From: Fervidicoccus fontis Kam940
Lineage (GTDB): Archaea > Thermoproteota > Thermoprotei_A > Sulfolobales > Fervidicoccaceae
Assembly: GCF_000258425.1 (NCBI RefSeq)
Contig: NC_017461.1
Location: forward strand, 124,001-188,000
Length of the DNA: 64,000 nt
Direction: 5' to 3'
Part shown: piece by piece, positions 1 through 64,000 of the stretch
Numbering within the stretch: position 1 is the stretch's first letter
Layout: the number at the start of each line of letters is the position of its first letter
The notes under the pieces: generated by a model
What the model was told of the DNA's origin: nothing
The model's database searches: none
The model's input: only the letters and a program-made list of their open reading frames with translations
Program-made: the position numbers and the translations under genes

Positions 1-1003
1 GATCCCTTGGATCCCCTACTTTCACTTTTGCTAAATTTTCTACAATTTTTTTCTTTAGCTCATCCTTTACGGAATGATGCGCAATTATCATTTTTATAGC
101 ATCACACCTTTGTCCTGCATAGCTGTATATCCCAGTTGATATCAATCTTGAAGCCTCATCTATGTCTGCATCATCTAAGACTATTGCCGGATCTCCTCCG
201 CCTAACTCCATTATGTATCGTTTAATTCCACCCGCTTTCAATACTTTTTTCCCTGTTTCACTGCTACCAGTTAAGCTAATTACTCCAATTCGAGGATCTG
301 AAACCACTTTCTCCATTTCGCTTCCGGGAACAGTTAGCACCATGAGTGATTCCTTTGGAAAGCCAGATACTTCTGCAATACGGGCGAACATTAATGATGG
401 AACTGGAACTTGTGTTGGTGGCTTTATTATAACAGCATTCCCCGCGACTACACTATATGTAAACTTAGCAACTGTATCGAAAAGGGGATAATTAAAAGGT
501 GAGATAGCGAGCACTATTCCATAAGGTTCTTTTCTGACTAGACTTTCGGACTCTAATGTTGTCTGATCCCAATCACCAGGGATATACTCGCCATATACTT
601 TTCGAAGATCAAGCATAGCACTCTTTAACCTGTTTATGCTCGCATTTACTTCTCCGGCAGCCTGATCTCTCGTTTTTCCAGCTCCAATCATTAGCGATTC
701 AATAAAATCCTCTCGGTGTTCTTCAATTAATTTAGCCATTTTCTCTAAGTATTCGATTCTCTTATACCCTGGAGTATTCCTTATCTTCCATTTTCCCGAT
801 TCATACAATTCTTTTATATAAGGCTCAATATCATCATATGTCAATTTAGGTATAGTTCCAATAGTATTGGTATCTATGGGAGAGAAGATTTGTTCTTCCT
901 CCCTACCAAATATCCACTTTCCAAGCACAAAAGCCTTATATCTTTTACCTAACTTATTTTCTTCAAAAATATCTGAAAAGAAGTCTCTGTCGTCTTTATT
1001 CAT
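1..1003 (-). CDS. gapN: Non-phosphorylating glyceraldehyde-3-phosphate dehydrogenase, 3' truncated by window edge
   Basis: Aldehyde dehydrogenase superfamily. The best match by eye is archaeal GAPN, which oxidises glyceraldehyde 3-phosphate directly to 3-phosphoglycerate with NAD(P)+ in the cytoplasmic modified Embden-Meyerhof pathway. I translated the minus strand by hand from ATG at 1003 (MNKDDRDFF) and it stays open to base 1, giving 334 residues of an expected roughly 500. Visible are the cofactor-binding segment SPFNYPLFD, the LTGS loop, the general-base motif MELGGGDP and the nucleophile in YAGQRCDA (Cys near residue 300). The GGGDP and YAGQRCD wording is typical of archaeal GAPN rather than of general ALDH. 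The missing part is the C-terminal oligomerisation and catalytic tail outside the window. Family call is strong; substrate is inferred. Confidence 0.85.
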   Translation of the reverse strand, partial: MNKDDRDFFSDIFEENKLGKRYKAFVLGKWIFGREEEQIFSPIDTNTIGTIPKLTYDDIEPYIKELYESGKWKIRNTPGYKRIEYLEKMAKLIEEHREDFIESLMIGAGKTRDQAAGEVNASINRLKSAMLDLRKVYGEYIPGDWDQTTLESESLVRKEPYGIVLAISPFNYPLFDTVAKFTYSVVAGNAVIIKPPTQVPVPSLMFARIAEVSGFPKESLMVLTVPGSEMEKVVSDPRIGVISLTGSSETGKKVLKAGGIKRYIMELGGGDPAIVLDDADIDEASRLISTGIYSYAGQRCDAIKMIIAHHSVKDELKKKIVENLAKVKVGDPRD

Positions 1004-1282
1004 GATGTTTACCTTGATTTTTATAATTAATTTTTATCATTACATATAAATATATAAAAATATAAAATTATTTTTCATTTTTTAAAAAAGGATATTCAGA
1101 AAAGGCAATGCGTTTTAGTAAAAAATTTATAGCGAAATAAAAATTACTAATTTTAAAATTTTTTAATTGATGAGCATCGTCTTAAAAAGTGATGCAAGAT
1201 GTTTAAAGGTTCAAGATAGTTCTAGTCCGAGACGAAGGGCATGTTAGTACTAACCACAGGACTTATCTAAGCTTTGCACTGA

Positions 1283-1525
1283 GCTCCTACGGATCTCTTT
1301 CCTTTTTTTAGACAAGCTATTCTTCCTGTAGAAAGCGATAGCAACGGAGGGGTTAAAACAGGGCAGTATGGCTTGTGCAAAATAGAGGCGTCCCTATTGG
1401 AGTCTGAATTCAAACCTGAAGAGGTTGCAGCCGTTGATCCGAGGAAGCTCGATAAAGCAGCTGGTCCGGAGTCAAGGGCTGTGGGGATCAGATCGATTGA
1501 TCCGCTTGGAATTAATTATGGGATA
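1283..1525 (+). pseudogene. Possible C-terminal remnant of a transposase
   Basis: The 640 bases between gapN and the acetyltransferase hold no intact gene. An open stretch without a convincing start reads RQAILPVESDSNGGVKT, then YGLCKIEASLLESEF, then AAGPESRAVGIRSIDPLG. This low-complexity, polar style resembles the variable tails of archaeal insertion-sequence transposases. No catalytic domain or zinc finger remains upstream, where all frames are broken. The open frame continues to 1843 only because it runs antisense through the neighbouring acetyltransferase, so I end it near 1525. Assignment is by style only and uncertain. Confidence 0.3.
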
Positions 1526-1644
1526 GCCATAATAATTCTCCGTAGATTTTGTCACATCTTCCACGGTTATCATAAATCCAAAGCTTATAAAAAAGCGGGG
1601 GAGATTTTTGGCTTTAACGAGAGAGATATGGATGTTAAAATGCA

Positions 1645-2580
1645 TCAGTTTTCTTCAATAGAAGGGAAGTCCTTGCATAAAACATATTCGCTGTTGATTA
1701 TTTTGAACCCAAATGCAATCAACGCTTTCAATAATGAAGCTTTAGAGGAATCCACCGGTATCCGAATTTTCATTTTTGGCTTTAAGGCTATTTTGGTTTT
1801 TATAGCACTTGCTATTGTTATCAACGAATCAGTAGCTTTATAATAAGAAAGCGCTAATCTCTCGATTACAACTTTATTTTTATCTATATGCGCCCTTGCT
1901 ACTCCTATAAGCCTTTTCCCGCTATATATAGTAATATATGTAGCTTCTTCCTTGCTGATTTTATATATAGAATCATCGATATCCCAAGTCAAATTGCTCC
2001 ATATTGATGTGTCCAGGAGCTTTATCTTCGAATTTATCTCATTATGCTTTTTTACGCTATCAACTTTCAGCTTCAAGCCCTCAAGCTCTCCAAGCTTTCC
2101 ATTTAAATTATCCAATCCAGCTTCTAAAATAAATACAATGTTAGTAACTTTGTAGCCGTTTTTCAGGTACAATCCTAAAGCATTATTGTTTCCGTTTTTC
2201 ACAGAGAGATATATCCTTTTTACTCCCTCAAGCTCAAGAGTTTGCTCTATACAATTCAACAGTTTCCTTCCTATTCCCAATCCTCTATAGCGAGAATCCA
2301 CCGCAAAAGCATCAATGTATGCTTCTTTCCTTTTTTTATAAAATATTATGAACCCTACAAGTTTCTTTCTTTTTAATGCGACATATATCCTCGCCCTTCT
2401 GCTCTTTTTCTTAATTATGCTTTTCAGCCAATTCTTGCTCTCTTCATCCAAATATTCGATGTTTTCACTATATATTTTGAAAATGCGGTCCACGTCAGAA
2501 ATTCTTGCCTTCCTAACGATAACGTTCTTCATCGAATTTTCTTTTTTAGAAAAACTATCTTCTAATTCCAAATTTTCCAT
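1645..2580 (-). CDS. GNAT family N-acetyltransferase
   Basis: Cytoplasmic acetyl-CoA-dependent N-acetyltransferase of unknown substrate. The acetyl-CoA pyrophosphate-binding motif RYRGLGIG lies at about residues 97-104, followed by the usual beta-4/beta-5 pattern (IYLSVKNGNNNALGLYLKNGY, about 125-145). At 311 residues it is about twice the length of a single GNAT domain. The C-terminal half (about 175-311) has alternating strands and helices and could be a second, degenerate GNAT fold, but I see no second acetyl-CoA motif there. The first 16 residues are polar, and a second Met at residue 17 (MKNVIVRKA) is the better start judging by where GNAT domains normally begin. It is the last gene of a minus-strand run. 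Confidence 0.75.
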   Translation of the reverse strand: MENLELEDSFSKKENSMKNVIVRKARISDVDRIFKIYSENIEYLDEESKNWLKSIIKKKSRRARIYVALKRKKLVGFIIFYKKRKEAYIDAFAVDSRYRGLGIGRKLLNCIEQTLELEGVKRIYLSVKNGNNNALGLYLKNGYKVTNIVFILEAGLDNLNGKLGELEGLKLKVDSVKKHNEINSKIKLLDTSIWSNLTWDIDDSIYKISKEEATYITIYSGKRLIGVARAHIDKNKVVIERLALSYYKATDSLITIASAIKTKIALKPKMKIRIPVDSSKASLLKALIAFGFKIINSEYVLCKDFPSIEEN

Positions 2581-2653
2581 GCTTTCACATTCAGCATATA
2601 CAAGTTATTTATCAAAGCTCAATTAAGATAAAATAGATTCCCTTTTATTAAAT

Positions 2654-3424
2654 TTATGGAATTGTTTCATAAAAAATAACAGTTCCGTCATCTTCCTCTT
2701 TTACGCCTTTTATCTTGATATAGTTGATTTCGCTTGTATTCTTTACATGTGTGCCGGAGCATGGAATGGAGTTGATATTTTGTATCTCAACGATCCTGTA
2801 TATTCCAACATCCGGCAACCTCTCTAGATTTGGTGCATTAAATACAAATTTTTCCAATTCCTCTCTTTTAACATATCTGACATTTACACTTATGCCCGCT
2901 TTGACCGCTTCGTTAGCTGTTTTTTCTATCATTTCCAGTTGAATATGACTCAAGTTTATATGCTCATATTTTATGTAGGATCCGATACTGGCATGATTGG
3001 CTTCGATTGTATTTACCTTTTTTCCAGTAACTTTCATAACAGCGTAGTCAAGAATATGACCTGCAGTATGAGATCGCATGATTTTGTACCTTCTCTCCCA
3101 ATCAAGCTTTAGTCTAAAAATCTCCCCCTTTTCCTGTATTCCGCTGTTTTTTTGTATATTGGCATAATGAAACGCGACACCATCAACTTCCAAAACCTTT
3201 TTCACCTCAAAAAGCCTCTCGTTATCATAAATTGTTCCGGTATCGCTCTCCTGTCCTCCGCTTTTTGGATGAAAGATAGTCTTGTCAAAGACCAGGTATG
3301 CTTTGTTTTTGCTTTCCATTAAAATTGATAAAAGATTGGCGTTTATTTCCTTCAAGTAGGAATTTTCCAGGTAAACCTTTTCAGTTGGGCTAAATTTCCT
3401 AGCTTCTTCTTTTAAATTAACCAA
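2654..3424 (-). CDS. alaX: AlaX-type alanyl-tRNA editing protein
   Basis: Free-standing homologue of the editing domain of alanyl-tRNA synthetase, which hydrolyses mischarged Ser-tRNA(Ala) or Gly-tRNA(Ala) in the cytoplasm. Zinc ligands are visible as HTAGH (His119 and His123) and CSGTH (Cys222 and His226), the HxxxH and CxxxH pair diagnostic of the family. The preceding N-terminal beta-barrel carries FHPKSGGQESDTG (residues 51-63), the equivalent of the FYPxGGGQ segment of AlaRS. Length 256 fits the medium AlaX-M class. It sits between the GNAT gene and the cysteine hydrolase on the same strand, with about 50-70 base gaps, so co-transcription is possible but not required. Confidence 0.9.
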   Translation of the reverse strand: MVNLKEEARKFSPTEKVYLENSYLKEINANLLSILMESKNKAYLVFDKTIFHPKSGGQESDTGTIYDNERLFEVKKVLEVDGVAFHYANIQKNSGIQEKGEIFRLKLDWERRYKIMRSHTAGHILDYAVMKVTGKKVNTIEANHASIGSYIKYEHINLSHIQLEMIEKTANEAVKAGISVNVRYVKREELEKFVFNAPNLERLPDVGIYRIVEIQNINSIPCSGTHVKNTSEINYIKIKGVKEEDDGTVIFYETIP

Positions 3425-3472
3425 ATTCTACCACTCAAGGTATATTTTAAAAAAATAATAAAGATATTTAAC

Positions 3473-4156
3473 TTATTTCAAATCTTCTATAATTTCTTCA
3501 GTGCTTACTACCTTTGCATAAATTTGGTTTATTATCCTCAATTCCATTTCATGGTACTCTTGCGAAATTGCAGCTGTTGCATCCTCTACTACATAAACTA
3601 TGAAACCCCAATCTGCTAAATCTCTCACCGTTCCTGCAACGCATTGATCCGTGACAATTCCAGTAACTACAACATGTTCAATTCCCATCCATCTAAGAAT
3701 ATGTCCCAAGGAAGTTCCATTAAGTGCGCTGTCAGTAGTTTTGTAAACAACTATTTCGTCTTTTAGCGGTCTTAATTCATCAACCTCTTCCTGCGAAGAA
3801 GTTCCTATAATTTGAAGCGAATAATTCCATCCAGGTCTAGATTGAACAGGAGACCTATCTTTTCCATCCGTTCTGTAACTTCCTATAACAGCATGCACTA
3901 CAGGAAGCTTATTTTCTCGGAAAAAATCGAGGAGCTTTTTTATATTGGGTATAGTGACTTGGACGAGTCTATCATATAGATATGCGTGTCCATGCTTTTC
4001 TTTTATCATCTTTGCCTCTTCTAAAAATCCCTTCTGGACATCGACTATTACAAGGGCAACTTTATCTTTTTTTGGCTTCATCTTTTCCCAAAAATCTCCT
4101 TCTGGAATGAATTTATAATATAAATTTTGATATTTCTTAAAAGTAGGTTCTTTCAA
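3473..4156 (-). CDS. Isochorismatase-family cysteine hydrolase
   Basis: Cytoplasmic amide hydrolase of the isochorismatase/nicotinamidase fold. The family triad is visible: Asp39 in ALVIVDVQ, Lys139 in VYKTTDS and the nucleophile Cys172 in GIVTDQCVAG. Length 227 is slightly above the usual 180-210 because of an N-terminal extension of about 30 residues (start to MKPKKDK). I do not see the metal-binding DxHxxxH of true nicotinamidases, so substrate is open; N-carbamoyl or other amides are common for this clade. The amino acid permease lies 61 bases upstream on the same strand, which suggests uptake and hydrolysis of an amide-bearing compound, an inference from context only. Confidence 0.8.
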   Translation of the reverse strand: MKEPTFKKYQNLYYKFIPEGDFWEKMKPKKDKVALVIVDVQKGFLEEAKMIKEKHGHAYLYDRLVQVTIPNIKKLLDFFRENKLPVVHAVIGSYRTDGKDRSPVQSRPGWNYSLQIIGTSSQEEVDELRPLKDEIVVYKTTDSALNGTSLGHILRWMGIEHVVVTGIVTDQCVAGTVRDLADWGFIVYVVEDATAAISQEYHEMELRIINQIYAKVVSTEEIIEDLK

Positions 4157-4217
4157 TGGTATCCCCTAATATATTCTAATTAATATAACATATTAAAAAT
4201 TTTTTATTATTAAAAAA

Positions 4218-5609
4218 TTATTTATTCTTTGGAATAATATATTTTGTAGCAATTATGAGCAATATTGTCCATGTCAGATTTCCTAATATTGTAACAAAAG
4301 CCGTAAGAGCCCCATAGGACAAAAACATATCTAAAATCATTGCAAAGAAAATTAAACCGAGGCTGATAACTGCAAAAGCAGGCGTGAGAGGCCATAGCGG
4401 GACTTTCCAGGGCAGTTTTTCTATAACATCTTTATGCTTTTTCCTTAGTTGAATAGCAGCAGCAAGTGTAAATATCCAAGAAACTGCCCAAGCCCAAACG
4501 AGAGAGTACCCCAGCATAGCATACACTGTCGTTTGTCCGGCCATTGCACCTAAAATTATTAATATGATGGAAATTACTAATACGAATAAAGTAGCATAAG
4601 TCGGTGTTTTGTACTTAGGATGAAGATATCCCCACCACTTGGGTACTTTATATCCTCTCCTTGATAGATCATATAAATTTCTAGGGGGCTGGTACATTGT
4701 CCCCATTAGAATGCAAGTAGCGGCAGCGAGCCAAGCTCCAAAAGTGATAATCAGCCCTCCAGCAGGTCCCCATAATCTCTCTGCAGAGGTAGAATATAGC
4801 GCTTGATAAAAAACGACAACTTCGTTATATGGAATTGTGCCAACCGCACAAACCAAATCCCAACTGTAAAGAATTATAAAGGTCAGTGAAGACCAAAAAA
4901 GGGCCCTAGATATATCTATTGGTCTTTTAGCTTCCTCACCTGAAAATATTATAGTTGAAGCTCCCATATACGCATAGACACCTATAGGAATTGCGGCAAG
5001 AAAACCGAAAAATCCGTTAGGCATAAAGTTTTCTTTAAAATAAGAAAAATTGATATGAGGAGTTGCAAATGCTGCATAAGCTACCATTATCGCCACTAGA
5101 AACAAAACCATTATCAATTGAGCTTTTGCTGCAATATCAACTCCAAGTATGTTCATTATAGCAAAGATTACATTAAACAGAATGGCAAAAACAGTTACCC
5201 ATAACGTTATATTTCCCAAGTGAATACCGGCGTAATCAAGAAGCCAATAGACATAAGTTCCAGTAGCTAATCCTGTAGAACCTCCTGCAATTATCCACCC
5301 AATGCTGTATGAGACAGAAGACACCAACTCCCATTTTTCTCCCAATAGCTCTTTTACCCAAATACTTGGTCCTCCAGCAGAAGGTTTCCATACAACAAGT
5401 TCGCCGAATGATAGCATTAAAGCCATTTGAGTAATTCCCGCGATAAGATATGCAATAATTACAGATGAACCGGCCGAAGCGACCGCATATCCAGTAAAGG
5501 TGAAAATCCCGTCTCCGACTACGGCTCCGACAGCAATACCCCAAATCATCCAGAAAGAAAGGACCTTTTTCAATTCTAACTTTTGCGCTTCTTTATTTTT
5601 TTCTTCCAT
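4218..5609 (-). CDS. Amino acid permease, APC superfamily
   Basis: Polytopic membrane transporter of 463 residues with about 12 hydrophobic segments, matching the APC (amino acid-polyamine-organocation) family in length. The first helix carries GIAVGAVVGDGIFTFTG (about residues 24-40), the glycine-rich unwound segment that binds the substrate alpha-amino and carboxyl groups. The loop GEEAKRPIDISRA after the sixth helix is also typical of APC permeases. The specific amino acid cannot be read from sequence. It leads a likely two-gene transcript with the cysteine hydrolase. The 290 bases upstream, up to the divergent surface-protein gene, are AT-rich and must hold promoters for both directions. 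Confidence 0.85.
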   Translation of the reverse strand: MEEKNKEAQKLELKKVLSFWMIWGIAVGAVVGDGIFTFTGYAVASAGSSVIIAYLIAGITQMALMLSFGELVVWKPSAGGPSIWVKELLGEKWELVSSVSYSIGWIIAGGSTGLATGTYVYWLLDYAGIHLGNITLWVTVFAILFNVIFAIMNILGVDIAAKAQLIMVLFLVAIMVAYAAFATPHINFSYFKENFMPNGFFGFLAAIPIGVYAYMGASTIIFSGEEAKRPIDISRALFWSSLTFIILYSWDLVCAVGTIPYNEVVVFYQALYSTSAERLWGPAGGLIITFGAWLAAATCILMGTMYQPPRNLYDLSRRGYKVPKWWGYLHPKYKTPTYATLFVLVISIILIILGAMAGQTTVYAMLGYSLVWAWAVSWIFTLAAAIQLRKKHKDVIEKLPWKVPLWPLTPAFAVISLGLIFFAMILDMFLSYGALTAFVTILGNLTWTILLIIATKYIIPKNK

Positions 5610-5899
5610 AAGTCCACCTTCCTTCCATATATTTATTAAAATATTTTAAAATCATATTTATAAACAAAACTGTTAAAAAATAAACAATAGTTATGGTTTT
5701 ATTTTAATTAGAATAGTAATATGTTTCATAAAATATGGAAATGTAAAGTATTAACAAAAATTTCTAAACAATTCATTTATGATTATAATACTGAATCGAA
5801 TTTTTGTACTTATATAAAGTTAAAAAATATTAATCCGATTTGATTTTAGATAACATCAATAATGGTATTATGTAGAATTATTGAGAAGAGCTGATTATT

Positions 5900-8800
5900 A
5901 TGTTCTACAGAAAAATTTTCTATCTTCTATCGATCATTATTATTGCTGCATCCTTTGCCATAATTGTATCAGAAGCACAAACCTCTGAACCAACAAACAC
6001 TCAAATAAACTCAATTAATTTCGTTTCTTCTCAAAACACTCCTGTTTATCCCGGGAGCAAAAATGCCCAATTGAGGATAGAAGTTCTCTTTAACGTAAAT
6101 GCCAGTAATGCTATAGGAAACTTGAGCAGTTTGCCACCCGGTTTTTCCCCGAGCTCAAACAGCGGGTATTCATCAGCTGCGAGAGATTTGTATGGGAACC
6201 AGGTTTATTTTATAAATGCTAGCGATGTGGTGTATTTTGAGTACTATTTAAATGTTAATAGCGATGTCTCTCCCGGGACTTACCCTATTGGGTTCTCCTT
6301 ATCTTATACCATTAATTCCACAACAAGAGAGACTGACTACTTTACAATTTACGTTACAGTCTCTCAATATCCCCCTTTGATGGTTAAAGTTGTCTCTTCC
6401 CAGTGGAATCCAGCGGGATATCCTGGGACTCAGAATACGCAGCTTCAAATCACGATAGAAAACGATGGTAACAGTACGATCAATTCTGCGGTTGCTTCTC
6501 TTTCGCTTCCAAGCGGGTTTGTCTATACAGGCGGAAGCATTCAGATTGGAACCCTTCAGAGCAATTCAAGAACGACGATCTCTTTTTCAGGAATAAATAT
6601 CGATAAAAGCCTCTCGCCCGGCAATTACACTTTTTCTATAACCTTAAACGCGTTAATGTCCACCCAGGACGGAGTTGGATATGACGCGCAGGGAACCATT
6701 ACATTTACAGTTCAGGTGGAGAGCATTCCCTCCTACTATTATGAGCTAAATCTTCTAAGCCTAAAATGGGGAGCAGCATCACCTCAGCCCGTCTATGAGA
6801 ATTCCAGATACGTGCAACTCAGTGCAACCTTTTTAAATACAGGTCAATACCCGATTTTTTCTGTGAACGGCACAGCAAATTCTGAGTACTTCATTCCGAT
6901 TTCGAACATCGACTCTTACTATGGAAGCATTTCAACTGGGGGAACATTCACTCTTTCGTTCTATTTCGACATAAACTCAACTTCTCTCTCTCAGCTTCTT
7001 TCCCAAAATGAAGTTCCTGTACACTTCAATGTTTCTTATATGATAAATTTAGGAAACAACGCATACATAGTAATTTTTTCAAACTTCACTAGCTTTGTAG
7101 GAATTGAGAATTATGTAGGAGTAAGCAACGGAACAGGGGTCTCTCTCATATCGAGCGGCTGGCTTAGCAGCTACACAGTTTATCCAAACACAGACAACGC
7201 CATTTATACTGTACAGATAGCAAATAGGCTTCCATTCTCAATCAACGGTATAAATGCCACACTGTTCCTTCCAAGCGGCTTTGAAAGCAACGGGTGCAAT
7301 TATGCAAGTGCATATTACGGCACTATCTTGCAAAGCTATTCCTCTTCTACTCTTCAGTTTAAATTTAATGTAGGCAACATTCCTCCGGGGATTTACAATG
7401 CTACACTCTTGGTTGACTACATAGCAAATACAGGAGGTCCGGGCTCAAGGCTCTTCAATTTATTTCGAGTACAGCTTAATATAACTGGGGAAAGCAATAC
7501 ATTAGAGGTAGTCGACTCGTCTTTTCCACTAAGCTCCGCTGACACTTTTTCCCTCGGCGATCAGTTCAGGCTTACAATAAGGAATTTGGGATACGATTCT
7601 ATGAATTACCCCGTTTTAACCGTTAACCTACCCCCGGGGATCACGTACTCAAACACAAATACTTCAGTATTTTCCATCCTTCCATATACTCCCTCAGTCT
7701 CTCTTCCATCTCAGCTTACAGTTCAGAGCCTACAGGCATACTACCAGCAAGTGCTTTCGAGCTCTCAGCAGTCTAGTACCCAGCAGTCAGGAATTCAGAA
7801 GGGAAGTACTATTACATTTTCATTCCCTCTGAACATAAATGTTAACAGTACAGGAATTTACACTGCAAATGCAACACTCAGCTTCGTTGATGCTTGGGGG
7901 AACATTAGAAATACCTCAATAAGCTTTCAAATTCCAGTGCTTGGGAACATTAGGTACATTGACGTTAAAGTATTTGGGTCTCTCGATATAAGGAGCAGAT
8001 ACACCAACATGACCGTTGTAATATGCAATTACGGAAGTAGCCCTGCTTATAATGTATATGTAACTTTATCTCCTCCCTCAACAATAACCTCAGGTGCATC
8101 ATCCTCACTGCTCTTGGCTACGCCATCTGTCTTCTACATAAAAGAAATTCCTCCAAACAGCAATGTGAGCTTCCCAGTTACTTTTGCATTCAATCCGCTT
8201 GGAGCTCAGTCCTTTTCCGGTGCTTCAACAATTATAAACTATGGAGTCGCGCCATTGAACATCCAAATAAGCTATGAAGATCCTCAGGGAAATTCAAAGA
8301 GCTTCACTACCTCTTTGGCGCTGTCAATTGAGCCATTCATAGATATAGCTTTGACCGGCGGACAAGCTATATACAGCAGCAATGACATAAAGGTGACGGG
8401 AACATTGATAAATTACGGCTCATCAACCGCTTACAGGGTTGAAGTTGTTGGGAGCACAGGAAAACAGACTTCTAGCTATTTTGTTGGAGACATAGATCCA
8501 AGCTCACAGTATGCCTTTAGGGTCGATATCCCAGCTTCTCAGTATGTCCCGATTGTAAACATAACAATAAGCTATTATAACGCCTTCAATGAAAATATCA
8601 ATAGAACGCTACAGCTCTCTGTTATCAACCAACAGGTGAACGAAACTTCCGCAACAACTACAACCTCGACCAGCGAAATGCCTGAAGAATATATTATAGC
8701 ATTATTCATCGTGGCGATTTTCCTGCTTGGTGCAGGATACATAATTTATAGAATGTATAAGACTCACCAAAAAGACATTGAAAAAAGGTTGCCAGAATGA
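5900..8800 (+). CDS. S-layer-like surface protein with tandem NEW3/CARDB-like domains
   Basis: Predicted cell-surface protein of 966 residues, anchored by its C-terminus. It has a class I signal peptide (FYLLSIIIIAASFAIIVSEA, residues 8-27), a long beta-rich ectodomain, a Thr/Ser-rich stalk (SATTTTSTSEMPEE) and a C-terminal membrane helix with a basic tail. The ectodomain repeats a pattern of roughly 130-150 residues: a surface strand, then YPGTQN- or YPNTDN-like words, then LPSGF or LPPGI. This is typical of the COG1361 S-layer-like family. Asn-X-Ser/Thr sequons are abundant, consistent with glycosylation. Its stop overlaps the start of the permease gene (ATGA), so the two are translationally coupled. 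Its role is probably export or envelope-related; no enzymatic motif is seen. Confidence 0.75.
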   Translation: MFYRKIFYLLSIIIIAASFAIIVSEAQTSEPTNTQINSINFVSSQNTPVYPGSKNAQLRIEVLFNVNASNAIGNLSSLPPGFSPSSNSGYSSAARDLYGNQVYFINASDVVYFEYYLNVNSDVSPGTYPIGFSLSYTINSTTRETDYFTIYVTVSQYPPLMVKVVSSQWNPAGYPGTQNTQLQITIENDGNSTINSAVASLSLPSGFVYTGGSIQIGTLQSNSRTTISFSGINIDKSLSPGNYTFSITLNALMSTQDGVGYDAQGTITFTVQVESIPSYYYELNLLSLKWGAASPQPVYENSRYVQLSATFLNTGQYPIFSVNGTANSEYFIPISNIDSYYGSISTGGTFTLSFYFDINSTSLSQLLSQNEVPVHFNVSYMINLGNNAYIVIFSNFTSFVGIENYVGVSNGTGVSLISSGWLSSYTVYPNTDNAIYTVQIANRLPFSINGINATLFLPSGFESNGCNYASAYYGTILQSYSSSTLQFKFNVGNIPPGIYNATLLVDYIANTGGPGSRLFNLFRVQLNITGESNTLEVVDSSFPLSSADTFSLGDQFRLTIRNLGYDSMNYPVLTVNLPPGITYSNTNTSVFSILPYTPSVSLPSQLTVQSLQAYYQQVLSSSQQSSTQQSGIQKGSTITFSFPLNINVNSTGIYTANATLSFVDAWGNIRNTSISFQIPVLGNIRYIDVKVFGSLDIRSRYTNMTVVICNYGSSPAYNVYVTLSPPSTITSGASSSLLLATPSVFYIKEIPPNSNVSFPVTFAFNPLGAQSFSGASTIINYGVAPLNIQISYEDPQGNSKSFTTSLALSIEPFIDIALTGGQAIYSSNDIKVTGTLINYGSSTAYRVEVVGSTGKQTSSYFVGDIDPSSQYAFRVDIPASQYVPIVNITISYYNAFNENINRTLQLSVINQQVNETSATTTTSTSEMPEEYIIALFIVAIFLLGAGYIIYRMYKTHQKDIEKRLPE

Positions 8801-10032
8801 GCATCAAAAGGTTTTTCTCGCTTTTGGGAATGTCCTATAAAATGGCAGTTAAGTCCCTCGGAAGCAGGAAGCTAAGGAGCATATTGACTATTCTAGGAAT
8901 AATTATAGGCCCAGCAGTAATTGTCATGATGGGAGCTGTAGTAGGAGGGTACTCTCAATACATCCTCAATCAAGTGACGAGCCTCGGACAAAACAACATA
9001 ATGATAACTCCGTCTTCAGATTATACTCTGACATCTAGCGATCTGAGCTACTTCAAGTCGTTCAGTTATGTTGTAAATGCCGTGCCATATTACTTGACAC
9101 AAGCAACAGTCACAGTGGGCAACTCTCAAGAGCAAATTTATATTTACTGCACGGATGTGAACTTCGTATTACATGCGATTGGAGGGCTGGAAATCGAGGA
9201 GGGAAGCGCTCCTTCGCAGGGAGATGTGCTTGATGCATTAATAGGGCATAAAGTCGCCTACGACCAAAATGGAAATTTAGAATATGGAGTGGGCGATGTG
9301 GTACCATTAAAAGTTTTTACGAAAATCACTAACGGAATCCCTCAGTACAAAACAGTAAACGTAATTGTAAGCGGAGTGCTTAAAGAATATGGGGGCGCTC
9401 TTATCTTCAGCCCAGACCAGACAATATTCTTAGATACTGATGCGGGTCAGAAGCTTTTAGGTCTAAACAGCTGGAGCGGCATATTAGTACAGGTGAGTGA
9501 TCCTATCTACGTGAAGGATTTTGTCAGCACCGTAGAGAGCACCTATGGAAATAAGGTTTCTGTGATCTCCTTCAGTGCAATTGCAGATATAGTTTCAAGC
9601 ATAACTGGAGCAGTAAACTATATAAATTATGTAGCTTCACTTTCTGCATTTGCCGTTGCAATAGCTGGGACAACAGCGACCATGGTTACTTCAGTCATTG
9701 AAAGGACGAAAGAGATAGGCGTAATGAAGTCGATAGGATATACCAACAGGGAAATCATAATAATGATATTATCTGAATCAACTCTCATGAGCTTTATAGC
9801 AGCCGTTGCAGGCAGTCTGCTCGGAGTTGCAGGTTCATTTGTGCTTGGAGGAAGTGGAATGACTATAAGGGCTGGAACAAACACAGTTGTAATAAACAGT
9901 CATCCGCTGTTCTCTGCACATTTATTCATAACTTCAATTGGATTGACAATACTTGTAGGAGTAGTAGGAGGGATTTTGCCTGCATATATGGCCTCGAGGA
10001 TCCCTCCCGCTGTTGCGTTGAGATATGAATGA
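8797..10032 (+). CDS. FtsX/MacB-type ABC transporter permease
   Basis: Membrane protein of 411 residues with the MacB architecture: an N-terminal helix with the sequence SLGSRKLRSILTILGIIIG (about residues 20-38), a large extracellular MacB_PCD-like domain (about 45-270), and a three-helix FtsX domain at the C-terminus containing VIERTKEIGVMKSIGYT (about 300-316), the coupling segment for the ATPase. Such permeases act as mechanotransmission pumps or lipoprotein/peptide exporters with a separate ATP-binding subunit. No ATPase gene lies beside it here; the only ABC ATPase in the window is the sugar-type one at 19.3 kb. Start ATG overlaps the upstream stop. Confidence 0.85.
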   Translation: MSIKRFFSLLGMSYKMAVKSLGSRKLRSILTILGIIIGPAVIVMMGAVVGGYSQYILNQVTSLGQNNIMITPSSDYTLTSSDLSYFKSFSYVVNAVPYYLTQATVTVGNSQEQIYIYCTDVNFVLHAIGGLEIEEGSAPSQGDVLDALIGHKVAYDQNGNLEYGVGDVVPLKVFTKITNGIPQYKTVNVIVSGVLKEYGGALIFSPDQTIFLDTDAGQKLLGLNSWSGILVQVSDPIYVKDFVSTVESTYGNKVSVISFSAIADIVSSITGAVNYINYVASLSAFAVAIAGTTATMVTSVIERTKEIGVMKSIGYTNREIIIMILSESTLMSFIAAVAGSLLGVAGSFVLGGSGMTIRAGTNTVVINSHPLFSAHLFITSIGLTILVGVVGGILPAYMASRIPPAVALRYE

Positions 10033-10090
10033 GTTTTTTAAATGTAAAAAATATATAGAGAAAAATAATTATAATTTATTTGGTGAGAGA

Positions 10091-10519
10091 ATGTCAGAAG
10101 TACCACTAAAGCCTGTGGGGAAGGAAGAGATCAGAAAACTTGAACTCGCTCTTATTATTGCGACTTTGTTCAGAGAAGACGTCCTTCAGCAGGCTCTTGA
10201 AACGAAAGACAAATTGACATGGCTTGATTCTCTGATAGTTGCTGCAGGAGCACTGGCTAGGGAGAGAGCGGGAATTCCGGCATCGAGGATAGCTGAAGAG
10301 CTTGAAAGGACTGAAGCAACTATAAGAAACCACCTTTCAGGAAAGACAGATGCTGGAAAGATGGTTAAAGAAACTTACGAGCAATTGGTAAAGAGTGGAG
10401 GGAGCTTAAGCAACATAGTTCCCGAAATCCTTGTAAAGAGCAGCGAAGAGGAAAAGTGCAAGGAAAGACTTGAATTAGTGAAGCAAAAAATCGAAGAGAT
10501 AAAGAAGCTATTAGAGTAA
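10091..10519 (+). CDS. Small helix-turn-helix-like regulator (near-KaiC-type domain)
   Basis: I start this gene at ATG 10091, preceded by a GGTGAG ribosome site, rather than at an in-frame start that overlaps the permease. This gives 142 residues. The central segment (about 45-100), with AGALARERAGIPASRIAEEL then RTEATIRNHLSGKT, has the helix-turn-helix look of the archaeal regulatory domain often found next to KaiC-like genes (TIGR03879 in my memory). The C-terminus is a charged, coiled-coil-like helix (KERLELVKQKIEEIKKLLE). A short AT-rich stretch at 10041-10080 could give it its own promoter. DNA binding is inferred from the motif, not shown. Confidence 0.6.
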   Translation: MSEVPLKPVGKEEIRKLELALIIATLFREDVLQQALETKDKLTWLDSLIVAAGALARERAGIPASRIAEELERTEATIRNHLSGKTDAGKMVKETYEQLVKSGGSLSNIVPEILVKSSEEEKCKERLELVKQKIEEIKKLLE

Positions 10520-10543
10520 TTTTTTCATTTTCCTCAGCAACCA

Positions 10544-10777
10544 GTGAGACAAAGAGCTCTGGAAGAAGGGAAGATGCTGCTCATTCCTTCTCCTAGACTG
10601 AAGACAGGGTTCATGCTTTTGAACCCGAGCGAGATCCAAAAAAAGCTATACAGGGAAGCTAAAAGGAGCAAGGCTGAAGAAGCATTCAATAAGCTCAGGA
10701 AGATAATAAGCTCTGAAGATTTAGGGGGAATTGAAAGATCCAGCAGAGAGTTCAGAGAGGGATTCAAGCTGAGATGA
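10544..10777 (+). CDS. Putative antitoxin of a VapBC-like pair
   Basis: Small basic protein of 77 residues ending in a charged, helical C-terminus (LGGIERSSREFREGFKLR), as in antitoxins that insert a tail into a PIN toxin. The N-terminus is not an obvious AbrB or ribbon-helix-helix domain, so the call rests mainly on position: its stop overlaps the start of the PIN-domain gene (ATGA). The GTG at 10544 is used here; ATG at 10574, preceded by a purine-rich GAAGGGAAG, would give 67 residues and is an equally good start. The short gap of 24 bases behind the upstream regulator leaves open whether they are one transcript. Confidence 0.55.
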   Translation: MRQRALEEGKMLLIPSPRLKTGFMLLNPSEIQKKLYREAKRSKAEEAFNKLRKIISSEDLGGIERSSREFREGFKLR

Positions 10778-11127
10778 GGCTAATCGATACAAGTGTTTTG
10801 ATTGAGGATGTAAAGAAGGGAGTCTACGAGGAAGGAGCCATTTCGTCAATAACTTTAATAGAAGTGCTTCGTGGTATAGCTCCTGAGAAGAGAGTAATGG
10901 TTAAAGAGCTTTTGGAGAAAAGCTACGAGCTTAAAAGCTTAGATAATGAAGCAATATTAAAGTACTGCGAATTATACGATGCCCTCAAGGAAAAGGAAAA
11001 TCTCATACGTGATGCGGATCTCTTGATCGCCTCTGTAGCTATAGCAAAAAACTTAGAGCTCATGACGAAAGATAAAGATTTCGAAAGGCAAAAGGACTTA
11101 GGGCTCAAATTGAAGCTGGAAAAATAA
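10774..11127 (+). CDS. vapC: PIN-domain ribonuclease toxin, VapC-like
   Basis: PIN-domain protein of 117 residues, the standard length of VapC toxins, which cleave RNA (often tRNA or rRNA) with Mg2+. The acidic residues expected in the active site are visible: Asp5 in RLIDTSVLIED, Glu30 in SITLIEVLRG, Asp80 in LIRDADLLIA, and the terminal acid in MTKDKDFER (about 97-105). It is translationally coupled to the preceding antitoxin candidate. No second copy is seen in the window. Confidence 0.85.
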   Translation: MRLIDTSVLIEDVKKGVYEEGAISSITLIEVLRGIAPEKRVMVKELLEKSYELKSLDNEAILKYCELYDALKEKENLIRDADLLIASVAIAKNLELMTKDKDFERQKDLGLKLKLEK

Positions 11128-11186
11128 ATTGCAAGCCTAGACAAACTGTTTTTAAATTCATTACAAAAAACTGAGCTAATTAGCTG

Positions 11187-11401
11187 ATGTTCATGGCTAA
11201 TGAGGAAAAAGAAGCGATAAGGAAGAGAATTTGGTCCCTCCTTGAGAGTAGACGAATCTCGTATTTCTAAAGGATGTAAGAGGAAGAATACCAAGCTTCA
11301 AGGGGCAAGAGAGAGTAGCTGAAATGCTGTTCAGCACAAAAGAATGGAAGAATGTTAGAATCATCAAGGTGAATTCAGACTCTTATCTTTCTTTTTTTTA
11401 A
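11187..11401 (+). pseudogene. Truncated, frameshifted 5-formyltetrahydrofolate cyclo-ligase-like remnant
   Basis: Two adjoining frames together resemble the N-terminus of the archaeal 5-formyl-THF cyclo-ligase family. Frame 1 from ATG 11187 (or ATG 11193) reads KEAIRKRIWSLLESRRISYF and stops at 11268. A second frame picks up at once with FLKDVRGRIPSFKGQ, then VAEMLFSTKEWKNVRIIKVN, and stops at 11401. Only about 65 residues of a family normally near 200-250 remain. One frameshift plus loss of the whole C-terminal part argues for a dead gene rather than a sequencing error. With the flanking bases this explains most of the 343-base gap between the toxin gene and argS. Confidence 0.7.
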
Positions 11402-11471
11402 TAAAAAGGTAAATAAATGCTTGAATTAAATTTTTAAATGAACCATATTCTGTTAAAAGGGTAAGAGCGAA

Positions 11472-13433
11472 ATGGCGAATCTTCCACTAAGTATAAATGA
11501 TAAATATTTGTACAACCGGATACTTCTTGCTTTAAGGGAATCTCTTGATGACGAGCTGGGTCCGTCTTCTCAAGACAGGCTTTTCTTGATCTCTGAGCCT
11601 CCTGAAAATGTAGATGCTGATCTGTCTTACCCTCTTGTTAGAGAAATAAGGCAGATGAAGAGAGGCATTGAAGATTATACTAAAGAGCTGAGCAGAAAAC
11701 TTACCGAAGCTTCTGGAGTAAAAATCGACGCTACATACACTTCAGGGTACTTGAATTTAAAGTTTAACAGAGTGGAGTTTGCAAAAAAATTCTTTGAGGA
11801 ATTTTTTAGAGATCTAGATAACTACGGCGGTGGTCAGGCAGTTAAAAAATTGAACATTGTCGTTGAACACACGAGCGCAAATCCACTTCACCCACTGCAC
11901 ATAGGGCATGCCAGAAATTCCTGCTTGGGCGATACTATAAGCAGGTTGCTAAAATTCTACGGAATGAACATTGAGAGAAGGTTCTACATAGATGATATGG
12001 GCAGACAGATGGCTTTGCTTATATATGGGATATTAAAGCTTAATGAAGATGGTGATTGGAAGAGATTTTTGAATGAGGAAAAAATCGATCATAGGATAGG
12101 GGAAATATATGCTGCCACAAATATACTTGTTGAAATTAACGAGTTAAAGAAGAAGATTAAAAGTGCTAGCGAGGACGATTACCAAGCTTTAATTGCTCAG
12201 CAGGATGAGCTGGTTGCAGAAAGCGCGAGGATAAGGGATAGATCGCCGGAGATTTTTGATGTGCTTGCAGAAAAAATTATGAAAGACGAAGATCCTGAAA
12301 AGGAGATTTCTCAACTTTCTCTGAGATATGAGCAGCACGATGAAAATGTAGTGAAAATATTCAGAGAAGTTATAGAGCTTGTGATAGGAGGCTTTAAAGA
12401 GACTCTGGGTAAGCTTGGGATAGAGTTTGATAAATGGGATTATGAAAGCGACCTTGTTTGGAGCGGTCTTGTTGATGAAATTTTAAGGAAAGCTAGAGAA
12501 TCCCAAGTCTTCACTATATATAAAGGAGCAGAGGCTTTAAGCTACGAGACCATTCTGAACGATAGCTTAAAGGAAAAGCTGTTCATACCAAAAGAGATGG
12601 ATATTCCTCCTCTGATTTTGAAAAGGAGCGATGGAACTACCCTATATACTACGAGGGATATCGCCTACTCTATTAAAAAGTTCAAGGAGTTCAATGCAGA
12701 TTACGTTATAAACGTAATAGCAAAGGAGCAGACCCTTCCGCAGGCGCAGCTCAGGCTAGCTCTCTACTCTTTGGGATATAGAGAGTACGCAGAAAGGCTT
12801 ATTCATTACTCATATGAGATGGTAAATCTCCCTGGATACAAAATGAGTGGAAGAAGAGGAAGGTTTGTTAGCCTAGATGAGCTAATTGAGATGTCTGAAA
12901 ACGCAGCAAAGCAGGAGCTTTTGAAGAGGAAGGGGCAGGTTGCTGAAGACGTCGAACAAGTGTACAAAGCTGTAGGCAGGAGCGCTGTTAGGTACTCGCT
13001 TGTAAGCATTTCTTCGGAGAAGCCTCTCGTACTTAAGCTGAATGATGTAATAAACTTTGAGAAGAATACCGCTCCATATGTTCAATATACCTATGCAAGA
13101 GCTTTCAGCCTATTGGCAAAGGCCGGAAGCTATGAAAGGCCCACGGAATTTGATATCATAGAGAAAGACGATCAGACATATAAGCTGATAAGATCTCTCT
13201 CAAAATTCCCATGGGTGATTCACAAATCTACAACTGAACTGAAGCCTGAGCTCATTGTGGCATATTTAGGCGATATCTCTCAGAAATTCAACAGCTGGTA
13301 TGACAACGTCCCGGTTCTTGGTGAAAAGGATGAAAGGTACAGGGCTCTAAAAATTGCCACAGTAAATGCCGTGAAGAGCATTATTGGATCAGCTCTCAAT
13401 ATAGTTGGAGTTGTGACATTAGAGAAAATGTAA
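11472..13433 (+). CDS. argS: Arginyl-tRNA synthetase
   Basis: Class I aminoacyl-tRNA synthetase that charges tRNA-Arg with arginine in the cytoplasm. The ATP-binding HIGH motif is HIGHARNS (His143-His146) and the KMSK equivalent is KMSGRRGR near residue 457, the form typical of archaeal ArgRS. The N-terminal additive domain (about 1-110) that touches the tRNA D-loop, the Rossmann core and a C-terminal helical anticodon-binding domain (about 510-653) are all present. Length of 653 is within the archaeal range. ATG 11472 is chosen because the family begins just before the N-terminal helix. A tRNA-Arg gene lies 8 kb downstream. Confidence 0.95.
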   Translation: MANLPLSINDKYLYNRILLALRESLDDELGPSSQDRLFLISEPPENVDADLSYPLVREIRQMKRGIEDYTKELSRKLTEASGVKIDATYTSGYLNLKFNRVEFAKKFFEEFFRDLDNYGGGQAVKKLNIVVEHTSANPLHPLHIGHARNSCLGDTISRLLKFYGMNIERRFYIDDMGRQMALLIYGILKLNEDGDWKRFLNEEKIDHRIGEIYAATNILVEINELKKKIKSASEDDYQALIAQQDELVAESARIRDRSPEIFDVLAEKIMKDEDPEKEISQLSLRYEQHDENVVKIFREVIELVIGGFKETLGKLGIEFDKWDYESDLVWSGLVDEILRKARESQVFTIYKGAEALSYETILNDSLKEKLFIPKEMDIPPLILKRSDGTTLYTTRDIAYSIKKFKEFNADYVINVIAKEQTLPQAQLRLALYSLGYREYAERLIHYSYEMVNLPGYKMSGRRGRFVSLDELIEMSENAAKQELLKRKGQVAEDVEQVYKAVGRSAVRYSLVSISSEKPLVLKLNDVINFEKNTAPYVQYTYARAFSLLAKAGSYERPTEFDIIEKDDQTYKLIRSLSKFPWVIHKSTTELKPELIVAYLGDISQKFNSWYDNVPVLGEKDERYRALKIATVNAVKSIIGSALNIVGVVTLEKM

Positions 13434-13453
13434 ATCAAAATTTTCTTCACTTT

Positions 13454-14155
13454 TTAAACTATCGGCTTTTTTGCTTCATAGCAGACAAATGATCCGTTTT
13501 CATTAAAAGAAGGCTCTTCTGGAACTGGACTCGAATTAGGAGGGTAGTGAAGCACGCTGCCAAATTTTTCCAGAATGAAGCCTGCATTGCTGATCATTTC
13601 CTTAATCTCTTTCTTTGTGAAGAATACGGCTTCCTTATAGAAGAAAGTCTCTTCTTTCTTCTTCTTTTCTTCGTAAAAAGATCCCCATTGTGAATCAAGC
13701 GGGACGACACATGTGACCAGTTTTCCCTCTGGCTTTAATATTCTAAAAGCTTCCAGAAGAGTCCTGTTAGGGTCCTCTACGAAGCATAGTGTGACGATTA
13801 GGTAGGCTGTATTGAAACTCTCATCTCTAAGCGGGAGATATTCAGCAGTCGCCCTAATTACTTCAATCCCTTTTTCTGCTGAGATTTTAAGAGATGAGAC
13901 AGAAGGATCTATACCAAATTCGACATTTAATGGTTTAGCGAATCTCCCTGTACCTACTCCAATTTCTAAACAAGGGCTTATGCACGGAAATCTTTTAGCG
14001 AGATCAACCTCGCTTTTATATATTTTTTGTTGTTTATCAAACCATGAGTCATATTCTTTCGTTCGCTCATCAAAAATTTTAAAAGTGATCCTTTTTCCTT
14101 TGTTATTCAATTTAATCAACCAGGAAAAATTAACACTTTTACATTTAAAAAACAA
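13454..14155 (-). CDS. SAM-dependent methyltransferase, class I
   Basis: Class I methyltransferase of 233 residues with the S-adenosylmethionine loop CLEIGVGTGRFA (about residues 61-72), an acidic ribose-binding position after GIDPS, and the post-motif segment RATAEYLPLRDESFNTAYLI (about 101-120) typical of the UbiE/Methyltransf_11 group. The domain normally begins near FDERTKEYDSWFD (residue 28 on), so the first 15-20 residues may not be translated. Substrate cannot be told. The gene is convergent with argS (20-base gap) and divergent from the CBS protein gene. Confidence 0.8.
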   Translation of the reverse strand: MFFKCKSVNFSWLIKLNNKGKRITFKIFDERTKEYDSWFDKQQKIYKSEVDLAKRFPCISPCLEIGVGTGRFAKPLNVEFGIDPSVSSLKISAEKGIEVIRATAEYLPLRDESFNTAYLIVTLCFVEDPNRTLLEAFRILKPEGKLVTCVVPLDSQWGSFYEEKKKKEETFFYKEAVFFTKKEIKEMISNAGFILEKFGSVLHYPPNSSPVPEEPSFNENGSFVCYEAKKPIV

Positions 14156-14247
14156 ACTCTATATCCATTCCTGCAATTTCCTACAAAACGTTTTTTATTA
14201 TGTTATGATAATTTTAAATTGTTAATTTCGAATTTTAGGTGTTTTGC

Positions 14248-15060
14248 TTGATAAGGGATTTCATTGATAAAAAGCCAGTCGTAATGAATTGGGCTGATTC
14301 TCTGCTTGCAGTTTCTAGGGAAATGCTGAAGAGGAATAGGAATCATTCAATAATAGTGGATGACAGCGGAAGGGCATGGGGGGTTGTGAGCATAAGGGAT
14401 ATTGCAAAGGCCATTTTTGTAGAAGGTGAAGAAGGAATAGAAATACTTGAATCTGGAAGGCTTGGGAAAATACTGGAAAGTCCTATAAAATACTACGCAT
14501 CATCTCCAATCATCTCCCTTAATATTGAGAGCTCCCTGGACGACGTCATCGATCTTTTGGTGAACAAAAATATAGGCTTTGTCCCAGTTATAGAAAATAA
14601 CGAGATCATGGGTGCAATTGATGAGAGAAATTTACTAAAAGCGATCCCAGAGCATATAGACTTGAGCCCGTGCGAAGTTCCAGCTCCAGAGCCGCAGTCT
14701 GTCGATTTCGATGAAGAGATACTGGTTGCTGTAGGGCTTATGCTGAGCACTGGAGTGAAGCAGCTTCTAGTGATGAAGGGGGAAGAAATATACGGCATGA
14801 CATCATTATTGAAAATACTTTACTACGTGCTTTCTGAGCATTCAGTCGATCTCCTCCTTAAAGGTAGCAGAAAGCCAGTTGAGGAGATGGTTGCGTATGT
14901 TTCAGAAAATCCATGGCAGATTGATTGTACCTATTCTCTGAAGGAAGCTGCGTCTTTAATCTACTTTGAAAGGCTTGGAGCTGTATTGGTAAGAATTAAT
15001 GGAAGCGTAAAAATCATAAGCGATAGGGATTTATTGAAAGTTCTGCTTTTTAACTACTGA
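14248..15060 (+). CDS. CBS-domain protein with two CBS pairs
   Basis: Cytoplasmic protein of about 270 residues built from four CBS motifs (two Bateman modules), which usually bind adenine nucleotides or SAM and act as energy sensors. Repeated segments such as NHSIIVDDSGRAWGVVSIRDI, IGFVPVIENNEIMGAIDERN and LGAVLVRINGSVKIISDRDLL show the CBS beta-alpha-beta pattern. No attached enzyme, HTH or channel domain is present. I place the start at TTG 14248, six bases behind AGGTG, rather than at the GTG that is part of that ribosome site. Partner unknown. Confidence 0.8.
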   Translation: MIRDFIDKKPVVMNWADSLLAVSREMLKRNRNHSIIVDDSGRAWGVVSIRDIAKAIFVEGEEGIEILESGRLGKILESPIKYYASSPIISLNIESSLDDVIDLLVNKNIGFVPVIENNEIMGAIDERNLLKAIPEHIDLSPCEVPAPEPQSVDFDEEILVAVGLMLSTGVKQLLVMKGEEIYGMTSLLKILYYVLSEHSVDLLLKGSRKPVEEMVAYVSENPWQIDCTYSLKEAASLIYFERLGAVLVRINGSVKIISDRDLLKVLLFNY

Positions 15061-15165
15061 ACCTAAAAATTTTAAACTGTTTGTTAAAAATTTTAGATTA
15101 GCATAAAATCAATACATATTAAAAAGGGAAATTTAGAAATTTTTGATATATGTAGGTGTCACAGA

Positions 15166-15927
15166 ATGGAGATTTTGTTCATTGGAACAGGAGCTGGAGG
15201 TAGTCCAGGCTCAAATAGATGGAGGGCTTCGTCTGTAGTTTTCAGTGAAGAGACAGCTCTCTTAATCGACTGCGGAGTGGGATGCCATTACAGGCTCGGT
15301 GAAAGAGGCTTGCTAAAGGAAATTGATGCAATATTCATAACTCACTACCATATGGATCATTTTTTGGGATTACCGGAGCTTTTATTCCAAGCCCATATTG
15401 AAAAAAGGAGCAAGCCACTTAAAATAATTGGTCCCAATGGAATAGAGAGCATGATAAGAACAGCTGCACCCCACCTCTTTTCAAACATAAGCTTCTCCTT
15501 TTCAGTTGAAACAGTTAAAGTACATGAAACCTATAAATTAAATGACCTCACTTTGATTCCAGCACCCGCATGTCATACTATTGAAAGCTACGGGTTGAAG
15601 ATCCTCGATAAGAGGGGGAACTCATTAGGATTTTCTTCAGATACATCCGAACCATGTGAATCTTTGATTTCCGTATTAAAGGGGGTAAAATACCTTGTTC
15701 ATGAGGCGACTTGTGATGAGAGAAACAAAGATTTATGTCATAAATATGGACATTCCACTGTTTTAGAAGCAATTGAAGCGGCAAAAGCAATTGGAGCTGA
15801 AAAGCTGATTTTAAATCATATAGATGAAAACTTCAATAACTTGAATAGCAGTTATCAAATTTTACCAAAATCGTTAAACGGCAAAGTAATATTTGCAAAT
15901 GACCTTGATAGGATCATACTCTCTTAA
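15166..15927 (+). CDS. Metallo-beta-lactamase-fold hydrolase, RNase Z-like
   Basis: MBL-fold metallohydrolase of 253 residues. The zinc motif is HYHMDH (His60, His62, Asp64, His65), followed by APACHTIESYGLKI (a later metal-ligand His), GFSSDTS (Asp ligand) and LILNHI near the C-terminus. The layout is that of the ElaC/RNase Z and cyclic phosphodiesterase branch. The flexible exosite insertion that true tRNase Z uses to grip tRNA is not evident, so it may act on other phosphodiesters. A GGTG ribosome site lies 8 bases before ATG. Downstream, GTTAGG-GATAAAT-CCTAAC at 15938-15956 could form a small hairpin. Confidence 0.75.
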   Translation: MEILFIGTGAGGSPGSNRWRASSVVFSEETALLIDCGVGCHYRLGERGLLKEIDAIFITHYHMDHFLGLPELLFQAHIEKRSKPLKIIGPNGIESMIRTAAPHLFSNISFSFSVETVKVHETYKLNDLTLIPAPACHTIESYGLKILDKRGNSLGFSSDTSEPCESLISVLKGVKYLVHEATCDERNKDLCHKYGHSTVLEAIEAAKAIGAEKLILNHIDENFNNLNSSYQILPKSLNGKVIFANDLDRIILS

Positions 15928-16166
15928 TTCTTCGATCGTTAGGGATAAATCCTAACTTCTTACACTACAAAAACTTCTCTACTTCTCAGAGTATAGTATC
16001 CTCATTTTTTAGAAAAAGTATTACCCTTGATTTTTATGAAGGTAGCTTCATGCTAAAATAACTGGGCTTTTATCATTTTAAATTTTATTTGGATTTGCAA
16101 ATTGAAGATAAGAAAATTTAAAACAGATTATAACAAATTTTAACTTAAAAATAGGTGATCTTATTT

Positions 16167-17639
16167 ATGGGTAAAAAGAGAGCTATATCCACAATTGCAA
16201 TCATAGGAATTGTAATTGTCATTGCCGTTATAGGGATTGTAGCCTATTACGCGATGGAAAACAGGGGAGGAACCTCCCCAACAACAACCACCACAACTAC
16301 TTCTGGCTTGAATGGATCTCTTACAGTGCTTGTGCCAAGCGGAGATCCTACTCTTCTACCATACGTGCAGATGGTCGCGAATGACTTTATGTCGAAAAAC
16401 CCTGGAGTTACTATCCAGGTTCAACCTGTTCCATTCGGACAGTTGGTCTCTACAGCTTTAACATCTCTCAGAAACCAGAATCCTTCTCCTGATTTAATTA
16501 TATATTATCCTTCACAAGCGTCAACATTAGGACCATACCTCCTTGATGTGAGGCCCTACTTTACGAAAGGGGTATTTAATTTAAGCGATATACCGCCATC
16601 CACACTCCTTCCGGCATACCTTCTAGATTCACAAGGAGGAGTTGTTAAGATATCAGGAGTGCCGTTCCAGCAGGTATTCGGTTATGTGCTCATTTATCAA
16701 AAGAGCATATTCGAAAATCAGACACTAGCAAATGAGTTCAAATCCAAATATGGCTTTGACTTTGATCCTACGAAGTGGGATACTTGGGACAAGCTTATAG
16801 ATGGTGCCCAATTCATTCAATCTCAAAACATAACCAAATACGCCCTTCTATTCCCTGATGGATTGACTCAGTCGATATTCAATGGGTATGTTTCAATATT
16901 CTACACATATGCGATAAACGATCCGTGCACTCAAGTTCCGCAATCAAGTCAGCAGGGAATCCCTGTTCAGGGATACTGGGCGTTTTTCAAGCTCGTCAAC
17001 AAAACGATCGTGCCTACAATAAATTGCACCGCTGGTGTTCAGGCACTTGAAACATATAAGCAATTGATCCAGTTCCAGCCTCCAATTGACCAGCAGGCAA
17101 TGGAATACGATCAGCTCAGAGACCTGTTCTTAACTGGAGATTATGCGATGGTTGCGGCTTGGACGAGCTTCATACCAATTTACAACAACGCATCTCTCTC
17201 TAAGGTAGCAGGGAACATCGGGATTGCGCCACTTCCAAGCGTTGCAACAGGTCAGGCACCAACATTTATAGGAATCAATCCGAACTCAAAGAACCCAGAC
17301 CTAGCTGCGGACTTCATTGCATTTATGACGACGGCTCAAGAATATAAGAAGGGAGCTGAATTATATGGTTTCATGCCGGCTACGTTTTCCGGTATGGAGG
17401 TTGCAGCAACCGTTAACAATACTGCATGGGTTGCAAACTTCATACCTTTGCTGAAGAACATGACCATACCGAACCTTCAGAGAATGGCCCTCGTAAACTA
17501 CATTAGCAACTTCTTTACAGATTTGAGACCAATATTCATTAATACTGTCGCCGACTACTTTAGAGGAAAAATAAGCGCGCAGGACGCAGTGAATTACATA
17601 GAGCAACAGTGGATAAACCTTATGAAAGTTTCCTCATAA
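16167..17639 (+). CDS. ABC sugar-type solute-binding protein with pilin-like signal
   Basis: Extracellular solute-binding protein (family 1, MalE-like), about 490 residues, that delivers sugar or oligosaccharide to the permease encoded next. Start ATG 16167 follows GGTGAT by 8 bases; an upstream GTG belongs to that ribosome site. The N-terminus KKRAISTIAIIGIV looks like an archaeal class III (prepilin) signal, with the R-A/I-S junction matching the PibD cleavage preference, as reported for Sulfolobus sugar-binding proteins. A Thr-rich linker (TTTTTTT) separates the membrane segment from the binding domain (about 45 onward, LTVLVPSGDPTLLPYVQM). First gene of a tight operon with permease, ATPase and a DHH protein. 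Substrate not determinable. Confidence 0.85.
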   Translation: MGKKRAISTIAIIGIVIVIAVIGIVAYYAMENRGGTSPTTTTTTTSGLNGSLTVLVPSGDPTLLPYVQMVANDFMSKNPGVTIQVQPVPFGQLVSTALTSLRNQNPSPDLIIYYPSQASTLGPYLLDVRPYFTKGVFNLSDIPPSTLLPAYLLDSQGGVVKISGVPFQQVFGYVLIYQKSIFENQTLANEFKSKYGFDFDPTKWDTWDKLIDGAQFIQSQNITKYALLFPDGLTQSIFNGYVSIFYTYAINDPCTQVPQSSQQGIPVQGYWAFFKLVNKTIVPTINCTAGVQALETYKQLIQFQPPIDQQAMEYDQLRDLFLTGDYAMVAAWTSFIPIYNNASLSKVAGNIGIAPLPSVATGQAPTFIGINPNSKNPDLAADFIAFMTTAQEYKKGAELYGFMPATFSGMEVAATVNNTAWVANFIPLLKNMTIPNLQRMALVNYISNFFTDLRPIFINTVADYFRGKISAQDAVNYIEQQWINLMKVSS

Positions 17640-17659
17640 ACTTTTTTTTGGTGTAGTTC

Positions 17660-19351
17660 ATGAGGAAAATAGACAAATATATTTTTTTAATTTCACTTCC
17701 AGCCATAGCTTATATTCTCATATTTACAATTTATCCTATAGTAAGTAACTTCATCTTAAGCTTATATACTCAGGATCCTCTCGGAAGATTGATATATACA
17801 GGTCTTGAAAACTATTTCTGGTTTAAAAAGGATCCATATCTTTCCAGGATCATAGTGAATACGCTTTTATACATGTTTGCAACCCCGATTATTGACATAA
17901 TCTTCGCGATTCCCTTAGCTGTTGCACTGAAAAGGGTAGGGAGCAAGTGGCTGTTCCTCATAATGCTTCCTGCATTTATTCCTCCTGTCACAGCTGCAAG
18001 CATGTGGTACCTCATGATAAATCCGTTCTTTGGAGTAGCATATTACCTCACAAAAACCAACTTAGCTTCATCAATTTGGACCGTTGTGCTTATAGATGTG
18101 TGGAGAAGCCTTCCGATGGCTACGCTTATAATTTATTCCGGATTGGTTTCAATACCAAAAGAAATACAGCATGCTGCCAGCTCTGATGGTCTTGCAGGTG
18201 CAAAGAGATTCTTTATGATAGATCTTCCTCTCATCTCGCCTCAAATACTTACGGCTTTTGTCCTTATGATGATAACTGGACTCTTTACATTTGACCCAAT
18301 TTATATAGGCACATCTCAAGCTGGGCCGAGGATTCTGGACAATTTAGCATATTACGCCTTTGACCAGTTTTACTCCGGTGTTCCTGGATATGCAGCTGCC
18401 ATAATTGTTCTCATGTCGCTACTATCAACAGCTCTCGCTATTATCTACATAAAAACTTTAGGATCTCAGAAGTTCATGAGGCTGTCCGTTCCGGACTTTA
18501 TACCAAACTCTGAAGCTCCCCTCTGGTTGCATAAGCTTATTGTTGCTATTTACCTAGCCTTCTTCCTCATACCGATGTACTGGATTATAAATATAGCACT
18601 GAAGACACCTATTGAGCTTATAAGCATCCCTCCCTTACTATATCCGAGGTCAGTAACGTTTGCCAACTTCGATCTCATGTTTACTCAAGGTTTGCCCTAT
18701 ATAATAACTACACTTGCAGTGGCTTCTATAAATACTCTTATAACCCTCTTTCTCGTTTCCCCATTGGCGTATTCGATGGCATCTCATAAATTTGGCGGTA
18801 GCAAGTTGCTTATCTACATCCTCTACCTCAACGCTACTCCTACGCTTATATACATAATCCCAATTTTCGCATTTTTAAAAATACTAGGTATAATTAATAC
18901 GTGGTGGGCCTTAATACTGACATATCCAATAATGACGATCCCAATAACGACGTGGATAATGTATAATTATTATTTAAAATTTCCAAAGCAGATCGAAGAA
19001 GCTGCTCAGATGGATGGTATGAACAGGCTTAAGGTATTCTACAAAATGGTTCTGCCATTGAGCAGAAGCGGTCTCAGCGTTGCGGCCATCTATGCATTTT
19101 TGTATAGCTGGGGAGCGCTCATCTTTCCTCTAGCTTTTACCTATTCGCCATATGATCTCAGTAAGCCTTTAAGCTTTTCAGGGGCTCAGACCTTTTCAAT
19201 ATTCATAGGACTCCTCATGAGTCCTGTTTCTATGAGCTATGGGGGTGTAGCTGCGGCCGGAGTCATAAGTTCAATCCCGTCTCTGGTGCTCCTCTACTTC
19301 GGTAGGAATAACCTTGAAAAAATTTGGGGCTCAAGTGGTGGAAAAATATGA
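17660..19351 (+). CDS. Fused ABC sugar permease (MalF-MalG-like in one chain)
   Basis: Single polypeptide of 563 residues that joins two binding-protein-dependent permease domains normally made as separate MalF-like and MalG-like subunits. Two cytoplasmic EAA loops are visible: EIQHAASSDGLAGAKRFFMI in the first half and QIEEAAQMDGMNRLKVFYKM in the second, each the docking site for one ATPase subunit. The linker is around residues 275-300 (SVPDFIPNSEAPLW). About 12 membrane segments in total. GGTG plus ATG 17660 set the start; its stop overlaps the ATPase start (ATGA). The reading frame is continuous with no sign of a missed stop, so the fusion looks genuine. Confidence 0.85.
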   Translation: MRKIDKYIFLISLPAIAYILIFTIYPIVSNFILSLYTQDPLGRLIYTGLENYFWFKKDPYLSRIIVNTLLYMFATPIIDIIFAIPLAVALKRVGSKWLFLIMLPAFIPPVTAASMWYLMINPFFGVAYYLTKTNLASSIWTVVLIDVWRSLPMATLIIYSGLVSIPKEIQHAASSDGLAGAKRFFMIDLPLISPQILTAFVLMMITGLFTFDPIYIGTSQAGPRILDNLAYYAFDQFYSGVPGYAAAIIVLMSLLSTALAIIYIKTLGSQKFMRLSVPDFIPNSEAPLWLHKLIVAIYLAFFLIPMYWIINIALKTPIELISIPPLLYPRSVTFANFDLMFTQGLPYIITTLAVASINTLITLFLVSPLAYSMASHKFGGSKLLIYILYLNATPTLIYIIPIFAFLKILGIINTWWALILTYPIMTIPITTWIMYNYYLKFPKQIEEAAQMDGMNRLKVFYKMVLPLSRSGLSVAAIYAFLYSWGALIFPLAFTYSPYDLSKPLSFSGAQTFSIFIGLLMSPVSMSYGGVAAAGVISSIPSLVLLYFGRNNLEKIWGSSGGKI

Positions 19352-20337
19352 CACTAAGGCTTGAAAATTTGAGAAAGAGATATGGTCAGTTTGAGCTTAG
19401 GATAGAGGAATATACTTTCAAAGAAAAAAGCTACAATGTAGTTTTAGGCTCTTCTGGATCTGGAAAGACTACCACCCTCAGGCTCATTGCAGGATTGGAA
19501 CTCCCAGATGAGGGGAAGATAATACTAGATGGTGTCGACATAACAAATGTTCCAGCATGGAAAAGAGATATAGGGCTCGTATTTCAGAACTATGCTCTTT
19601 ACCCTCATTTAACTGCGTATGAAAATATTTCCGTTCCGCTTAAAATAAAAAAGCTAGACAGAAAGACAATAGATGAGAAAGTTAAGAATGTCGCTGAGAT
19701 ACTCGGGATCTCCAGCGAGCTTCATAAGTATCCTCATCAGCTTTCTGGTGGACAGCAACAGAGGGTCGCAATTGCAAGAGCCCTAGTTAAGGAGCCAAAA
19801 ATACTTCTCCTCGACGAGCCTTTGAGTAATTTAGATGCGAGGCTAAGACTTGAGGTCAGGGTATTTCTAAAGGAATTGCAAAGGAAGCTGAACATGACTG
19901 TAATACATGTAACACATGATCAGGAAGAGGCTATGGCAATAGCTGATAATATAGTAATACTGAATTCCGGCAAAATCGTTCAAGACGGCAGTCCCGCTGA
20001 AATCTACAGGAAACCTAAGAACACATTTATTTTTACCTTTATTGGACTGAGCAACTTGCTTCCTGCGTCGTTTTTTGGTATAGATGATGCTGACCTTGTT
20101 GGGTTTAGGCCAGAAGATGCTGAAATTGTAAACACCGATGGAGACATCAGCGGATTAGTTGAAGAAATTCAGTACTTAGGTGCTTACAAGCTATTGGAGA
20201 TTTCAATTGATGAAAAACACAGCGTGATTGTGAGGGTTTTGCCTAGTGAAGAAATTTCTGAAGGACAAAAAGTTGGGATATCGATCCCAAGAGATTTAAT
20301 GCTTAAGTTTAAAAATGAGGAGAGAGTCCCTCAATGA
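19348..20337 (+). CDS. ABC transporter ATPase, MalK/UgpC-like
   Basis: Cytoplasmic ATPase driving the sugar transporter. Walker A GSSGSGKTT (about residues 33-41), Q-loop FQNYALYPHLT, signature LSGGQQQRVAIARAL, Walker B ILLLDEPLSNLDARLR and the switch His in VTHDQEEAM are all intact. A C-terminal regulatory TOBE-like domain follows (about 235-329, FRPEDAEI). At about 329 residues it is slightly shorter than typical MalK. I choose ATG 19348, which overlaps the permease stop, over an upstream TTG inside the permease gene. Its own stop overlaps the following DHH gene, so all four genes are likely one transcript. Confidence 0.92.
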   Translation: MTLRLENLRKRYGQFELRIEEYTFKEKSYNVVLGSSGSGKTTTLRLIAGLELPDEGKIILDGVDITNVPAWKRDIGLVFQNYALYPHLTAYENISVPLKIKKLDRKTIDEKVKNVAEILGISSELHKYPHQLSGGQQQRVAIARALVKEPKILLLDEPLSNLDARLRLEVRVFLKELQRKLNMTVIHVTHDQEEAMAIADNIVILNSGKIVQDGSPAEIYRKPKNTFIFTFIGLSNLLPASFFGIDDADLVGFRPEDAEIVNTDGDISGLVEEIQYLGAYKLLEISIDEKHSVIVRVLPSEEISEGQKVGISIPRDLMLKFKNEERVPQ

Positions 20338-21332
20338 GAAATTTCAAATTAATTTCGATAACTCACACAGATCTAGACGGAGTAGGCTCTTCATCCCTAT
20401 ACATAAGAAATACAAAGCCTGAAAGCTATAAAGTTATATTCGTTGAGCCTTACCAGCTTTTAAAGGCGGTTAAGAGCATAGCAAAATCTGATGAAAGTTT
20501 CGATGAACTGGTTATTACCGATATAGGTCCGAATGCCTCAACTATTAAAGAAGTAGAAAGAGCGTTGGAAAAAATATCGAGGGAAAAAGGAGCTAGAATA
20601 AGATGGTTTGACCATCACATATGGAATAATGAGTGGAAGGATGATCTCATCAAGCAAGGTGTAGATCTGAGAGTTGACGAAAATCACTGCGCTACTGAGG
20701 TTGTTTATAGAAATTTGAACACCGATGATATTTTTTCTTATATGCTTTCCAAATCTGTGTGCTCAGCAGATTTATGGATATTTAACGACTGGGCTGCACC
20801 TTTTTTGGTTAGATTTGTAGGCAATGGCAGAGGAAAAAAATGGCTCGAATACGTTCATAGCATATTTGTAAAGTCCCCGAGCTTCGAAACGCTAATTGAA
20901 GCATCAAAAAATAAAGCCGTAGAAGTGTTTGACAGGGAAATTGAGCTCATGGGATTTTATAGAGAAAAAGCGGAAGATATCAATATAGAAGGGATCAAAC
21001 TGACATTTGTATTTAAAAGTCATAACGATCTGAGCACAAGCATGCTTGCTCAGTATCTTATGTCTGTAAGAAATTCAGATATCGTAGTTGTGGTGGATAA
21101 GAGAGGGAAATATGAATTTAGGTCGAAAAAGTGCAACGTTAGAGAAATAGCTTTCAAGCTGGGAGGTGGCGGGCATCCGGAAGCTTCAGGAGCTCCTTTT
21201 CCCAATTTTCTTACACTACTTATGAAAATGAAGCTCTATGGGCTTGCTGTTGATTTGGCAAAAAAGAAGCTCTTAAATACTGTAAAAGAAGTTTCATGCA
21301 TCCCCTTTAACGTTATTAAGAAAGAGATTTAA
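20334..21332 (+). CDS. DHH-family phosphoesterase
   Basis: DHH/DHHA1-type phosphoesterase of 332 residues. Metal-binding motifs are visible: THTDLDGVGSS (motif I, about residues 10-20), VITDIG (motif II), RWFDHHIWNN (the DHH motif, about 93-102) and the substrate-binding GGGGHPEASG in the C-terminal DHHA1 domain. Members degrade nanoRNA, pApA or cyclic dinucleotides. It is coupled by ATGA overlap to the sugar ABC ATPase, an unusual partner; no biochemical link is evident. It differs clearly from the second DHH gene at 29.6 kb. The stop at 21332 is followed by tRNA-Arg on the other strand. Confidence 0.8.
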   Translation: MRNFKLISITHTDLDGVGSSSLYIRNTKPESYKVIFVEPYQLLKAVKSIAKSDESFDELVITDIGPNASTIKEVERALEKISREKGARIRWFDHHIWNNEWKDDLIKQGVDLRVDENHCATEVVYRNLNTDDIFSYMLSKSVCSADLWIFNDWAAPFLVRFVGNGRGKKWLEYVHSIFVKSPSFETLIEASKNKAVEVFDREIELMGFYREKAEDINIEGIKLTFVFKSHNDLSTSMLAQYLMSVRNSDIVVVVDKRGKYEFRSKKCNVREIAFKLGGGGHPEASGAPFPNFLTLLMKMKLYGLAVDLAKKKLLNTVKEVSCIPFNVIKKEI

Positions 21333-21466
21333 ATTTTTTATCCTGTTCATTACGTAATATCGTTCTTTTAGAAATAATAAAGATCAGATAGATAAAACCC
21401 TGGAGCTATTTTTCAATTAAAGAAGCATGGGAAACCTAATATACGCAGAAAAATAGCAGAAGCTAA

Positions 21467-21541
21467 CGGGCCCGCGGGGATTTGAACCCCGGACCACCAG
21501 CTTAGGAGGCTGGCGCCCTATCCTGGCTAGGCTACGGGCCC
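21467..21541 (-). tRNA. tRNA-Arg (anticodon CCU)
   Basis: The minus strand folds into a complete cloverleaf. The acceptor stem GGGCCCG pairs with CGGGCCC, the anticodon stem CCAGC pairs with GCTGG around the loop CTCCTAA (anticodon CCT), and the T stem CGGGG pairs with CCCCG around TTCAAAT. The discriminator base is G at 21467. The CCA end is not encoded and I see no intron. It decodes AGG arginine codons. Confidence 0.95.
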
Positions 21542-21615
21542 TTCAAATATTTTGTTTATACAAATTACTTTAAAAAACCTTTTCATGTACTTAAAACTTC
21601 TTCAATTATATTGGT

Positions 21616-21918
21616 TTAAAATTCAAGCGCAATCTCTCTTTCTATTTTGCTTCTTATGCTCTTTATAACTTTATAAACGGATATCGGCTCTTCACAGATA
21701 ATCCTTATCTTAAATCCTATCTTCTGTTGCTCATCGAGCCATTGAATGCTCGAAAAGTGCGGCTGTGCAAACAAGACGCATCCTTCTTCTGTCAAGCCTG
21801 TTATCGTTCCGCCCACGTGTGTCTTCTCTCTGAGAATGCTGGAAATAGCGTCCGAGAGAGAGGTTAAATAACCAGCTTCAGGCACTCTTACAAATAAAGA
21901 AATATCTATTGTTCCCAT
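21616..21918 (-). CDS. Conserved-looking hypothetical protein, 100 residues
   Basis: I do not recognise this protein. It is 100 residues, mixed alpha/beta, with a hydrophobic strand start (MGTIDISLFVRVPEAG), a central GGTITGLTEEGCVLFAQPH and a basic C-terminal helix (VYKVIKSIRSKIEREIALEF). The pattern strand-helix-strand-strand-helix resembles a small ferredoxin-like or ACT-like domain, which is only an impression. No signal peptide or membrane segment. It lies alone between tRNA-Arg and the IS-like palindrome, pointing towards the tRNA. Confidence 0.5.
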   Translation of the reverse strand: MGTIDISLFVRVPEAGYLTSLSDAISSILREKTHVGGTITGLTEEGCVLFAQPHFSSIQWLDEQQKIGFKIRIICEEPISVYKVIKSIRSKIEREIALEF

Positions 21919-22004
21919 ATTACATTCCTTATCTTTTTTACTATTAAAATATTATTCATCTTTTCAATAATATTTTTTAACATGCCATTAGAGAGATCTT
22001 ACAA

Positions 22005-22040
22005 CTGAAAGCCTCGCCCTTTAGGCGGGGAGGAGGTCAG
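22005..22040 (+). mobile_element. IS200/IS605-like terminal palindrome, copy 1
   Basis: The element runs CTGAAAGCCTCGCC, CTTTA, GGCGGGGAGGAGGTCAG. CCTCGCC can pair with GGCGGGG (one G-U) around a CTTTA loop, and the outermost CTGA and TCAG are complementary. This closely resembles the end palindrome of archaeal IS200/IS605-group (tnpB) elements as I remember them. No transposase gene adjoins it. It sits directly in front of the ogt gene. A second, diverged copy in opposite orientation is at 43841-43877. Confidence 0.6.
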
Positions 22041-22054
22041 AGAGGAGTAAGGAC

Positions 22055-22363
22055 TTGGACAAATTAGAATTAGTCAAAATTCTTCTTCAGCTGATTCCTC
22101 CTGGAAAAGTTACAAGCTACAGTGAGCTCTCAAAGATAACTGGCTGGTCACCGAGATCAGTTGGAAAAATATTATCAAAGAACGATGAGCCCATCTTGGT
22201 TCCCTGCCATAGAGTTGTAATGAAAAACGGCAATCTGGGAGGTTATTCTGCTTTTAGCGGTAAAGAATTTAAAAGAAGGCTTTTGGAACTAGAAGGAGTT
22301 GAATTTTGCAGTAATGGAAAGATAAAAAGAAGTAATTTTTATAAACTTTCAGAGATCCTTTGA
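22055..22363 (+). CDS. ogt: O6-alkylguanine-DNA alkyltransferase (short form)
   Basis: Suicide DNA repair protein that moves alkyl groups from O6 of guanine to its own cysteine. The active-site motif PCHRVV is at about residues 50-55, followed by LGGYSAFSGKEFKRRLLELEG, and the DNA-binding HTH lies before it (GKVTSYSELSKITG). At 102 residues it contains only the catalytic C-terminal domain; the N-terminal Ada-like domain of longer Ogt is absent, so the alkyltransferase-like alternative was considered, but the Cys is present. TTG 22055 follows GAGGAGTAAGG. The start region lies 15 bases after an IS-like palindrome. The 3' end overlaps the convergent Mrp gene by 15 bases. Confidence 0.88.
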   Translation: MDKLELVKILLQLIPPGKVTSYSELSKITGWSPRSVGKILSKNDEPILVPCHRVVMKNGNLGGYSAFSGKEFKRRLLELEGVEFCSNGKIKRSNFYKLSEIL

Positions 22364-23260
22364 GCTCAGCTTTTCAATGATTTTTTTCGCTAAGAGTTCA
22401 AGAGATCTGTCAATTTCGCTCCCGCTTGCAAGCTCATAAATAGGAACGCCCTTATCCTGGGACTCTCTGATCCTTTCATCTAAAGGAATTTTTCCTAAAG
22501 CCTCAATCCCGTGATCCCTTGCAATCTCCTCGATGTAGCTTTTTCCAAAAACTTCGATTTTACTGCCATCATCGCAAGTGTAATGACTCATGTTTTCAAC
22601 GATCCCTAGTATGGGAATCTCCATTTTCTTGAGAAAGACCACTGCCTTTCTAACAACTCCTTCAGATAGCTTTCCGGGAGATGAGACGATGATTGCATAT
22701 TTTGGTGAAGGTACATATTGAGAAATTGTAATAGCCTCATCACCAGTACCTGGAGGCATGTCGAATATTAGGAAGTCGAGATCCTCCCATCGAGTCAAAG
22801 CGAGGGTTTGAAGTATGAACTTCGTTCTTAAAGCGCCCTGCCAAATTAGAGGAGAGTCCTTTTCTTTTAGCATTAACTCAAGACTCATTACCTGTATACC
22901 TTTAATGTTTGCAGGAATAAGCTCTCCAGAGCTTTCTTCCATATATATTTCGGCATCGGAATTCCCGAGAACGAATGGTATTACGGATCCCGTCTCATCA
23001 GCATCATATACCCCAACCTTATAGCCCATTTTTGAAAGATACATAGCTATAGATGCAGCTATAAAGGTCTTTCCGACACCACCTTTGCCGCTGAAGATCA
23101 TTATCCTGTTTTTTATTTTTTCAAACTTTTTCTGCATCATGCTTATGTACTGATCTATCTCTTCGGCTGCCTTTTTCGGATTAGTAGTAGTGCTCCCTGC
23201 CTTCATTTCCCTAATTCTCAGATCATTTTTTCCGCTTCTGCTTTCTGACATGCTATACAC
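22349..23260 (-). CDS. Mrp/ApbC-family iron-sulfur cluster carrier ATPase
   Basis: P-loop ATPase of the Mrp/NBP35 group that carries and transfers [4Fe-4S] clusters in the cytoplasm. Deviant Walker A GKGGVGKT (residues 58-65), switch I region VYDADETGSVIP, LIWQGALRTKFILQ and the Walker B-like FLIFDMPPGTGDEA are visible. The C-terminal CxxC that bridges the cluster in many homologues is not seen; the only Cys in that part is in HYTCDDGSKIE, so the cluster site may differ. The N-terminal 45 residues are polar. ATG at residue 4 (MSESRSGK) may be the true start. Confidence 0.85.
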   Translation of the reverse strand: MYSMSESRSGKNDLRIREMKAGSTTTNPKKAAEEIDQYISMMQKKFEKIKNRIMIFSGKGGVGKTFIAASIAMYLSKMGYKVGVYDADETGSVIPFVLGNSDAEIYMEESSGELIPANIKGIQVMSLELMLKEKDSPLIWQGALRTKFILQTLALTRWEDLDFLIFDMPPGTGDEAITISQYVPSPKYAIIVSSPGKLSEGVVRKAVVFLKKMEIPILGIVENMSHYTCDDGSKIEVFGKSYIEEIARDHGIEALGKIPLDERIRESQDKGVPIYELASGSEIDRSLELLAKKIIEKLSSKDL

Positions 23261-23332
23261 CCTTTCTACTGTATATAGTTAACAATTGAGGTTTTATAAA
23301 GAATACATATGTAATGCTTTCAAATGCAGATC

Positions 23333-24442
23333 TCATGCAATTGGAGTAAAGGTTATTGCTGAAAGTACTAAAAGCAGCGTAAAAGTCTGTATGAAGAAAT
23401 TCAGAGCTTTTCCTTTATTTCCAGGGATTTTCAACGAAATGATTTCGCTTATTATCCTCCCTCCATCAGTGATAAAAATAGGCGCCGCATTTATTATCGC
23501 GAGGCTGAAGTTTATAACATACATAAATGTGAAAAATTCCAGCATGGGAAAATAAACACTATCCGGAAGTGATTGTATGCCTTTTGCCTGCTCGATTGTG
23601 ATTCCAATCTTACTTACATTCGAGGGCTTGTAGACAAGCAACCAGCTGAGGTTTTCAGAGCTTGGAGATCTATATGTAATATTGAACCAAACCCCACTGT
23701 TGGTGTAGTTCTCGATTATCGGCCCTATATCATATGGAGAGCCTATTTTTGTACCGTTTATTTCCAGTATCGTGTAACCCGGCTTTATTCCATAAATTTG
23801 TGCTGGAGATCCACTTTCCACAGAAACCACTGTCGCTCCGACAGCATTTACTGTCATGAGTAAAATTAGAATTAGAAAGATGAACGCTATTATCAGGTTA
23901 GATGAAGGCCCAGCAGAGAGTATTTTAATCTTATCTTTAAAAGATGCTTTTTTGAACGCCTCTTCGTCCGGCTCCACAAATGCGGCCGGTATAAATACTG
24001 CAAGTATGAATCCTACGTTTTTAACGGGGATATGTGCTACCCTTGATGCAAACGCATGAGAAAGCTCATGGATTAGGGCAGCTATTCCTATAGAAATAAG
24101 TATGTAGATAATAGCGGTTCCTTTTATTGTTATCCCAGGTATAATTGGAACGAGACCACCTGAGCTGTATCCTGAAAACCTTAAAGCTACAGCTTCGATC
24201 ATGTAGTAATAGAACATGAAGAGCGATATGAACGTGAGAATTACTGAAGCGTATATTAATCCTCTCAGAAACTTGTTTTTTTCATATTTATCCAAAAAGG
24301 AGAGAGCAGAAGGCTTTTTAAAAATTATAAAAAAGGGGGAAACTTCCAATCCTTTAAATTTTTTCCTTAAAGCATACCCAATGGCGAGTGCTATGACCCA
24401 ATAAGTAACGATCGCGACAACCGTTAAAACTACATCATTCAA
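23333..24442 (-). CDS. Site-2-protease-like M50 membrane metalloprotease with PDZ domain
   Basis: Intramembrane zinc protease of 369 residues. The HExxH motif is HELSH (His125 to His129) in a membrane helix, and the third ligand region is NAAPIFITDGGRI near residue 320. Between them is a PDZ-like domain (about 200-285, SGSPAQIYGIKPGYTILEING). About six membrane segments. Archaeal relatives are thought to cut membrane-bound regulators or remnant signal peptides. It lies 73 bases upstream of the Mrp gene on the same strand, but no shared function is implied. Confidence 0.88.
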   Translation of the reverse strand: MNDVVLTVVAIVTYWVIALAIGYALRKKFKGLEVSPFFIIFKKPSALSFLDKYEKNKFLRGLIYASVILTFISLFMFYYYMIEAVALRFSGYSSGGLVPIIPGITIKGTAIIYILISIGIAALIHELSHAFASRVAHIPVKNVGFILAVFIPAAFVEPDEEAFKKASFKDKIKILSAGPSSNLIIAFIFLILILLMTVNAVGATVVSVESGSPAQIYGIKPGYTILEINGTKIGSPYDIGPIIENYTNSGVWFNITYRSPSSENLSWLLVYKPSNVSKIGITIEQAKGIQSLPDSVYFPMLEFFTFMYVINFSLAIINAAPIFITDGGRIISEIISLKIPGNKGKALNFFIQTFTLLLVLSAITFTPIA

Positions 24443-24484
24443 CGATCATCACACATAAAAAAATCAAAAAAGGCATATATAACT

Positions 24485-25198
24485 TTAGCTTAATTCTTTT
24501 ACCTTTTCGACGAAGTCAACTTCGTAAGGAAGTCCCACAAATGCAACTTCTCCATTTATTGCTATTACAGGCACGCTCATCACATTGTATTTGTCAGCGA
24601 TGTCAGGGTTCTCATAAGCTTCTACTGTATCTGCAATTACGGATTTGTTTCCTGATTTGTATGATTCGAAAGCGATCATGTTTGCAAGCAGCGCTGCATA
24701 TGGACAGTATGGGCATGATGGAGTAATTATAACTTCAATATACACCTTTCTGTTTATGCTTTTGATGGTTTGCTTGCTGCTTTCTTCAAGACCTGAATCG
24801 TTCTGACTAATTCTGATAATTGTCTCTACTAAGCTCCTTATCTCCTCTCCTGAAGGTATACCAGTATATCTTATCCTTCCCTCAACTAATGTTACAGTAG
24901 GCGTTCTTGATATTCCATACTGCTTAAATTTCTCTACATCCTTTTCTTTATCATATACAACAAAATCAAACAGCTTTTTTCCGTTTACGCTAGGACTTTT
25001 TTCCCTGAAATAACTTAAAAGCTTTATCGTTTCCTGACAGTAGTAGCAGCTTTCTTTAACAAAAATCTCTGCAATCACTGGAGATGCCATATCTCTAAGC
25101 GCCTCTTCGAGAGCCTCTAATGTTTCTTCGTCAAGCTCTCCTCCAGGCACCATTGGGTGCTCTTCATTAAATTCGGATGTCTCTTCTTCTGAACTCAT
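24485..25198 (-). CDS. Protein disulfide oxidoreductase (double thioredoxin fold)
   Basis: Archaeal PDO/glutaredoxin-like protein of 237 residues that forms or reshuffles disulfides in cytoplasmic proteins of hyperthermophiles. Two thioredoxin-fold units each carry a CxxC: CYYC in VKESCYYCQETIK (about residues 52-55) and CPYC in TPSCPYCPYAAL (about 163-166). Each unit has its cis-Pro segment: SRTPTVTL and MSVPVIAING. A 35-residue acidic N-terminal extension (SSEEETSEFNEEHPM) is unusual. High dependence on disulfides is a trait of many crenarchaea, in line with the assignment of the organism. Confidence 0.9.
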   Translation of the reverse strand: MSSEEETSEFNEEHPMVPGGELDEETLEALEEALRDMASPVIAEIFVKESCYYCQETIKLLSYFREKSPSVNGKKLFDFVVYDKEKDVEKFKQYGISRTPTVTLVEGRIRYTGIPSGEEIRSLVETIIRISQNDSGLEESSKQTIKSINRKVYIEVIITPSCPYCPYAALLANMIAFESYKSGNKSVIADTVEAYENPDIADKYNVMSVPVIAINGEVAFVGLPYEVDFVEKVKELS

Positions 25199-25550
25199 GA
25201 TTATTCACCTAAAAAATGACATAATCACTCTTTCGTTTGAAGGATTAAAAGGTTAACGTAAAGATCTTTTTTTGCACATTAGAAATGTCATATTTAATCC
25301 GAGAGCCTCCTCTATCTTAGTATGATGTTTGAATATTCCTAAGGTATTATTTTTTAAAGCCCGATGATAAGATATGAGTATGGTAAGGGAGTCAGTTCAT
25401 TTTAGCACTTGATCCTCGAATACTCTTTCTTTTAAGGTCAGCGTCTTACCTTTTTAATCCTGTTTCTTGAATTTCAAAATTTTTAATTTAAAATATCTGG
25501 AGATCAGATTATACAACATGTCCATATCAACAAATTGAAGGTTTTTAATC
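25199..25550. other. Intergenic region, nothing convincing
   Basis: The 352 bases between the divergent PDO and adenosyltransferase genes contain no open frame with coding character. A partial C-box-like GATGA at 25363 lacks matching D boxes. Promoters for both flanking genes must lie here; the A/T-rich stretch at 25478-25497 would suit the plus-strand gene. I see no hairpin or repeat of note. Confidence 0.4.
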
Positions 25551-26099
25551 ATGAAGCTGTACTCAAAAAAAGGCGATGAGGGAAGCACGTTCTGCATGAA
25601 GTATCTAGAAATGGTTCCTAAGAATCATCCGTTTGTTGAATTCGTCGGAGAGCTTGATGAGGCTGAAGCTTCCTTAGGGCTAGCTAGTAGCTTGATTCCA
25701 GATGAGCTTAAGGAAATAAAAAGCGAGGTTGATTGGATCCAAACCCTTTTGTTCAGGATAGGTTTTACTATCGCTGGTAAGGACTGCATCAGCGAAGAAG
25801 ACTTAAAAGTACTTGAGAGCATAGCAGATAAATATTCAATTTATGCAAAGCCTCTATTTTTGCTCAACGGTGGGCATCCCGCTGCAGCAGCCGTATCGCT
25901 ATCTAGGGCAATAGTCAGGAGAGTTGAAAGAAGACTTATAGATTTAATTTCAAGAAAGGAGGTCATAAACAAAGAAAAGCTGGTCCTTTCCATTTTGAAT
26001 AGAGCGAGTAGCGCTTTGTATGGAATACAATTAGCCATAAACGGCAAATTGGGATATGAGACCAAAAGGATAGAGTGTGGAAGCTCAAAGCTCGTATAA
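25551..26099 (+). CDS. Cob(I)alamin adenosyltransferase, PduO type
   Basis: ATP:corrinoid adenosyltransferase making adenosylcobalamin. Visible are the N-terminal TKGDKG-like ATP loop, here YSKKGDEGSTF (residues 3-13), VEFVGELDEAEASLGLA (about 32-48) and, in the C-terminal half, SRAIVRRVERR (about 117-127, the conserved RR ATP-contact segment) and LNRASSALYGIQL (about 149-161). Length 182 is normal for PduO. Its presence suggests B12-dependent enzymes, possibly ribonucleotide reductase or methylmalonyl-CoA mutase, elsewhere in the genome. Its 3' end overlaps the convergent DUF211 gene by 15 bases. Confidence 0.85.
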   Translation: MKLYSKKGDEGSTFCMKYLEMVPKNHPFVEFVGELDEAEASLGLASSLIPDELKEIKSEVDWIQTLLFRIGFTIAGKDCISEEDLKVLESIADKYSIYAKPLFLLNGGHPAAAAVSLSRAIVRRVERRLIDLISRKEVINKEKLVLSILNRASSALYGIQLAINGKLGYETKRIECGSSKLV

Positions 26100-26375
26100 A
26101 AATTCCGGAATTTCTACGATTTTTTTCCCAGAAATTACCTGATCAATGCTGTGTATTACTCCTCCATAGTTTAAGAGCTCCCTTTCAACTTCTTTCAGAT
26201 CAATATCTCTGCCCTCTATCACTATTAAGATTGACTCCGTTTCTACATCAATCTCTTTGACAGTTATGTTTACACCTTCAACTCCCCTCACTCTTTCTAA
26301 AACTAGCGAGAGCTCATCAATGCCTATTCCTTTGATTGGAATGAGAACATCCAGAACGGCCCTTAAAATGCCCAT
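26085..26375 (-). CDS. DUF211 family protein
   Basis: Archaeal DUF211 protein of 96 residues with a ferredoxin-like fold. The family wording is clear: RAVLDVLIPIKGI at the start, GVEGVNITVKEIDVETESI in the middle and YGGVIHSIDQVISGKKIV at the end. Structures of relatives show a multimeric ring and possible ligand or metal binding, but the role is unknown. It is convergent with the adenosyltransferase gene and lies 28 bases downstream of the unknown 352-residue gene on the same strand. Confidence 0.9.
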   Translation of the reverse strand: MGILRAVLDVLIPIKGIGIDELSLVLERVRGVEGVNITVKEIDVETESILIVIEGRDIDLKEVERELLNYGGVIHSIDQVISGKKIVEIPEFLYEL

Positions 26376-26403
26376 ATCTTATTATCACCGGCCTATTCCA
26401 AAA

Positions 26404-27462
26404 TTATATTTGATTTGTTATCTTTATCTTTTTTTCTATATATTGCGGCTCGCTATTTTCCTTCCATATCAACCTCAAAGTAATCGAACTAGAATTAGGA
26501 GGCAACTTAAGCACCAGCTCCCTCTTTGCTGAGCTTTTTGGCTGTATGCTTTCTAAGTCAATTTTTGATACGAGAATACCTGAAGAAAATGCAACCAGCA
26601 TCGGTGCTTCGAGCGGACTTTCAGAATTATTGAAGACGTCTACATTTACGATTACACCGCTTTCATTTCTTCCCCTTATCTCCGCCTCCAAATCTATGCT
26701 CCGCTGTTTCTTGCTTGCAGAGTTCACTATCAAATTTGTAATTAATATGAAACTCTTGCTCTTTCCGCCGACATCAATTCCATCATTCTTAAAACTTAAA
26801 GTAAATATGGGCTCCTTGTCAAAGGGAATTTGATAATCATCGCAATTTTTTGAAATCTCTAAGCGCTTAACGTATCTCTCATTAACCCTTATCTCTAAAT
26901 ACTGAGGAACTTTCTGCGCAAATATGTTAAAGTGAATGTTATTTTGCCTCAATTCATTGCTTTTTACGGATATCTTCTTTATTTCCTGGCTCTTTATAAT
27001 AGCCCCTCCAGTATAATACTTTATCCAGTTAGTCGTATCCGAATTATCTTCAATTAGCTTTATAATCGTCGCATGGGTCAAAAACACAGGTGTCGAGGAT
27101 ATAACTGTAAGCTTATGGAACCTCCTCTTCGCCTCTCTATTTACAAGCGGGGTGATGTCTATCACCGTAGCTCCATATGTATTTTCTCCAATAGGTAATA
27201 TAAAATTCGGCTTAAATTGTTTTGATACAGAAATACCATCGAACCAGATCCTCCACTTAACGCTTTCCTGCTTGTCAAAAATTGCTCCTATTTCAAGCAG
27301 TGATAAAGTAGCTTTAGAATTGTTCTTCACTTTGTGAAAATAGACTGACTGCTTAGAAGGTCTATACAGACCGCCAATGCTTTCGCCTATTACTACCGAT
27401 TCGCTAAGAGCCTCACCGCTGAACTTTTTTTCCAATAGTGCTGTTAAAGTGCTATCATCCAA
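26404..27462 (-). CDS. Uncharacterised beta-rich protein, 352 residues
   Basis: I do not recognise this protein. It has no signal peptide or membrane helix and is rich in predicted strands, with three or so immunoglobulin- or jelly-roll-like blocks (about 35-130, 150-250 and 260-350). The last block has the look of a CARDB/NEW3-like domain (NVDVFNNSESPLEAPMLVAF, then LPPNSSSITLRLIW). It begins with an acidic helix (DDSTLTALLEKKFSGEALSES). Absence of an export signal is odd for such domains and points to a cytoplasmic or non-classically exported protein. Likely lineage-specific. Confidence 0.5.
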   Translation of the reverse strand: MDDSTLTALLEKKFSGEALSESVVIGESIGGLYRPSKQSVYFHKVKNNSKATLSLLEIGAIFDKQESVKWRIWFDGISVSKQFKPNFILPIGENTYGATVIDITPLVNREAKRRFHKLTVISSTPVFLTHATIIKLIEDNSDTTNWIKYYTGGAIIKSQEIKKISVKSNELRQNNIHFNIFAQKVPQYLEIRVNERYVKRLEISKNCDDYQIPFDKEPIFTLSFKNDGIDVGGKSKSFILITNLIVNSASKKQRSIDLEAEIRGRNESGVIVNVDVFNNSESPLEAPMLVAFSSGILVSKIDLESIQPKSSAKRELVLKLPPNSSSITLRLIWKENSEPQYIEKKIKITNQI

Positions 27463-27555
27463 AATAATGTCACCCTTTCAATAATTCTTAACTAAAAAGC
27501 AATATATATCATTTGACAGTTTTAGCTTTTATCATTTGCCTAATTAAAAAACATG

Positions 27556-28152
27556 CTAAAGATTTACCAATATAAATGATAAGGGAACAATTATTGGAAC
27601 CACAAATCCTGTCAGGAAGCCCTGCACGAAAGCAGCGATAACGCTATCTTCACTCTTGCAGTACTTAAGCACAAATGGAAACAAAACGTCATATACAGGA
27701 TCTCCGGCATAAGTTACTGCGCCAAAATCTCCAAAGTATTTTTGAATGCTTGGAAATGCGATTATGCCGAAGAGCTCACGGGACAAATTGGAAAAGAAGC
27801 CTATAGTTCCTAGAGTGCTTCCGCCTAAAGCGCTTAAATATGGACCTGTAAAAGTATACCATCCGAGCCCCATGCATGCAGGTATGGAGCCCTTCCCAAG
27901 CACAAAAAAGAAAAGCAAACCCGTTATAAGAGAACCTAAAATTCCGAACAACAGCGTTCTTACTCCTAAAAACGCCTTTCTAAAGCTTTTGATTTCCCTA
28001 ATCCTTAAAGATGCTTCTATGCTGGCAAAAAACACAAGCATCACTAAAAAAGAATTCTCCATTAAAAGACTTACATTCTCAGGCCTAAATAACTTTCCTG
28101 CAATAAAACCAGCTATGAACGCGAGAATTACTGCTTGATAAAACTTCATCAT
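27556..28152 (-). CDS. LysO-type lysine exporter family, C-terminal half
   Basis: Membrane protein of 198 residues with about 6 hydrophobic segments. It matches the C-terminal two thirds of the LysO (DUF340/YbjE) family: GLGWYTFTGPYLSALGGSTL (about 94-113), FFSNLSRELFGI and VTYAGDPVYDVLFPF. In Escherichia coli LysO is one chain that exports lysine. Here the gene overlaps the N-terminal-half gene by four bases (ATGA at 28149-28152), so the two halves are translated together and presumably form one transporter. Confidence 0.8.
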   Translation of the reverse strand: MMKFYQAVILAFIAGFIAGKLFRPENVSLLMENSFLVMLVFFASIEASLRIREIKSFRKAFLGVRTLLFGILGSLITGLLFFFVLGKGSIPACMGLGWYTFTGPYLSALGGSTLGTIGFFSNLSRELFGIIAFPSIQKYFGDFGAVTYAGDPVYDVLFPFVLKYCKSEDSVIAAFVQGFLTGFVVPIIVPLSFILVNL

Positions 28153-28436
28153 TTGGTACCTTTCATAACTATTTTTGCTAGAAAAGCTCCTAAAATTCCA
28201 CTTAACACTCCCATTATTGAAGATATTGTGATCAGAAAGACGTCTGCGGTTTCCCAGCTTGAGCCCATCTCCATACCCACAGAAAATATTATAACAAGAA
28301 CTGAAATTTCTAGCCCATAGCCAATGGCCTTTTTCACTCCCTTTCCGTTTTCAAACCTTTTCCTTCCAAAAATTCCAGCGAGAAATCCTATAAATATTGC
28401 AAAGTAGAGAATGCCCAAATATGCAATTTCATCCAT
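28149..28436 (-). CDS. LysO-type lysine exporter family, N-terminal half
   Basis: Membrane protein of 95 residues with three hydrophobic segments corresponding to the N-terminal part of LysO/DUF340. The IIFSVGMEMGSSWET stretch (about 51-65) is the conserved helix-break region. It stands at the start of the split pair and immediately behind ttuA (its start is next to the ttuA stop), so it is likely co-transcribed with ttuA on the minus strand. Confidence 0.75.
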   Translation of the reverse strand: MDEIAYLGILYFAIFIGFLAGIFGRKRFENGKGVKKAIGYGLEISVLVIIFSVGMEMGSSWETADVFLITISSIMGVLSGILGAFLAKIVMKGTK

Positions 28437-29447
28437 TTATCCTTCACCTTTTGCTCTCCATTTTCCCATATGTTTAGGATAGTTGTATTTTGGTTCTATT
28501 CCAGCTTTTTCAAGCATTTCGCAGAGCTTGCATACATCTCTTCCGATGCTCGTCGGCTCGCCACATATTCTGCAAGTTGGGAGGGAGTTTAGTTCCTTCA
28601 GCTTGTTTGTTCTATCTAAAAGCAAGTTATCAAAAAATTCCAAAATCCTCAGCTCAACGCCCGGAGCTTCCCTTTCAAGCATGTAGAGCCAGTGCCTTAT
28701 TCTTGCTCTCAATGTCGGCTGGTAGATTATATACGGACACTCGGTTTCTTGAAATTTGAATCCAAGTAAATAGGCATAAAATGCTGCCTCATACTCGTAT
28801 ATCTTTCTCAAGGGCTTTACTCTCTGCACTAGCTTGTCGCTCAACTTAGGGGAAAGTGGGTGCTGTCTCAGTAGCCTTTCCGGATCTCCTCTAAGTATGT
28901 TCATAAAAACGGTTTGAACCTCATCATCCAGATTGTGGGCTGTGAGTGTCCTGTCTGCTCCGAGCTCTCTGGCATAGACATTAATTATCCTTCTCCTCAA
29001 GCTGCCGCAGTAAGTGCAGGGAGAGAGCTCAATCCCCATTTCACGAGATTTTTCTACTATTTCTCCAAGGGAATAGCCCACAAATTCCTTTATGCTGGTT
29101 ATTACTGTATCTATGCCCCTCTCTTTAGTATATTTCTTTATCCTTTCTATGTACTCCTGCCTATTATATCCGGGAATTCCCTCTACAATTGATAGTGCTA
29201 TAATTTTGCTTGAAGGGTGAAAATGCGATACTGCATCTAGAAGAACAAAGCTGTCTTTTCCTCCGCTAATTGCGAGGAGGAGATTGTCTCTTTCTGAGAA
29301 CATCCTCTTATCTTTTACTTCGTTTGCAATCCTTTTCCTAACATCCTCTATAAAGCACTCTCTGCAGAGATACTTGTTCGTGAAGGCTTGATAGAAAACT
29401 GCCTCTCTTCCGCACAAACTGCACTTCACAATCTCACGCACTTGCAT
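28437..29447 (-). CDS. ttuA: tRNA 2-thiolation enzyme TtuA-like (TtcA/Ctu1 family)
   Basis: ATP-dependent tRNA sulfurtransferase of 336 residues. In thermophiles TtuA makes 2-thioribothymidine at position 54, which raises tRNA melting temperature; the related Ctu1 acts at the wobble base. The PP-loop is SGGKDS (residues 61-66). The N-terminal zinc site is CSLC and CREC (Cys9, 12, 28, 31), the Fe-S Cys pair includes CTYC (about 144-147), and the C-terminal zinc ribbon is CRICGEP then CKLC. Choice of TtuA over Ctu1 is by overall wording, not decisive. It sits upstream of the split LysO genes. Confidence 0.82.
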   Translation of the reverse strand: MQVREIVKCSLCGREAVFYQAFTNKYLCRECFIEDVRKRIANEVKDKRMFSERDNLLLAISGGKDSFVLLDAVSHFHPSSKIIALSIVEGIPGYNRQEYIERIKKYTKERGIDTVITSIKEFVGYSLGEIVEKSREMGIELSPCTYCGSLRRRIINVYARELGADRTLTAHNLDDEVQTVFMNILRGDPERLLRQHPLSPKLSDKLVQRVKPLRKIYEYEAAFYAYLLGFKFQETECPYIIYQPTLRARIRHWLYMLEREAPGVELRILEFFDNLLLDRTNKLKELNSLPTCRICGEPTSIGRDVCKLCEMLEKAGIEPKYNYPKHMGKWRAKGEG

Positions 29448-29564
29448 CAGTATTATTGAAATGAGAAATTAAATACATTTTGTTTAAAAAAAGAGATAAT
29501 TTTTAGAAAAAGTTTATATTAAAATATGAAAAAGATCAATTGAATTTTAACAAAGGTGACTATT

Positions 29565-30578
29565 TTGCTTTTAACGAAAGAAGATGCTTTAATAATCGGC
29601 GATTGGGACGCTGATGGAGCAGTCTCCGCTGCAATACTTTCGTATATGCAGAACAGCAGAGCGTACCCTTCAAATAAAAAGCTTGTCGTATATGTAAGAC
29701 CTAGCGGTCCCAGAGAATTGAGAAAAGTTATGAACGATTATTCTGGGTGCCCCGAGTTTATTGCGTTTCTAGACATACCATATATCCAGGAAAATTTTGG
29801 GATTTTTGAAGACATAAAAAAGAGCTGTCCTAACACGCAAGTCATTTATGTAGATCACCACTTCTCCACAATAGACAATGTCGAGGTGCTTAGAAAATTT
29901 ATTGACAAGTTTAGACTGGGGAAGGATAAGCCTACGTCCATGCATTTATTGGATATTGCTCACGAAATTAAGCTCCAGCTTCCTCAAAGGCTTGAGCTTT
30001 TTGCGAAGGCTCTTTGGTATATAGAGCTAGGGAGGAAGCCATCTGATGAAATAAAGGAGACCGTTAGAGTTGTGGCTACGATCTCGAGGGCTCTAAAGCT
30101 GAACAGGGAGGAGAAGTTTTGGGAGAAAATGGTTAGGTGGCTATCCAACCCACTCCCGATACCTTTGGGAAAAAGCGATTTGGAAATACTGAATAAAGTT
30201 GAAGAGGAAATAAAAAAGAGAGATGAGGAGCTTGAAAAGGCAGTGGAAGACCTTGCAATAAGCGCGAGGAGGGTCGGATGCTTCAGGTTTGTTGACGCGA
30301 GAAAGAAGTGGAAGAGGAGAGGCGTCTCCAGTCTTGCGACGAGGTTAGCGAGGAAGTTCAAGGCACCTGTCGCTCTTTTAGCTAAAGTAAAGGATGGAGA
30401 GATTTTGGTGATAAGGACTAAAAATGCAACTGCTAAAAAAATCGCGGACGAGCTCTATGCTATTGGCATGGCTGTTAATACTGGAGGCCATAGAAATATA
30501 AGCATTGTAAGGCTGAAGAGCGGTTATGATTTGAAAAAAATAGAAGATGTATTAGTAAAGTACTGTAGGTACATATGA
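29565..30578 (+). CDS. DHH-family phosphoesterase, RecJ-like
   Basis: DHH-superfamily protein of about 337 residues. Motif I is IGDWDADGAVSAA (about 11-23), motif II FLDIPY, the DHH motif VDHHFST (about 102-108) and a C-terminal NTGGHRN in the nucleic-acid-binding domain. A long basic helix (EEEIKKRDEELEKAVEDLAI) separates the two lobes. Retained acidic residues suggest an active exonuclease or phosphoesterase rather than an inactive Cdc45-type scaffold. The start is placed at TTG 29565; the GTG at 29556 lies inside the AAGGTGA ribosome site. It is convergent with the KaiC gene. Confidence 0.75.
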   Translation: MLLTKEDALIIGDWDADGAVSAAILSYMQNSRAYPSNKKLVVYVRPSGPRELRKVMNDYSGCPEFIAFLDIPYIQENFGIFEDIKKSCPNTQVIYVDHHFSTIDNVEVLRKFIDKFRLGKDKPTSMHLLDIAHEIKLQLPQRLELFAKALWYIELGRKPSDEIKETVRVVATISRALKLNREEKFWEKMVRWLSNPLPIPLGKSDLEILNKVEEEIKKRDEELEKAVEDLAISARRVGCFRFVDARKKWKRRGVSSLATRLARKFKAPVALLAKVKDGEILVIRTKNATAKKIADELYAIGMAVNTGGHRNISIVRLKSGYDLKKIEDVLVKYCRYI

Positions 30579-30582
30579 AAAA

Positions 30583-31326
30583 TCACATCACGTGGCTTTT
30601 GAAGACCTTGTCATGATATATAATTATTCCCTTATCAGTTATATCGAAAGGATGTCTTCTCATATCATGCGCAGTGCCCCTCATCTTCCAAACAATTATA
30701 GACCTTAAAAGCTGCCCATCATATTCGTCAAGATCTAGCCTTATTATCCCATCAGCAGCATGCTCAACGCCAGGACCTCCGAAGCCTCTTTCTGTTACGC
30801 TTACTTGGGAAATTAAAAAGCTTGTTGTTCCCAATCCAGAAAGTATCCTTTTTAGTTGCATTACTGTATTTCTGGCAATTGCAGGCTTAGTCATGTATAA
30901 AGTGGAGACGGAATCTATAACTACTCTCTGAGCATTTGTCTCTTTAATAGCCATTCTAATTACATCTATGAGCTCTCCGACATCATCAACGCTTTTTACA
31001 ACATACTTCTCTCTTTTCGCAGCTTCACCTATGCCCGAAGTAAATGCATCTACAATAGCGAACTTTCCCTCCTCTTCAAATTTTTTCACATCCCAGCCGA
31101 ACGTAGCCATAGCTCTCCTCACTTGAACGGGATGCTCCTCTAAAGACACATATACTGAAGCCTCTCCCCTCACAAGTCCATTGTACAGAAAGTGCTGCGA
31201 AAGTATTGTCTTTCCTGTTCCCGGCCCTCCGGTGATTATGACAACGTTTCTTTTAGGAATCCCCCCATTCAGTAGCTCATCAAGCCCGGGGATCCATGTT
31301 TTTACCCTTTCAATAGTAAAAGACAC
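30583..31326 (-). CDS. KaiC-like RecA-superfamily ATPase, single domain
   Basis: Single KaiC-type ATPase domain, 247 residues. Walker A is GGPGTGKT (residues 33-40), followed by [13 protein letters not shown], the catalytic Glu pair EE near 63-64, Walker [12 protein letters not shown] and [28 protein letters not shown]. Archaeal solo KaiC proteins are thought to regulate, through phosphorylation-like states, signalling and possibly motility, but the target is unknown. No partner lies beside it, although the window also holds the small regulator of the type seen next to KaiC genes, at 10.1 kb, 20 kb away. Confidence 0.88.
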
Positions 31327-31428
31327 TTTTTATCACTCATAATGATTTTATAATATATTATGCAGGCGTGTAATAAATTATTTACTGAATATTTTTATCT
31401 GAAACTTTTTCTGAAACTTTTCTGTGGT

Positions 31429-33033
31429 TTATTTGACGCGAATGCCTGAAAGATACGTCTCCTCTATCTTTACATCTCTGATCTCTCTCTCATCGAGCTC
31501 AAACGGATTTCTATTTACAACGATGAAGTCGGCGTATTTTCCTTCTTCTAGGCTTCCCAAACTACTCTCTTCAAACAGGAGATATGCAGAGCCCTCTGTA
31601 TAGAAATAGAGAGACTCCTCTAAGTTTATCCTTTCATCTTTCGTGAATTCATATATTGGCAAATTTTCGTATTTTCCCCTTGTAATGGAGCTATAAACCG
31701 TTTCCCATGGGTTCAGCGATTCTACTGGAGAGTCTGTGGAAAATCCCAGTTTAATTCCTTTCTTAATCATCGACTTGAATGGGTAAGCCAACCTGATCCT
31801 TTCCTCTCCAACTCTATTTTTGATCCACCAGTCAGATATTACAAAGCGCGGCTGAAGTGATATAGCTATTCCAAGTTCAGCAATCTTTTCTAATTGGTCA
31901 GGCCTCAGGATTGATGCGTGCTCTATCCTATGCCTTTTCTCCTTTAAATTTCCAAGCTTTTCGTAAGCGCTAATTATCATATCTATTGCCCTATCTCCAA
32001 TTCCATGAACAGCAATCTGTAGCCCCAGCTCGTCCGCAGCTTTAACAATTTCCATTAGAACTTGTTCATCAATATTTGAATGACCGCTATTTTCTGGGTC
32101 ATCAGAGTATGGGCTTGAAAGCCATGCGGTTCTTGCGCCAAGGCTTCCGTCTGCTATTATTTTAATTCCCATGAGCTTCAACATATCATCCCCTACCCCT
32201 CTTTTTAATCCCAAACTCTTAAAGAAGTCGAATAATTCCATAGCTTCTTGATAATTCAAATAAGCCCTTACCCTAACCTTCATCCTGCCCTCATCTTTTA
32301 TCTTCATAAGAGCTTTGAAAGCCTTTAAGCTACAGCTCACGAACCCCACAGTAGTTACTCCTTGGGAAGATGTGTAATTCATCGCATCTTCCAAAAACTT
32401 TGAGTAATCGTCAATGGTGAGGGATTCCGAAAACTTTCTCCTTGCAACTTCAAACGACTCCTCTTTCACCACTCCAGTTGGAATTCCATTCTCATCCTTC
32501 ATAACACCAGGAAGATCGCTGTTTATAAGACCAGTGAGTTCCATAGCTTTAGTATTTAGAACTGCAGCATGCATGCAGATCCTTGTAAGCATTACTGGCT
32601 TCTCCTTTACAACTTCATCCAGGTCGTGCCTAGTTGGCCATCTCTCCATTTTTTCTTGATCCCATCCGTGCCCGAGGATCCAGGAATTTCTTGCTTTTCG
32701 AACGTATTCCCTAAGCATAGACTTCATTTCTTCTACGCTCTTCACTTCTCTCAGATCAAGCATATTTAAAAACATTCCGAGTTCATCCAAGTGCATATGC
32801 GAGTCAATAAATCCAGGAAGGACCACTCTTCCATTAAGGTCTAATATTTTTCCATTGAGCTTTCTGACCACATCTCTCACAATGCCTTCCTTACCCACAT
32901 ATACAACCCTACCCTCGCTTACGATCATTGCCTCTTCTATCCTCAAAGGGTTAAAAGACGCATATATCTTCGCATTAACGAAACCCGTTACCATAAAGCT
33001 CCCCATCACTTGAATATAATTATAATCACTCAC
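31429..33033 (-). CDS. Amidohydrolase, YtcJ/COG1574 type
   Basis: Metal-dependent amidohydrolase of 534 residues. The first metal motif is GFIDSHMHLDELG (about residues 75-87), followed by KIIADGSLGARTAW (about 290-303), IAVHGIGDRAID with its metal His, RIEHASIL and FSTDSPVES near residue 440, then the composite beta-sandwich formed by N- and C-termini. Members act on N-acyl or formamide substrates. The first 13 residues are probably untranslated: ATG at residue 14 (MVTGFVNAKIY) matches the family start. Located between KaiC and tRNA-Gly; no operon partner. Confidence 0.82.
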   Translation of the reverse strand: MSDYNYIQVMGSFMVTGFVNAKIYASFNPLRIEEAMIVSEGRVVYVGKEGIVRDVVRKLNGKILDLNGRVVLPGFIDSHMHLDELGMFLNMLDLREVKSVEEMKSMLREYVRKARNSWILGHGWDQEKMERWPTRHDLDEVVKEKPVMLTRICMHAAVLNTKAMELTGLINSDLPGVMKDENGIPTGVVKEESFEVARRKFSESLTIDDYSKFLEDAMNYTSSQGVTTVGFVSCSLKAFKALMKIKDEGRMKVRVRAYLNYQEAMELFDFFKSLGLKRGVGDDMLKLMGIKIIADGSLGARTAWLSSPYSDDPENSGHSNIDEQVLMEIVKAADELGLQIAVHGIGDRAIDMIISAYEKLGNLKEKRHRIEHASILRPDQLEKIAELGIAISLQPRFVISDWWIKNRVGEERIRLAYPFKSMIKKGIKLGFSTDSPVESLNPWETVYSSITRGKYENLPIYEFTKDERINLEESLYFYTEGSAYLLFEESSLGSLEEGKYADFIVVNRNPFELDEREIRDVKIEETYLSGIRVK

Positions 33034-33161
33034 TTTAAAGGATGTGGGTTCTTAAAAGCGAAGAAGGAGGTCAAATAGGATTTTGCAAAAATTTAAAAAG
33101 CAATAAATTTTGCGCTTTTAGAAATTAAAGAATTGCAGTTATTTATAGCTAATTCAAAAAA

Positions 33162-33237
33162 TGCGGCGGCCGGGATTTGAACCCGGGATCACCGGCTTGG
33201 AAGGCCGACGTCCTAGTCCAGGCTAGACGACCGCCGC
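33162..33237 (-). tRNA. tRNA-Gly (anticodon UCC)
   Basis: Minus-strand cloverleaf. The acceptor stem GCGGCGG pairs with CCGCCGC, the anticodon stem TCGGC pairs with GCCGG (one T-G) around the loop CTTCCAA (anticodon TCC), and the T stem CCGGG pairs with CCCGG around TTCAAAT. The discriminator base is A at 33162. No encoded CCA, no intron. Confidence 0.95.
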
Positions 33238-33326
33238 TCTTGTTCCTCAACTAGTGATGTTTAATGAAAAAATCCTTATAATTTTTTTGCTTTTTCAAAA
33301 AAGGAGTATAGGGGATTGTTAAAAAA

Positions 33327-34103
33327 TTATTGAGCCGTATATCCCCCATCTACTACAACTTCTGAACCAGTCATGAAAGATGACTCATCGCTCAGCAAAA
33401 ATACGATAACTGAGGCGATCTCCTCCGGCCTTCCAAGCCTTCCAAGAGGATGCAGCTTCTTTAGGGCCTCATATACCGCATCTCTATTTCCTGTACCCTC
33501 CGCATAACCCCTCACCATTGGAGTATCAATAAATCCAGGATGGACAGAATTCACTCTTATGTTATATTTCGCATAGAATAGAGCATCGACCTTAGTCATG
33601 ATCCTTACGGCTCCTTTTGAAGCATGATATGGAGGTACATCCGGAGCTCCTACTATTCCATAAATAGAAGACAGGTTTACTATGCTACCTCTGTTGTTTT
33701 TAATCATGTATGGAACTGCGTGCTTTGTGCAGAGGAACACTCCATTGAGGTTAACATTTATGACCTTATTCCACTCTTCAAGCGTTATCTCATGAGTGGG
33801 CTTGCTCACTCCCGCTATTCCAGCGTTGTTAACCAACCCGTAGACATCTCCCAGATCTTTTGAGATCTGCTCAAATGTTCTCTTTACCTCATCTTCGTTC
33901 GTCACATCAAGCCTGTAGAATTTTACGTTTTGATTCCCAGTTGTCCTCTTAATCTCCTCTGCAGCCTTTTTCCCTTCATCTTCAAGAACATCGCACACTG
34001 CTACCTTTGCCCCTTCCTTCGCTGCGAGCATTGCTGTAGCATATCCAATGCCTCTTGCAGCACCTGTTATTACCACTACTCTATCTTTTAATCTTTCACA
34101 CAA
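33327..34103 (-). CDS. Short-chain dehydrogenase/reductase
   Basis: Classical SDR of 258 residues. The cofactor loop is TGAARGIG (about 14-21), NNAGIAG follows near 92-98, and the catalytic Ser, Tyr and Lys are in VNLSSIYG and YHASKGAV (about 142-170). Asp at the end of the second strand (VAVCDVLEDEG) favours NAD(H) over NADP(H). The wording resembles 3-oxoacyl-ACP reductase and glucose dehydrogenase-like members; substrate cannot be assigned. The gene ends the ordered part of the minus-strand block; upstream begins 1.8 kb of gene-poor sequence. Confidence 0.85.
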   Translation of the reverse strand: MCERLKDRVVVITGAARGIGYATAMLAAKEGAKVAVCDVLEDEGKKAAEEIKRTTGNQNVKFYRLDVTNEDEVKRTFEQISKDLGDVYGLVNNAGIAGVSKPTHEITLEEWNKVINVNLNGVFLCTKHAVPYMIKNNRGSIVNLSSIYGIVGAPDVPPYHASKGAVRIMTKVDALFYAKYNIRVNSVHPGFIDTPMVRGYAEGTGNRDAVYEALKKLHPLGRLGRPEEIASVIVFLLSDESSFMTGSEVVVDGGYTAQ

Positions 34104-35629
34104 TTTTTACACCATTTTATATTATAATCTTCTATACTATTTAAAAGTGAGTATATATTTTATATAATTTTATATTTTATAATTTTTTCATAAAATTAAT
34201 TTGTTACTGTGAAAAAGAATTCAAAGATCGGAGAACCAGTAAAAAAAGCGCTTTTTCAGCTTATTTTTAGAAGATTTTTTAATTTGAATTTCCAATTGCC
34301 CGGACGCTTCGATAATCGATTTAGCGATTGATCGATCAGTAAATTTATCGGTGCACTTTATAAAACACCTCTGCAGTTTTAATATGGAGAAATACTTTGA
34401 ATCAATTTTTTGGAAAAGTTATGGAAATACTTTGGAAGATGTTCCACTTCAAAAGAAAGGAGTTTAGCTATTTAAAAGGAAGATTTTCCTCTATATAAAT
34501 GCTTTTAAGTTTTACTTCTTTTCCTTCAATTGATATATATGTATGAAAGTTTTGTATGATTTGTGGGAACACCATAAGCTTTGAGAAAACGGAAAATTTT
34601 CGCCGATTAGCTATGTATTTTACCCAATTTTTTGTGAAAGGATAGCTAACAAAATCCCCTTAATTTTTAGTGTAATTTAATACTGAAAAATCGGATAGCT
34701 TCATTAGATATAAACTTTTTCTGTAAGATTTTTGGCACTCTGTACAGCATTTCTTCATTTACCTTTTAGTGAATTTAAATAGCTATTTTGCCATTTTCGA
34801 GGTTAGAGAACATTCATTTTTAATACCAGTTGTCCTCCATCTTAAAAAGGAGAAATGAGCTTAACAGTTAATTGTGAGCATGATTGAAATGCTCGGACAT
34901 CTTTTTTCTTGGTCTCCGCACGGCGCATTGGAAATGAGGTTAAATCAACCGCCGGTGTTTTTAATCTCCAGTTAAACACACCGAATTTTAAGCTTGGTTG
35001 TCTTGACATAATGCTCGGATGTTTTCATGGAGACCCTCATCGGAAATCTTCGTTAGAGAAAATTTCTTTTACATCGGCACATCTGGTGGAAGCCTTATGA
35101 ATATAAACGCTTTCTCTATATCACTCAGAAAGGCATCTTATTTCTTCAACATTATTGCTTTCAATCTTCTTTCCAACAACAGCAAATAGGAAGCCTCTGT
35201 ATGCTCTAAACAGTTATATTCCGCACTCAAAAATACAAATCCTAAAAGAAGAAAAGAATTAAGATGGATCTTACGGAATTCCTAGACATGCTAAGACAAA
35301 TGGAGATATGGAGAGAAGAACTACCCATATAAAGGACAGTAATACTAACAAACTCAGAACGATTAGTAGCAAAACCAAAAAAAGTAACACGGACAAGATG
35401 GCTCAAATTGTTAATCGTATAAGTATATAGACTGCAATTCTTCGATCAACACTACTTCTGCGAACTACCAAAATCCTAAAAACGATCAAACTCAAAAAAC
35501 GGTACCGAAATACGCAAGGAACCAAAACCTTCCTCTCTAACAACCTAATAAAAATTTTCAAATCCAACACGATACCAATCATCAAACCCTCTTCATCTCA
35601 TGCTCACGAAGCCTAAAAATAAAATACCA
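34104..35629. other. Gene-poor region with decayed coding fragments
   Basis: About 1.5 kb with no convincing gene. AT-rich sequence up to 34850 shows only a 14-base perfect palindrome (AAAAAGCGCTTTTT, 34243-34256). At 35110-35230 the minus strand has a short protein-like run (AYRGFLFAVVGKKIESNNVE). At 35263-35450 the plus strand has MDLTEFLDMLRQMEIW and, after stops, ERLVAKPKKVTRTRWLKLL and QFFDQHYFCELPK. All are broken by stops and I cannot name a family. The stretch looks like a graveyard of former genes. Confidence 0.5.
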
Positions 35630-35772
35630 ATGACCAACTATCCTTCTGCGCTTGAAGCAATACTTATTGGAAAGCCTTACCACGTTAAAGCTCTTTTTAT
35701 AATGGGTGGCAATCCGGTATTAACAATCGCTATTTACAGATGGCTAAGGAACTAGATTTTATAGTTTTTTGA
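35630..35772 (+). pseudogene. Remnant of a molybdopterin oxidoreductase
   Basis: The frame from ATG 35630 reads ALEAILIGKPYHVKALFIMG then GNPVLT. It continues, after a one-base shift near 35725, as RYLQMAKELDFIVF before a stop at 35770. This corresponds to a well-conserved internal segment of molybdopterin (DMSO reductase family) catalytic subunits, where a GKPYPVKA-like and GGNPVLT-like run leads to LDFxVVxDxF. Only about 47 residues of a protein of 700 or more remain, and with frameshift and stop it is certainly dead. It lies just upstream of the archaeal ATPase gene. Confidence 0.7.
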
Positions 35773-35868
35773 TGCAAGTCGATAAAAACCCTTTCAACTC
35801 TAATCCTATATCTGTAATTTTCCAAATTTGCTAGAATTTTTATGATGAATAGTTTTAGAAAAGTTTTT

Positions 35869-35895
35869 TACTTTCGGCACGAAAGTAACTTTCGG
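35869..35895 (+). promoter_or_regulatory. Palindrome and direct repeat at the ATPase gene start
   Basis: TACTTTCG-GCA-CGAAAGTA (35869-35887) is a perfect 8-base inverted repeat with a 3-base spacer. ACTTTCGG occurs twice (35870-35877 and 35888-35895), so the second copy ends one base before the GTG start. Such a compact arrangement at the start of the gene suggests a protein-binding site or self-regulation. No normal ribosome site is visible, consistent with a leaderless message. Confidence 0.5.
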
Positions 35896-35896
35896 T

Positions 35897-36979
35897 GTGA
35901 AAATGTTATTTGATCCGAGGCCAAAAGTAAATAAAAAAGATCTTTACGATTTCGAAAAAGAATTTGAATTTCTCAAGAAAAATATAGGAGAACCACTTTT
36001 AGTAGTATCGGGCTTAAGAAGAACGGGAAAAACATCTCTCATTCTTTCCACTCTCAATGATTCCGACATTCCTTATGTTTTCTTTGATATGAGAAGCATG
36101 CCGAATTCAAGAAGAGACCTATATCATCTCTTATCCGAAGGGCTCACTGACTTTCTTACTAGAATCTCAAACAAAGAAAAGTTTTACAAGTCCTTAACCA
36201 AGATGCTTAAGCTGATTAGAGGCATATCTGTAGATGGATTCGAAGTTTCTCTTTCATGGGGGAAAGATAGAGCTTCGCTTGTGGAAATTCTTAGAGCTTT
36301 AGATGAATCATGCGTTGAACACGGAATAAAAGCGGTTATTGTCTTTGATGAACTTCAGAGGGTAACAGGAAAATTATCTGTAGAGCTGGCTAATGCCATT
36401 GCATATTCGTATGATCACTTGAGGAATTTATCATTTATCGTTTCTGGCTCGGAAATGGGTGTACTATACCGATTCTTCGATGAGCCGAACGCTCCACTCT
36501 ACGGAAGAGCTTACCTTGAAGTAAAGACTAGAAGGCTTGACAAGGAAAAATCTATAGATTTCTTGAAAAGGGGATTCGAAGAATCGAAAATTAGAGTAAA
36601 TGATGAAGAATTAGAAGCTGCTGTTGATAAGCTTGACGGCATTATTGGCTGGCTGACTTATTACGGATATTCTAGAACAATGCAGAATAGAGATTTTGAA
36701 AGTATATGGAGAGAGGCTGTTACAATGGCTAGGCAGGAGCTTGAGAACTTTTTAAAAAACAGGGTAAGTGCAGAAAGATATAGAGCCGTATTAAAATTTC
36801 TCGCTAATGGAGAAAGAGAATGGAAAGAGCTCAAGAAAAAAATGGAAGATTTGGAAGGAAGGGTTTTAAGTGAAAGGGTGCTTTATGATATCCTCATTAC
36901 GTTGAGGAAATATTCAATAATTGATGATCAGAACAATTTCCTAGATCCTCTTGCTGAAGAAGCTGCAAGGAACTTATAG
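35897..36979 (+). CDS. Archaeal ATPase (AAA, PF01637-like)
   Basis: STAND-like archaeal ATPase of 360 residues. Walker A is GLRRTGKTS (residues 39-47), Walker B with acidic residues is VIVFDELQR (about 149-157), and sensor 1-like FIVSGSEMGVL follows (about 184-194), then the YLEVKTRRLDKEKSIDFL region and a C-terminal winged-helix-like domain (about 300-360). These proteins are highly multiplied in thermophilic archaea and their roles are unknown. GTG 35897 or ATG 35903 can start it; the family starts with a short FDPRPK motif. The gene stands between decayed neighbours, typical of mobile or rapidly moving genes. Confidence 0.8.
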   Translation: MKMLFDPRPKVNKKDLYDFEKEFEFLKKNIGEPLLVVSGLRRTGKTSLILSTLNDSDIPYVFFDMRSMPNSRRDLYHLLSEGLTDFLTRISNKEKFYKSLTKMLKLIRGISVDGFEVSLSWGKDRASLVEILRALDESCVEHGIKAVIVFDELQRVTGKLSVELANAIAYSYDHLRNLSFIVSGSEMGVLYRFFDEPNAPLYGRAYLEVKTRRLDKEKSIDFLKRGFEESKIRVNDEELEAAVDKLDGIIGWLTYYGYSRTMQNRDFESIWREAVTMARQELENFLKNRVSAERYRAVLKFLANGEREWKELKKKMEDLEGRVLSERVLYDILITLRKYSIIDDQNNFLDPLAEEAARNL

Positions 36980-37021
36980 TAAAAGTGATCTTTGAAGAAT
37001 AAAGGTTTTTAAGACTATTTT

Positions 37022-37952
37022 AAGCGATTTTGTTCAATATTAATAGGTTATTATTTTAGAACCATAACACCAAAATATAAAGATCTCTTTACTAATCTCG
37101 TCACTATTTTTGCAATAGCCACCCTTTATCCATATATGGTTCAACTGAGAACAGAAGCGCTAGGAAGGCAGTTGAAGCTTTGGAAGCAAATTATAATCTC
37201 ATTAATTTACGTATTCATTTTGTTTCCACTACTAGCAATATCTGTAGCGAATAAGTTGGGTCCTCAGTTTGGAATAGGATTTGTTGCAGCGAATTCGGTG
37301 CCAGCATCAAGCGCAGCACTTGGTTACGTTTTAATTTCGGCAGGAAACGCAGAACTTGCTACTGCCCTAATACTAATTTGACATAATTGTTGCAATTCCA
37401 GCCTTGCCAGTAATTTTGGGATTATACAGCAGGAGCATATCCGTCCCCGTGCCAATTGGCACAATTCTTATCTCACTGACTGAAATATTGATCCTCCCGC
37501 TGATTGCAGGACAGCTAATCAGAATATATATAGAGAAAAGTGTGGAAGCTTGAAGAGCTTAGAGTGATAAGGAGCTCACTTTCAGTAGCGACTATGATTT
37601 CACTGTTTGTTTTGATATTCATTATAATTTTTTCAAAAGCTTCATTGCTTATTGCAAAGCCAACAATTGCCTTAGAGATCATAGGTTATCAAACACTGAT
37701 AGTGTTCGGATTAATTGCGCTGTCTTTGGCTGTCGATAAGGTCCTGCGCATAAAGTATGAAGATCACCAATCAATTATATTGACTTCCATTACCAAAAAC
37801 GAAAGTGTTGCTGTAGCGATGGCTACAATGGCGCTTAGCCCTGCTGCCTCCGTAGTTCCGCAATAATCCTATTGATCCAGCCAGTGCTTGCAATTTCTTA
37901 CATTCATCTTGAAAAAGAGGTAAAGAAGTTATTAGGAACAGCAAACTCCTAA
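37022..37952 (+). pseudogene. Acr3/bile acid:sodium symporter-like arsenite permease, disrupted
   Basis: Three successive frames together read as one transporter of the Acr3/BASS superfamily. First, LYPYMVQLRTEALGRQLKLW and VPASSAALGYVLISAGNAEL end at 37381. A shifted frame then carries IVAIPALPVILGLYS and ILPLIAGQLI until about 37540. A third has ATMISLFVLIFIIIFSKASL and TSITKNESVAVAMATMALSP to 37866. A fourth has LIQPVLAISYIHLEKEVKKL to 37952. Three frameshifts, no clear start and a missing N-terminal part mean it cannot make a working pump. Parts of it had formed small open frames that are not real genes. Confidence 0.75.
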
Positions 37953-37983
37953 TTTTTAAGAAAAGCTTCAGCAATTGCTTGTT

Positions 37984-38484
37984 TCAAGACAATTCATATT
38001 TCTTTGTTTTTCCTATTAATAAGTCCATCAGAAGTTTTTCATGCTTCTTTTCATCTTCTTCTATAAGCTCAAAGATTTTTTTGATTCCTCCCTTTAAATT
38101 CTCTCCGAGAATCCTGGTGATAATCGAAGACAGAGCTTCCTCATAAACTCCTCCTTCATAATTAACCAGCATACTTATAATTTCATAAATTTGCTCGTCT
38201 GAAATTTTGTCTATTTTAAATACAGAGGCCTTTAATTGCTTTATAGAATTCAAGGAATCCATAAATAAGTCTCCAAGAATATCTCTACAAAGATCTTCAT
38301 CGGAGGATTCTCCGTTCAAAAGTCTATCGTAAATCAAATAATGCTTATAAGAGTCCATCCCGATGTATAAAAATATATGCTTGATGTCTTCTTTTTCTAT
38401 TTTGGAATAAAGCATGTTATAAACAAAATATGTTTCATATTCTATATCTCTTAAACACTTTAAGTATTCTTTAAATTCTTCCAT
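37984..38484 (-). CDS. Ferritin-like/rubrerythrin-related protein
   Basis: All-alpha protein of 166 residues with the four-helix pattern of ferritin-like proteins. Possible metal ligands: Glu in RDIEYETYFV (about 13-22), D-x-x-x-H in GMDSYKHYLIYD (about 42-53), Glu in NYEGGVYEEAL (about 108-118) and EEDEKKHEKLL (about 141-151). The ExxH pair in the last helix is present, whereas the first has Asp-Ser-Tyr-Lys-His instead of ExxH, so iron binding may be altered. No rubredoxin domain. Role might be peroxide or iron handling. It lies next to the dead arsenite pump and divergent from the aminotransferase. Confidence 0.6.
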   Translation of the reverse strand: MEEFKEYLKCLRDIEYETYFVYNMLYSKIEKEDIKHIFLYIGMDSYKHYLIYDRLLNGESSDEDLCRDILGDLFMDSLNSIKQLKASVFKIDKISDEQIYEIISMLVNYEGGVYEEALSSIITRILGENLKGGIKKIFELIEEDEKKHEKLLMDLLIGKTKKYELS

Positions 38485-38668
38485 AACTTTACATCTCTTT
38501 AAAATTTTCTCTTCATTTATGTTTTATATTTTTTCCGTTTGCTGAAAGATCTTAGGTTTTCAATAAATAAGTACGATCATTCCAATATATAATTGCGATC
38601 GATTTAACATTATTAATGCAAAAAACTTATATAAAACCTTCATTTTTTTTCAATTGGTGAATTATGCG

Positions 38669-39979
38669 TTGACGGAAAAATATCTTCAGGAAAGGAAAGA
38701 TTACGTAATAAGTGCAGTTTCCCTATACCATCCGATAACCGTCATAAGAGGAGAAAATGCTTTTTTATTTGATACTGAAGGAAAAAAATACATAGATTTC
38801 ACCTCAGGGATCGGAGTTACCTCTCTAGGACATGCAAATCCTGAGCTTATCGATGCGGCTGTAGAGCAGCTGAGAAAGTTGTGGCACATATCAATAATGA
38901 ACCTCAATTATCCTTCATATGTTGAGCTGGCAAAAAAGATATCCGAAGTATCTCCAGGAAAGGAGAAGAAAAGAGTTGCATTCTGGAACAGCGGATCAGA
39001 GGCGATTGACAACGCTATTAAGGTGGCAAGACAGGCGACTGGAAGGCATGTAATAGTTGCATTCGAAAATGCATTTCACGGAAGAGGCACTTACGGTCCA
39101 GCGCTGGCTGCTACAGGAAAATATATGCCATACAAAGAGAGCATGGAGCCATTTTCCCAAGGAGTTGAGCTTCTTCCATATCCTTATTGTTACAGATGTC
39201 CATTTAGGCACGAATATCCGGAATGTGGTCTAGCTTGTCTAGATTATATGAAAAAGTGGTTTACACATGCAAGATATCCTCCCAACAGAATTGCTGCATT
39301 TTTAATGGAGATGATCCAGGGAGAGGGAGGCTTCGTCGTTCCTCCAAAGGAGTATGTAAAGGAGCTGAAGAGCTTTTTGGAGTCAAATGGCATTCTGCTG
39401 ATAGATGATGAAGTTCAAGCAGGATTTGCGAGGACTGGAAAAATGTGGGCAGTTGAGCACTTTGATGTCGAGCCAGATATAATGGCATTTGCAAAGGCGG
39501 TAGCCAACGGCCTTCCACTCTCGGGAATCGCAGTTAGAGAGAGCATCGCGGAAAAAGTGCATTTAGGCTCCCTTGGGGGAACCTTTGGTGGAAACCCGGT
39601 CTCCTGCGCCGTTGGATTGAAAGTTTTAGAAATAATGAAAAGAGACAACCTTCCTGCTAGGGCTGAAATGCTTGGAAGGATAATTAGAAAGCGGCTAGAA
39701 GAAATGTATGAAAAATATGAAATAATAGGGGATGTGCGTGGCTTGGGGATAATGCAGGCAATAGAGATTGTAAAGGATAGAAAGACAAAAGAACCGGACG
39801 AGGATATAACAAAAAAGATAATAAATACAGCTAGAGAAAGGGGTCTTCTTTTGCTCATAGCCGGTCTATACTCTAATGTTATTAGGCTACATCCGCCTTT
39901 AACAATCGAAGAAGACGTGCTAAAAAGAGGGCTCGATATATTAGATGAGTCAATAAAAGAAGCTTTAAAAAAGAAGTAA
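38669..39979 (+). CDS. Class III aminotransferase, 4-aminobutyrate/ornithine type
   Basis: PLP-dependent class III aminotransferase, about 436 residues. Visible are NSGSEAIDNAIKVAR (phosphate binding, about 105-119), the PLP Asp in LLIDDEVQAGFARTG (about 246-260) and the Schiff-base Lys in AFAKAVANGLPL. The Cys-rich insertion CYRCPFRHEYPECGLAC (about 171-187) is a feature of an archaeal subgroup annotated as 4-aminobutyrate aminotransferase or racemase-like enzymes; it might bind a metal. TTG 38669 lies 8 bases behind AATTGGTGA and is preferred to the TTG at 38654. Substrate uncertain. Confidence 0.85.
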   Translation: MTEKYLQERKDYVISAVSLYHPITVIRGENAFLFDTEGKKYIDFTSGIGVTSLGHANPELIDAAVEQLRKLWHISIMNLNYPSYVELAKKISEVSPGKEKKRVAFWNSGSEAIDNAIKVARQATGRHVIVAFENAFHGRGTYGPALAATGKYMPYKESMEPFSQGVELLPYPYCYRCPFRHEYPECGLACLDYMKKWFTHARYPPNRIAAFLMEMIQGEGGFVVPPKEYVKELKSFLESNGILLIDDEVQAGFARTGKMWAVEHFDVEPDIMAFAKAVANGLPLSGIAVRESIAEKVHLGSLGGTFGGNPVSCAVGLKVLEIMKRDNLPARAEMLGRIIRKRLEEMYEKYEIIGDVRGLGIMQAIEIVKDRKTKEPDEDITKKIINTARERGLLLLIAGLYSNVIRLHPPLTIEEDVLKRGLDILDESIKEALKKK

Positions 39980-39982
39980 TTT

Positions 39983-42445
39983 TTACTTTTTCTTTAAATA
40001 TCCTATAATTATTAATGCGGTTAAGATAAAAGCGGATCCTAAACCTACCAATGCTAAATAGTTATATGAAGCAACTATGTTTATAATTGAGCTATATACG
40101 CTGAATCCTGCTGAATCCGTTACTTTTACTTGAATTTTATTTAAGCCATTCGCTAGAGAAAATGTATATTCCGGCTCACTGCTTGTTGATACGATCTTTC
40201 CGTTTAAATACCATGTATAAATGTATGGAGGCGTACCGTTATTAACGCTTACAAAGACCTCGACCTTGTTGTTTTCAAACAAAAAGTTACTTGATGAAGA
40301 AATATATGTGAAGTTACTCATAACGGGATCTGGATTTACATCTACTTTGATCTCTTTTGAAACTTCATATCCTGCTGAGTCTTTTGCAATGGCTTTAACA
40401 TAATAGCTTCCTGGATAGGTCGCATTAAGTATATACTGAGAGGTGTTAAAAGCAACGGGAGTTCCGTTGATCATCCATATATACATAAAAGGAGGAGTCC
40501 CTGAGCTCACATTTACAGTAAAAGCTATTGGAACGCCTACATCACTATTACTTCTTGCATAATCAAGACTGATCGCTGGAGGACTGTTTACTTTTATTTC
40601 AAGAAGCTTTTCTACGGTGAAATTCGCAGAGTCTTGTAAATATAGAACAACGAAGACAACTCCAGAGGCGCTTGGAGCATATGTAACATTAACTTTGCTC
40701 CCTTGCTGCAAAATACTTCCACTATCTATAAGAGACCCATTGGCATAGATAGAGTAGGTGTACTGAGGAGTGCCGTTAAATGCATAAAATGAGATACTTA
40801 TTGGTACACCGACATCTGTTTCTGTTGCATTTGCAGAAATAAAAACGAAAGGATCTGGGTTTACATTTATAGTATAACTATTTGAAAAAAAGGAATTCCC
40901 TAAAGAATCATTTACTTCAATAACAATATAATGCCCTCCCTCATTCAGAGGCTGAACAAATGCTAAAAAGTTTAGCTTATCTGAATAGGAAGTTAGCTGA
41001 TAGATTGGAGAACCGTCTACATAAATAATGTAAGTATATGGGGGAAGACCTCCGATGATCTGAGAACTTATTTCAATTGGAAAACCGACATCTGCATCTG
41101 CATTTGGATATGATATTGCAATTTTTGCGCTGAGTTTAGAGAGATTGACCGAGTAGAACACAGGATAAAAATTTCCGCTCCCTATTTGAACCGTGGGAAT
41201 TCCATCAATTAAATTTGTCGAGAGGTCATCTGCTCCTTCAGCTGTATCGCTCCCAAATCCATATAGAGACATGGGAAGAACAATTGTTTCATTCTCCAGA
41301 ACATATTTAAGCATCAGCTGGGCATTCATTTTTGTAAAATTAGTGATCTCTCTATTCCCTTCTCCTCCGAACACCAATTCAGAGTCGTAAAAATGTCCGC
41401 TTGGAGTTTGGGAGAAGCCCGAGATTATAAATGAAGCTGATGTTATCCCTGTTTGTGGTATAATAACTTTATCGTACCAAGTAATTTCTTCGCTTTCTCC
41501 CAGAGAATATCCAAATGAGATGTATACAGCGTTACTTGAGAAATTTTCGCTCACTGCAAGTTTTAAGTTCAAAGGAAGAGTATATTTTCTCATTTCTGTT
41601 GAATAAGCATAGTAGTCTTCTCCTACGTTGTCAACATAAACATACCCATTTCCTTTAACGCTCTGGTTTGTAAGGAAAGAAAAATGTGAAGTAAAGTTCC
41701 AAACGTTATCTACAAAGAACAAAGTATTATTATTAGTCCAGAAATTTGGAACGTTCTGAACCCAATATGTATAAGATCCGTATGTTGTATTCACCTGAAG
41801 AACAACGTTGAGCTGAAGACTAGCTCCGTATTCTGAAACCCCAGATGGAGACGTTGAATTATATGCCTCTATTGAGTATATGTTCGCTATTCCAATAGCT
41901 TCCTTGTAAAGCAATTCATATGGAATTAGGACTCCCGAGGAATTTACAACCCCATAGTCCGCAATTCCGATTGGCGCAGGAAGGCTGTTATAATATGAAT
42001 ATACATCTATAGGGATCGTTGAAACCTGGTAGCTTACATAAGCTATTTCGTTCGAGGCATCATTGTAAACTACTAGATAGTAAGTTCCGTAATGCATAGG
42101 ACCTATATTAGCTGAAATGTTATATCCTCTATAGGAATAAAGATATTCGATTGAGCCGGAAGATTTAAAAGTAGATAATTGGGAAGGAGTCATAAGATAC
42201 ACATCTACTATTTCACTGGAATTTACCTCAAATGTTATGTTCATTCCGCTTTCAACTTGTATAGGATAGTAGAGAAAGTAGTTAGGTTGGATGCTCACAT
42301 AACTTAATGAGCTTTTTTCTGGCACTTCTCCGAAAGGCTCAGATCTTGCAACTGAGCTATTTTCAACAAGTGCAACATTAGAAATACTCGCAATAGCAGT
42401 AACAAAAATAATTGTAAAAGCAAGGCAAAGAACTTTCTTCCTCAT
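39983..42445 (-). CDS. Surface-anchored protein with four PKD-like repeats
   Basis: Exported protein of 820 residues. The N-terminus has a signal peptide (KKVLCLAFTIIFVTAIASIS, residues 3-22) and the C-terminus one membrane helix (LVGLGSAFILTALIIIGYL) and a short KKK tail. The first 440 residues are beta-rich and of a type I do not recognise, perhaps peptide- or glycan-related. Residues from about 440 hold four PKD/Ig-like domains spaced by roughly 92 residues, three of which begin with DVGVPI or DVGFPI; all contain a GTPPYTYxWxxNG-like word. Many N-glycosylation sequons. Convergent with the aminotransferase, with 3 bases between the ends. Confidence 0.75.
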   Translation of the reverse strand: MRKKVLCLAFTIIFVTAIASISNVALVENSSVARSEPFGEVPEKSSLSYVSIQPNYFLYYPIQVESGMNITFEVNSSEIVDVYLMTPSQLSTFKSSGSIEYLYSYRGYNISANIGPMHYGTYYLVVYNDASNEIAYVSYQVSTIPIDVYSYYNSLPAPIGIADYGVVNSSGVLIPYELLYKEAIGIANIYSIEAYNSTSPSGVSEYGASLQLNVVLQVNTTYGSYTYWVQNVPNFWTNNNTLFFVDNVWNFTSHFSFLTNQSVKGNGYVYVDNVGEDYYAYSTEMRKYTLPLNLKLAVSENFSSNAVYISFGYSLGESEEITWYDKVIIPQTGITSASFIISGFSQTPSGHFYDSELVFGGEGNREITNFTKMNAQLMLKYVLENETIVLPMSLYGFGSDTAEGADDLSTNLIDGIPTVQIGSGNFYPVFYSVNLSKLSAKIAISYPNADADVGFPIEISSQIIGGLPPYTYIIYVDGSPIYQLTSYSDKLNFLAFVQPLNEGGHYIVIEVNDSLGNSFFSNSYTINVNPDPFVFISANATETDVGVPISISFYAFNGTPQYTYSIYANGSLIDSGSILQQGSKVNVTYAPSASGVVFVVLYLQDSANFTVEKLLEIKVNSPPAISLDYARSNSDVGVPIAFTVNVSSGTPPFMYIWMINGTPVAFNTSQYILNATYPGSYYVKAIAKDSAGYEVSKEIKVDVNPDPVMSNFTYISSSSNFLFENNKVEVFVSVNNGTPPYIYTWYLNGKIVSTSSEPEYTFSLANGLNKIQVKVTDSAGFSVYSSIINIVASYNYLALVGLGSAFILTALIIIGYLKKK

Positions 42446-42613
42446 TTATAGTAGACCTCGCTCAGCAAATATAAATAAGCATTTTTTTAAAAGCTTTTCT
42501 ATTTAAATTATGAAGGTGCTTTTGAAAGCTTTTTCTTTTTGTTTTAGTACATATTGAAAAAATATAACCTAATTTTACTTACTTTTAATGTTTTTTAAGA
42601 CTGGGGAACTAAG

Positions 42614-43835
42614 TTGACCGGAAAGCTTGAAAACCTAAAGAGAATTCTAGCTATAGGTCCAGCAACTTTAGTTTCTGTCGCATATATTGATCCGGGAAAT
42701 TTTGGGACGAATATTGAAGCTGGCTCTAAATACGGGCTCACTCTGCTTTGGGTCGTCTGGCTTTCCGGAGCAATGGCGATCATGTTTCAGTATATTTCCG
42801 GAAAGGTTGGTATTGTCACGGAAAAAGGACTGCTTGACGTATCGATGGCAAAGCTCAGAAAAAATGAAAAAAAGCTCTACTTTTTCGGACTGTTTATTGC
42901 GATACTCGCCACCGACATGGCGGAGTTCGTAGGTATGGCTGTCGGTTTTCACCTAATTTTAGGCATACCGCTCTCAATTTCAGCTGGCCTCTCAGTTGTG
43001 GATGTTCTCTTGCTTTTTTTACTTACTGAAGACTTAGGGAGAATGGAAATTGTAATAGCAGGACTTGTAGGGATTGTTGGATTAAGCTACTTGATCGAGT
43101 TAGTAATTGTTCATGCTAATCCTGAAGAAATTCTCATGCATTCATTCATCCCTTATTTAAGTGGAAGTGAAATGATCCTGACCGCAACAAGCATAATAGG
43201 TGCGACAATAATGCCTCATGCAATTATTCTTCATTCGTATTTGTCTGCAGAAAAGTCAGCAGGGAAAGGAGGAATTAAACAAAAAAGGGGAAATTAAGAA
43301 CCATCTTAAAGAAACACTCGTTAATTTAGGAGGTGCCAGCCTTGTTAATGCTGCAATACAGATAATGAGCTATTATGCATTTTATCTAAAAGGGTTGACT
43401 AATATTACTAGCTTGGAAAGTGCGTATTACACATTAGCTCCTCTTTTCGGTGCTTTAGCATCATGGATTTTTGCGATCTCTCTCTTCTCGTCTGGATTGA
43501 GCTCCTCTATGGTAAGTGTAATAGCTGGAGTAAAGATATTGGAAAGCTATTTTGGAACTCCTACTAAGCAGTGGAAAGTTAGGTTAATGCTGAGATTGAT
43601 AAATATGGTGCCATTTCTAATTGCAGTTTACCTTGGAGTGGACATGATGAGCATTCTCGTCTATACCCAGGCAATTCTCTCTTTCTCTCTTCCCCTTGTG
43701 CTCTTTCCTCTTATTAATATAAGTAAAGATGGAAATTTAATGGGAGGATACAAAATTAGTAAGCCTCTTTACGTTATATCCTTAGTATCTACCGTATTTA
43801 TTGTCCTAATAAACATCGCTATGTTTGTCTTTTAA
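42614..43835 (+). pseudogene. NRAMP-type Mn2+/Fe2+ transporter, interrupted by one frameshift
   Basis: Two overlapping frames form one NRAMP protein. The first (TTG 42614 to 43297) has the metal-binding YIDPGNFGTNIEAG (DPGN, about 26-39), DMAEFVGMAVGFHLILGIPL and GATIMPHAIILHSYL (MPH, helix 6). The second, from about 43280, continues with HLKETLVNLGGASLVNAAIQ through to MFVF at 43835. Summed length about 405 is normal for the family. The shift lies in a cytoplasmic loop after helix 6 near AAACAAAAAAGGGG (43278-43291): skipping one A joins the frames. It may be a sequencing error, a recent mutation or recoding; every core motif is intact. Confidence 0.8.
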
Positions 43836-43840
43836 TTTTT

Positions 43841-43877
43841 CTGACCTCCTTCCCAGCTTAAAAAGCGAGGCTTTCAG
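43841..43877 (-). mobile_element. IS200/IS605-like terminal palindrome, copy 2 (diverged)
   Basis: On the minus strand it reads CTGAAAGCCTCGC, TTTTTAA, GCTGGGAAGGAGGTCAG, the same outline as the copy at 22005-22040. Both share CTGAAAGCCTCGC at one end and GGAGGTCAG at the other, but the inner stem is degraded. It begins five bases after the stop of the NRAMP gene. No transposase is near, so it is a solo end or miniature element. Confidence 0.55.
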
Positions 43878-44082
43878 TTATAAAGAGTATTTGCAAAAAG
43901 AATTTTGAATATTTGGAAGTAGATTTATCCAAACCATTATTCGAAAAAACGATAGAAAAATAAATTAGTGATAATTTTCATCCTGTAGATCAGATGCTTT
44001 TTCGTTTTTCGTTTACACTTTTTTTGTAATTAATCAGATGCTGGTTTATATCCAATTTCGTTACGACTTTAAAGACAAAGCT

Positions 44083-44388
44083 CTATATTTCAACAAGCTC
44101 TTCAATCGGTATAAATCTTCTATACCACTTATCAAAAATCTCTCTAGTAATAATGTGTAGCTCGATTGGTTCATCTATCGATTTAAAAACCTTCACCATT
44201 ATTTCATATTTCAATTCAATTTTTTCTGTTATTATCAAAATATCAATGTCGCTTGAGGCTACGTTTTTTCCCTTGACAGCTGAGCCAAAAATATATAGTT
44301 TTGCATTAGGGTCAAAGCTGTTTACAATTTCTTTAATTTTTCTCCCTATTTCTATATAATTTTTAAAATTTGCTTTATAGGAAAACAT
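44083..44388 (-). CDS. MNT-type nucleotidyltransferase, antitoxin of HEPN/MNT pair
   Basis: Minimal nucleotidyltransferase of 101 residues. The active-site pattern GSAVKGKNVASSDIDILII (about 36-54) gives GS-x(n)-D-x-D, the hallmark of the fold. In studied pairs the MNT protein adds nucleotides to the HEPN toxin to silence it. The start ATG shares one base with the stop of the upstream HEPN gene, so the two are coupled. C-terminal helices (FDKWYRRFIPIEELVEI) are typical. Confidence 0.85.
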   Translation of the reverse strand: MFSYKANFKNYIEIGRKIKEIVNSFDPNAKLYIFGSAVKGKNVASSDIDILIITEKIELKYEIMVKVFKSIDEPIELHIITREIFDKWYRRFIPIEELVEI

Positions 44389-44774
44389 TATAATTCATCA
44401 ATTATAGGTTTAAATACTTCTTTGACAAATTTAAAAAGGCTAATTGTTTCCTTTTCTTCATAAGTATAAGGGAAATATCTTGAAGCCACGTATGCCTCCT
44501 CTAATCTTGCTATGTAATGCAGTTTATCCTCGTCTTCAATAAATGAACGCAATTTTGTATTTATTTTTGTTAAATCTTTTATAAGTCTTCTAATTGAATG
44601 AGTCCTTGGATAAGTTCCAAAATGCACCAGCATTTTATATTTTAAAATAAGCTGGCAGTACTGCTCCAAGCTAAAAACTGCGAGGTCCCATTCCTTTTTC
44701 CCAATAAGATCCTCAGAATTCCTTAAAAAAGCTTCAGCCCTTCTCTTTATGATTTCCGCTTCTTCAAAAGACAG
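44388..44774 (-). CDS. HEPN-domain protein, probable toxin, CTG start proposed
   Basis: HEPN ribonuclease-like protein. A conventional start at TTG 44669 would cut off a large part of the domain. The frame remains open for 35 more codons upstream, adding EEAEIIKRRAEAFLRNSEDL and KKEWDLAVFSLEQYCQLILK, which is the family's usual N-terminal helix. The only plausible start there is CTG 44774, six bases behind GGTGA (44781-44785 on the minus strand). This gives 128 residues, the usual HEPN length. The PRTHSIRRL segment fits the conserved region of the domain. It is coupled to the MNT partner by a one-base overlap. Confidence 0.75.
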   Translation of the reverse strand: MSFEEAEIIKRRAEAFLRNSEDLIGKKEWDLAVFSLEQYCQLILKYKMLVHFGTYPRTHSIRRLIKDLTKINTKLRSFIEDEDKLHYIARLEEAYVASRYFPYTYEEKETISLFKFVKEVFKPIIDEL

Positions 44775-44847
44775 TTCTGTTCACCATGAGTTCTTTAGGT
44801 TTGTTTTTATTATAAGTTTTGCCTATACAATAATTTCGACAATAGTA

Positions 44848-45954
44848 TTAAATTAAAATAAGATCTTCTTTAGCTGCATAATCAACTACTTCAAAATATT
44901 CATCTTTTCTCACTTTCCGATTTAAATCTCTCCACCTCTCGCTTTCTGATAACACCCTATAAGTAGGATAGTACTGATCCATAATGTTTACAACAAGCCA
45001 ATCCTTCGGCATGTTTTTAGAAAGCCATTCAATTATCGGGATACTGCAACACTTCACATGGTTTGGAAGCACTAAATGCCTTAATATGATGCTACCTTCA
45101 TTTTCTATCAATAACAAATTTCTGATTACAGCTTCTCTATACCTTGGTGCAGCGGAGAGCACTATTGCATGAGAATCATCCCAGTATTTAAAGTCTGGAA
45201 GCCAAAGATCTATGAGATCTCTGAGCAGTATAGTGAGTTTCTCGCTCATATAGAAATTGCTGTTCCATATCTGAGGCGTATTCGTTTTTAGATATTTAAA
45301 GCTTTCAACAATTGCATGTGTATAAGGGGTAGGCTCTCCACCTACATGATTTATATTCTTTGCACCTTCTTTTACAAGCTTATCCTGTATTGCAGCAAGC
45401 TGCTGAGGTGCTACGACTTTTCCTTTGAGTGGAAAGCTTTGAGAGATTTCATAGTTCTGGCAATAAACACATCTGAGATTGCATCCAGAGTAAAAAATTG
45501 TCCCGCTTGGAACAAGTGGATATTCTTCTCCGTAGTGCAGAAAATATGATGAAATATATGTCTTATAATCCACTTTGCAGAATTTTCCCTTATCTGTTAA
45601 CCTATTCGATCCGCATTTTCTCTCGCAATATTCGCAATTTGTAAGCATTCTTTTTAGTATTTCAATTTTAAGGTCCAAATATGAATTATTAGAAGAATCT
45701 CGTAGCTCGATGGATTCGTCTTTCATTATGTCGTTTGATAACTTATGAAATTCTTTCTCAAATTCTTCATGTAAAGACCAAAGCTCTTGTAGGCTAAGGG
45801 AGGTCAACTTAACATCGACTTCAAGACTTCTAGCGATCTTATATTTGGGCGGATACCTTCCTCTTAATATTCCATAGTACCAGCTTAGTGCTCTCTCGAT
45901 TCTTGAGTTCAAACTGATCCCTTCCGCGAACTCGTCATAGAAAAAATTGGTCAA
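44848..45954 (-). CDS. Radical SAM protein, PflX/COG1313 type
   Basis: Radical S-adenosylmethionine enzyme of 368 residues. The cluster motif is SGCNLRCVYCQNYEIS (CxxxCxxC, about residues 155-170), preceded by a second Cys set CEYCERKCGSNRLTDKGKFC (about 113-132) and followed by GGEPTPY. These are characteristic of the pyruvate formate-lyase-activase-like group of unknown archaeal function (COG1313). The N-terminal 90 residues, a helical tether with a possible coiled coil, are additional to most relatives. TTG 45954 lacks a clear ribosome site, so the start is less certain. Located 61 bases behind the HTH-PBP regulator gene on the same strand. Confidence 0.82.
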   Translation of the reverse strand: MTNFFYDEFAEGISLNSRIERALSWYYGILRGRYPPKYKIARSLEVDVKLTSLSLQELWSLHEEFEKEFHKLSNDIMKDESIELRDSSNNSYLDLKIEILKRMLTNCEYCERKCGSNRLTDKGKFCKVDYKTYISSYFLHYGEEYPLVPSGTIFYSGCNLRCVYCQNYEISQSFPLKGKVVAPQQLAAIQDKLVKEGAKNINHVGGEPTPYTHAIVESFKYLKTNTPQIWNSNFYMSEKLTILLRDLIDLWLPDFKYWDDSHAIVLSAAPRYREAVIRNLLLIENEGSIILRHLVLPNHVKCCSIPIIEWLSKNMPKDWLVVNIMDQYYPTYRVLSESERWRDLNRKVRKDEYFEVVDYAAKEDLILI

Positions 45955-46015
45955 AAGGATGTTTGATCCGATGTTATTTGATTGAAATGAATGTTTTTAA
46001 TTGCAGACCTTTGCA

Positions 46016-47023
46016 TCATCTAATAATTGATTTTAAATATACGGATTTGTCAGGAACAGAGGGGGATATAATGTCTAGTACTTCTTCTGTAGCTTTCATT
46101 GAATCCCCATTAAATGGCTCGTATACATACATTGCATCTTTAATTAGGTCAATATCAATTCCCGTAATAATGGAATATAATTCTAAATATCTGCTTCTGT
46201 CCTTCGAATACGCTTCTAGAGATTCTCTATACATCCAAGTTATTTTTTCTCTCACACTTTCAGCAACAATATTTGAAATTGCTAGGGAGCAACACAGCTC
46301 ATTTTCCATAATTCCCGCATCTTTTACTACTTTAAATCCCATCGATTCGACTTTTTTATACAAAGGATGCCAAGTTATTACATAACCTTTTTCTTTTTTG
46401 GCCATGTAGAGGAGCTCATCAGGAGAGCTATAATATACGGTATTTTCAGCATCAATAATACCATTTTTGATAGATAAGCTTCTTATGTAATCCATAGTGC
46501 TGAGCTTACTCGAATGAACCTTATTCCCCCCATCAAGATATAAAATCTCATACCCTCTCCCCATACCTCTAGGGAGAATTTTGTAGCTTTCATAAATGGT
46601 TGAAAAAATGAGCTGACCAATAAAGGGGGAAATTGCAAGATCTATTCTCCCGTGGACTAAAGCATCTAGAGCTTCTAAGCCATCGCTAAAAACTTTCACG
46701 TTCACTTTATGTTTCATTTCGTTCATTTTTTTCAAAAAGTATCCCAAGAAGAGGTATTCGCTCGAATAAACTATTCCGATCGTCATCCTCATTTCATCTT
46801 TTTCATGAGCTTTTTCCTTTATCCCGGTATATGCATAGATAAATTTGCTTCTTCCTATCTGCTTCCTTTTTATAAGCCCTTCTCTTTCCAGCTCATATAG
46901 GATTTCACTTACTCTCGACTTTGAAGCAGAAATGCTTCTATGAATATAAGATTGGGGTATTGATTCCCCTTGAAAGTTTGCGAGAAGTTCCAGTATTTTT
47001 TCTTTAAGCTCTCCTTTAGACAT
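46016..47023 (-). CDS. Transcriptional regulator: winged HTH fused to periplasmic-binding-like sensor
   Basis: Cytoplasmic one-component regulator of 335 residues. The N-terminus is a winged helix-turn-helix (about 1-65, YIHRSISASKSRVSEILYEL followed by EREGLIKRKQIG). After it comes a domain like NMT1/type 2 periplasmic binding proteins (about 78-300; GIVYSSEYLFLGYFLKKMNE, ALVHGRIDLAISP, then YVITWHPLYKKVESMG). No signal or membrane helix. It is divergently transcribed from the DUF3311/SSS pair, with a 14-base perfect palindrome between, so it most likely controls that transporter and itself in response to a small ligand. Ligand unknown. Confidence 0.7.
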   Translation of the reverse strand: MSKGELKEKILELLANFQGESIPQSYIHRSISASKSRVSEILYELEREGLIKRKQIGRSKFIYAYTGIKEKAHEKDEMRMTIGIVYSSEYLFLGYFLKKMNEMKHKVNVKVFSDGLEALDALVHGRIDLAISPFIGQLIFSTIYESYKILPRGMGRGYEILYLDGGNKVHSSKLSTMDYIRSLSIKNGIIDAENTVYYSSPDELLYMAKKEKGYVITWHPLYKKVESMGFKVVKDAGIMENELCCSLAISNIVAESVREKITWMYRESLEAYSKDRSRYLELYSIITGIDIDLIKDAMYVYEPFNGDSMKATEEVLDIISPSVPDKSVYLKSIIR

Positions 47024-47066
47024 GATCTCAAAAAATTTTATATATAACTGAGTATTTAAAATTTAT

Positions 47067-47080
47067 CGAACATATGTTCG
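47067..47080. promoter_or_regulatory. 14-bp perfect palindrome, likely operator
   Basis: CGAACATATGTTCG is a perfect palindrome in the 70-base intergenic region between the divergent HTH-PBP regulator and the DUF3311 gene. It lies 13 bases before the ATG at 47094. A TATA-like run (TTTTATATATAA) at 47037-47047 could serve the regulator, and the AGTATTTAAA at 47051-47060 the transporter operon. Position and symmetry suit binding by the winged-helix regulator dimer; this is inference. Confidence 0.6.
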
Positions 47081-47093
47081 GTTGTGATTTAAA

Positions 47094-47267
47094 ATGAGAA
47101 GAACATATATAACGTTTAGCTTTCTCATATTAGCTCTTTTTTATCTGGTTCCCTATGCTTTTCTGAGAAATTCAAAAGGAATTGAACTCCTACTCTTCTG
47201 GCCTTCTTTAGCTTTCTTTTGGATATTGCTCTCCTTAATACTCTTGTGGAGAGGAAAAATGGAATGA
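47094..47267 (+). CDS. Small membrane protein, DUF3311-like symporter subunit
   Basis: Short gene of 57 residues with two hydrophobic segments: ITFSFLILALFYLVPYAFL (6-24) and LLLFWPSLAFFWILLSLILL (32-51), followed by WRGKME. The ALFYLVPYAFL and GIELLLFWPSL words match the DUF3311 family, small proteins found beside sodium:solute symporters (as YhdT beside PanF). It is too short for usual gene-finder cut-offs. Its stop overlaps the symporter start (ATGA at 47264-47267), so the two are coupled and probably form a complex. Confidence 0.75.
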   Translation: MRRTYITFSFLILALFYLVPYAFLRNSKGIELLLFWPSLAFFWILLSLILLWRGKME

Positions 47268-48679
47268 ACGTTTTTATCATCTATTTTTTAATTTATGCTA
47301 TTATTGGAACAGCAATTGCAGTTGCATCAAAAAGAGTTGGCATAAAGAGCGCGAGAGATTACTATATTGGTGGAAGAAAAATAGGAGGAATTCTAGCTGG
47401 TGCTACTTATGCTGCGACCACTTACAGCGCGTTCATGATGATAGGACTTGTAGGAATGGCTTATTCGACAGGAGTGGGGACGCTTGGCTTTGAGCTTTCA
47501 TATTTGCTTTCTACAGTCGCAATTCTCTCAACAGTCGGATATGAAATATGGAGGATCTCAAAAGAAAGGCAATGGATCTCTCCATCTCAGATGCTAGGAG
47601 ATCTTTATGGTTCTATCTTTTTATCAAAATTTATTGCTCTTTTATACATTTTTGCTATGATCCCATACATAGCAGCTCAAATTCAGGGGTTGGGCGTAAT
47701 TTTCCAAATAGGAGGGATGAGCTATGAAAGTGGCGTTGTCGCTGCGGCCGTAATCGTCGCACTTTGGATAGCTATTGCGGGAATGTGGAGTGTGGCAACT
47801 ACCGATTTGTATCAAGCTATTTTAATGCTCGGAGGTGGAATATTATTTTTATATGTCGTTATTTCGATGATTTTGCCTTTTGGCGGATCTCTAAGGGCGA
47901 TAGAGGTTCTAGCAAGCAGCGGATATTTAGGTATTATGCCATTTTGGAGCTTTCCCGTTTTTCTTTCTTATACACTACCATGGATCTTCTTTGCTATAAC
48001 AAATCCTCAAGTCATTTCAAGGCTCTTCATACAGAGAGATGAGAAATCTTACAAAATGAGCGTCACATTCTTCGCTGCCTTTGGACTTCTATATACTTTA
48101 TTGGCAGTAATGATTGGGCTTTTTGCGAGATATCTAGCAATAAACGGTATAATCCCTTCAGGTTTGGGAGGCAATTATGTTACTCCCGCGATTCTCTCGA
48201 AGCTTAGCGCAATAGCAGCTGGTTTCATAGGGATATCTATCATAGCTGCTGCGATTTCTACGGCTGACGGCATTATTCTCTCTGTATCGAGTGCTATCTT
48301 CAAAGATCTTCTAGGACTTAAAGATAAAAAAGTTGAGTTGATTGCTACAATCGATGTGGTTTTGACAGTAGTAGCTTCAATTTTAGCTTATCTTCACCCT
48401 GCTTATATTGTTGACCTTTCAGTTATGACTTCATTGTTATTATTGCCTTTAGCTCCAGTAACTATAGCTGGAATTGCTTTTAAAAACAAACTGGGAAAGT
48501 TTTCAAGAGCTTCCAGTTTAGCTTCTATAATATCGGGAGTGACGATAGGTGTTTATGGTTTGTATGCCAATGGAGCCGGAAGAATATTCACATCGATGCT
48601 TTGCGGATTGCCAACATCCCTATGGGTTTTATTGATATCATGCTTAGTCATTGTAATAGGGATATCTTTAGATTATTAA
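47264..48679 (+). CDS. Sodium:solute symporter (SSS family)
   Basis: SSS-family secondary transporter, 471 residues and about 13 membrane helices, with the classic RDYYIGGRKIGGILAGATYA (about 28-47) and IAAAISTADGIILSVSSAIFKD (about 327-348), the latter holding the helix 8 sodium-site Ser/Thr. ATG 47264 is taken because it overlaps the stop of the DUF3311 gene and matches the family start; an upstream in-frame TTG would lie inside that gene. Likely substrate is an organic acid, amino acid or pantothenate-type compound; not decidable. Controlled probably by the divergent HTH-PBP gene. Confidence 0.85.
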   Translation: MNVFIIYFLIYAIIGTAIAVASKRVGIKSARDYYIGGRKIGGILAGATYAATTYSAFMMIGLVGMAYSTGVGTLGFELSYLLSTVAILSTVGYEIWRISKERQWISPSQMLGDLYGSIFLSKFIALLYIFAMIPYIAAQIQGLGVIFQIGGMSYESGVVAAAVIVALWIAIAGMWSVATTDLYQAILMLGGGILFLYVVISMILPFGGSLRAIEVLASSGYLGIMPFWSFPVFLSYTLPWIFFAITNPQVISRLFIQRDEKSYKMSVTFFAAFGLLYTLLAVMIGLFARYLAINGIIPSGLGGNYVTPAILSKLSAIAAGFIGISIIAAAISTADGIILSVSSAIFKDLLGLKDKKVELIATIDVVLTVVASILAYLHPAYIVDLSVMTSLLLLPLAPVTIAGIAFKNKLGKFSRASSLASIISGVTIGVYGLYANGAGRIFTSMLCGLPTSLWVLLISCLVIVIGISLDY

Positions 48680-48855
48680 TCCAAATTAAAAAGACATATT
48701 TTAGATTTAAAATAATTTTTAACAATAAAAATGATAATAATGAATTTTTATTATTAAAAATTTTATAAAAACTTATAAGTTTTTTAAAAATTGTAAAAAT
48801 TCTACAATAAATTTTTATATATGAGAAAATATTATAATTAATATGGGTGGAAAAT

Positions 48856-50082
48856 TTGAAAGAAGATTTGGAAGACTTCTTAAAAATGAATTTGGAATCG
48901 ATATTTACACTTACTCCAGCTAGGCCAGTTACGTATTTTGGAGTTGGAGCGATCAGGATGATATCTGAAATTTCAAAGAACTTAAAGTCTAAAGGCATTG
49001 ATAGGGCAATTATTGTTACAGATCCTATTGTTTGGCAGTCTACAAAAGTGGAACAATATATTAAGCCTGCTCTTGAGGAGAACGGAATAGAATTTACAAT
49101 TTATGATAAGGTTAGACCGAATCCTACTTATGCTTCATGCGATGAATTAGCTAACATTGCAAGAGAATTTAATGCCAAAGTATTTATAACAGTTGGTGGA
49201 GGAAGCCACAATGATACGGCGAAAACGGCAGCCGCACTCTTAAAGAATCCGGGAAAGACTGCAAAGGATTTGTATGAGAAGATAATTCTGATAAATGAAG
49301 CAATACCAGTTGTCTCAATCAACACTACTCATGGGACTGGGAGCGAGCTTGATAAATATGCAGTAGCTCAATCTGATGGCGGCTACAAGCCTGCAATTGC
49401 AGGTCCAGGTTTATATCCCGTATTTGCTATTGAAGATCCGGCCCTTACCTTAACCCTTCCTAAGAGGCAGACTCTGTCAACAGCATTGGACGCATTTCAC
49501 CACAGCTTTGAGGCTGCAACCACAAAAACAAGAAATCCGTACTCAACACTTTTATCGAAAACAGCAATAAGGCTAATTGCAAAGTGGCTGCCCGTAGCAG
49601 CGAATGAGCCCAATAATATTGCTGCAAGATACTGGCTAATGTATGCTTCTGCTATAGCTGGAATATCATTCGATATCGCATCTCTACATTTAACACATAC
49701 TCTGGAGCATCCAATGAGCGCGCTGAATCCAAAAACTCCTCACGGCATAGGACTGACCGCAATTTTTCCAGCTGTATTAAATGTAACTTATAAGATCTTC
49801 CCGGAGCTATCAGCAGATCTTTTGAGCTCAATAATACCAGATCTAAAGGGAGTGCCTGGAGAGGCAGAATATGCTGAAAGAGAAATTGAAAAGTGGTTCG
49901 CATCAATTGGAGTTCCAGACAAGCTGACGGATTTAGGATTTACGGATAAAGATGTAGATAGACTTGTAGAAAATGCAATTACTTCTCCAATGACTCCGCT
50001 CATGGCAGCAACTTCACCTGTTGAGGTCACAAAAGAAGTTGTAAGATTTATATACGAAAGGTCGCTCAGACCGATACATTAA
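48856..50082 (+). CDS. Iron-containing alcohol dehydrogenase
   Basis: Group III (Fe-dependent) alcohol dehydrogenase of about 408 residues. Cofactor motif GGGSHNDTAK (about 113-122, the GGGSxxDxAK motif) and metal-binding region DAFHHSFEAATTK (about 213-225) with later THTLEHPMSAL and TPHGIGLTAIF (His ligands) are intact. It probably oxidises or reduces short alcohols or aldehydes with NAD(P)H. TTG 48856, seven bases after the GGGTGG purine site, is preferred to GTG 48847. A clear TATA-like TTTTTATATATG lies about 30 bases before the start. An aldehyde formed here could feed the aldehyde oxidoreductase at 61.8 kb, which is conjecture. Confidence 0.85.
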   Translation: MKEDLEDFLKMNLESIFTLTPARPVTYFGVGAIRMISEISKNLKSKGIDRAIIVTDPIVWQSTKVEQYIKPALEENGIEFTIYDKVRPNPTYASCDELANIAREFNAKVFITVGGGSHNDTAKTAAALLKNPGKTAKDLYEKIILINEAIPVVSINTTHGTGSELDKYAVAQSDGGYKPAIAGPGLYPVFAIEDPALTLTLPKRQTLSTALDAFHHSFEAATTKTRNPYSTLLSKTAIRLIAKWLPVAANEPNNIAARYWLMYASAIAGISFDIASLHLTHTLEHPMSALNPKTPHGIGLTAIFPAVLNVTYKIFPELSADLLSSIIPDLKGVPGEAEYAEREIEKWFASIGVPDKLTDLGFTDKDVDRLVENAITSPMTPLMAATSPVEVTKEVVRFIYERSLRPIH

Positions 50083-50094
50083 ATTTTAAAAAAA

Positions 50095-51369
50095 TTAACT
50101 TTTTTTCCGTATGTCTTCTAATATTTCTTTCGCCCTATAGAATGAGATGTTTTTCTCGTTTACCATTATTTCAGCTATTTTTTCAGCCTCTTCGTAGCTT
50201 GCTCCTGCCATCACAGCAATATTCTTAGCATGAAGCCTCATATGACCTTTTTGTATTCCTTCTGTAGTAAGTGCTCTGAGCGCCGCAAAATTTTGAGCCA
50301 AACCAACTGCCCCCATTATTTCTGCTAGCTGTTTAGCAGTACTTATGTTTAAGATCTTCAATGCGATCTTTGTTATTGGGTGAACTTTAATAGAACCTCC
50401 TACTATACCAACTGCTAAGGGCATTTCCAACGTACCTACAAGATTCCCCTCTCTGTCTTTTTCCCAAAATGATAGGGTTGTATATCTTCCAGTTCTAGCA
50501 GCATAGGAATGAGCCCCAGCCTCTATAGCCCTATGATCCTGACCTGTAGCGAGGGCGACGGCTATTACTCCATTCATAATTCCCTTGTTATGAGTTGCAG
50601 CTCTATATGGATCGGATGCAGCAATTTCAGAAGCCATTGCGATAAGTTCAACAGCCTCCTCTCCAAGCATTTCTTTTTTAACGATAGCCCTTGTCCTTAC
50701 GATCCTCCTATCAGCCAGGTTGCTCAAGATCCTTAAAATTGCTCTTCCTTCAGTTAATTTTTCAATGAATGGCGCGACTTTTTCTGCCATTGTGTTAACC
50801 GTATTAGCTCCCATTGCATCTTTTACATCTACTAGTAGATGAACACATAGAACTTTTCCATAATTTCTCGTATCAATTGCCCTTACCTCAACGTCCTTTG
50901 CTCCCCCTCCTATGTTAACCAGATATTTATCTGTCTCATTTGCTAGCTTCAAGATTTCATCTTTATTCTCATAAATGATTTGCGAGGCGAAGCTGATGTT
51001 TTTTACTCCATATATATAAATTTGCCCTATCATGATCGAATCTGTAGCAATGCTGATTATTCCGTTGCCATCTCTCATAAACCTAGCAGCGTTTGATGCT
51101 GCAGCTACAACGCTGGCCTCCTCTATTACCATTGGTATTAGGTAATCCCTTCCGTTGATTCTAAAGTTTGGTGCAACGCTGAAAGGCAGAGGCATCACTC
51201 CTACCACATTCTCTACCATAGTTTCGGCTATTTTTCTATCTAGACTACCCATGCTTTTAAGGAGGTTTACTTCTTCATCGCTCAAATTTGAAAATTCCTT
51301 GACTATTTTTAGCTTTTCTTCAAAGCTCATTTTATGGAAATCCTGGATTCTAGAGCTCTTTTCTCCCAT
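50095..51369 (-). CDS. HMG-CoA reductase, class II
   Basis: 3-hydroxy-3-methylglutaryl-CoA reductase, the key enzyme of mevalonate and archaeal lipid synthesis or, in class II, of mevalonate breakdown. ENVVGVMPLPFSVAPNF and GRDYLIPMVIEEASVVAAAS (about 55-90) plus DAMGANTVNTMAEKVAPFIE (about 184-203) are the class II wording; the late catalytic His is in GHMRLHAKNIA (about 376-386). Class I signatures are absent. The Asp-Ala-Met-Gly-Ala-Asn loop suggests NAD(H) use. The start is set at ATG 51369 behind AAGGTGG. It follows the gamma-glutamyltransferase gene by 12 bases, so shared transcription is likely. Confidence 0.92.
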   Translation of the reverse strand: MGEKSSRIQDFHKMSFEEKLKIVKEFSNLSDEEVNLLKSMGSLDRKIAETMVENVVGVMPLPFSVAPNFRINGRDYLIPMVIEEASVVAAASNAARFMRDGNGIISIATDSIMIGQIYIYGVKNISFASQIIYENKDEILKLANETDKYLVNIGGGAKDVEVRAIDTRNYGKVLCVHLLVDVKDAMGANTVNTMAEKVAPFIEKLTEGRAILRILSNLADRRIVRTRAIVKKEMLGEEAVELIAMASEIAASDPYRAATHNKGIMNGVIAVALATGQDHRAIEAGAHSYAARTGRYTTLSFWEKDREGNLVGTLEMPLAVGIVGGSIKVHPITKIALKILNISTAKQLAEIMGAVGLAQNFAALRALTTEGIQKGHMRLHAKNIAVMAGASYEEAEKIAEIMVNEKNISFYRAKEILEDIRKKS

Positions 51370-51381
51370 CTTTTCCACCTT

Positions 51382-52926
51382 TCAAACTTGACCTCCTGAA
51401 GAACCGTCTCCCCTTATATCGCTGTAGGCCGCTTTTACTCCATTTTCCAAAATTTCTGCAATTGCTGCAACTCCGATCCTACTCGGATATCCCCTTTTAA
51501 TAATCTTTTTCCCATTCAATTCATTCGCGCTAGGCATATCTATTCCCTCCTCATATTCCACTAAATTATTTTCAGGGTCCCACACAAACCTTGGATGCTC
51601 GAGAGCTTCTTGAGGATTCATCTTAAATCTAAAAATGTTCTCATAAAGTTGAGCGTGTAGCTGAGGCCTGTAATGGGCTCCAGAAAGCCCTAAAGACATA
51701 ACCCTTTCTTTACCCTTTATTATCATTGCGGAAAGAGTGTGAAAGGGTCTCTTTCTCGGTCCAAGCGCGTTCGGATGCCCATCAATCAAGTTAAAAGAAG
51801 AAGCCCTCTTATTAAAAGTAATTTCAAATGTCGGCTCAGTTACATAGCTTCCCCAGCCTGTAAATAATGACTGTATCCCGCTAACTACATAACCGCTTTC
51901 GTCTATAATAGAGAAAAATGTAGTATCGCTACCTTGAGTAGATAGCGTGTTTCTGTATTTCATTGATTTTATTGCATTATTTAGAAACTCCTGACTTAAA
52001 AGCTCCTCAACAGTTGTTTTCATATATTCAGGATCTCCTATGTATGCATCTCTAACTGCATATATAGGCTCATAAAGCCTCAAATGAGATAAAACTCTCT
52101 CTCTTGAGGTTGAATTATAGCTCATTCCAAGATACTCCAAGAGCTTTAGAAGCTGAAGGGTTGTTATTCCTTGGGTATTGGGAGGCATTTCATATATGGT
52201 GTTGTCTCCCAGCTCTATGCTTATAGGTTTTCCGATGTGGGCTTTAAACTCCTTAAAATCTGAAAGCTCAAACGCTCCACCAAGACTGTTTAGGTATTCT
52301 ACAGCCTTTTCAGCTATCGGACCTTCATAAAACTCTCTCGGATCCTGCGAGATAAGAATAAGCGCATTAATTAGGCCGTCATATTTGAATATATCTCCTG
52401 CTGTATAGCTTTCTTTGTTCGAGAAGTAGGTTTTTTTAGATCCAGGATCCTCGAGAAGTTTTTCCTTGCTTGAATTCAGAGCAGAAGCGAATGAATTGCT
52501 AATCGGAAATCCGTCCTTAAGTGAATCGACAACTATACTAACCAACTTCTTCCATTCCATTGTTCCGAACTTTTCCCACATAACTCTCAAGCCATCTACC
52601 AAGCCCGGAACTACAATACTATGAGGTCCCTCGTTAGGCATCTTATTAAATCCTCTGCTTTTCATATATTCAATACTAAGCCTCTTTGGGGCCCAGCCTG
52701 AACCGCTTATGTAGTGGACTTTTTCAGAAGGATCCGCGATCAAAGCAAAAAAATCTCCACCGATTCCCCCGAGGTGAGGAAGTACAACGCTCAAAGTCAA
52801 AGAAGTCGCAACAGATGCATCAATCGCGTTTCCCCCCAAATCCAATACCTTCACTCCTATAGTTGTAGCAATAGCAGACTCACTTGTAACTACTCCACCT
52901 TTTGAATAGAACGGATGCTTAAACAT
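51382..52926 (-). CDS. ggt: Gamma-glutamyltransferase (Ntn hydrolase)
   Basis: Ntn hydrolase of 514 residues that cleaves itself into large and small subunits. N-terminal HPFYSKGGVVTSESAIAT and ALTLSVVLPHLGGIGGDFF-like segments, then PPNTQGITTLQLL, lead to the autoprocessing site with the catalytic Thr near 335-336 in GSDTTFFSIID. Downstream, LSGAHYRPQLHAQL and NALGPRKRPFHTLSAMI are family-typical. No signal peptide is seen, whereas bacterial enzymes are periplasmic, so it may act inside. Substrate may be gamma-glutamyl compounds or related amides. First gene of the pair with HMG-CoA reductase. Confidence 0.88.
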   Translation of the reverse strand: MFKHPFYSKGGVVTSESAIATTIGVKVLDLGGNAIDASVATSLTLSVVLPHLGGIGGDFFALIADPSEKVHYISGSGWAPKRLSIEYMKSRGFNKMPNEGPHSIVVPGLVDGLRVMWEKFGTMEWKKLVSIVVDSLKDGFPISNSFASALNSSKEKLLEDPGSKKTYFSNKESYTAGDIFKYDGLINALILISQDPREFYEGPIAEKAVEYLNSLGGAFELSDFKEFKAHIGKPISIELGDNTIYEMPPNTQGITTLQLLKLLEYLGMSYNSTSRERVLSHLRLYEPIYAVRDAYIGDPEYMKTTVEELLSQEFLNNAIKSMKYRNTLSTQGSDTTFFSIIDESGYVVSGIQSLFTGWGSYVTEPTFEITFNKRASSFNLIDGHPNALGPRKRPFHTLSAMIIKGKERVMSLGLSGAHYRPQLHAQLYENIFRFKMNPQEALEHPRFVWDPENNLVEYEEGIDMPSANELNGKKIIKRGYPSRIGVAAIAEILENGVKAAYSDIRGDGSSGGQV

Positions 52927-53018
52927 AAATTTTACCTCTTTTATAATTTATTTTTAATTTAATAAAAACTTAATGGAATTTTCTAACATAAATCGACTAG
53001 CTTTCTAGATAACTCGTG

Positions 53019-56000
53019 TTATTTTTTTCCCTCTTCTTTGATAGTTTTCTTTTCACGCTCGAGAGATAAATAGTGAAGATATGCAAGATAAATTGCAACC
53101 GCTCTAATTTTAATATAGCTTTCAATTTTTTTCTTTTCGGAGTCAAGAAGTTGCTTATAGCCTTGTGACTTCATCCTTTTTATTATCATATTGATCTCCT
53201 CGATGTCGGCTAAGTCTGCTTCCTTTCCAATTAATTTTCCATAGAGCCTTTTGCCGAGCATTATGTAGGGCTCAAGTGATGGCGGCTGCATTACGTTTTC
53301 CAGCAACTTCATTACTTCAATTCCCTTTGATTCAATCATTTTGGGGAGCTTTCTAAGCCCCATTGTAGATATGGACTTCGCGACCTCTTTCGAACTGATT
53401 AGTATGTTGTATTCTTCGTATTCTGCGAGATCATCGATTTCACTTTCAATTTTTTTAAGCATTGCTCCTGGTGGAAGCCCGAATGAAATCATGTCAACCC
53501 TTGTCTCCCCTTCTAGATTCTCTCCATCAAAGTATGTTAAGCCCAAAACGTAGAAGAGGGGTGCTTCGCTACTCTGATCTTCTATAGGTTCAAGTAGCGC
53601 GTCTATCGATAAAAGCTTTAGAGATTTGCTGGGCTTTGTTATCCTTGCAGCGAAATTTTTTACAGAAAGCTCTATGTGCCTCCCTTGGTCTAGGTACTCT
53701 AGGACCTTCTGGGCATAGCTTTTTACATCTTCCCATCCCATCCCAAAAGCGAGGAAATCAGCATATGCTATTTCATCGACCTGATCCATCATTATAAGAT
53801 CAAGAGTATCGGGCTCATATCTTCTGACTTTTTCCGCGAACTCAAGCCAATCAAATGAGTCCAAAAAACCAGCCGATGCAGATTCGTGAACTTCAATGAA
53901 CTTCTTCTCACTGACATTGCTGATTCCATATTCAATAAGGCCAAGATGTATACTCTCGATCCTCCTCAGAGCTACGGAAATAAATGCAAGAGCGATCCTA
54001 AGCATCCTTAAGTCGAGTCTTTCATCCACTTCATAGATATAGCCATAAGTAAAATCTCTGTACATACCATGAACTTCAACCGGAACTACTATCGCCCTCT
54101 TCTTCCTGTCAACTATAGTTGAATTTCCTACTTTGAATATTGAAGGCTTTTTCGATGATACGAGCCACATTATAGTATCAGGAATTTTAGTGAGCATTCC
54201 AAATCCATTTCTGGGAGGATATACAACAGGTTCCACTCTCGAAAAGAGCCTTCCACTTCTTATATCATTGTAAAAGTTGGCATCTTCCCCCCACCTAGCT
54301 TTTGTATCTAAGTACTCCTCAATCGCTCTCGCAAGTCCCTCGTCCTGCCAAAAGTTCACATCTTTGATCTTCTTTTCGATTACTGAAGTCACGGATCTAT
54401 ATTTTTCAGACATTTGGTGGTAAACGACTATCGCATCATTTGCGTGATCGAAGCATCCAAGCTGAAATATTTCTACCAAATCGCAGAATCCTATAGGCTC
54501 TAAAGGTATCTTTTCACTGTCACTCTCCAAGTACCTCTTTATGCCATACGGGGGGCCAAGCTCATAGAAGTTCAGCCTATCCCAAATGAACTTTAGCCTG
54601 CTTTTATTGACCTGCCCATCGGTCAAGATCTTAGCTCTTTTCAGCGCCTCTATTTCTGGCTCAGTTAAGTCCTGCCTCAACCAGGGGGAGACAAGCTTCA
54701 CTATTCCAGTGAAGAGCTTCATGTACAGATTCTTTGGGTTTATTATTGTTTTTTCTACAGGAAGCGAAACCCAATTTTCAAAAGCCTCGTAGCCCTTCGC
54801 AAAAAGCTCTCTATCCCAGTGGTTGTGAGGAATAATTATTGACTCAGTAAACGGTATTTCCTCCCTTCTTCCCTTCCTTCCTTCCCTCTGCAAAAATTCT
54901 CTTAAACTGTCTGGAAGACCTATATGCACAATCCTAACTACTGAACCTATATCAATGCCCTGTGAAAGCGTTCTCGGCGAGACTATTATCTTTATTTTAC
55001 CCTCTTTCGCCCAATCCTCGATCTTCTTTCTTTCTGATTTCGAAACTAAATGATGATGAGTTGCAACCTTGTCCTCTCCAACTTTTATTTTCAGCTTCCT
55101 AGCAATCTCTTCAGCTCTGTTTATTCCCGAAGTAAATACAATTGTAAGTCCATCATCTTGCAGGTATAAAGATAAGATATCTGTAATATCAAATTCTATG
55201 GAAGGAACATTATAGCCTAAAGCCTCAAGATACTCAAGGGTTTTGTAGGGATTTTTCTTAAACGAATTGAGATCTTTTAGGGAGTCCAATATTGACTTGT
55301 CGACATCTTTTCTGCTAGAAAGTGACCCTTCATACTCTTTTAATTGATTCCATATTTTTTCAAGATCTTTTCCAAGGACGACGCATAATCTGTTTTCAAC
55401 ATGAAAAGGTTTTCCTTCTATTATTTCAAAGTCTCTATCTGTGATCGTTTTTAAATAAACTCCCAACTCAGTTGGATTGGAAAGAGTAGCAGTTAAGATA
55501 GCTACCTGAGGCTTTCTTTGAGATACTTTGCTTATGAGCTCAAGGATGCCTAAAATTAAACTAATGCTTCTAGGATCGTAAAAATCAAGTTCATCAATAA
55601 CAATTAAGCCTGGATTGAAGTAAAAGTCCTGAAATATTGATGTATTCTGTTTTGTGAAAAATTTTTTCAGGTCTGTCAAGAGGAATGCAGGATTGGTTAT
55701 CAAGATTTTGCTTGAGATTATCTTTTTTCTAAGGCTTAAAGTTCCGTGTTCCTTCCTATAAGCTTCTTTTGACGGGGAATCCAGCTGCATTACAGGAACT
55801 GAAAAAGCCTTAGAATATGCCTCAATCCTGCTCACTTGGTCATTTGAAAGAGCTAGCGTTGGATATATAGCAATTGTCCTGAAATTTTCATGAGTGCTGG
55901 CCTTTTTTAAAGCATAGAGGGCCCATGCTTCAGTCTTTCCAGACCCCGTTCCAGACTTTATAATGATGTTTTTTCCTTCTTCGAGGGCTTTCATAGCTTT

Positions 56001-56186
56001 CAACTGATGGGAAAATATAGGCTTATCAGATATTCTTTTTATGAACTCCTCTTCCGTATTTTTGAGCTCAGGAAACATTTCTGCAAAAGTGATCTTTTCA
56101 TATTCGGGAGAGATTTTTGGTTCGACCTTTGTTATGACCGTATAGCCCTTTTCTTTTAATACATCTGAAGAATCTGTAATCCTCAT
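53019..56186 (-). CDS. Large superfamily 2 helicase, COG1205/MrfA-Hrq1-like
   Basis: Superfamily 2 ATPase of 1055 residues. Motif I SGTGSGKTEA (residues 78-87), motif II VIDELDFYD (DELD in place of DEAH or DEXH), motif III ILTATLSNPTE, motif IV-V ISPRTLSQGIDIGS-like IVSPRTLSQGIDIG and motif VI REGRKGRREEIP are visible in the first 460 residues. The remaining 600 residues form a long C-terminal part of unknown fold with Pro-poor helices. The LQREGRKGRR and HNHWDRELF words recall MrfA/Hrq1 DNA repair helicases; the zinc cysteines of DUF1998 are not evident. Stand-alone gene. Confidence 0.78.
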   Translation of the reverse strand: MRITDSSDVLKEKGYTVITKVEPKISPEYEKITFAEMFPELKNTEEEFIKRISDKPIFSHQLKAMKALEEGKNIIIKSGTGSGKTEAWALYALKKASTHENFRTIAIYPTLALSNDQVSRIEAYSKAFSVPVMQLDSPSKEAYRKEHGTLSLRKKIISSKILITNPAFLLTDLKKFFTKQNTSIFQDFYFNPGLIVIDELDFYDPRSISLILGILELISKVSQRKPQVAILTATLSNPTELGVYLKTITDRDFEIIEGKPFHVENRLCVVLGKDLEKIWNQLKEYEGSLSSRKDVDKSILDSLKDLNSFKKNPYKTLEYLEALGYNVPSIEFDITDILSLYLQDDGLTIVFTSGINRAEEIARKLKIKVGEDKVATHHHLVSKSERKKIEDWAKEGKIKIIVSPRTLSQGIDIGSVVRIVHIGLPDSLREFLQREGRKGRREEIPFTESIIIPHNHWDRELFAKGYEAFENWVSLPVEKTIINPKNLYMKLFTGIVKLVSPWLRQDLTEPEIEALKRAKILTDGQVNKSRLKFIWDRLNFYELGPPYGIKRYLESDSEKIPLEPIGFCDLVEIFQLGCFDHANDAIVVYHQMSEKYRSVTSVIEKKIKDVNFWQDEGLARAIEEYLDTKARWGEDANFYNDIRSGRLFSRVEPVVYPPRNGFGMLTKIPDTIMWLVSSKKPSIFKVGNSTIVDRKKRAIVVPVEVHGMYRDFTYGYIYEVDERLDLRMLRIALAFISVALRRIESIHLGLIEYGISNVSEKKFIEVHESASAGFLDSFDWLEFAEKVRRYEPDTLDLIMMDQVDEIAYADFLAFGMGWEDVKSYAQKVLEYLDQGRHIELSVKNFAARITKPSKSLKLLSIDALLEPIEDQSSEAPLFYVLGLTYFDGENLEGETRVDMISFGLPPGAMLKKIESEIDDLAEYEEYNILISSKEVAKSISTMGLRKLPKMIESKGIEVMKLLENVMQPPSLEPYIMLGKRLYGKLIGKEADLADIEEINMIIKRMKSQGYKQLLDSEKKKIESYIKIRAVAIYLAYLHYLSLEREKKTIKEEGKK

Positions 56187-56451
56187 CTAGAGTTCACTCA
56201 CTATAACGTTATTTCACACTCTCTAAAGGCAAATCTAGATAACTGTTTTCTGTAAAATCATTAATGTATTTTGAATCTAAGAATAAAAATAATTTACCAT
56301 ATAATTCAGGCATTCTGTTTTTCCCTGATAAAGCACACAATTCTTTAAGGGCAGAGGTGCAGTTTATTGAGCACCGAATAAGCTAATTATACATAAACAT
56401 AAAAAAGTAGATTTTATTTAAAAACATTAAGAATTTTAAACTGGTGATAAA

Positions 56452-56946
56452 TTGTTCAGCATAGTTGTTGTAAGCGATAGAGTATTTAAAGGAGAAGCCG
56501 AAGATGAAAGCGGAAAGCTTATGAAAGGGCTTTTAGAATCTAAAGGATTTAAAGTCGATTATATATTTACAGTTCCTAATGATCCTAAGGAAATACTGAG
56601 AGTGTTAAGAAAGTCGAATTCAAAAGCATTTATATTCATAGGAGGGACGGGCCCGAGTCCAAGAGATATTACACTAGACACTTTGGAGGAAGTAGCTTGG
56701 AGAAAGATTCCGGGGTTCGGGGAAGCGTTTAGGATGAAATCCTTTGAAAAAGTTGGTGCGGCAGGGCTAATTTCAAGAAGCGAGATGTTTCTGCTTTATG
56801 ACGGAAGAGTATCTGTGGTAATTCCAGGCTCTTTAGATGCTGTCAAGACAGGATTCGAGCTAATAGCAGGCATCGTACCGCACTTGTTAGAAGAGGCAGA
56901 AAGGTTTGAAGGAGAACACAAAAAGCCTAATGTTAGCAACAAATAA
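56452..56946 (+). CDS. moaB: Molybdenum cofactor biosynthesis protein MoaB/MogA-like
   Basis: Molybdopterin adenylyltransferase fold, 164 residues. MoaB/MogA proteins activate molybdopterin with AMP before metal insertion; in archaea MoaB does this for tungsten too. The core motif FIGGTGPSPRDITLDTLEEV (about 64-83) and AFRMKSFEKVGAAGLISRSE, VVIPGSLDAVKTGF are clear. TTG 56452 is preceded by GGTGAT (spacing 6). The 3' end overlaps the convergent MoeA-LysR gene by 14 bases. Part of the cofactor island. Confidence 0.88.
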   Translation: MFSIVVVSDRVFKGEAEDESGKLMKGLLESKGFKVDYIFTVPNDPKEILRVLRKSNSKAFIFIGGTGPSPRDITLDTLEEVAWRKIPGFGEAFRMKSFEKVGAAGLISRSEMFLLYDGRVSVVIPGSLDAVKTGFELIAGIVPHLLEEAERFEGEHKKPNVSNK

Positions 56947-58894
56947 CTTTTCCTGCATTGCTATCAGCTATATATCCGAAATACCTCTCTGCAATTTTTT
57001 TGATCTTATTAAACTCTAAGTAATCAATAAATGTCTTAACAGCATTTTTTTCAAGGCTCTTTCTGTTTACTGCGAAGTCATAGTGCTCCTCTGTCAACGG
57101 TATATATCTCAGTCCATAAATTCTAGCTGCATGCTCTATGCAAACACCTGCATCTGCTCTTCCCTGTGAGATAGCAGCAGCAACTGAATTATGAGACGGC
57201 AAATTATATTCGTAACCTTTGAGCTCCCTAGTTATCTTTTTAAAATCTACCCCTTTTTCAGCAGAGATTCTTTTGAGGAGATAGTCAACATACATTCTTG
57301 TACCGGAGCCCTTGTTTCTATTTGCAAATCTAAGTCCACTTTCCAATACATCTTCTAATCCTCTTAAATTTGTTCCCTCTCTAAATGCCAGCACGAGCTT
57401 TCTTGAGTATCCTCTAACAAGCAGCGCACTGCTTTTTAGAACTGGATCTTTATTCAGAAACGGAGCATTGTAAGTACCTGTATTCTCATCAAAGAGGTGG
57501 ATTGGAGCTATATCAATAAATCCCCTCTTAACTAACTCAAGCCCTAAATATGACCCAACAGGTATGTATGAGAGTTTCGCTTCGAGTCTGCTTTCTTTCA
57601 AAATATCTGGAAGCATTAGATCGTGGCTTCCCATTATTATTCCTTCCTTGTCTTCAAAGCTGTTAAAAACAACGACATCTACCTCGCTTCCCTCCTCAAT
57701 TACATCTTTATTCTCACTCAAAAGAGCGATCCCATCAGCCCTCGCAACCATCATTATGCTTCCAGAAGATGTAGAAAAAGGTATTGCATATATTTTTTTA
57801 TCAATACTGTTAAGTAATACAGGGACCAGCCACCTCCTTCCGATATCCTTTCTAAAGCTGACCGCAATAGAAGCTTTTTTTGTTTTTGCCCTATATTCAG
57901 TACCTCTGATTTTGAATAATGCAGGTAGTAAAATGAGCAGAGAGTTTGCAAGAGAAGAGAATGGAAAGCCCGGCAATCCTATTAGTAGTTTTCTTCCAGA
58001 TCTCGCTAAAACCGTTGGCTTTCCCGGCTTGAGCTTAAAACCGTGTATAAGTACTTCTCCTACCCTATCGAAAACTCTATAAACAACATCATCGATTCCA
58101 GCAGATGTTCCTCCACTTGTTATAATGATATCATAGCTTTTGAGCAATTCTCTTATTCTTTCTTCAAGTATGTCTTCTTTGTCTTGAACGATTCCAAACA
58201 TATCAGATTCTATTCCATGAGCTTTTAACAAGCTGTATATCATATAGGCATTTACATCGTAGATCTTTCCGATGCTAAGATCAGATCCGGGTGGAACTAA
58301 CTCATTGCCGGTGGAGAGAATAGCAATTTTCGGCTCAATATATACTTTTACCTTGTTTATTCCCATTGAAGATAGAATTCCTATGTCTATATGGTCCAAA
58401 ACCCTTCCCCTACTAAATAGAAGCTCTCCTTTTGCGATATCGCTACCTGCAAATGATATGTTCTCTCCGGTGTAAACAGATCTGTAAACTTCCACATATT
58501 CATTCTCTTTTCTTTTTGTGTATTCCTCCATTACTATTCCTGAAGTTCCCCTCGGTATCATTGCTCCTGTATCTATTTCTACCGCGTTTTTCTCATCTAC
58601 TTCTATTTTTGGGAACTCCCCTATCCTTACCTTTCCAGCTATTTTGAGGACTGCAGGATTAAGCTCATCCGCGTTTTCAACAGATTTTATATTTACAGCA
58701 TATCCATCTACTTCAGACCTATCAAAAGGAGGATAGTCGATAGGAGCATATATGTCATCTGCAAGGACTCTATAAAGGGCTTTCTGCAAATTCACTTCTT
58801 CAATTCCCAGGGGATTTAGCAACTGCTCTTCTTCTAGAACTTCCAATCCTTCTTCAACTGATACTAACCTATGAAACAGCTTTCTTTTCTCCAT
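56933..58894 (-). CDS. MoeA fused to a substrate-binding-like domain (MoeA-LysR type)
   Basis: About 653 residues. The first 410 are MoeA, the molybdenum/tungsten insertase: NRSEVDG-like PFDRSEVDGYAVN, IDTGAMIPRG, ITSGGTSAGIDDVVYRVFDR and LKPGKPTVLARSGRKLLIGL. From about residue 425 a domain like LysR or type 2 periplasmic binding proteins follows (LPDILKESRLEAKLSYIPVG, then RFANRNKGSGTRMYVDYLL and GRADAGVCIEHAA), seen in an archaeal fusion family. It may sense oxyanions or the pterin. ATG 58894 suits the TCACCTT ribosome site (minus-strand AAGGTGA) better than the ATG at 58900. Downstream of the plain moeA by 26 bases. Confidence 0.88.
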   Translation of the reverse strand: MEKRKLFHRLVSVEEGLEVLEEEQLLNPLGIEEVNLQKALYRVLADDIYAPIDYPPFDRSEVDGYAVNIKSVENADELNPAVLKIAGKVRIGEFPKIEVDEKNAVEIDTGAMIPRGTSGIVMEEYTKRKENEYVEVYRSVYTGENISFAGSDIAKGELLFSRGRVLDHIDIGILSSMGINKVKVYIEPKIAILSTGNELVPPGSDLSIGKIYDVNAYMIYSLLKAHGIESDMFGIVQDKEDILEERIRELLKSYDIIITSGGTSAGIDDVVYRVFDRVGEVLIHGFKLKPGKPTVLARSGRKLLIGLPGFPFSSLANSLLILLPALFKIRGTEYRAKTKKASIAVSFRKDIGRRWLVPVLLNSIDKKIYAIPFSTSSGSIMMVARADGIALLSENKDVIEEGSEVDVVVFNSFEDKEGIIMGSHDLMLPDILKESRLEAKLSYIPVGSYLGLELVKRGFIDIAPIHLFDENTGTYNAPFLNKDPVLKSSALLVRGYSRKLVLAFREGTNLRGLEDVLESGLRFANRNKGSGTRMYVDYLLKRISAEKGVDFKKITRELKGYEYNLPSHNSVAAAISQGRADAGVCIEHAARIYGLRYIPLTEEHYDFAVNRKSLEKNAVKTFIDYLEFNKIKKIAERYFGYIADSNAGKVICC

Positions 58895-58920
58895 CTTCAT
58901 TTCACCTTATAGAATAAAAT

Positions 58921-60141
58921 TTATATTAGATGGACCCAAACCGTCTCTCCCTCTTCAAAACCTTCAACATTTCTCGGTATTATCATGAATGCATTCGTTT
59001 TAAGGAGAGAGCTCAATATTCCAGATCCTCTGAGCATAACGGGCTCCGCGCAAAGCTCATCGCCGCACCTAAATACATTTACACGGATAAATGTATCATA
59101 ACCAATTCCTCCCGTAACCCTCTTTGTAAGCTTTGCAGGTATTTCAATATTTTCTAAACCCTTTGTCCCGAAATACTTTGATAAGAACGGGAGAAAGATG
59201 AATCTCAAAGCTACAAACGAAGCAACAGGATAGCCAGAAAATAAGAATATTGGTTTTCCTTCTATTAAAGCTATGGTAGTAGGCCTTCCAGGTCTCATCG
59301 CTATTCCTCTAGAGAGAATCTGCCCGTTTAGGTTTAAGATTGCATCAAATGTGAGATCTCTCTCCCCTGGACCAGTGCCACCTGTAGTTATTACGATGTC
59401 GTTTTCTTCTAAAGCTTTTTTGAGAACCTCTACGATTTTCTCCTTCTCATCTTCAACTACTCCATAGTGAGTCAATTGCAAAAAATTATGCTCTATTAAT
59501 GAAGCGTAAATCAGCCTTGATGTAGAATCAAATACATAGAATTCTCCCTTTTTGTGCGTATTATTTATATCTACAACTTCAGAGCCTGTAGCTATTATGC
59601 CTATTTTAATCTTTTCTAAAACTTCAACCTCTTTAATTCCCACTGAAGCAAAAAGCGATATGTGCCAAGGCTTAAGGATCTGACCTTTTTCTGCAATTAT
59701 ATCTCCCTTTTTTAGATCCTCTCCTTTTTTAGAGACATTTCCGTATTTTGGAACGCTTTTCAATATATGGACTGAGTGCTCATAAATTCTGGCATCCTCC
59801 TTCATAACTACTGAATCGTATGGAGAAGGAATGGGCATTCCGGTATTAACTTGAACTGTTGAGCTGCAGTCAAAGCCCTCTCCATTCTTTTTCAAAGCTA
59901 GAATTATGGGATTGTTGAATGATGCAAGCGATACTTCGTCGCTACAAACAGCAAAGCCATCTACTGCGCTTCTATTCACTTCTGGCACATCTACTGGGGA
60001 AACAATAGATTCATTTAAGATCATCCCTATAGATTCATTTATGTGTGTTTTGAAGCCTCCTTTGCGGATTTTTACGCTTTCCAAAAGAATCTTAATTGCA
60101 TCTTCTATTGGTAAAAAATTATATTCATAAGCAAAGTTCAT
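58921..60141 (-). CDS. moeA: Molybdopterin molybdenumtransferase MoeA
   Basis: Plain MoeA of 406 residues that inserts molybdate or tungstate into adenylated pterin in the cytoplasm. Visible are VNRSAVDGFAVC (about 55-66), VQVNTGMPIPSPYDSVVMKED, IGIIATGSEVVD, VITTGGTGPGERDLTFDAIL (about 250-269) and MRPGRPTTIALIEGKPIFLF. Complete domains I-IV, without the extra binding domain of its neighbour. The two MoeA paralogues, one with a sensor-like tail, may be specialised for Mo and W, as suggested for MoeA1/MoeA2 in other archaea (inference). Divergent from moaA with a 148-base shared promoter region. Confidence 0.9.
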   Translation of the reverse strand: MNFAYEYNFLPIEDAIKILLESVKIRKGGFKTHINESIGMILNESIVSPVDVPEVNRSAVDGFAVCSDEVSLASFNNPIILALKKNGEGFDCSSTVQVNTGMPIPSPYDSVVMKEDARIYEHSVHILKSVPKYGNVSKKGEDLKKGDIIAEKGQILKPWHISLFASVGIKEVEVLEKIKIGIIATGSEVVDINNTHKKGEFYVFDSTSRLIYASLIEHNFLQLTHYGVVEDEKEKIVEVLKKALEENDIVITTGGTGPGERDLTFDAILNLNGQILSRGIAMRPGRPTTIALIEGKPIFLFSGYPVASFVALRFIFLPFLSKYFGTKGLENIEIPAKLTKRVTGGIGYDTFIRVNVFRCGDELCAEPVMLRGSGILSSLLKTNAFMIIPRNVEGFEEGETVWVHLI

Positions 60142-60289
60142 ATTGACGCGAGCACCATTTTTATTCTGAATAATGCATTATTAAAAACGTTTTTGTATAA
60201 ATTTTTAACCGCGAGATTCAAATATTAACGAAAGATTTTTTTAATATGTGTTTTAATTTAATATCATTAAATTTCAAGGGGCAATAGTT

Positions 60290-61246
60290 TTGCAAAACGA
60301 TAAATTGGTCGATAGATTCGGAAGGAAAGTTGATAGCTTTAGAGCTTCAATTACATCTCGATGCAACTTCTCCTGTATCTTCTGCCACCATGAAGGGTTG
60401 ACTGCAATACCTAGGGATGAGCTTCTTTCTCCAGATGACTATGGCTTTCTATCTCTAGTTGCAAAGAAGTTCGGAATAGTTAATTATAAACTTACAGGTG
60501 GAGAGCCTCTAGTGAGGAAGGACGCGCATGAAATTGTTCGTGCTTTAAATGAAAACGGCCTTCATGTAACTATGTCGACAAACGGATATTTTCTCAAGGA
60601 AAAATCAAAAGATCTCTCTGAAGCTGGTCTGGAGAGGGCGAATGTGAGTCTTCACTCTCTAAACCTGGGAACATTTTCGTACCTTACTGGAACAAATGGG
60701 AAATATCTGGAGAAGGTCATTGAAGGGATTAATGAAGCTTTAAGCTACGGTATAGACATCAAGCTCAACTTCATACTGATGAACTCCAACAAAAATGAGC
60801 TTAAGTCAATAGTTGATTTTGCATCAAGCAAAGGCGTTAATTTGAACTTAATAGAACTTATTCCCTTAGGCACTCCGAAAAATGTATACGAAAGGGAGCA
60901 TTTTCAAGTTAAAAGTGGATTTGAATATCTTGAAAAAGTTTCCGTAAAAAAATATATAAGAGAATTTCAAAACAGGCCTGTATATGTTTTGCCCAATGGA
61001 GTAGAGGTTACAGTAATTATAGGATATGGGAATCCTTATCTTTGTAGCAAATGCTCGAGACTGAGGCTAACACCTGAAGGAAGAATTAAAACCTGTATTT
61101 TCGTTGAGGACAAGTATGTTGACATACTTAAAGAAATAAAAAATAGAGATGAAGACGGTGTTGCTGAAGGATTGAGGAAAGCCGTTTTATTAAGGGAGCC
61201 GTATTTCAAATTTGGAGGTGAAAAAAATGTGCACCAAAATGGTTGA
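60290..61246 (+). CDS. moaA: GTP 3',8-cyclase MoaA
   Basis: Radical SAM enzyme making the first pterin intermediate from GTP together with MoaC. N-terminal [4Fe-4S] motif SRCNFSCIFCHHEG (CxxxCxxC, about 23-36) and C-terminal cluster CSKCSRLRLTPEGRIKTC (about 248-265) bracket the TIM barrel; KLTGGEPLVRKD (about 65-76) is also typical. Length 318 fits archaeal MoaA. TTG 60290 follows AAGGGGC by about 7 bases. The 3' end overlaps moaC by 20 bases, so they are coupled. Both conserved clusters look intact. Confidence 0.93.
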   Translation: MQNDKLVDRFGRKVDSFRASITSRCNFSCIFCHHEGLTAIPRDELLSPDDYGFLSLVAKKFGIVNYKLTGGEPLVRKDAHEIVRALNENGLHVTMSTNGYFLKEKSKDLSEAGLERANVSLHSLNLGTFSYLTGTNGKYLEKVIEGINEALSYGIDIKLNFILMNSNKNELKSIVDFASSKGVNLNLIELIPLGTPKNVYEREHFQVKSGFEYLEKVSVKKYIREFQNRPVYVLPNGVEVTVIIGYGNPYLCSKCSRLRLTPEGRIKTCIFVEDKYVDILKEIKNRDEDGVAEGLRKAVLLREPYFKFGGEKNVHQNG

Positions 61247-61664
61247 CATTAGCGAGAAGGAAAGCGTTTACAGAGAAGCGATGGCAACTGGATTTATAAA
61301 ATTAAAGAAAGAGACACTTGAACTCATGAAAAGCGGAAGAGTTGAAAAGGGAGATGTATTCTCGGTTTCGACAATTTCTTCAATTATAGGAGTGAAGAAG
61401 ACTCCCGAGCTCCTCCCTCTTACTCACAACATACCTATAACTAATGTCGATACAAAGTATGAATTTGAGGAAGATGGAATTAGAGTCTATGTTACAGTAA
61501 GAAGTGTCAGTAAAACTGGAGTTGAAATGGAAGCACTTGTAGGTGTTGCGAGTGCACTCTTAAACATATGGGACATGGTTAAAAAATATGAAAAGGATGA
61601 AAATGGTCAGTATCCAACAACAGAGATAAGGGAAATTAAAGTAGTTAAAAAGATTAAAAAGTAA
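61227..61664 (+). CDS. moaC: Cyclic pyranopterin monophosphate synthase MoaC
   Basis: MoaC homologue of 145 residues, second enzyme of the pterin pathway, acting after MoaA. VDISEKESVYREAMATGFIK at the start, LLPLTHNIPITNVD (about 61-74) and VRSVSKTGVEMEALVGVASA (about 92-111) are the conserved segments. The bacterial LCHP-like Cys-His becomes Thr-His here, as in several archaeal members as I recall; the catalytic Lys region (KKYEKDENGQYPTTEI) is kept. ATG 61227 is chosen because a strong GGAGGTGA lies 5 bases ahead. Confidence 0.88.
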   Translation: MCTKMVDISEKESVYREAMATGFIKLKKETLELMKSGRVEKGDVFSVSTISSIIGVKKTPELLPLTHNIPITNVDTKYEFEEDGIRVYVTVRSVSKTGVEMEALVGVASALLNIWDMVKKYEKDENGQYPTTEIREIKVVKKIKK

Positions 61665-61758
61665 AAAAGAATTTTTATAGTTAGATCAAAACTTAAAAAA
61701 TTTATATATTGGAATCACATTATATATTTCTTAAAATAATTCTAAAGGTAAGGAAATA

Positions 61759-63576
61759 ATGTATGGGAATTGGGGTAAGATTTTAAGGGTAAATCTTACT
61801 GAGAAAGAGATAAAAGTTGATACTTATGAAGAGGAAGTAGCTAGGAAATGGCTCGGCAGTAGAGGACTTGGAATTTATCTACTTCTAAAAGAAATGGATC
61901 CGAAGGTTGATCCGCTCGGTCCAGAAAACAAGCTTATTATTGCTGCAGGACCGTTAACAGGGACACCGGCTCCTACTGGAGGTAGGTACAACGTTATAAC
62001 CAAGAGTCCTTTAACAGGATACATAACGTTCTCTAATTCAGGAGGGTACTTTGGAGCTGAGCTTAAAAAGGCTGGATATGATGCGATTGTCGTTGAAGGA
62101 GCCTCAGACAAGCCCGTTTATCTATACATAAATGACGAACATGTAGAGTTGAGGGACGCATCTCATCTGTGGGGCAAAAAAATGAGCGAAACAGAGGCAA
62201 TAATAAAGAAGGAGCTGAATGAGGAACACTTGAGGGTTGCAGGAATTGGCCCAGCTGGTGAAAATCTGGTGAGATTTGCGAACATTATGAATGACGTGCA
62301 CAGGGCAGCTGGAAGAGGAGGGCCAGGGGCAGTTATGGGTAGCAAAAAGCTCAAGGCCATTGCTGTTAAGGGTAGCAAGGAAATCCCCGTAGCAGATAAG
62401 AACAAGTTTATGAATGTCGTGAGGGAAAAGGTCAACAAAATTAGAAATGACCCTGTAGGCGGAGGAGGTCTTCCAAAGTACGGGACCGCAGTTCTCGTCA
62501 ATATAATAAACGAGAATGGTCTATACCCAACAAGGAACTTCCAGACAGGAGTTTTCCAATATGCATATGAGCAGAGCGGAGAAGCGCTTGCAGAGAAATA
62601 TCTTGTAAGGAATAATCCGTGCTTTGCATGCCCAATAGGATGCGGAAGAGTTACAAAGCTCCCAACAGTTGGTCAAACAGAAGGTCCAGAATATGAGACG
62701 ATCTATGCTTTAGGCAGCACGTTGGGAATAAATGATCTTGCCACAATAGTTGAAACCAATCATTTAGCGGATGAATACGGCCTTGATACTATATCTCTTG
62801 GAGGGACCATTGCTACAGCTATGGAGCTATATGAAAAAGGATATATTAAGGAGGAAGATTTACAGAAAGGTCCTCCGCTTAGATGGGGCAACACCGAAGT
62901 ACTTCACTATTATATTGAAAAAATTGTGAAGAAAGAAGGTTTTGGAAAAGAGCTCGCAGAAGGAGGATATAGGTTAGCAAAGAAATATAATGCCGAGCAG
63001 TATTTTATGGGAGTAAAGAAATTGGAGCTTCCAGCATATGATCCCAGAGGGGCAGAGGGACATGGCTTGGGGTATGCAACGAATAATAGAGGAGGATGCC
63101 ATGTAAAGAACTACATGATTAGCCCTGAAATTCTGGGATATCCGTACAAGATGGATCCCCACGATATTAGCGATGCAAAAATAAACATGTTGCTTCTATT
63201 CCAGCACCTCACTGCAATTATTGACTCTGCAGGTCTCTGCCTCTTTACGACATTCGGGCTCGGTGCGGATGATTATACCGATCTACTCAATGCTGCACTT
63301 GGATGGAACCTGAAAACGGAAGATTATTTGAAGATCGGAGAGAGGATTTGGAACGCAGAAAGACTATTCAACCTCAAAGCAGGTCTCGATCCGCTAAAAG
63401 AGGATACATTGCCAAAGAGGTTCTTAGAAGAACCTATGCCTGAAGGTCCAAACAAAGGAAGAGTCGTCAGGTTAAAAGAAATGCTTCCGAGATACTACAA
63501 GATGAGAGGATGGACCGAAGACGGGAGGATTCCAAGAGAAAAGCTTAAGGAATTGGAATTGGAGCAGTTTGCTTAA
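61759..63576 (+). CDS. Aldehyde:ferredoxin oxidoreductase, tungstopterin enzyme
   Basis: Aldehyde:ferredoxin oxidoreductase family, 605 residues, oxidising aldehydes to acids with ferredoxin. The enzyme binds a bis-pterin tungsten centre and a [4Fe-4S] cluster; cluster ligands are in NNPCFACPIGCGRVTK (Cys-x2-Cys-x3-Cys, about 288-303) and AGLCLFTTFG (about 493). Pterin-binding segments AAGPLTGTPAPTGGRYNVIT (about 56-75), YDPRGAEGHGLGYATNNRGG and MNDVHRAAGRGGPGAVMGSKK are clear. An AT-rich promoter (AATTTATATATTGG near 61697) precedes it. The substrate class (AOR, FOR, GOR or WOR-type) cannot be read by eye. It sits inside the cofactor cluster, 93 bases behind moaC. Confidence 0.92.
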   Translation: MYGNWGKILRVNLTEKEIKVDTYEEEVARKWLGSRGLGIYLLLKEMDPKVDPLGPENKLIIAAGPLTGTPAPTGGRYNVITKSPLTGYITFSNSGGYFGAELKKAGYDAIVVEGASDKPVYLYINDEHVELRDASHLWGKKMSETEAIIKKELNEEHLRVAGIGPAGENLVRFANIMNDVHRAAGRGGPGAVMGSKKLKAIAVKGSKEIPVADKNKFMNVVREKVNKIRNDPVGGGGLPKYGTAVLVNIINENGLYPTRNFQTGVFQYAYEQSGEALAEKYLVRNNPCFACPIGCGRVTKLPTVGQTEGPEYETIYALGSTLGINDLATIVETNHLADEYGLDTISLGGTIATAMELYEKGYIKEEDLQKGPPLRWGNTEVLHYYIEKIVKKEGFGKELAEGGYRLAKKYNAEQYFMGVKKLELPAYDPRGAEGHGLGYATNNRGGCHVKNYMISPEILGYPYKMDPHDISDAKINMLLLFQHLTAIIDSAGLCLFTTFGLGADDYTDLLNAALGWNLKTEDYLKIGERIWNAERLFNLKAGLDPLKEDTLPKRFLEEPMPEGPNKGRVVRLKEMLPRYYKMRGWTEDGRIPREKLKELELEQFA

Positions 63577-63666
63577 TATGAATATATATAAATATTTTTT
63601 TAAATTTTTCTTTAAAAAATTTGCTAAATACACAATAATATAAGATTTTTATTAAGATGAATTGAA

Positions 63667-63918
63667 ATGGTTAAGGTAAGACTTTTCGCAATGCTCTATG
63701 AATTAACTAATAAGAAAGAGCTTGAAGTAGAAAATGCAAACACTGTCAGAGAAATTATAGAAAAACTTGATTCGATGTATCCAGGCTTCAAAGGATTTCT
63801 TGAAAAAGGCTACCTTATATTGGTTAATGGAATAAACATTGTACATTTAAATGACCTCGATACAAAAGTTAATGACACCGATGTAGTGAGCATATTTCCT
63901 AAAGTAGGCGGAGGGTAA
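63667..63918 (+). CDS. MoaD/ThiS-family sulfur carrier
   Basis: Small beta-grasp protein of 83 residues ending in GGG, whose C-terminal Gly thiocarboxylate donates sulfur. MVKVRLFAMLYELTNKKELEV at the start and DVVSIFPKVGGG at the end are typical of MoaD. Given the surrounding genes it most likely supplies sulfur to molybdopterin synthase for the AOR cofactor. ATG 63667 has no strong ribosome site (TGAATTG ahead), so it may be leaderless, with the AATATAAG at 63639 as a promoter element. A gene on the same strand starts 3 bases after its stop. Confidence 0.85.
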   Translation: MVKVRLFAMLYELTNKKELEVENANTVREIIEKLDSMYPGFKGFLEKGYLILVNGINIVHLNDLDTKVNDTDVVSIFPKVGGG

Positions 63919-63920
63919 TT

Positions 63921-64000
63921 ATGAGTAAAGGCGAGAGAAAATTAGAGACCGATTATACATTAGAATTATGGGATTCGACTGTTTTTTTAAGACCTTCGCT
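63921..64000 (+). CDS. Partial gene at right edge, unidentified
   Basis: ATG 63921 follows GGAGGGTAATT, a good ribosome site, and opens a frame that runs off the window: MSKGERKLETDYTLELWDST, then VFLRPS. Only 26 residues are visible. It lies 2 bases after the moaD stop and so is probably part of the same transcript, but the family cannot be told. Confidence 0.45.
   Translation, partial: MSKGERKLETDYTLELWDSTVFLRPS

Follow-up and report, generated by a model that had tools for sequence, protein, structure and literature searches.

Can a MacB-type ABC permease work without an ATPase, or is its ATPase supplied from elsewhere in the genome when none is encoded beside it? This question is raised by a locus in Fervidicoccus fontis Kam940, which we analyzed within a 64-kb stretch of DNA (G000:C1:124001-188000; hereafter, the window) from a genome that consists of a single contig of 1.319 Mb and is 99.9% complete. 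The initial annotation described three genes in a row, the first two overlapping by ATGA, and our ORFs, all on the + strand, agree with that description (Table 1). It also held that no ABC ATPase gene is adjacent, which we find to be so from a survey of the ORFs and an examination of the upstream gap. Our reading, held with high confidence, is that the locus contains two of the three components of a conserved archaeal type VII (MacB/LolCDE-fold) ABC complex; the ATPase gene has been separated from them by rearrangement, and its product would act in trans.

Table 1. Features of the split ABC unit and its third neighbor gene; positions are those of the window except for the G000:C1 and L035 entries.
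Feature	Position	Strand	Description
AT-rich gap	5610-5899		Site of the ABC ATPase gene in relatives; TTATATAA near 5812
Surface protein, 966 aa	5900-8800	+	ORF; signal peptide, about 7 Ig-like/CARDB-like beta-sandwich domains, C-terminal TM helix, short basic cytosolic tail
MacB/LolC/FtsX-fold (type VII) ABC permease, 411 aa	8797-10032	+	4 TM helices, large extracellular domain between TM1 and TM2, coupling helix ERTKEIGVMKSIG
TIGR03879 near-KaiC/HTH-like protein	10091-10519 (ORF 10025-10519, 164 aa)	+	Not part of the ABC unit
Orthologous ABC ATPase	G000:C1:338178-338903 (= L035:3176-3904)	-	204 kb from the surface protein-permease pair

The permease was annotated as a mechanotransmission-type (FtsX/MacB) protein, and this assignment is upheld by domain matches to MacB_PCD (E 4e-20) and FtsX (7e-19) and by an AlphaFold2 model with the MacB fold. 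In the model, TM1 with its stalk spans residues 25-63, followed by the extracellular domain at 67-258, TM2 at 259-302, a coupling helix at 304-313 between TM2 and TM3, TM3 at 317-353, and TM4 at 374-400. The best Foldseek match was MacB (5gko, E 1e-21), with LolE and 5xu1 next. The model and the Foldseek matches thus show the marks of a type VII ABC permease, namely four TM helices, an extracellular domain that separates TM1 from TM2, and a coupling helix that links TM2 to TM3, and the class to which we assign the complex is one already known. Among 31 homologues there is no variation at eight residues in and around the coupling helix (E302, R303, E306, I307, G308, V309, K311, and G314).

We found no ATPase remnant in the 290-bp gap upstream of position 5900; judging from its sequence, the promoter from which the surface protein-permease pair is transcribed probably lies here, at the element listed in Table 1. 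The sole ABC ATPase in the window, encoded at 19324-20337, was rejected as the partner because of its size (337 aa) and because it falls outside the clade of operon ATPases in our tree. For a search of the whole Kam940 genome, the operon ATPases of relatives served as queries. One gene, at 338 kb on the opposite strand (Table 1), encodes a protein 61-68% identical to these queries, while every other ATPase match in the genome is at most 47% identical. In the tree, the 338-kb ATPase groups with three operon ATPases from the same family (G003, G004, and G006; support 99/98), and both the other ATPases of Kam940 and those of paralogous systems lie outside this clade. Its Walker A (GPSGSGKS), signature (LSGGQ), Walker B (ILADEP), and H-loop (VTHD) motifs are intact. 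The solved ATPases closest to it are MJ0796 of Methanocaldococcus jannaschii (1f3o/1l2t), itself archaeal, and 5xu1 chain A, and it scores well on the LolD model but below its cut-off. The genome therefore does encode a cognate ATPase of the LolD/MacB class. Of the two alternatives offered at the outset by the initial annotation, it is supply from elsewhere that is borne out by this orthologue.

To place the locus among its relatives, we compared 80 named loci from Desulfurococcales, Sulfolobales, Bathyarchaeota, Nezhaarchaeota, and others, 54 of which have room to judge the position of the ATPase gene. The order ATPase-surface protein-permease is found in the same family (G003, G004, and G006) and across the order, and ATPase and permease are separate genes in the loci examined. 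In 42 of the 54 judgeable loci the ATPase gene is directly upstream, in 1 it is directly downstream, in 5 it is nearby but inverted, and in the remaining 6 it is outside the examined stretch; all 6 of these genomes, and also that of L154, carry the orthologue elsewhere. The ATPase gene is also unlinked in G011 and G040, which belong to one genus, and in G037, whose genus-mate G053 has a contig edge at the locus; in G046 and G054 it has been displaced locally, and in G024 it is downstream. Five loci from Sulfolobales, Desulfurococcales, and Thermoproteota bins (L141, L142, L145, L147, and L157) likewise have the pair without a linked ATPase gene, and each of these genomes has the ATPase elsewhere.

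The surface protein gene is directly upstream of the permease gene in 78 of the 80 loci. Among 59 related genomes, with the permease called at E<=1e-90, 31 have the permease, and every one of these 31 also encodes the surface protein. The ATPase is present in 30 of them, and the sole exception, G030, is represented at the permease locus only by a 3-kb contig. None of the 28 genomes without the permease has the surface protein or the ATPase at comparable strength. The surface protein and the permease are a real and tightly conserved pair, so that gene order and co-occurrence support the pairing that the initial annotation raised as a possibility. Over the order as a whole, 116 of the 197 genomes sampled gave strong matches to the permease profile; the weaker of these matches (E about 1e-71 to 1e-80) include a paralogous system.

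This paralogous system is an archaeal trio of ATPase, CARDB-rich exoprotein, and MacB-type permease (L077-L084), with the same gene order in most. Its exoproteins align end to end with the surface protein (hhalign probability 100, E 1.7e-49), but the permeases are 26-31% identical and its ATPases lie outside the clade described above. Operons of this second kind (e.g., L077:7756-12434) also occur in some relatives that do not have the first system.

These comparisons bear on two ways in which the pair might do without an ATPase of its own. Were the surface protein and permease an ATP-independent envelope complex whose ATPase had been lost, the absence of an adjacent ATPase gene would follow directly, but the orthologue is intact in the genome and groups with the operon ATPases, the co-occurrence data show no ATPase-less lineage, and the coupling-helix residues are invariant. 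We consider such a complex extremely improbable and reject ATPase-free operation, and with it the suggestion that the group works in another way. Alternatively, a shared, non-dedicated LolD/MacB-type ATPase could serve several permeases in trans, which would account for the loss of linkage in several lineages. This too is very unlikely, given that the genome contains just one further FtsX-type locus, which has an ATPase of its own nearby, and that none of the 28 compared genomes without the permease has the ATPase. In that other locus (G000:C1:584306-587840; L031), FtsX-like ORFs precede the gene for a LolD-like ATPase of 220 aa, whose branch in the tree is long and whose composition is biased.

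Traces of how the ATPase gene came to lie so far away are seen at both sites. The gene adjoining the 338-kb ATPase gene is ZPR1-like (jr-ZPR1, E 1e-9), and in G003 and G006 its orthologue is directly upstream of an intact ATPase-surface protein-permease operon. ArgS, which is near the surface protein-permease pair in Kam940, likewise lies close to the permease gene of G003 and G006. Because the ATPase gene is still beside the ZPR1-like gene, is intact, and encodes a member of the operon clade, we conclude that the operon was split by rearrangement and that the ATPase gene moved away and was not lost. Since the orientation of the ATPase gene with respect to the ZPR1-like gene has been reversed, the split may have taken more than one rearrangement. 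Misassembly of the Kam940 genome is an unlikely but conceivable source of the unlinking, which independent relatives also show. Thus, of the objection foreseen in the initial annotation, namely that relatives would always encode the ATPase with the permease and that this copy would be a recent loss, the first part is largely correct, and relocation takes the place of loss in the second. An apparently ATPase-free MacB-type system is thereby removed, and operon splitting is seen to be able to mimic a missing motor.

In the MacB family, ATPases are either fused to the permease or separate, ATP binding dimerizes them, TM2 is pushed by the coupling helix that joins it to TM3, and the extracellular domains close (PMC5985334). 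By analogy, the 338-kb ATPase would act in trans on the permease in a core of two ATPases and two permeases; upon ATP binding the ATPase dimer would close and the coupling helix would push TM2, so as to move the extracellular domains.

The model predicted for the surface protein resolves residues 34-912 into about seven Ig-like beta-sandwich domains (mean pLDDT 84), and a C-terminal TM helix follows at about 932-955. Its domain matches are to CARDB, NPCBM_assoc, and TRAP_beta-like families only, and the domain searches found no enzyme domain. A sequence search of the PDB gave no relative, and a fold search against solved structures matched nothing beyond generic Ig-like arrays, at TM-scores below 0.3, so an S-layer protein by homology was rejected. 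Of the earlier label "S-layer-like exoprotein," the exoprotein part stands on the signal peptide and the C-terminal anchor, and "S-layer-like" is a loose term for an array of Ig-like beta-sandwiches.

Homologues of the surface protein range from about 830 to 1680 residues, and the growth is mostly a single insertion after residue 278 of the 966-aa protein; the domains nearer to the membrane are somewhat better conserved. This variable length and the better-kept membrane-near domains suggest, from sequence comparison, that the chain combines a spacer, formed by the Ig-like domains in their varying number, with a conserved contact close to the membrane. The homologues at L052, L142, L167, and others provide a natural series of lengths for this spacer. 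On gene order and topology, we lean toward the C-terminally anchored Ig-like chain being the dedicated extracellular partner or adaptor of the permease, in which case it would relay the movement, or a bound substrate, outward across the space that separates the membrane from the S-layer.

MacAB(-TolC) and the Gram-positive MacAB-like systems (YknXYZ; Streptococcus pneumoniae, 5xu1) provide the closest solved permeases and share with Kam940 a 4-TM permease with a MacB core domain. They also encode a dedicated exoprotein beside the permease, and the 5xu1 system has a separate ATPase, as does Kam940. MacA-type proteins, however, are hairpin/lipoyl adaptors anchored at the N terminus, whereas the Kam940 exoprotein is an Ig-like array anchored at the C terminus; neither a MacA-like hairpin nor a lipoyl domain was seen in its domain matches, model, or fold search. 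Unlike MacAB-TolC, the Kam940 system has no outer membrane to span, no MacA-type adaptor (hairpin, lipoyl, and beta-barrel), and no fusion of ATPase to permease.

Two other roles were weighed against that of a mechanical adaptor. In an FtsEX-like role, the ATPase cycle would serve as an on/off switch for the surface protein or for an enzyme associated with the S-layer. The separate ATPase, single permease gene, and adjoining dedicated exoprotein fit this role, but we think it rather unlikely, since the permease, with its MacB_PCD domain, resembles MacB more closely than FtsX, and the surface protein lacks a recognizable enzyme domain. A LolCDE-like role, in which lipid-anchored or membrane proteins would be extracted by the complex, with the surface protein as their receiver or tether, appears slightly less likely still. 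The permease resembles LolE by fold and matches the lolCE equivalog over its full length, though at 55.9 bits against a cut-off of 362, and the ATPase is close to LolD, though again below the cut-off; on the other side, LolCDE/LolDF systems differ from the Kam940 unit in that the latter has a single permease gene, not a C/E pair, and an operon with a surface-protein gene and no LolA-like gene.

The conserved ATPase-exoprotein-permease trio is thus documented in archaea of the Desulfurococcales, Sulfolobales, Bathyarchaeota, and Nezhaarchaeota and is a candidate archaeal version of mechanotransmission across the S-layer space. Our search of the open literature, with subscription literature outside its scope, found no paper on the trio. 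More tentatively, it is possible that the trio is a Thermoproteota-wide type VII ABC machine, as yet without description in the open papers searched, whose mechanical partner under the S-layer is a membrane-anchored Ig-like array of variable length, an archaeal counterpart of MacA/EnvC.

The third gene of the row does not belong with the other two, although it had been grouped with them. Its product scores above the TIGR03879 near_KaiC cut-off (68.1 versus 65.1 bits), and its homologues align from an internal Met at 10091, which is probably the real start, so that an overlap with the permease gene is not required. No near-KaiC homologue was present in any of the 80 loci within the examined stretch around the permease (up to 10 kb on each side), and across the order the homologues are placed elsewhere without a constant partner, except that they adjoin ArgS in the family members G001 and G005. 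The near-KaiC protein was therefore rejected as a member of the ABC unit. In Kam940 the near-KaiC gene nearly adjoins ArgS. Between the two lie a PIN/VapC toxin gene (10774-11127) and, ahead of it with an overlap of 4 bases, an ORF of 77 aa, which has no Pfam match and is possibly an antitoxin. The pair (10544-11127) looks like an insertion, since near-KaiC and ArgS are adjacent in G001 and G005.
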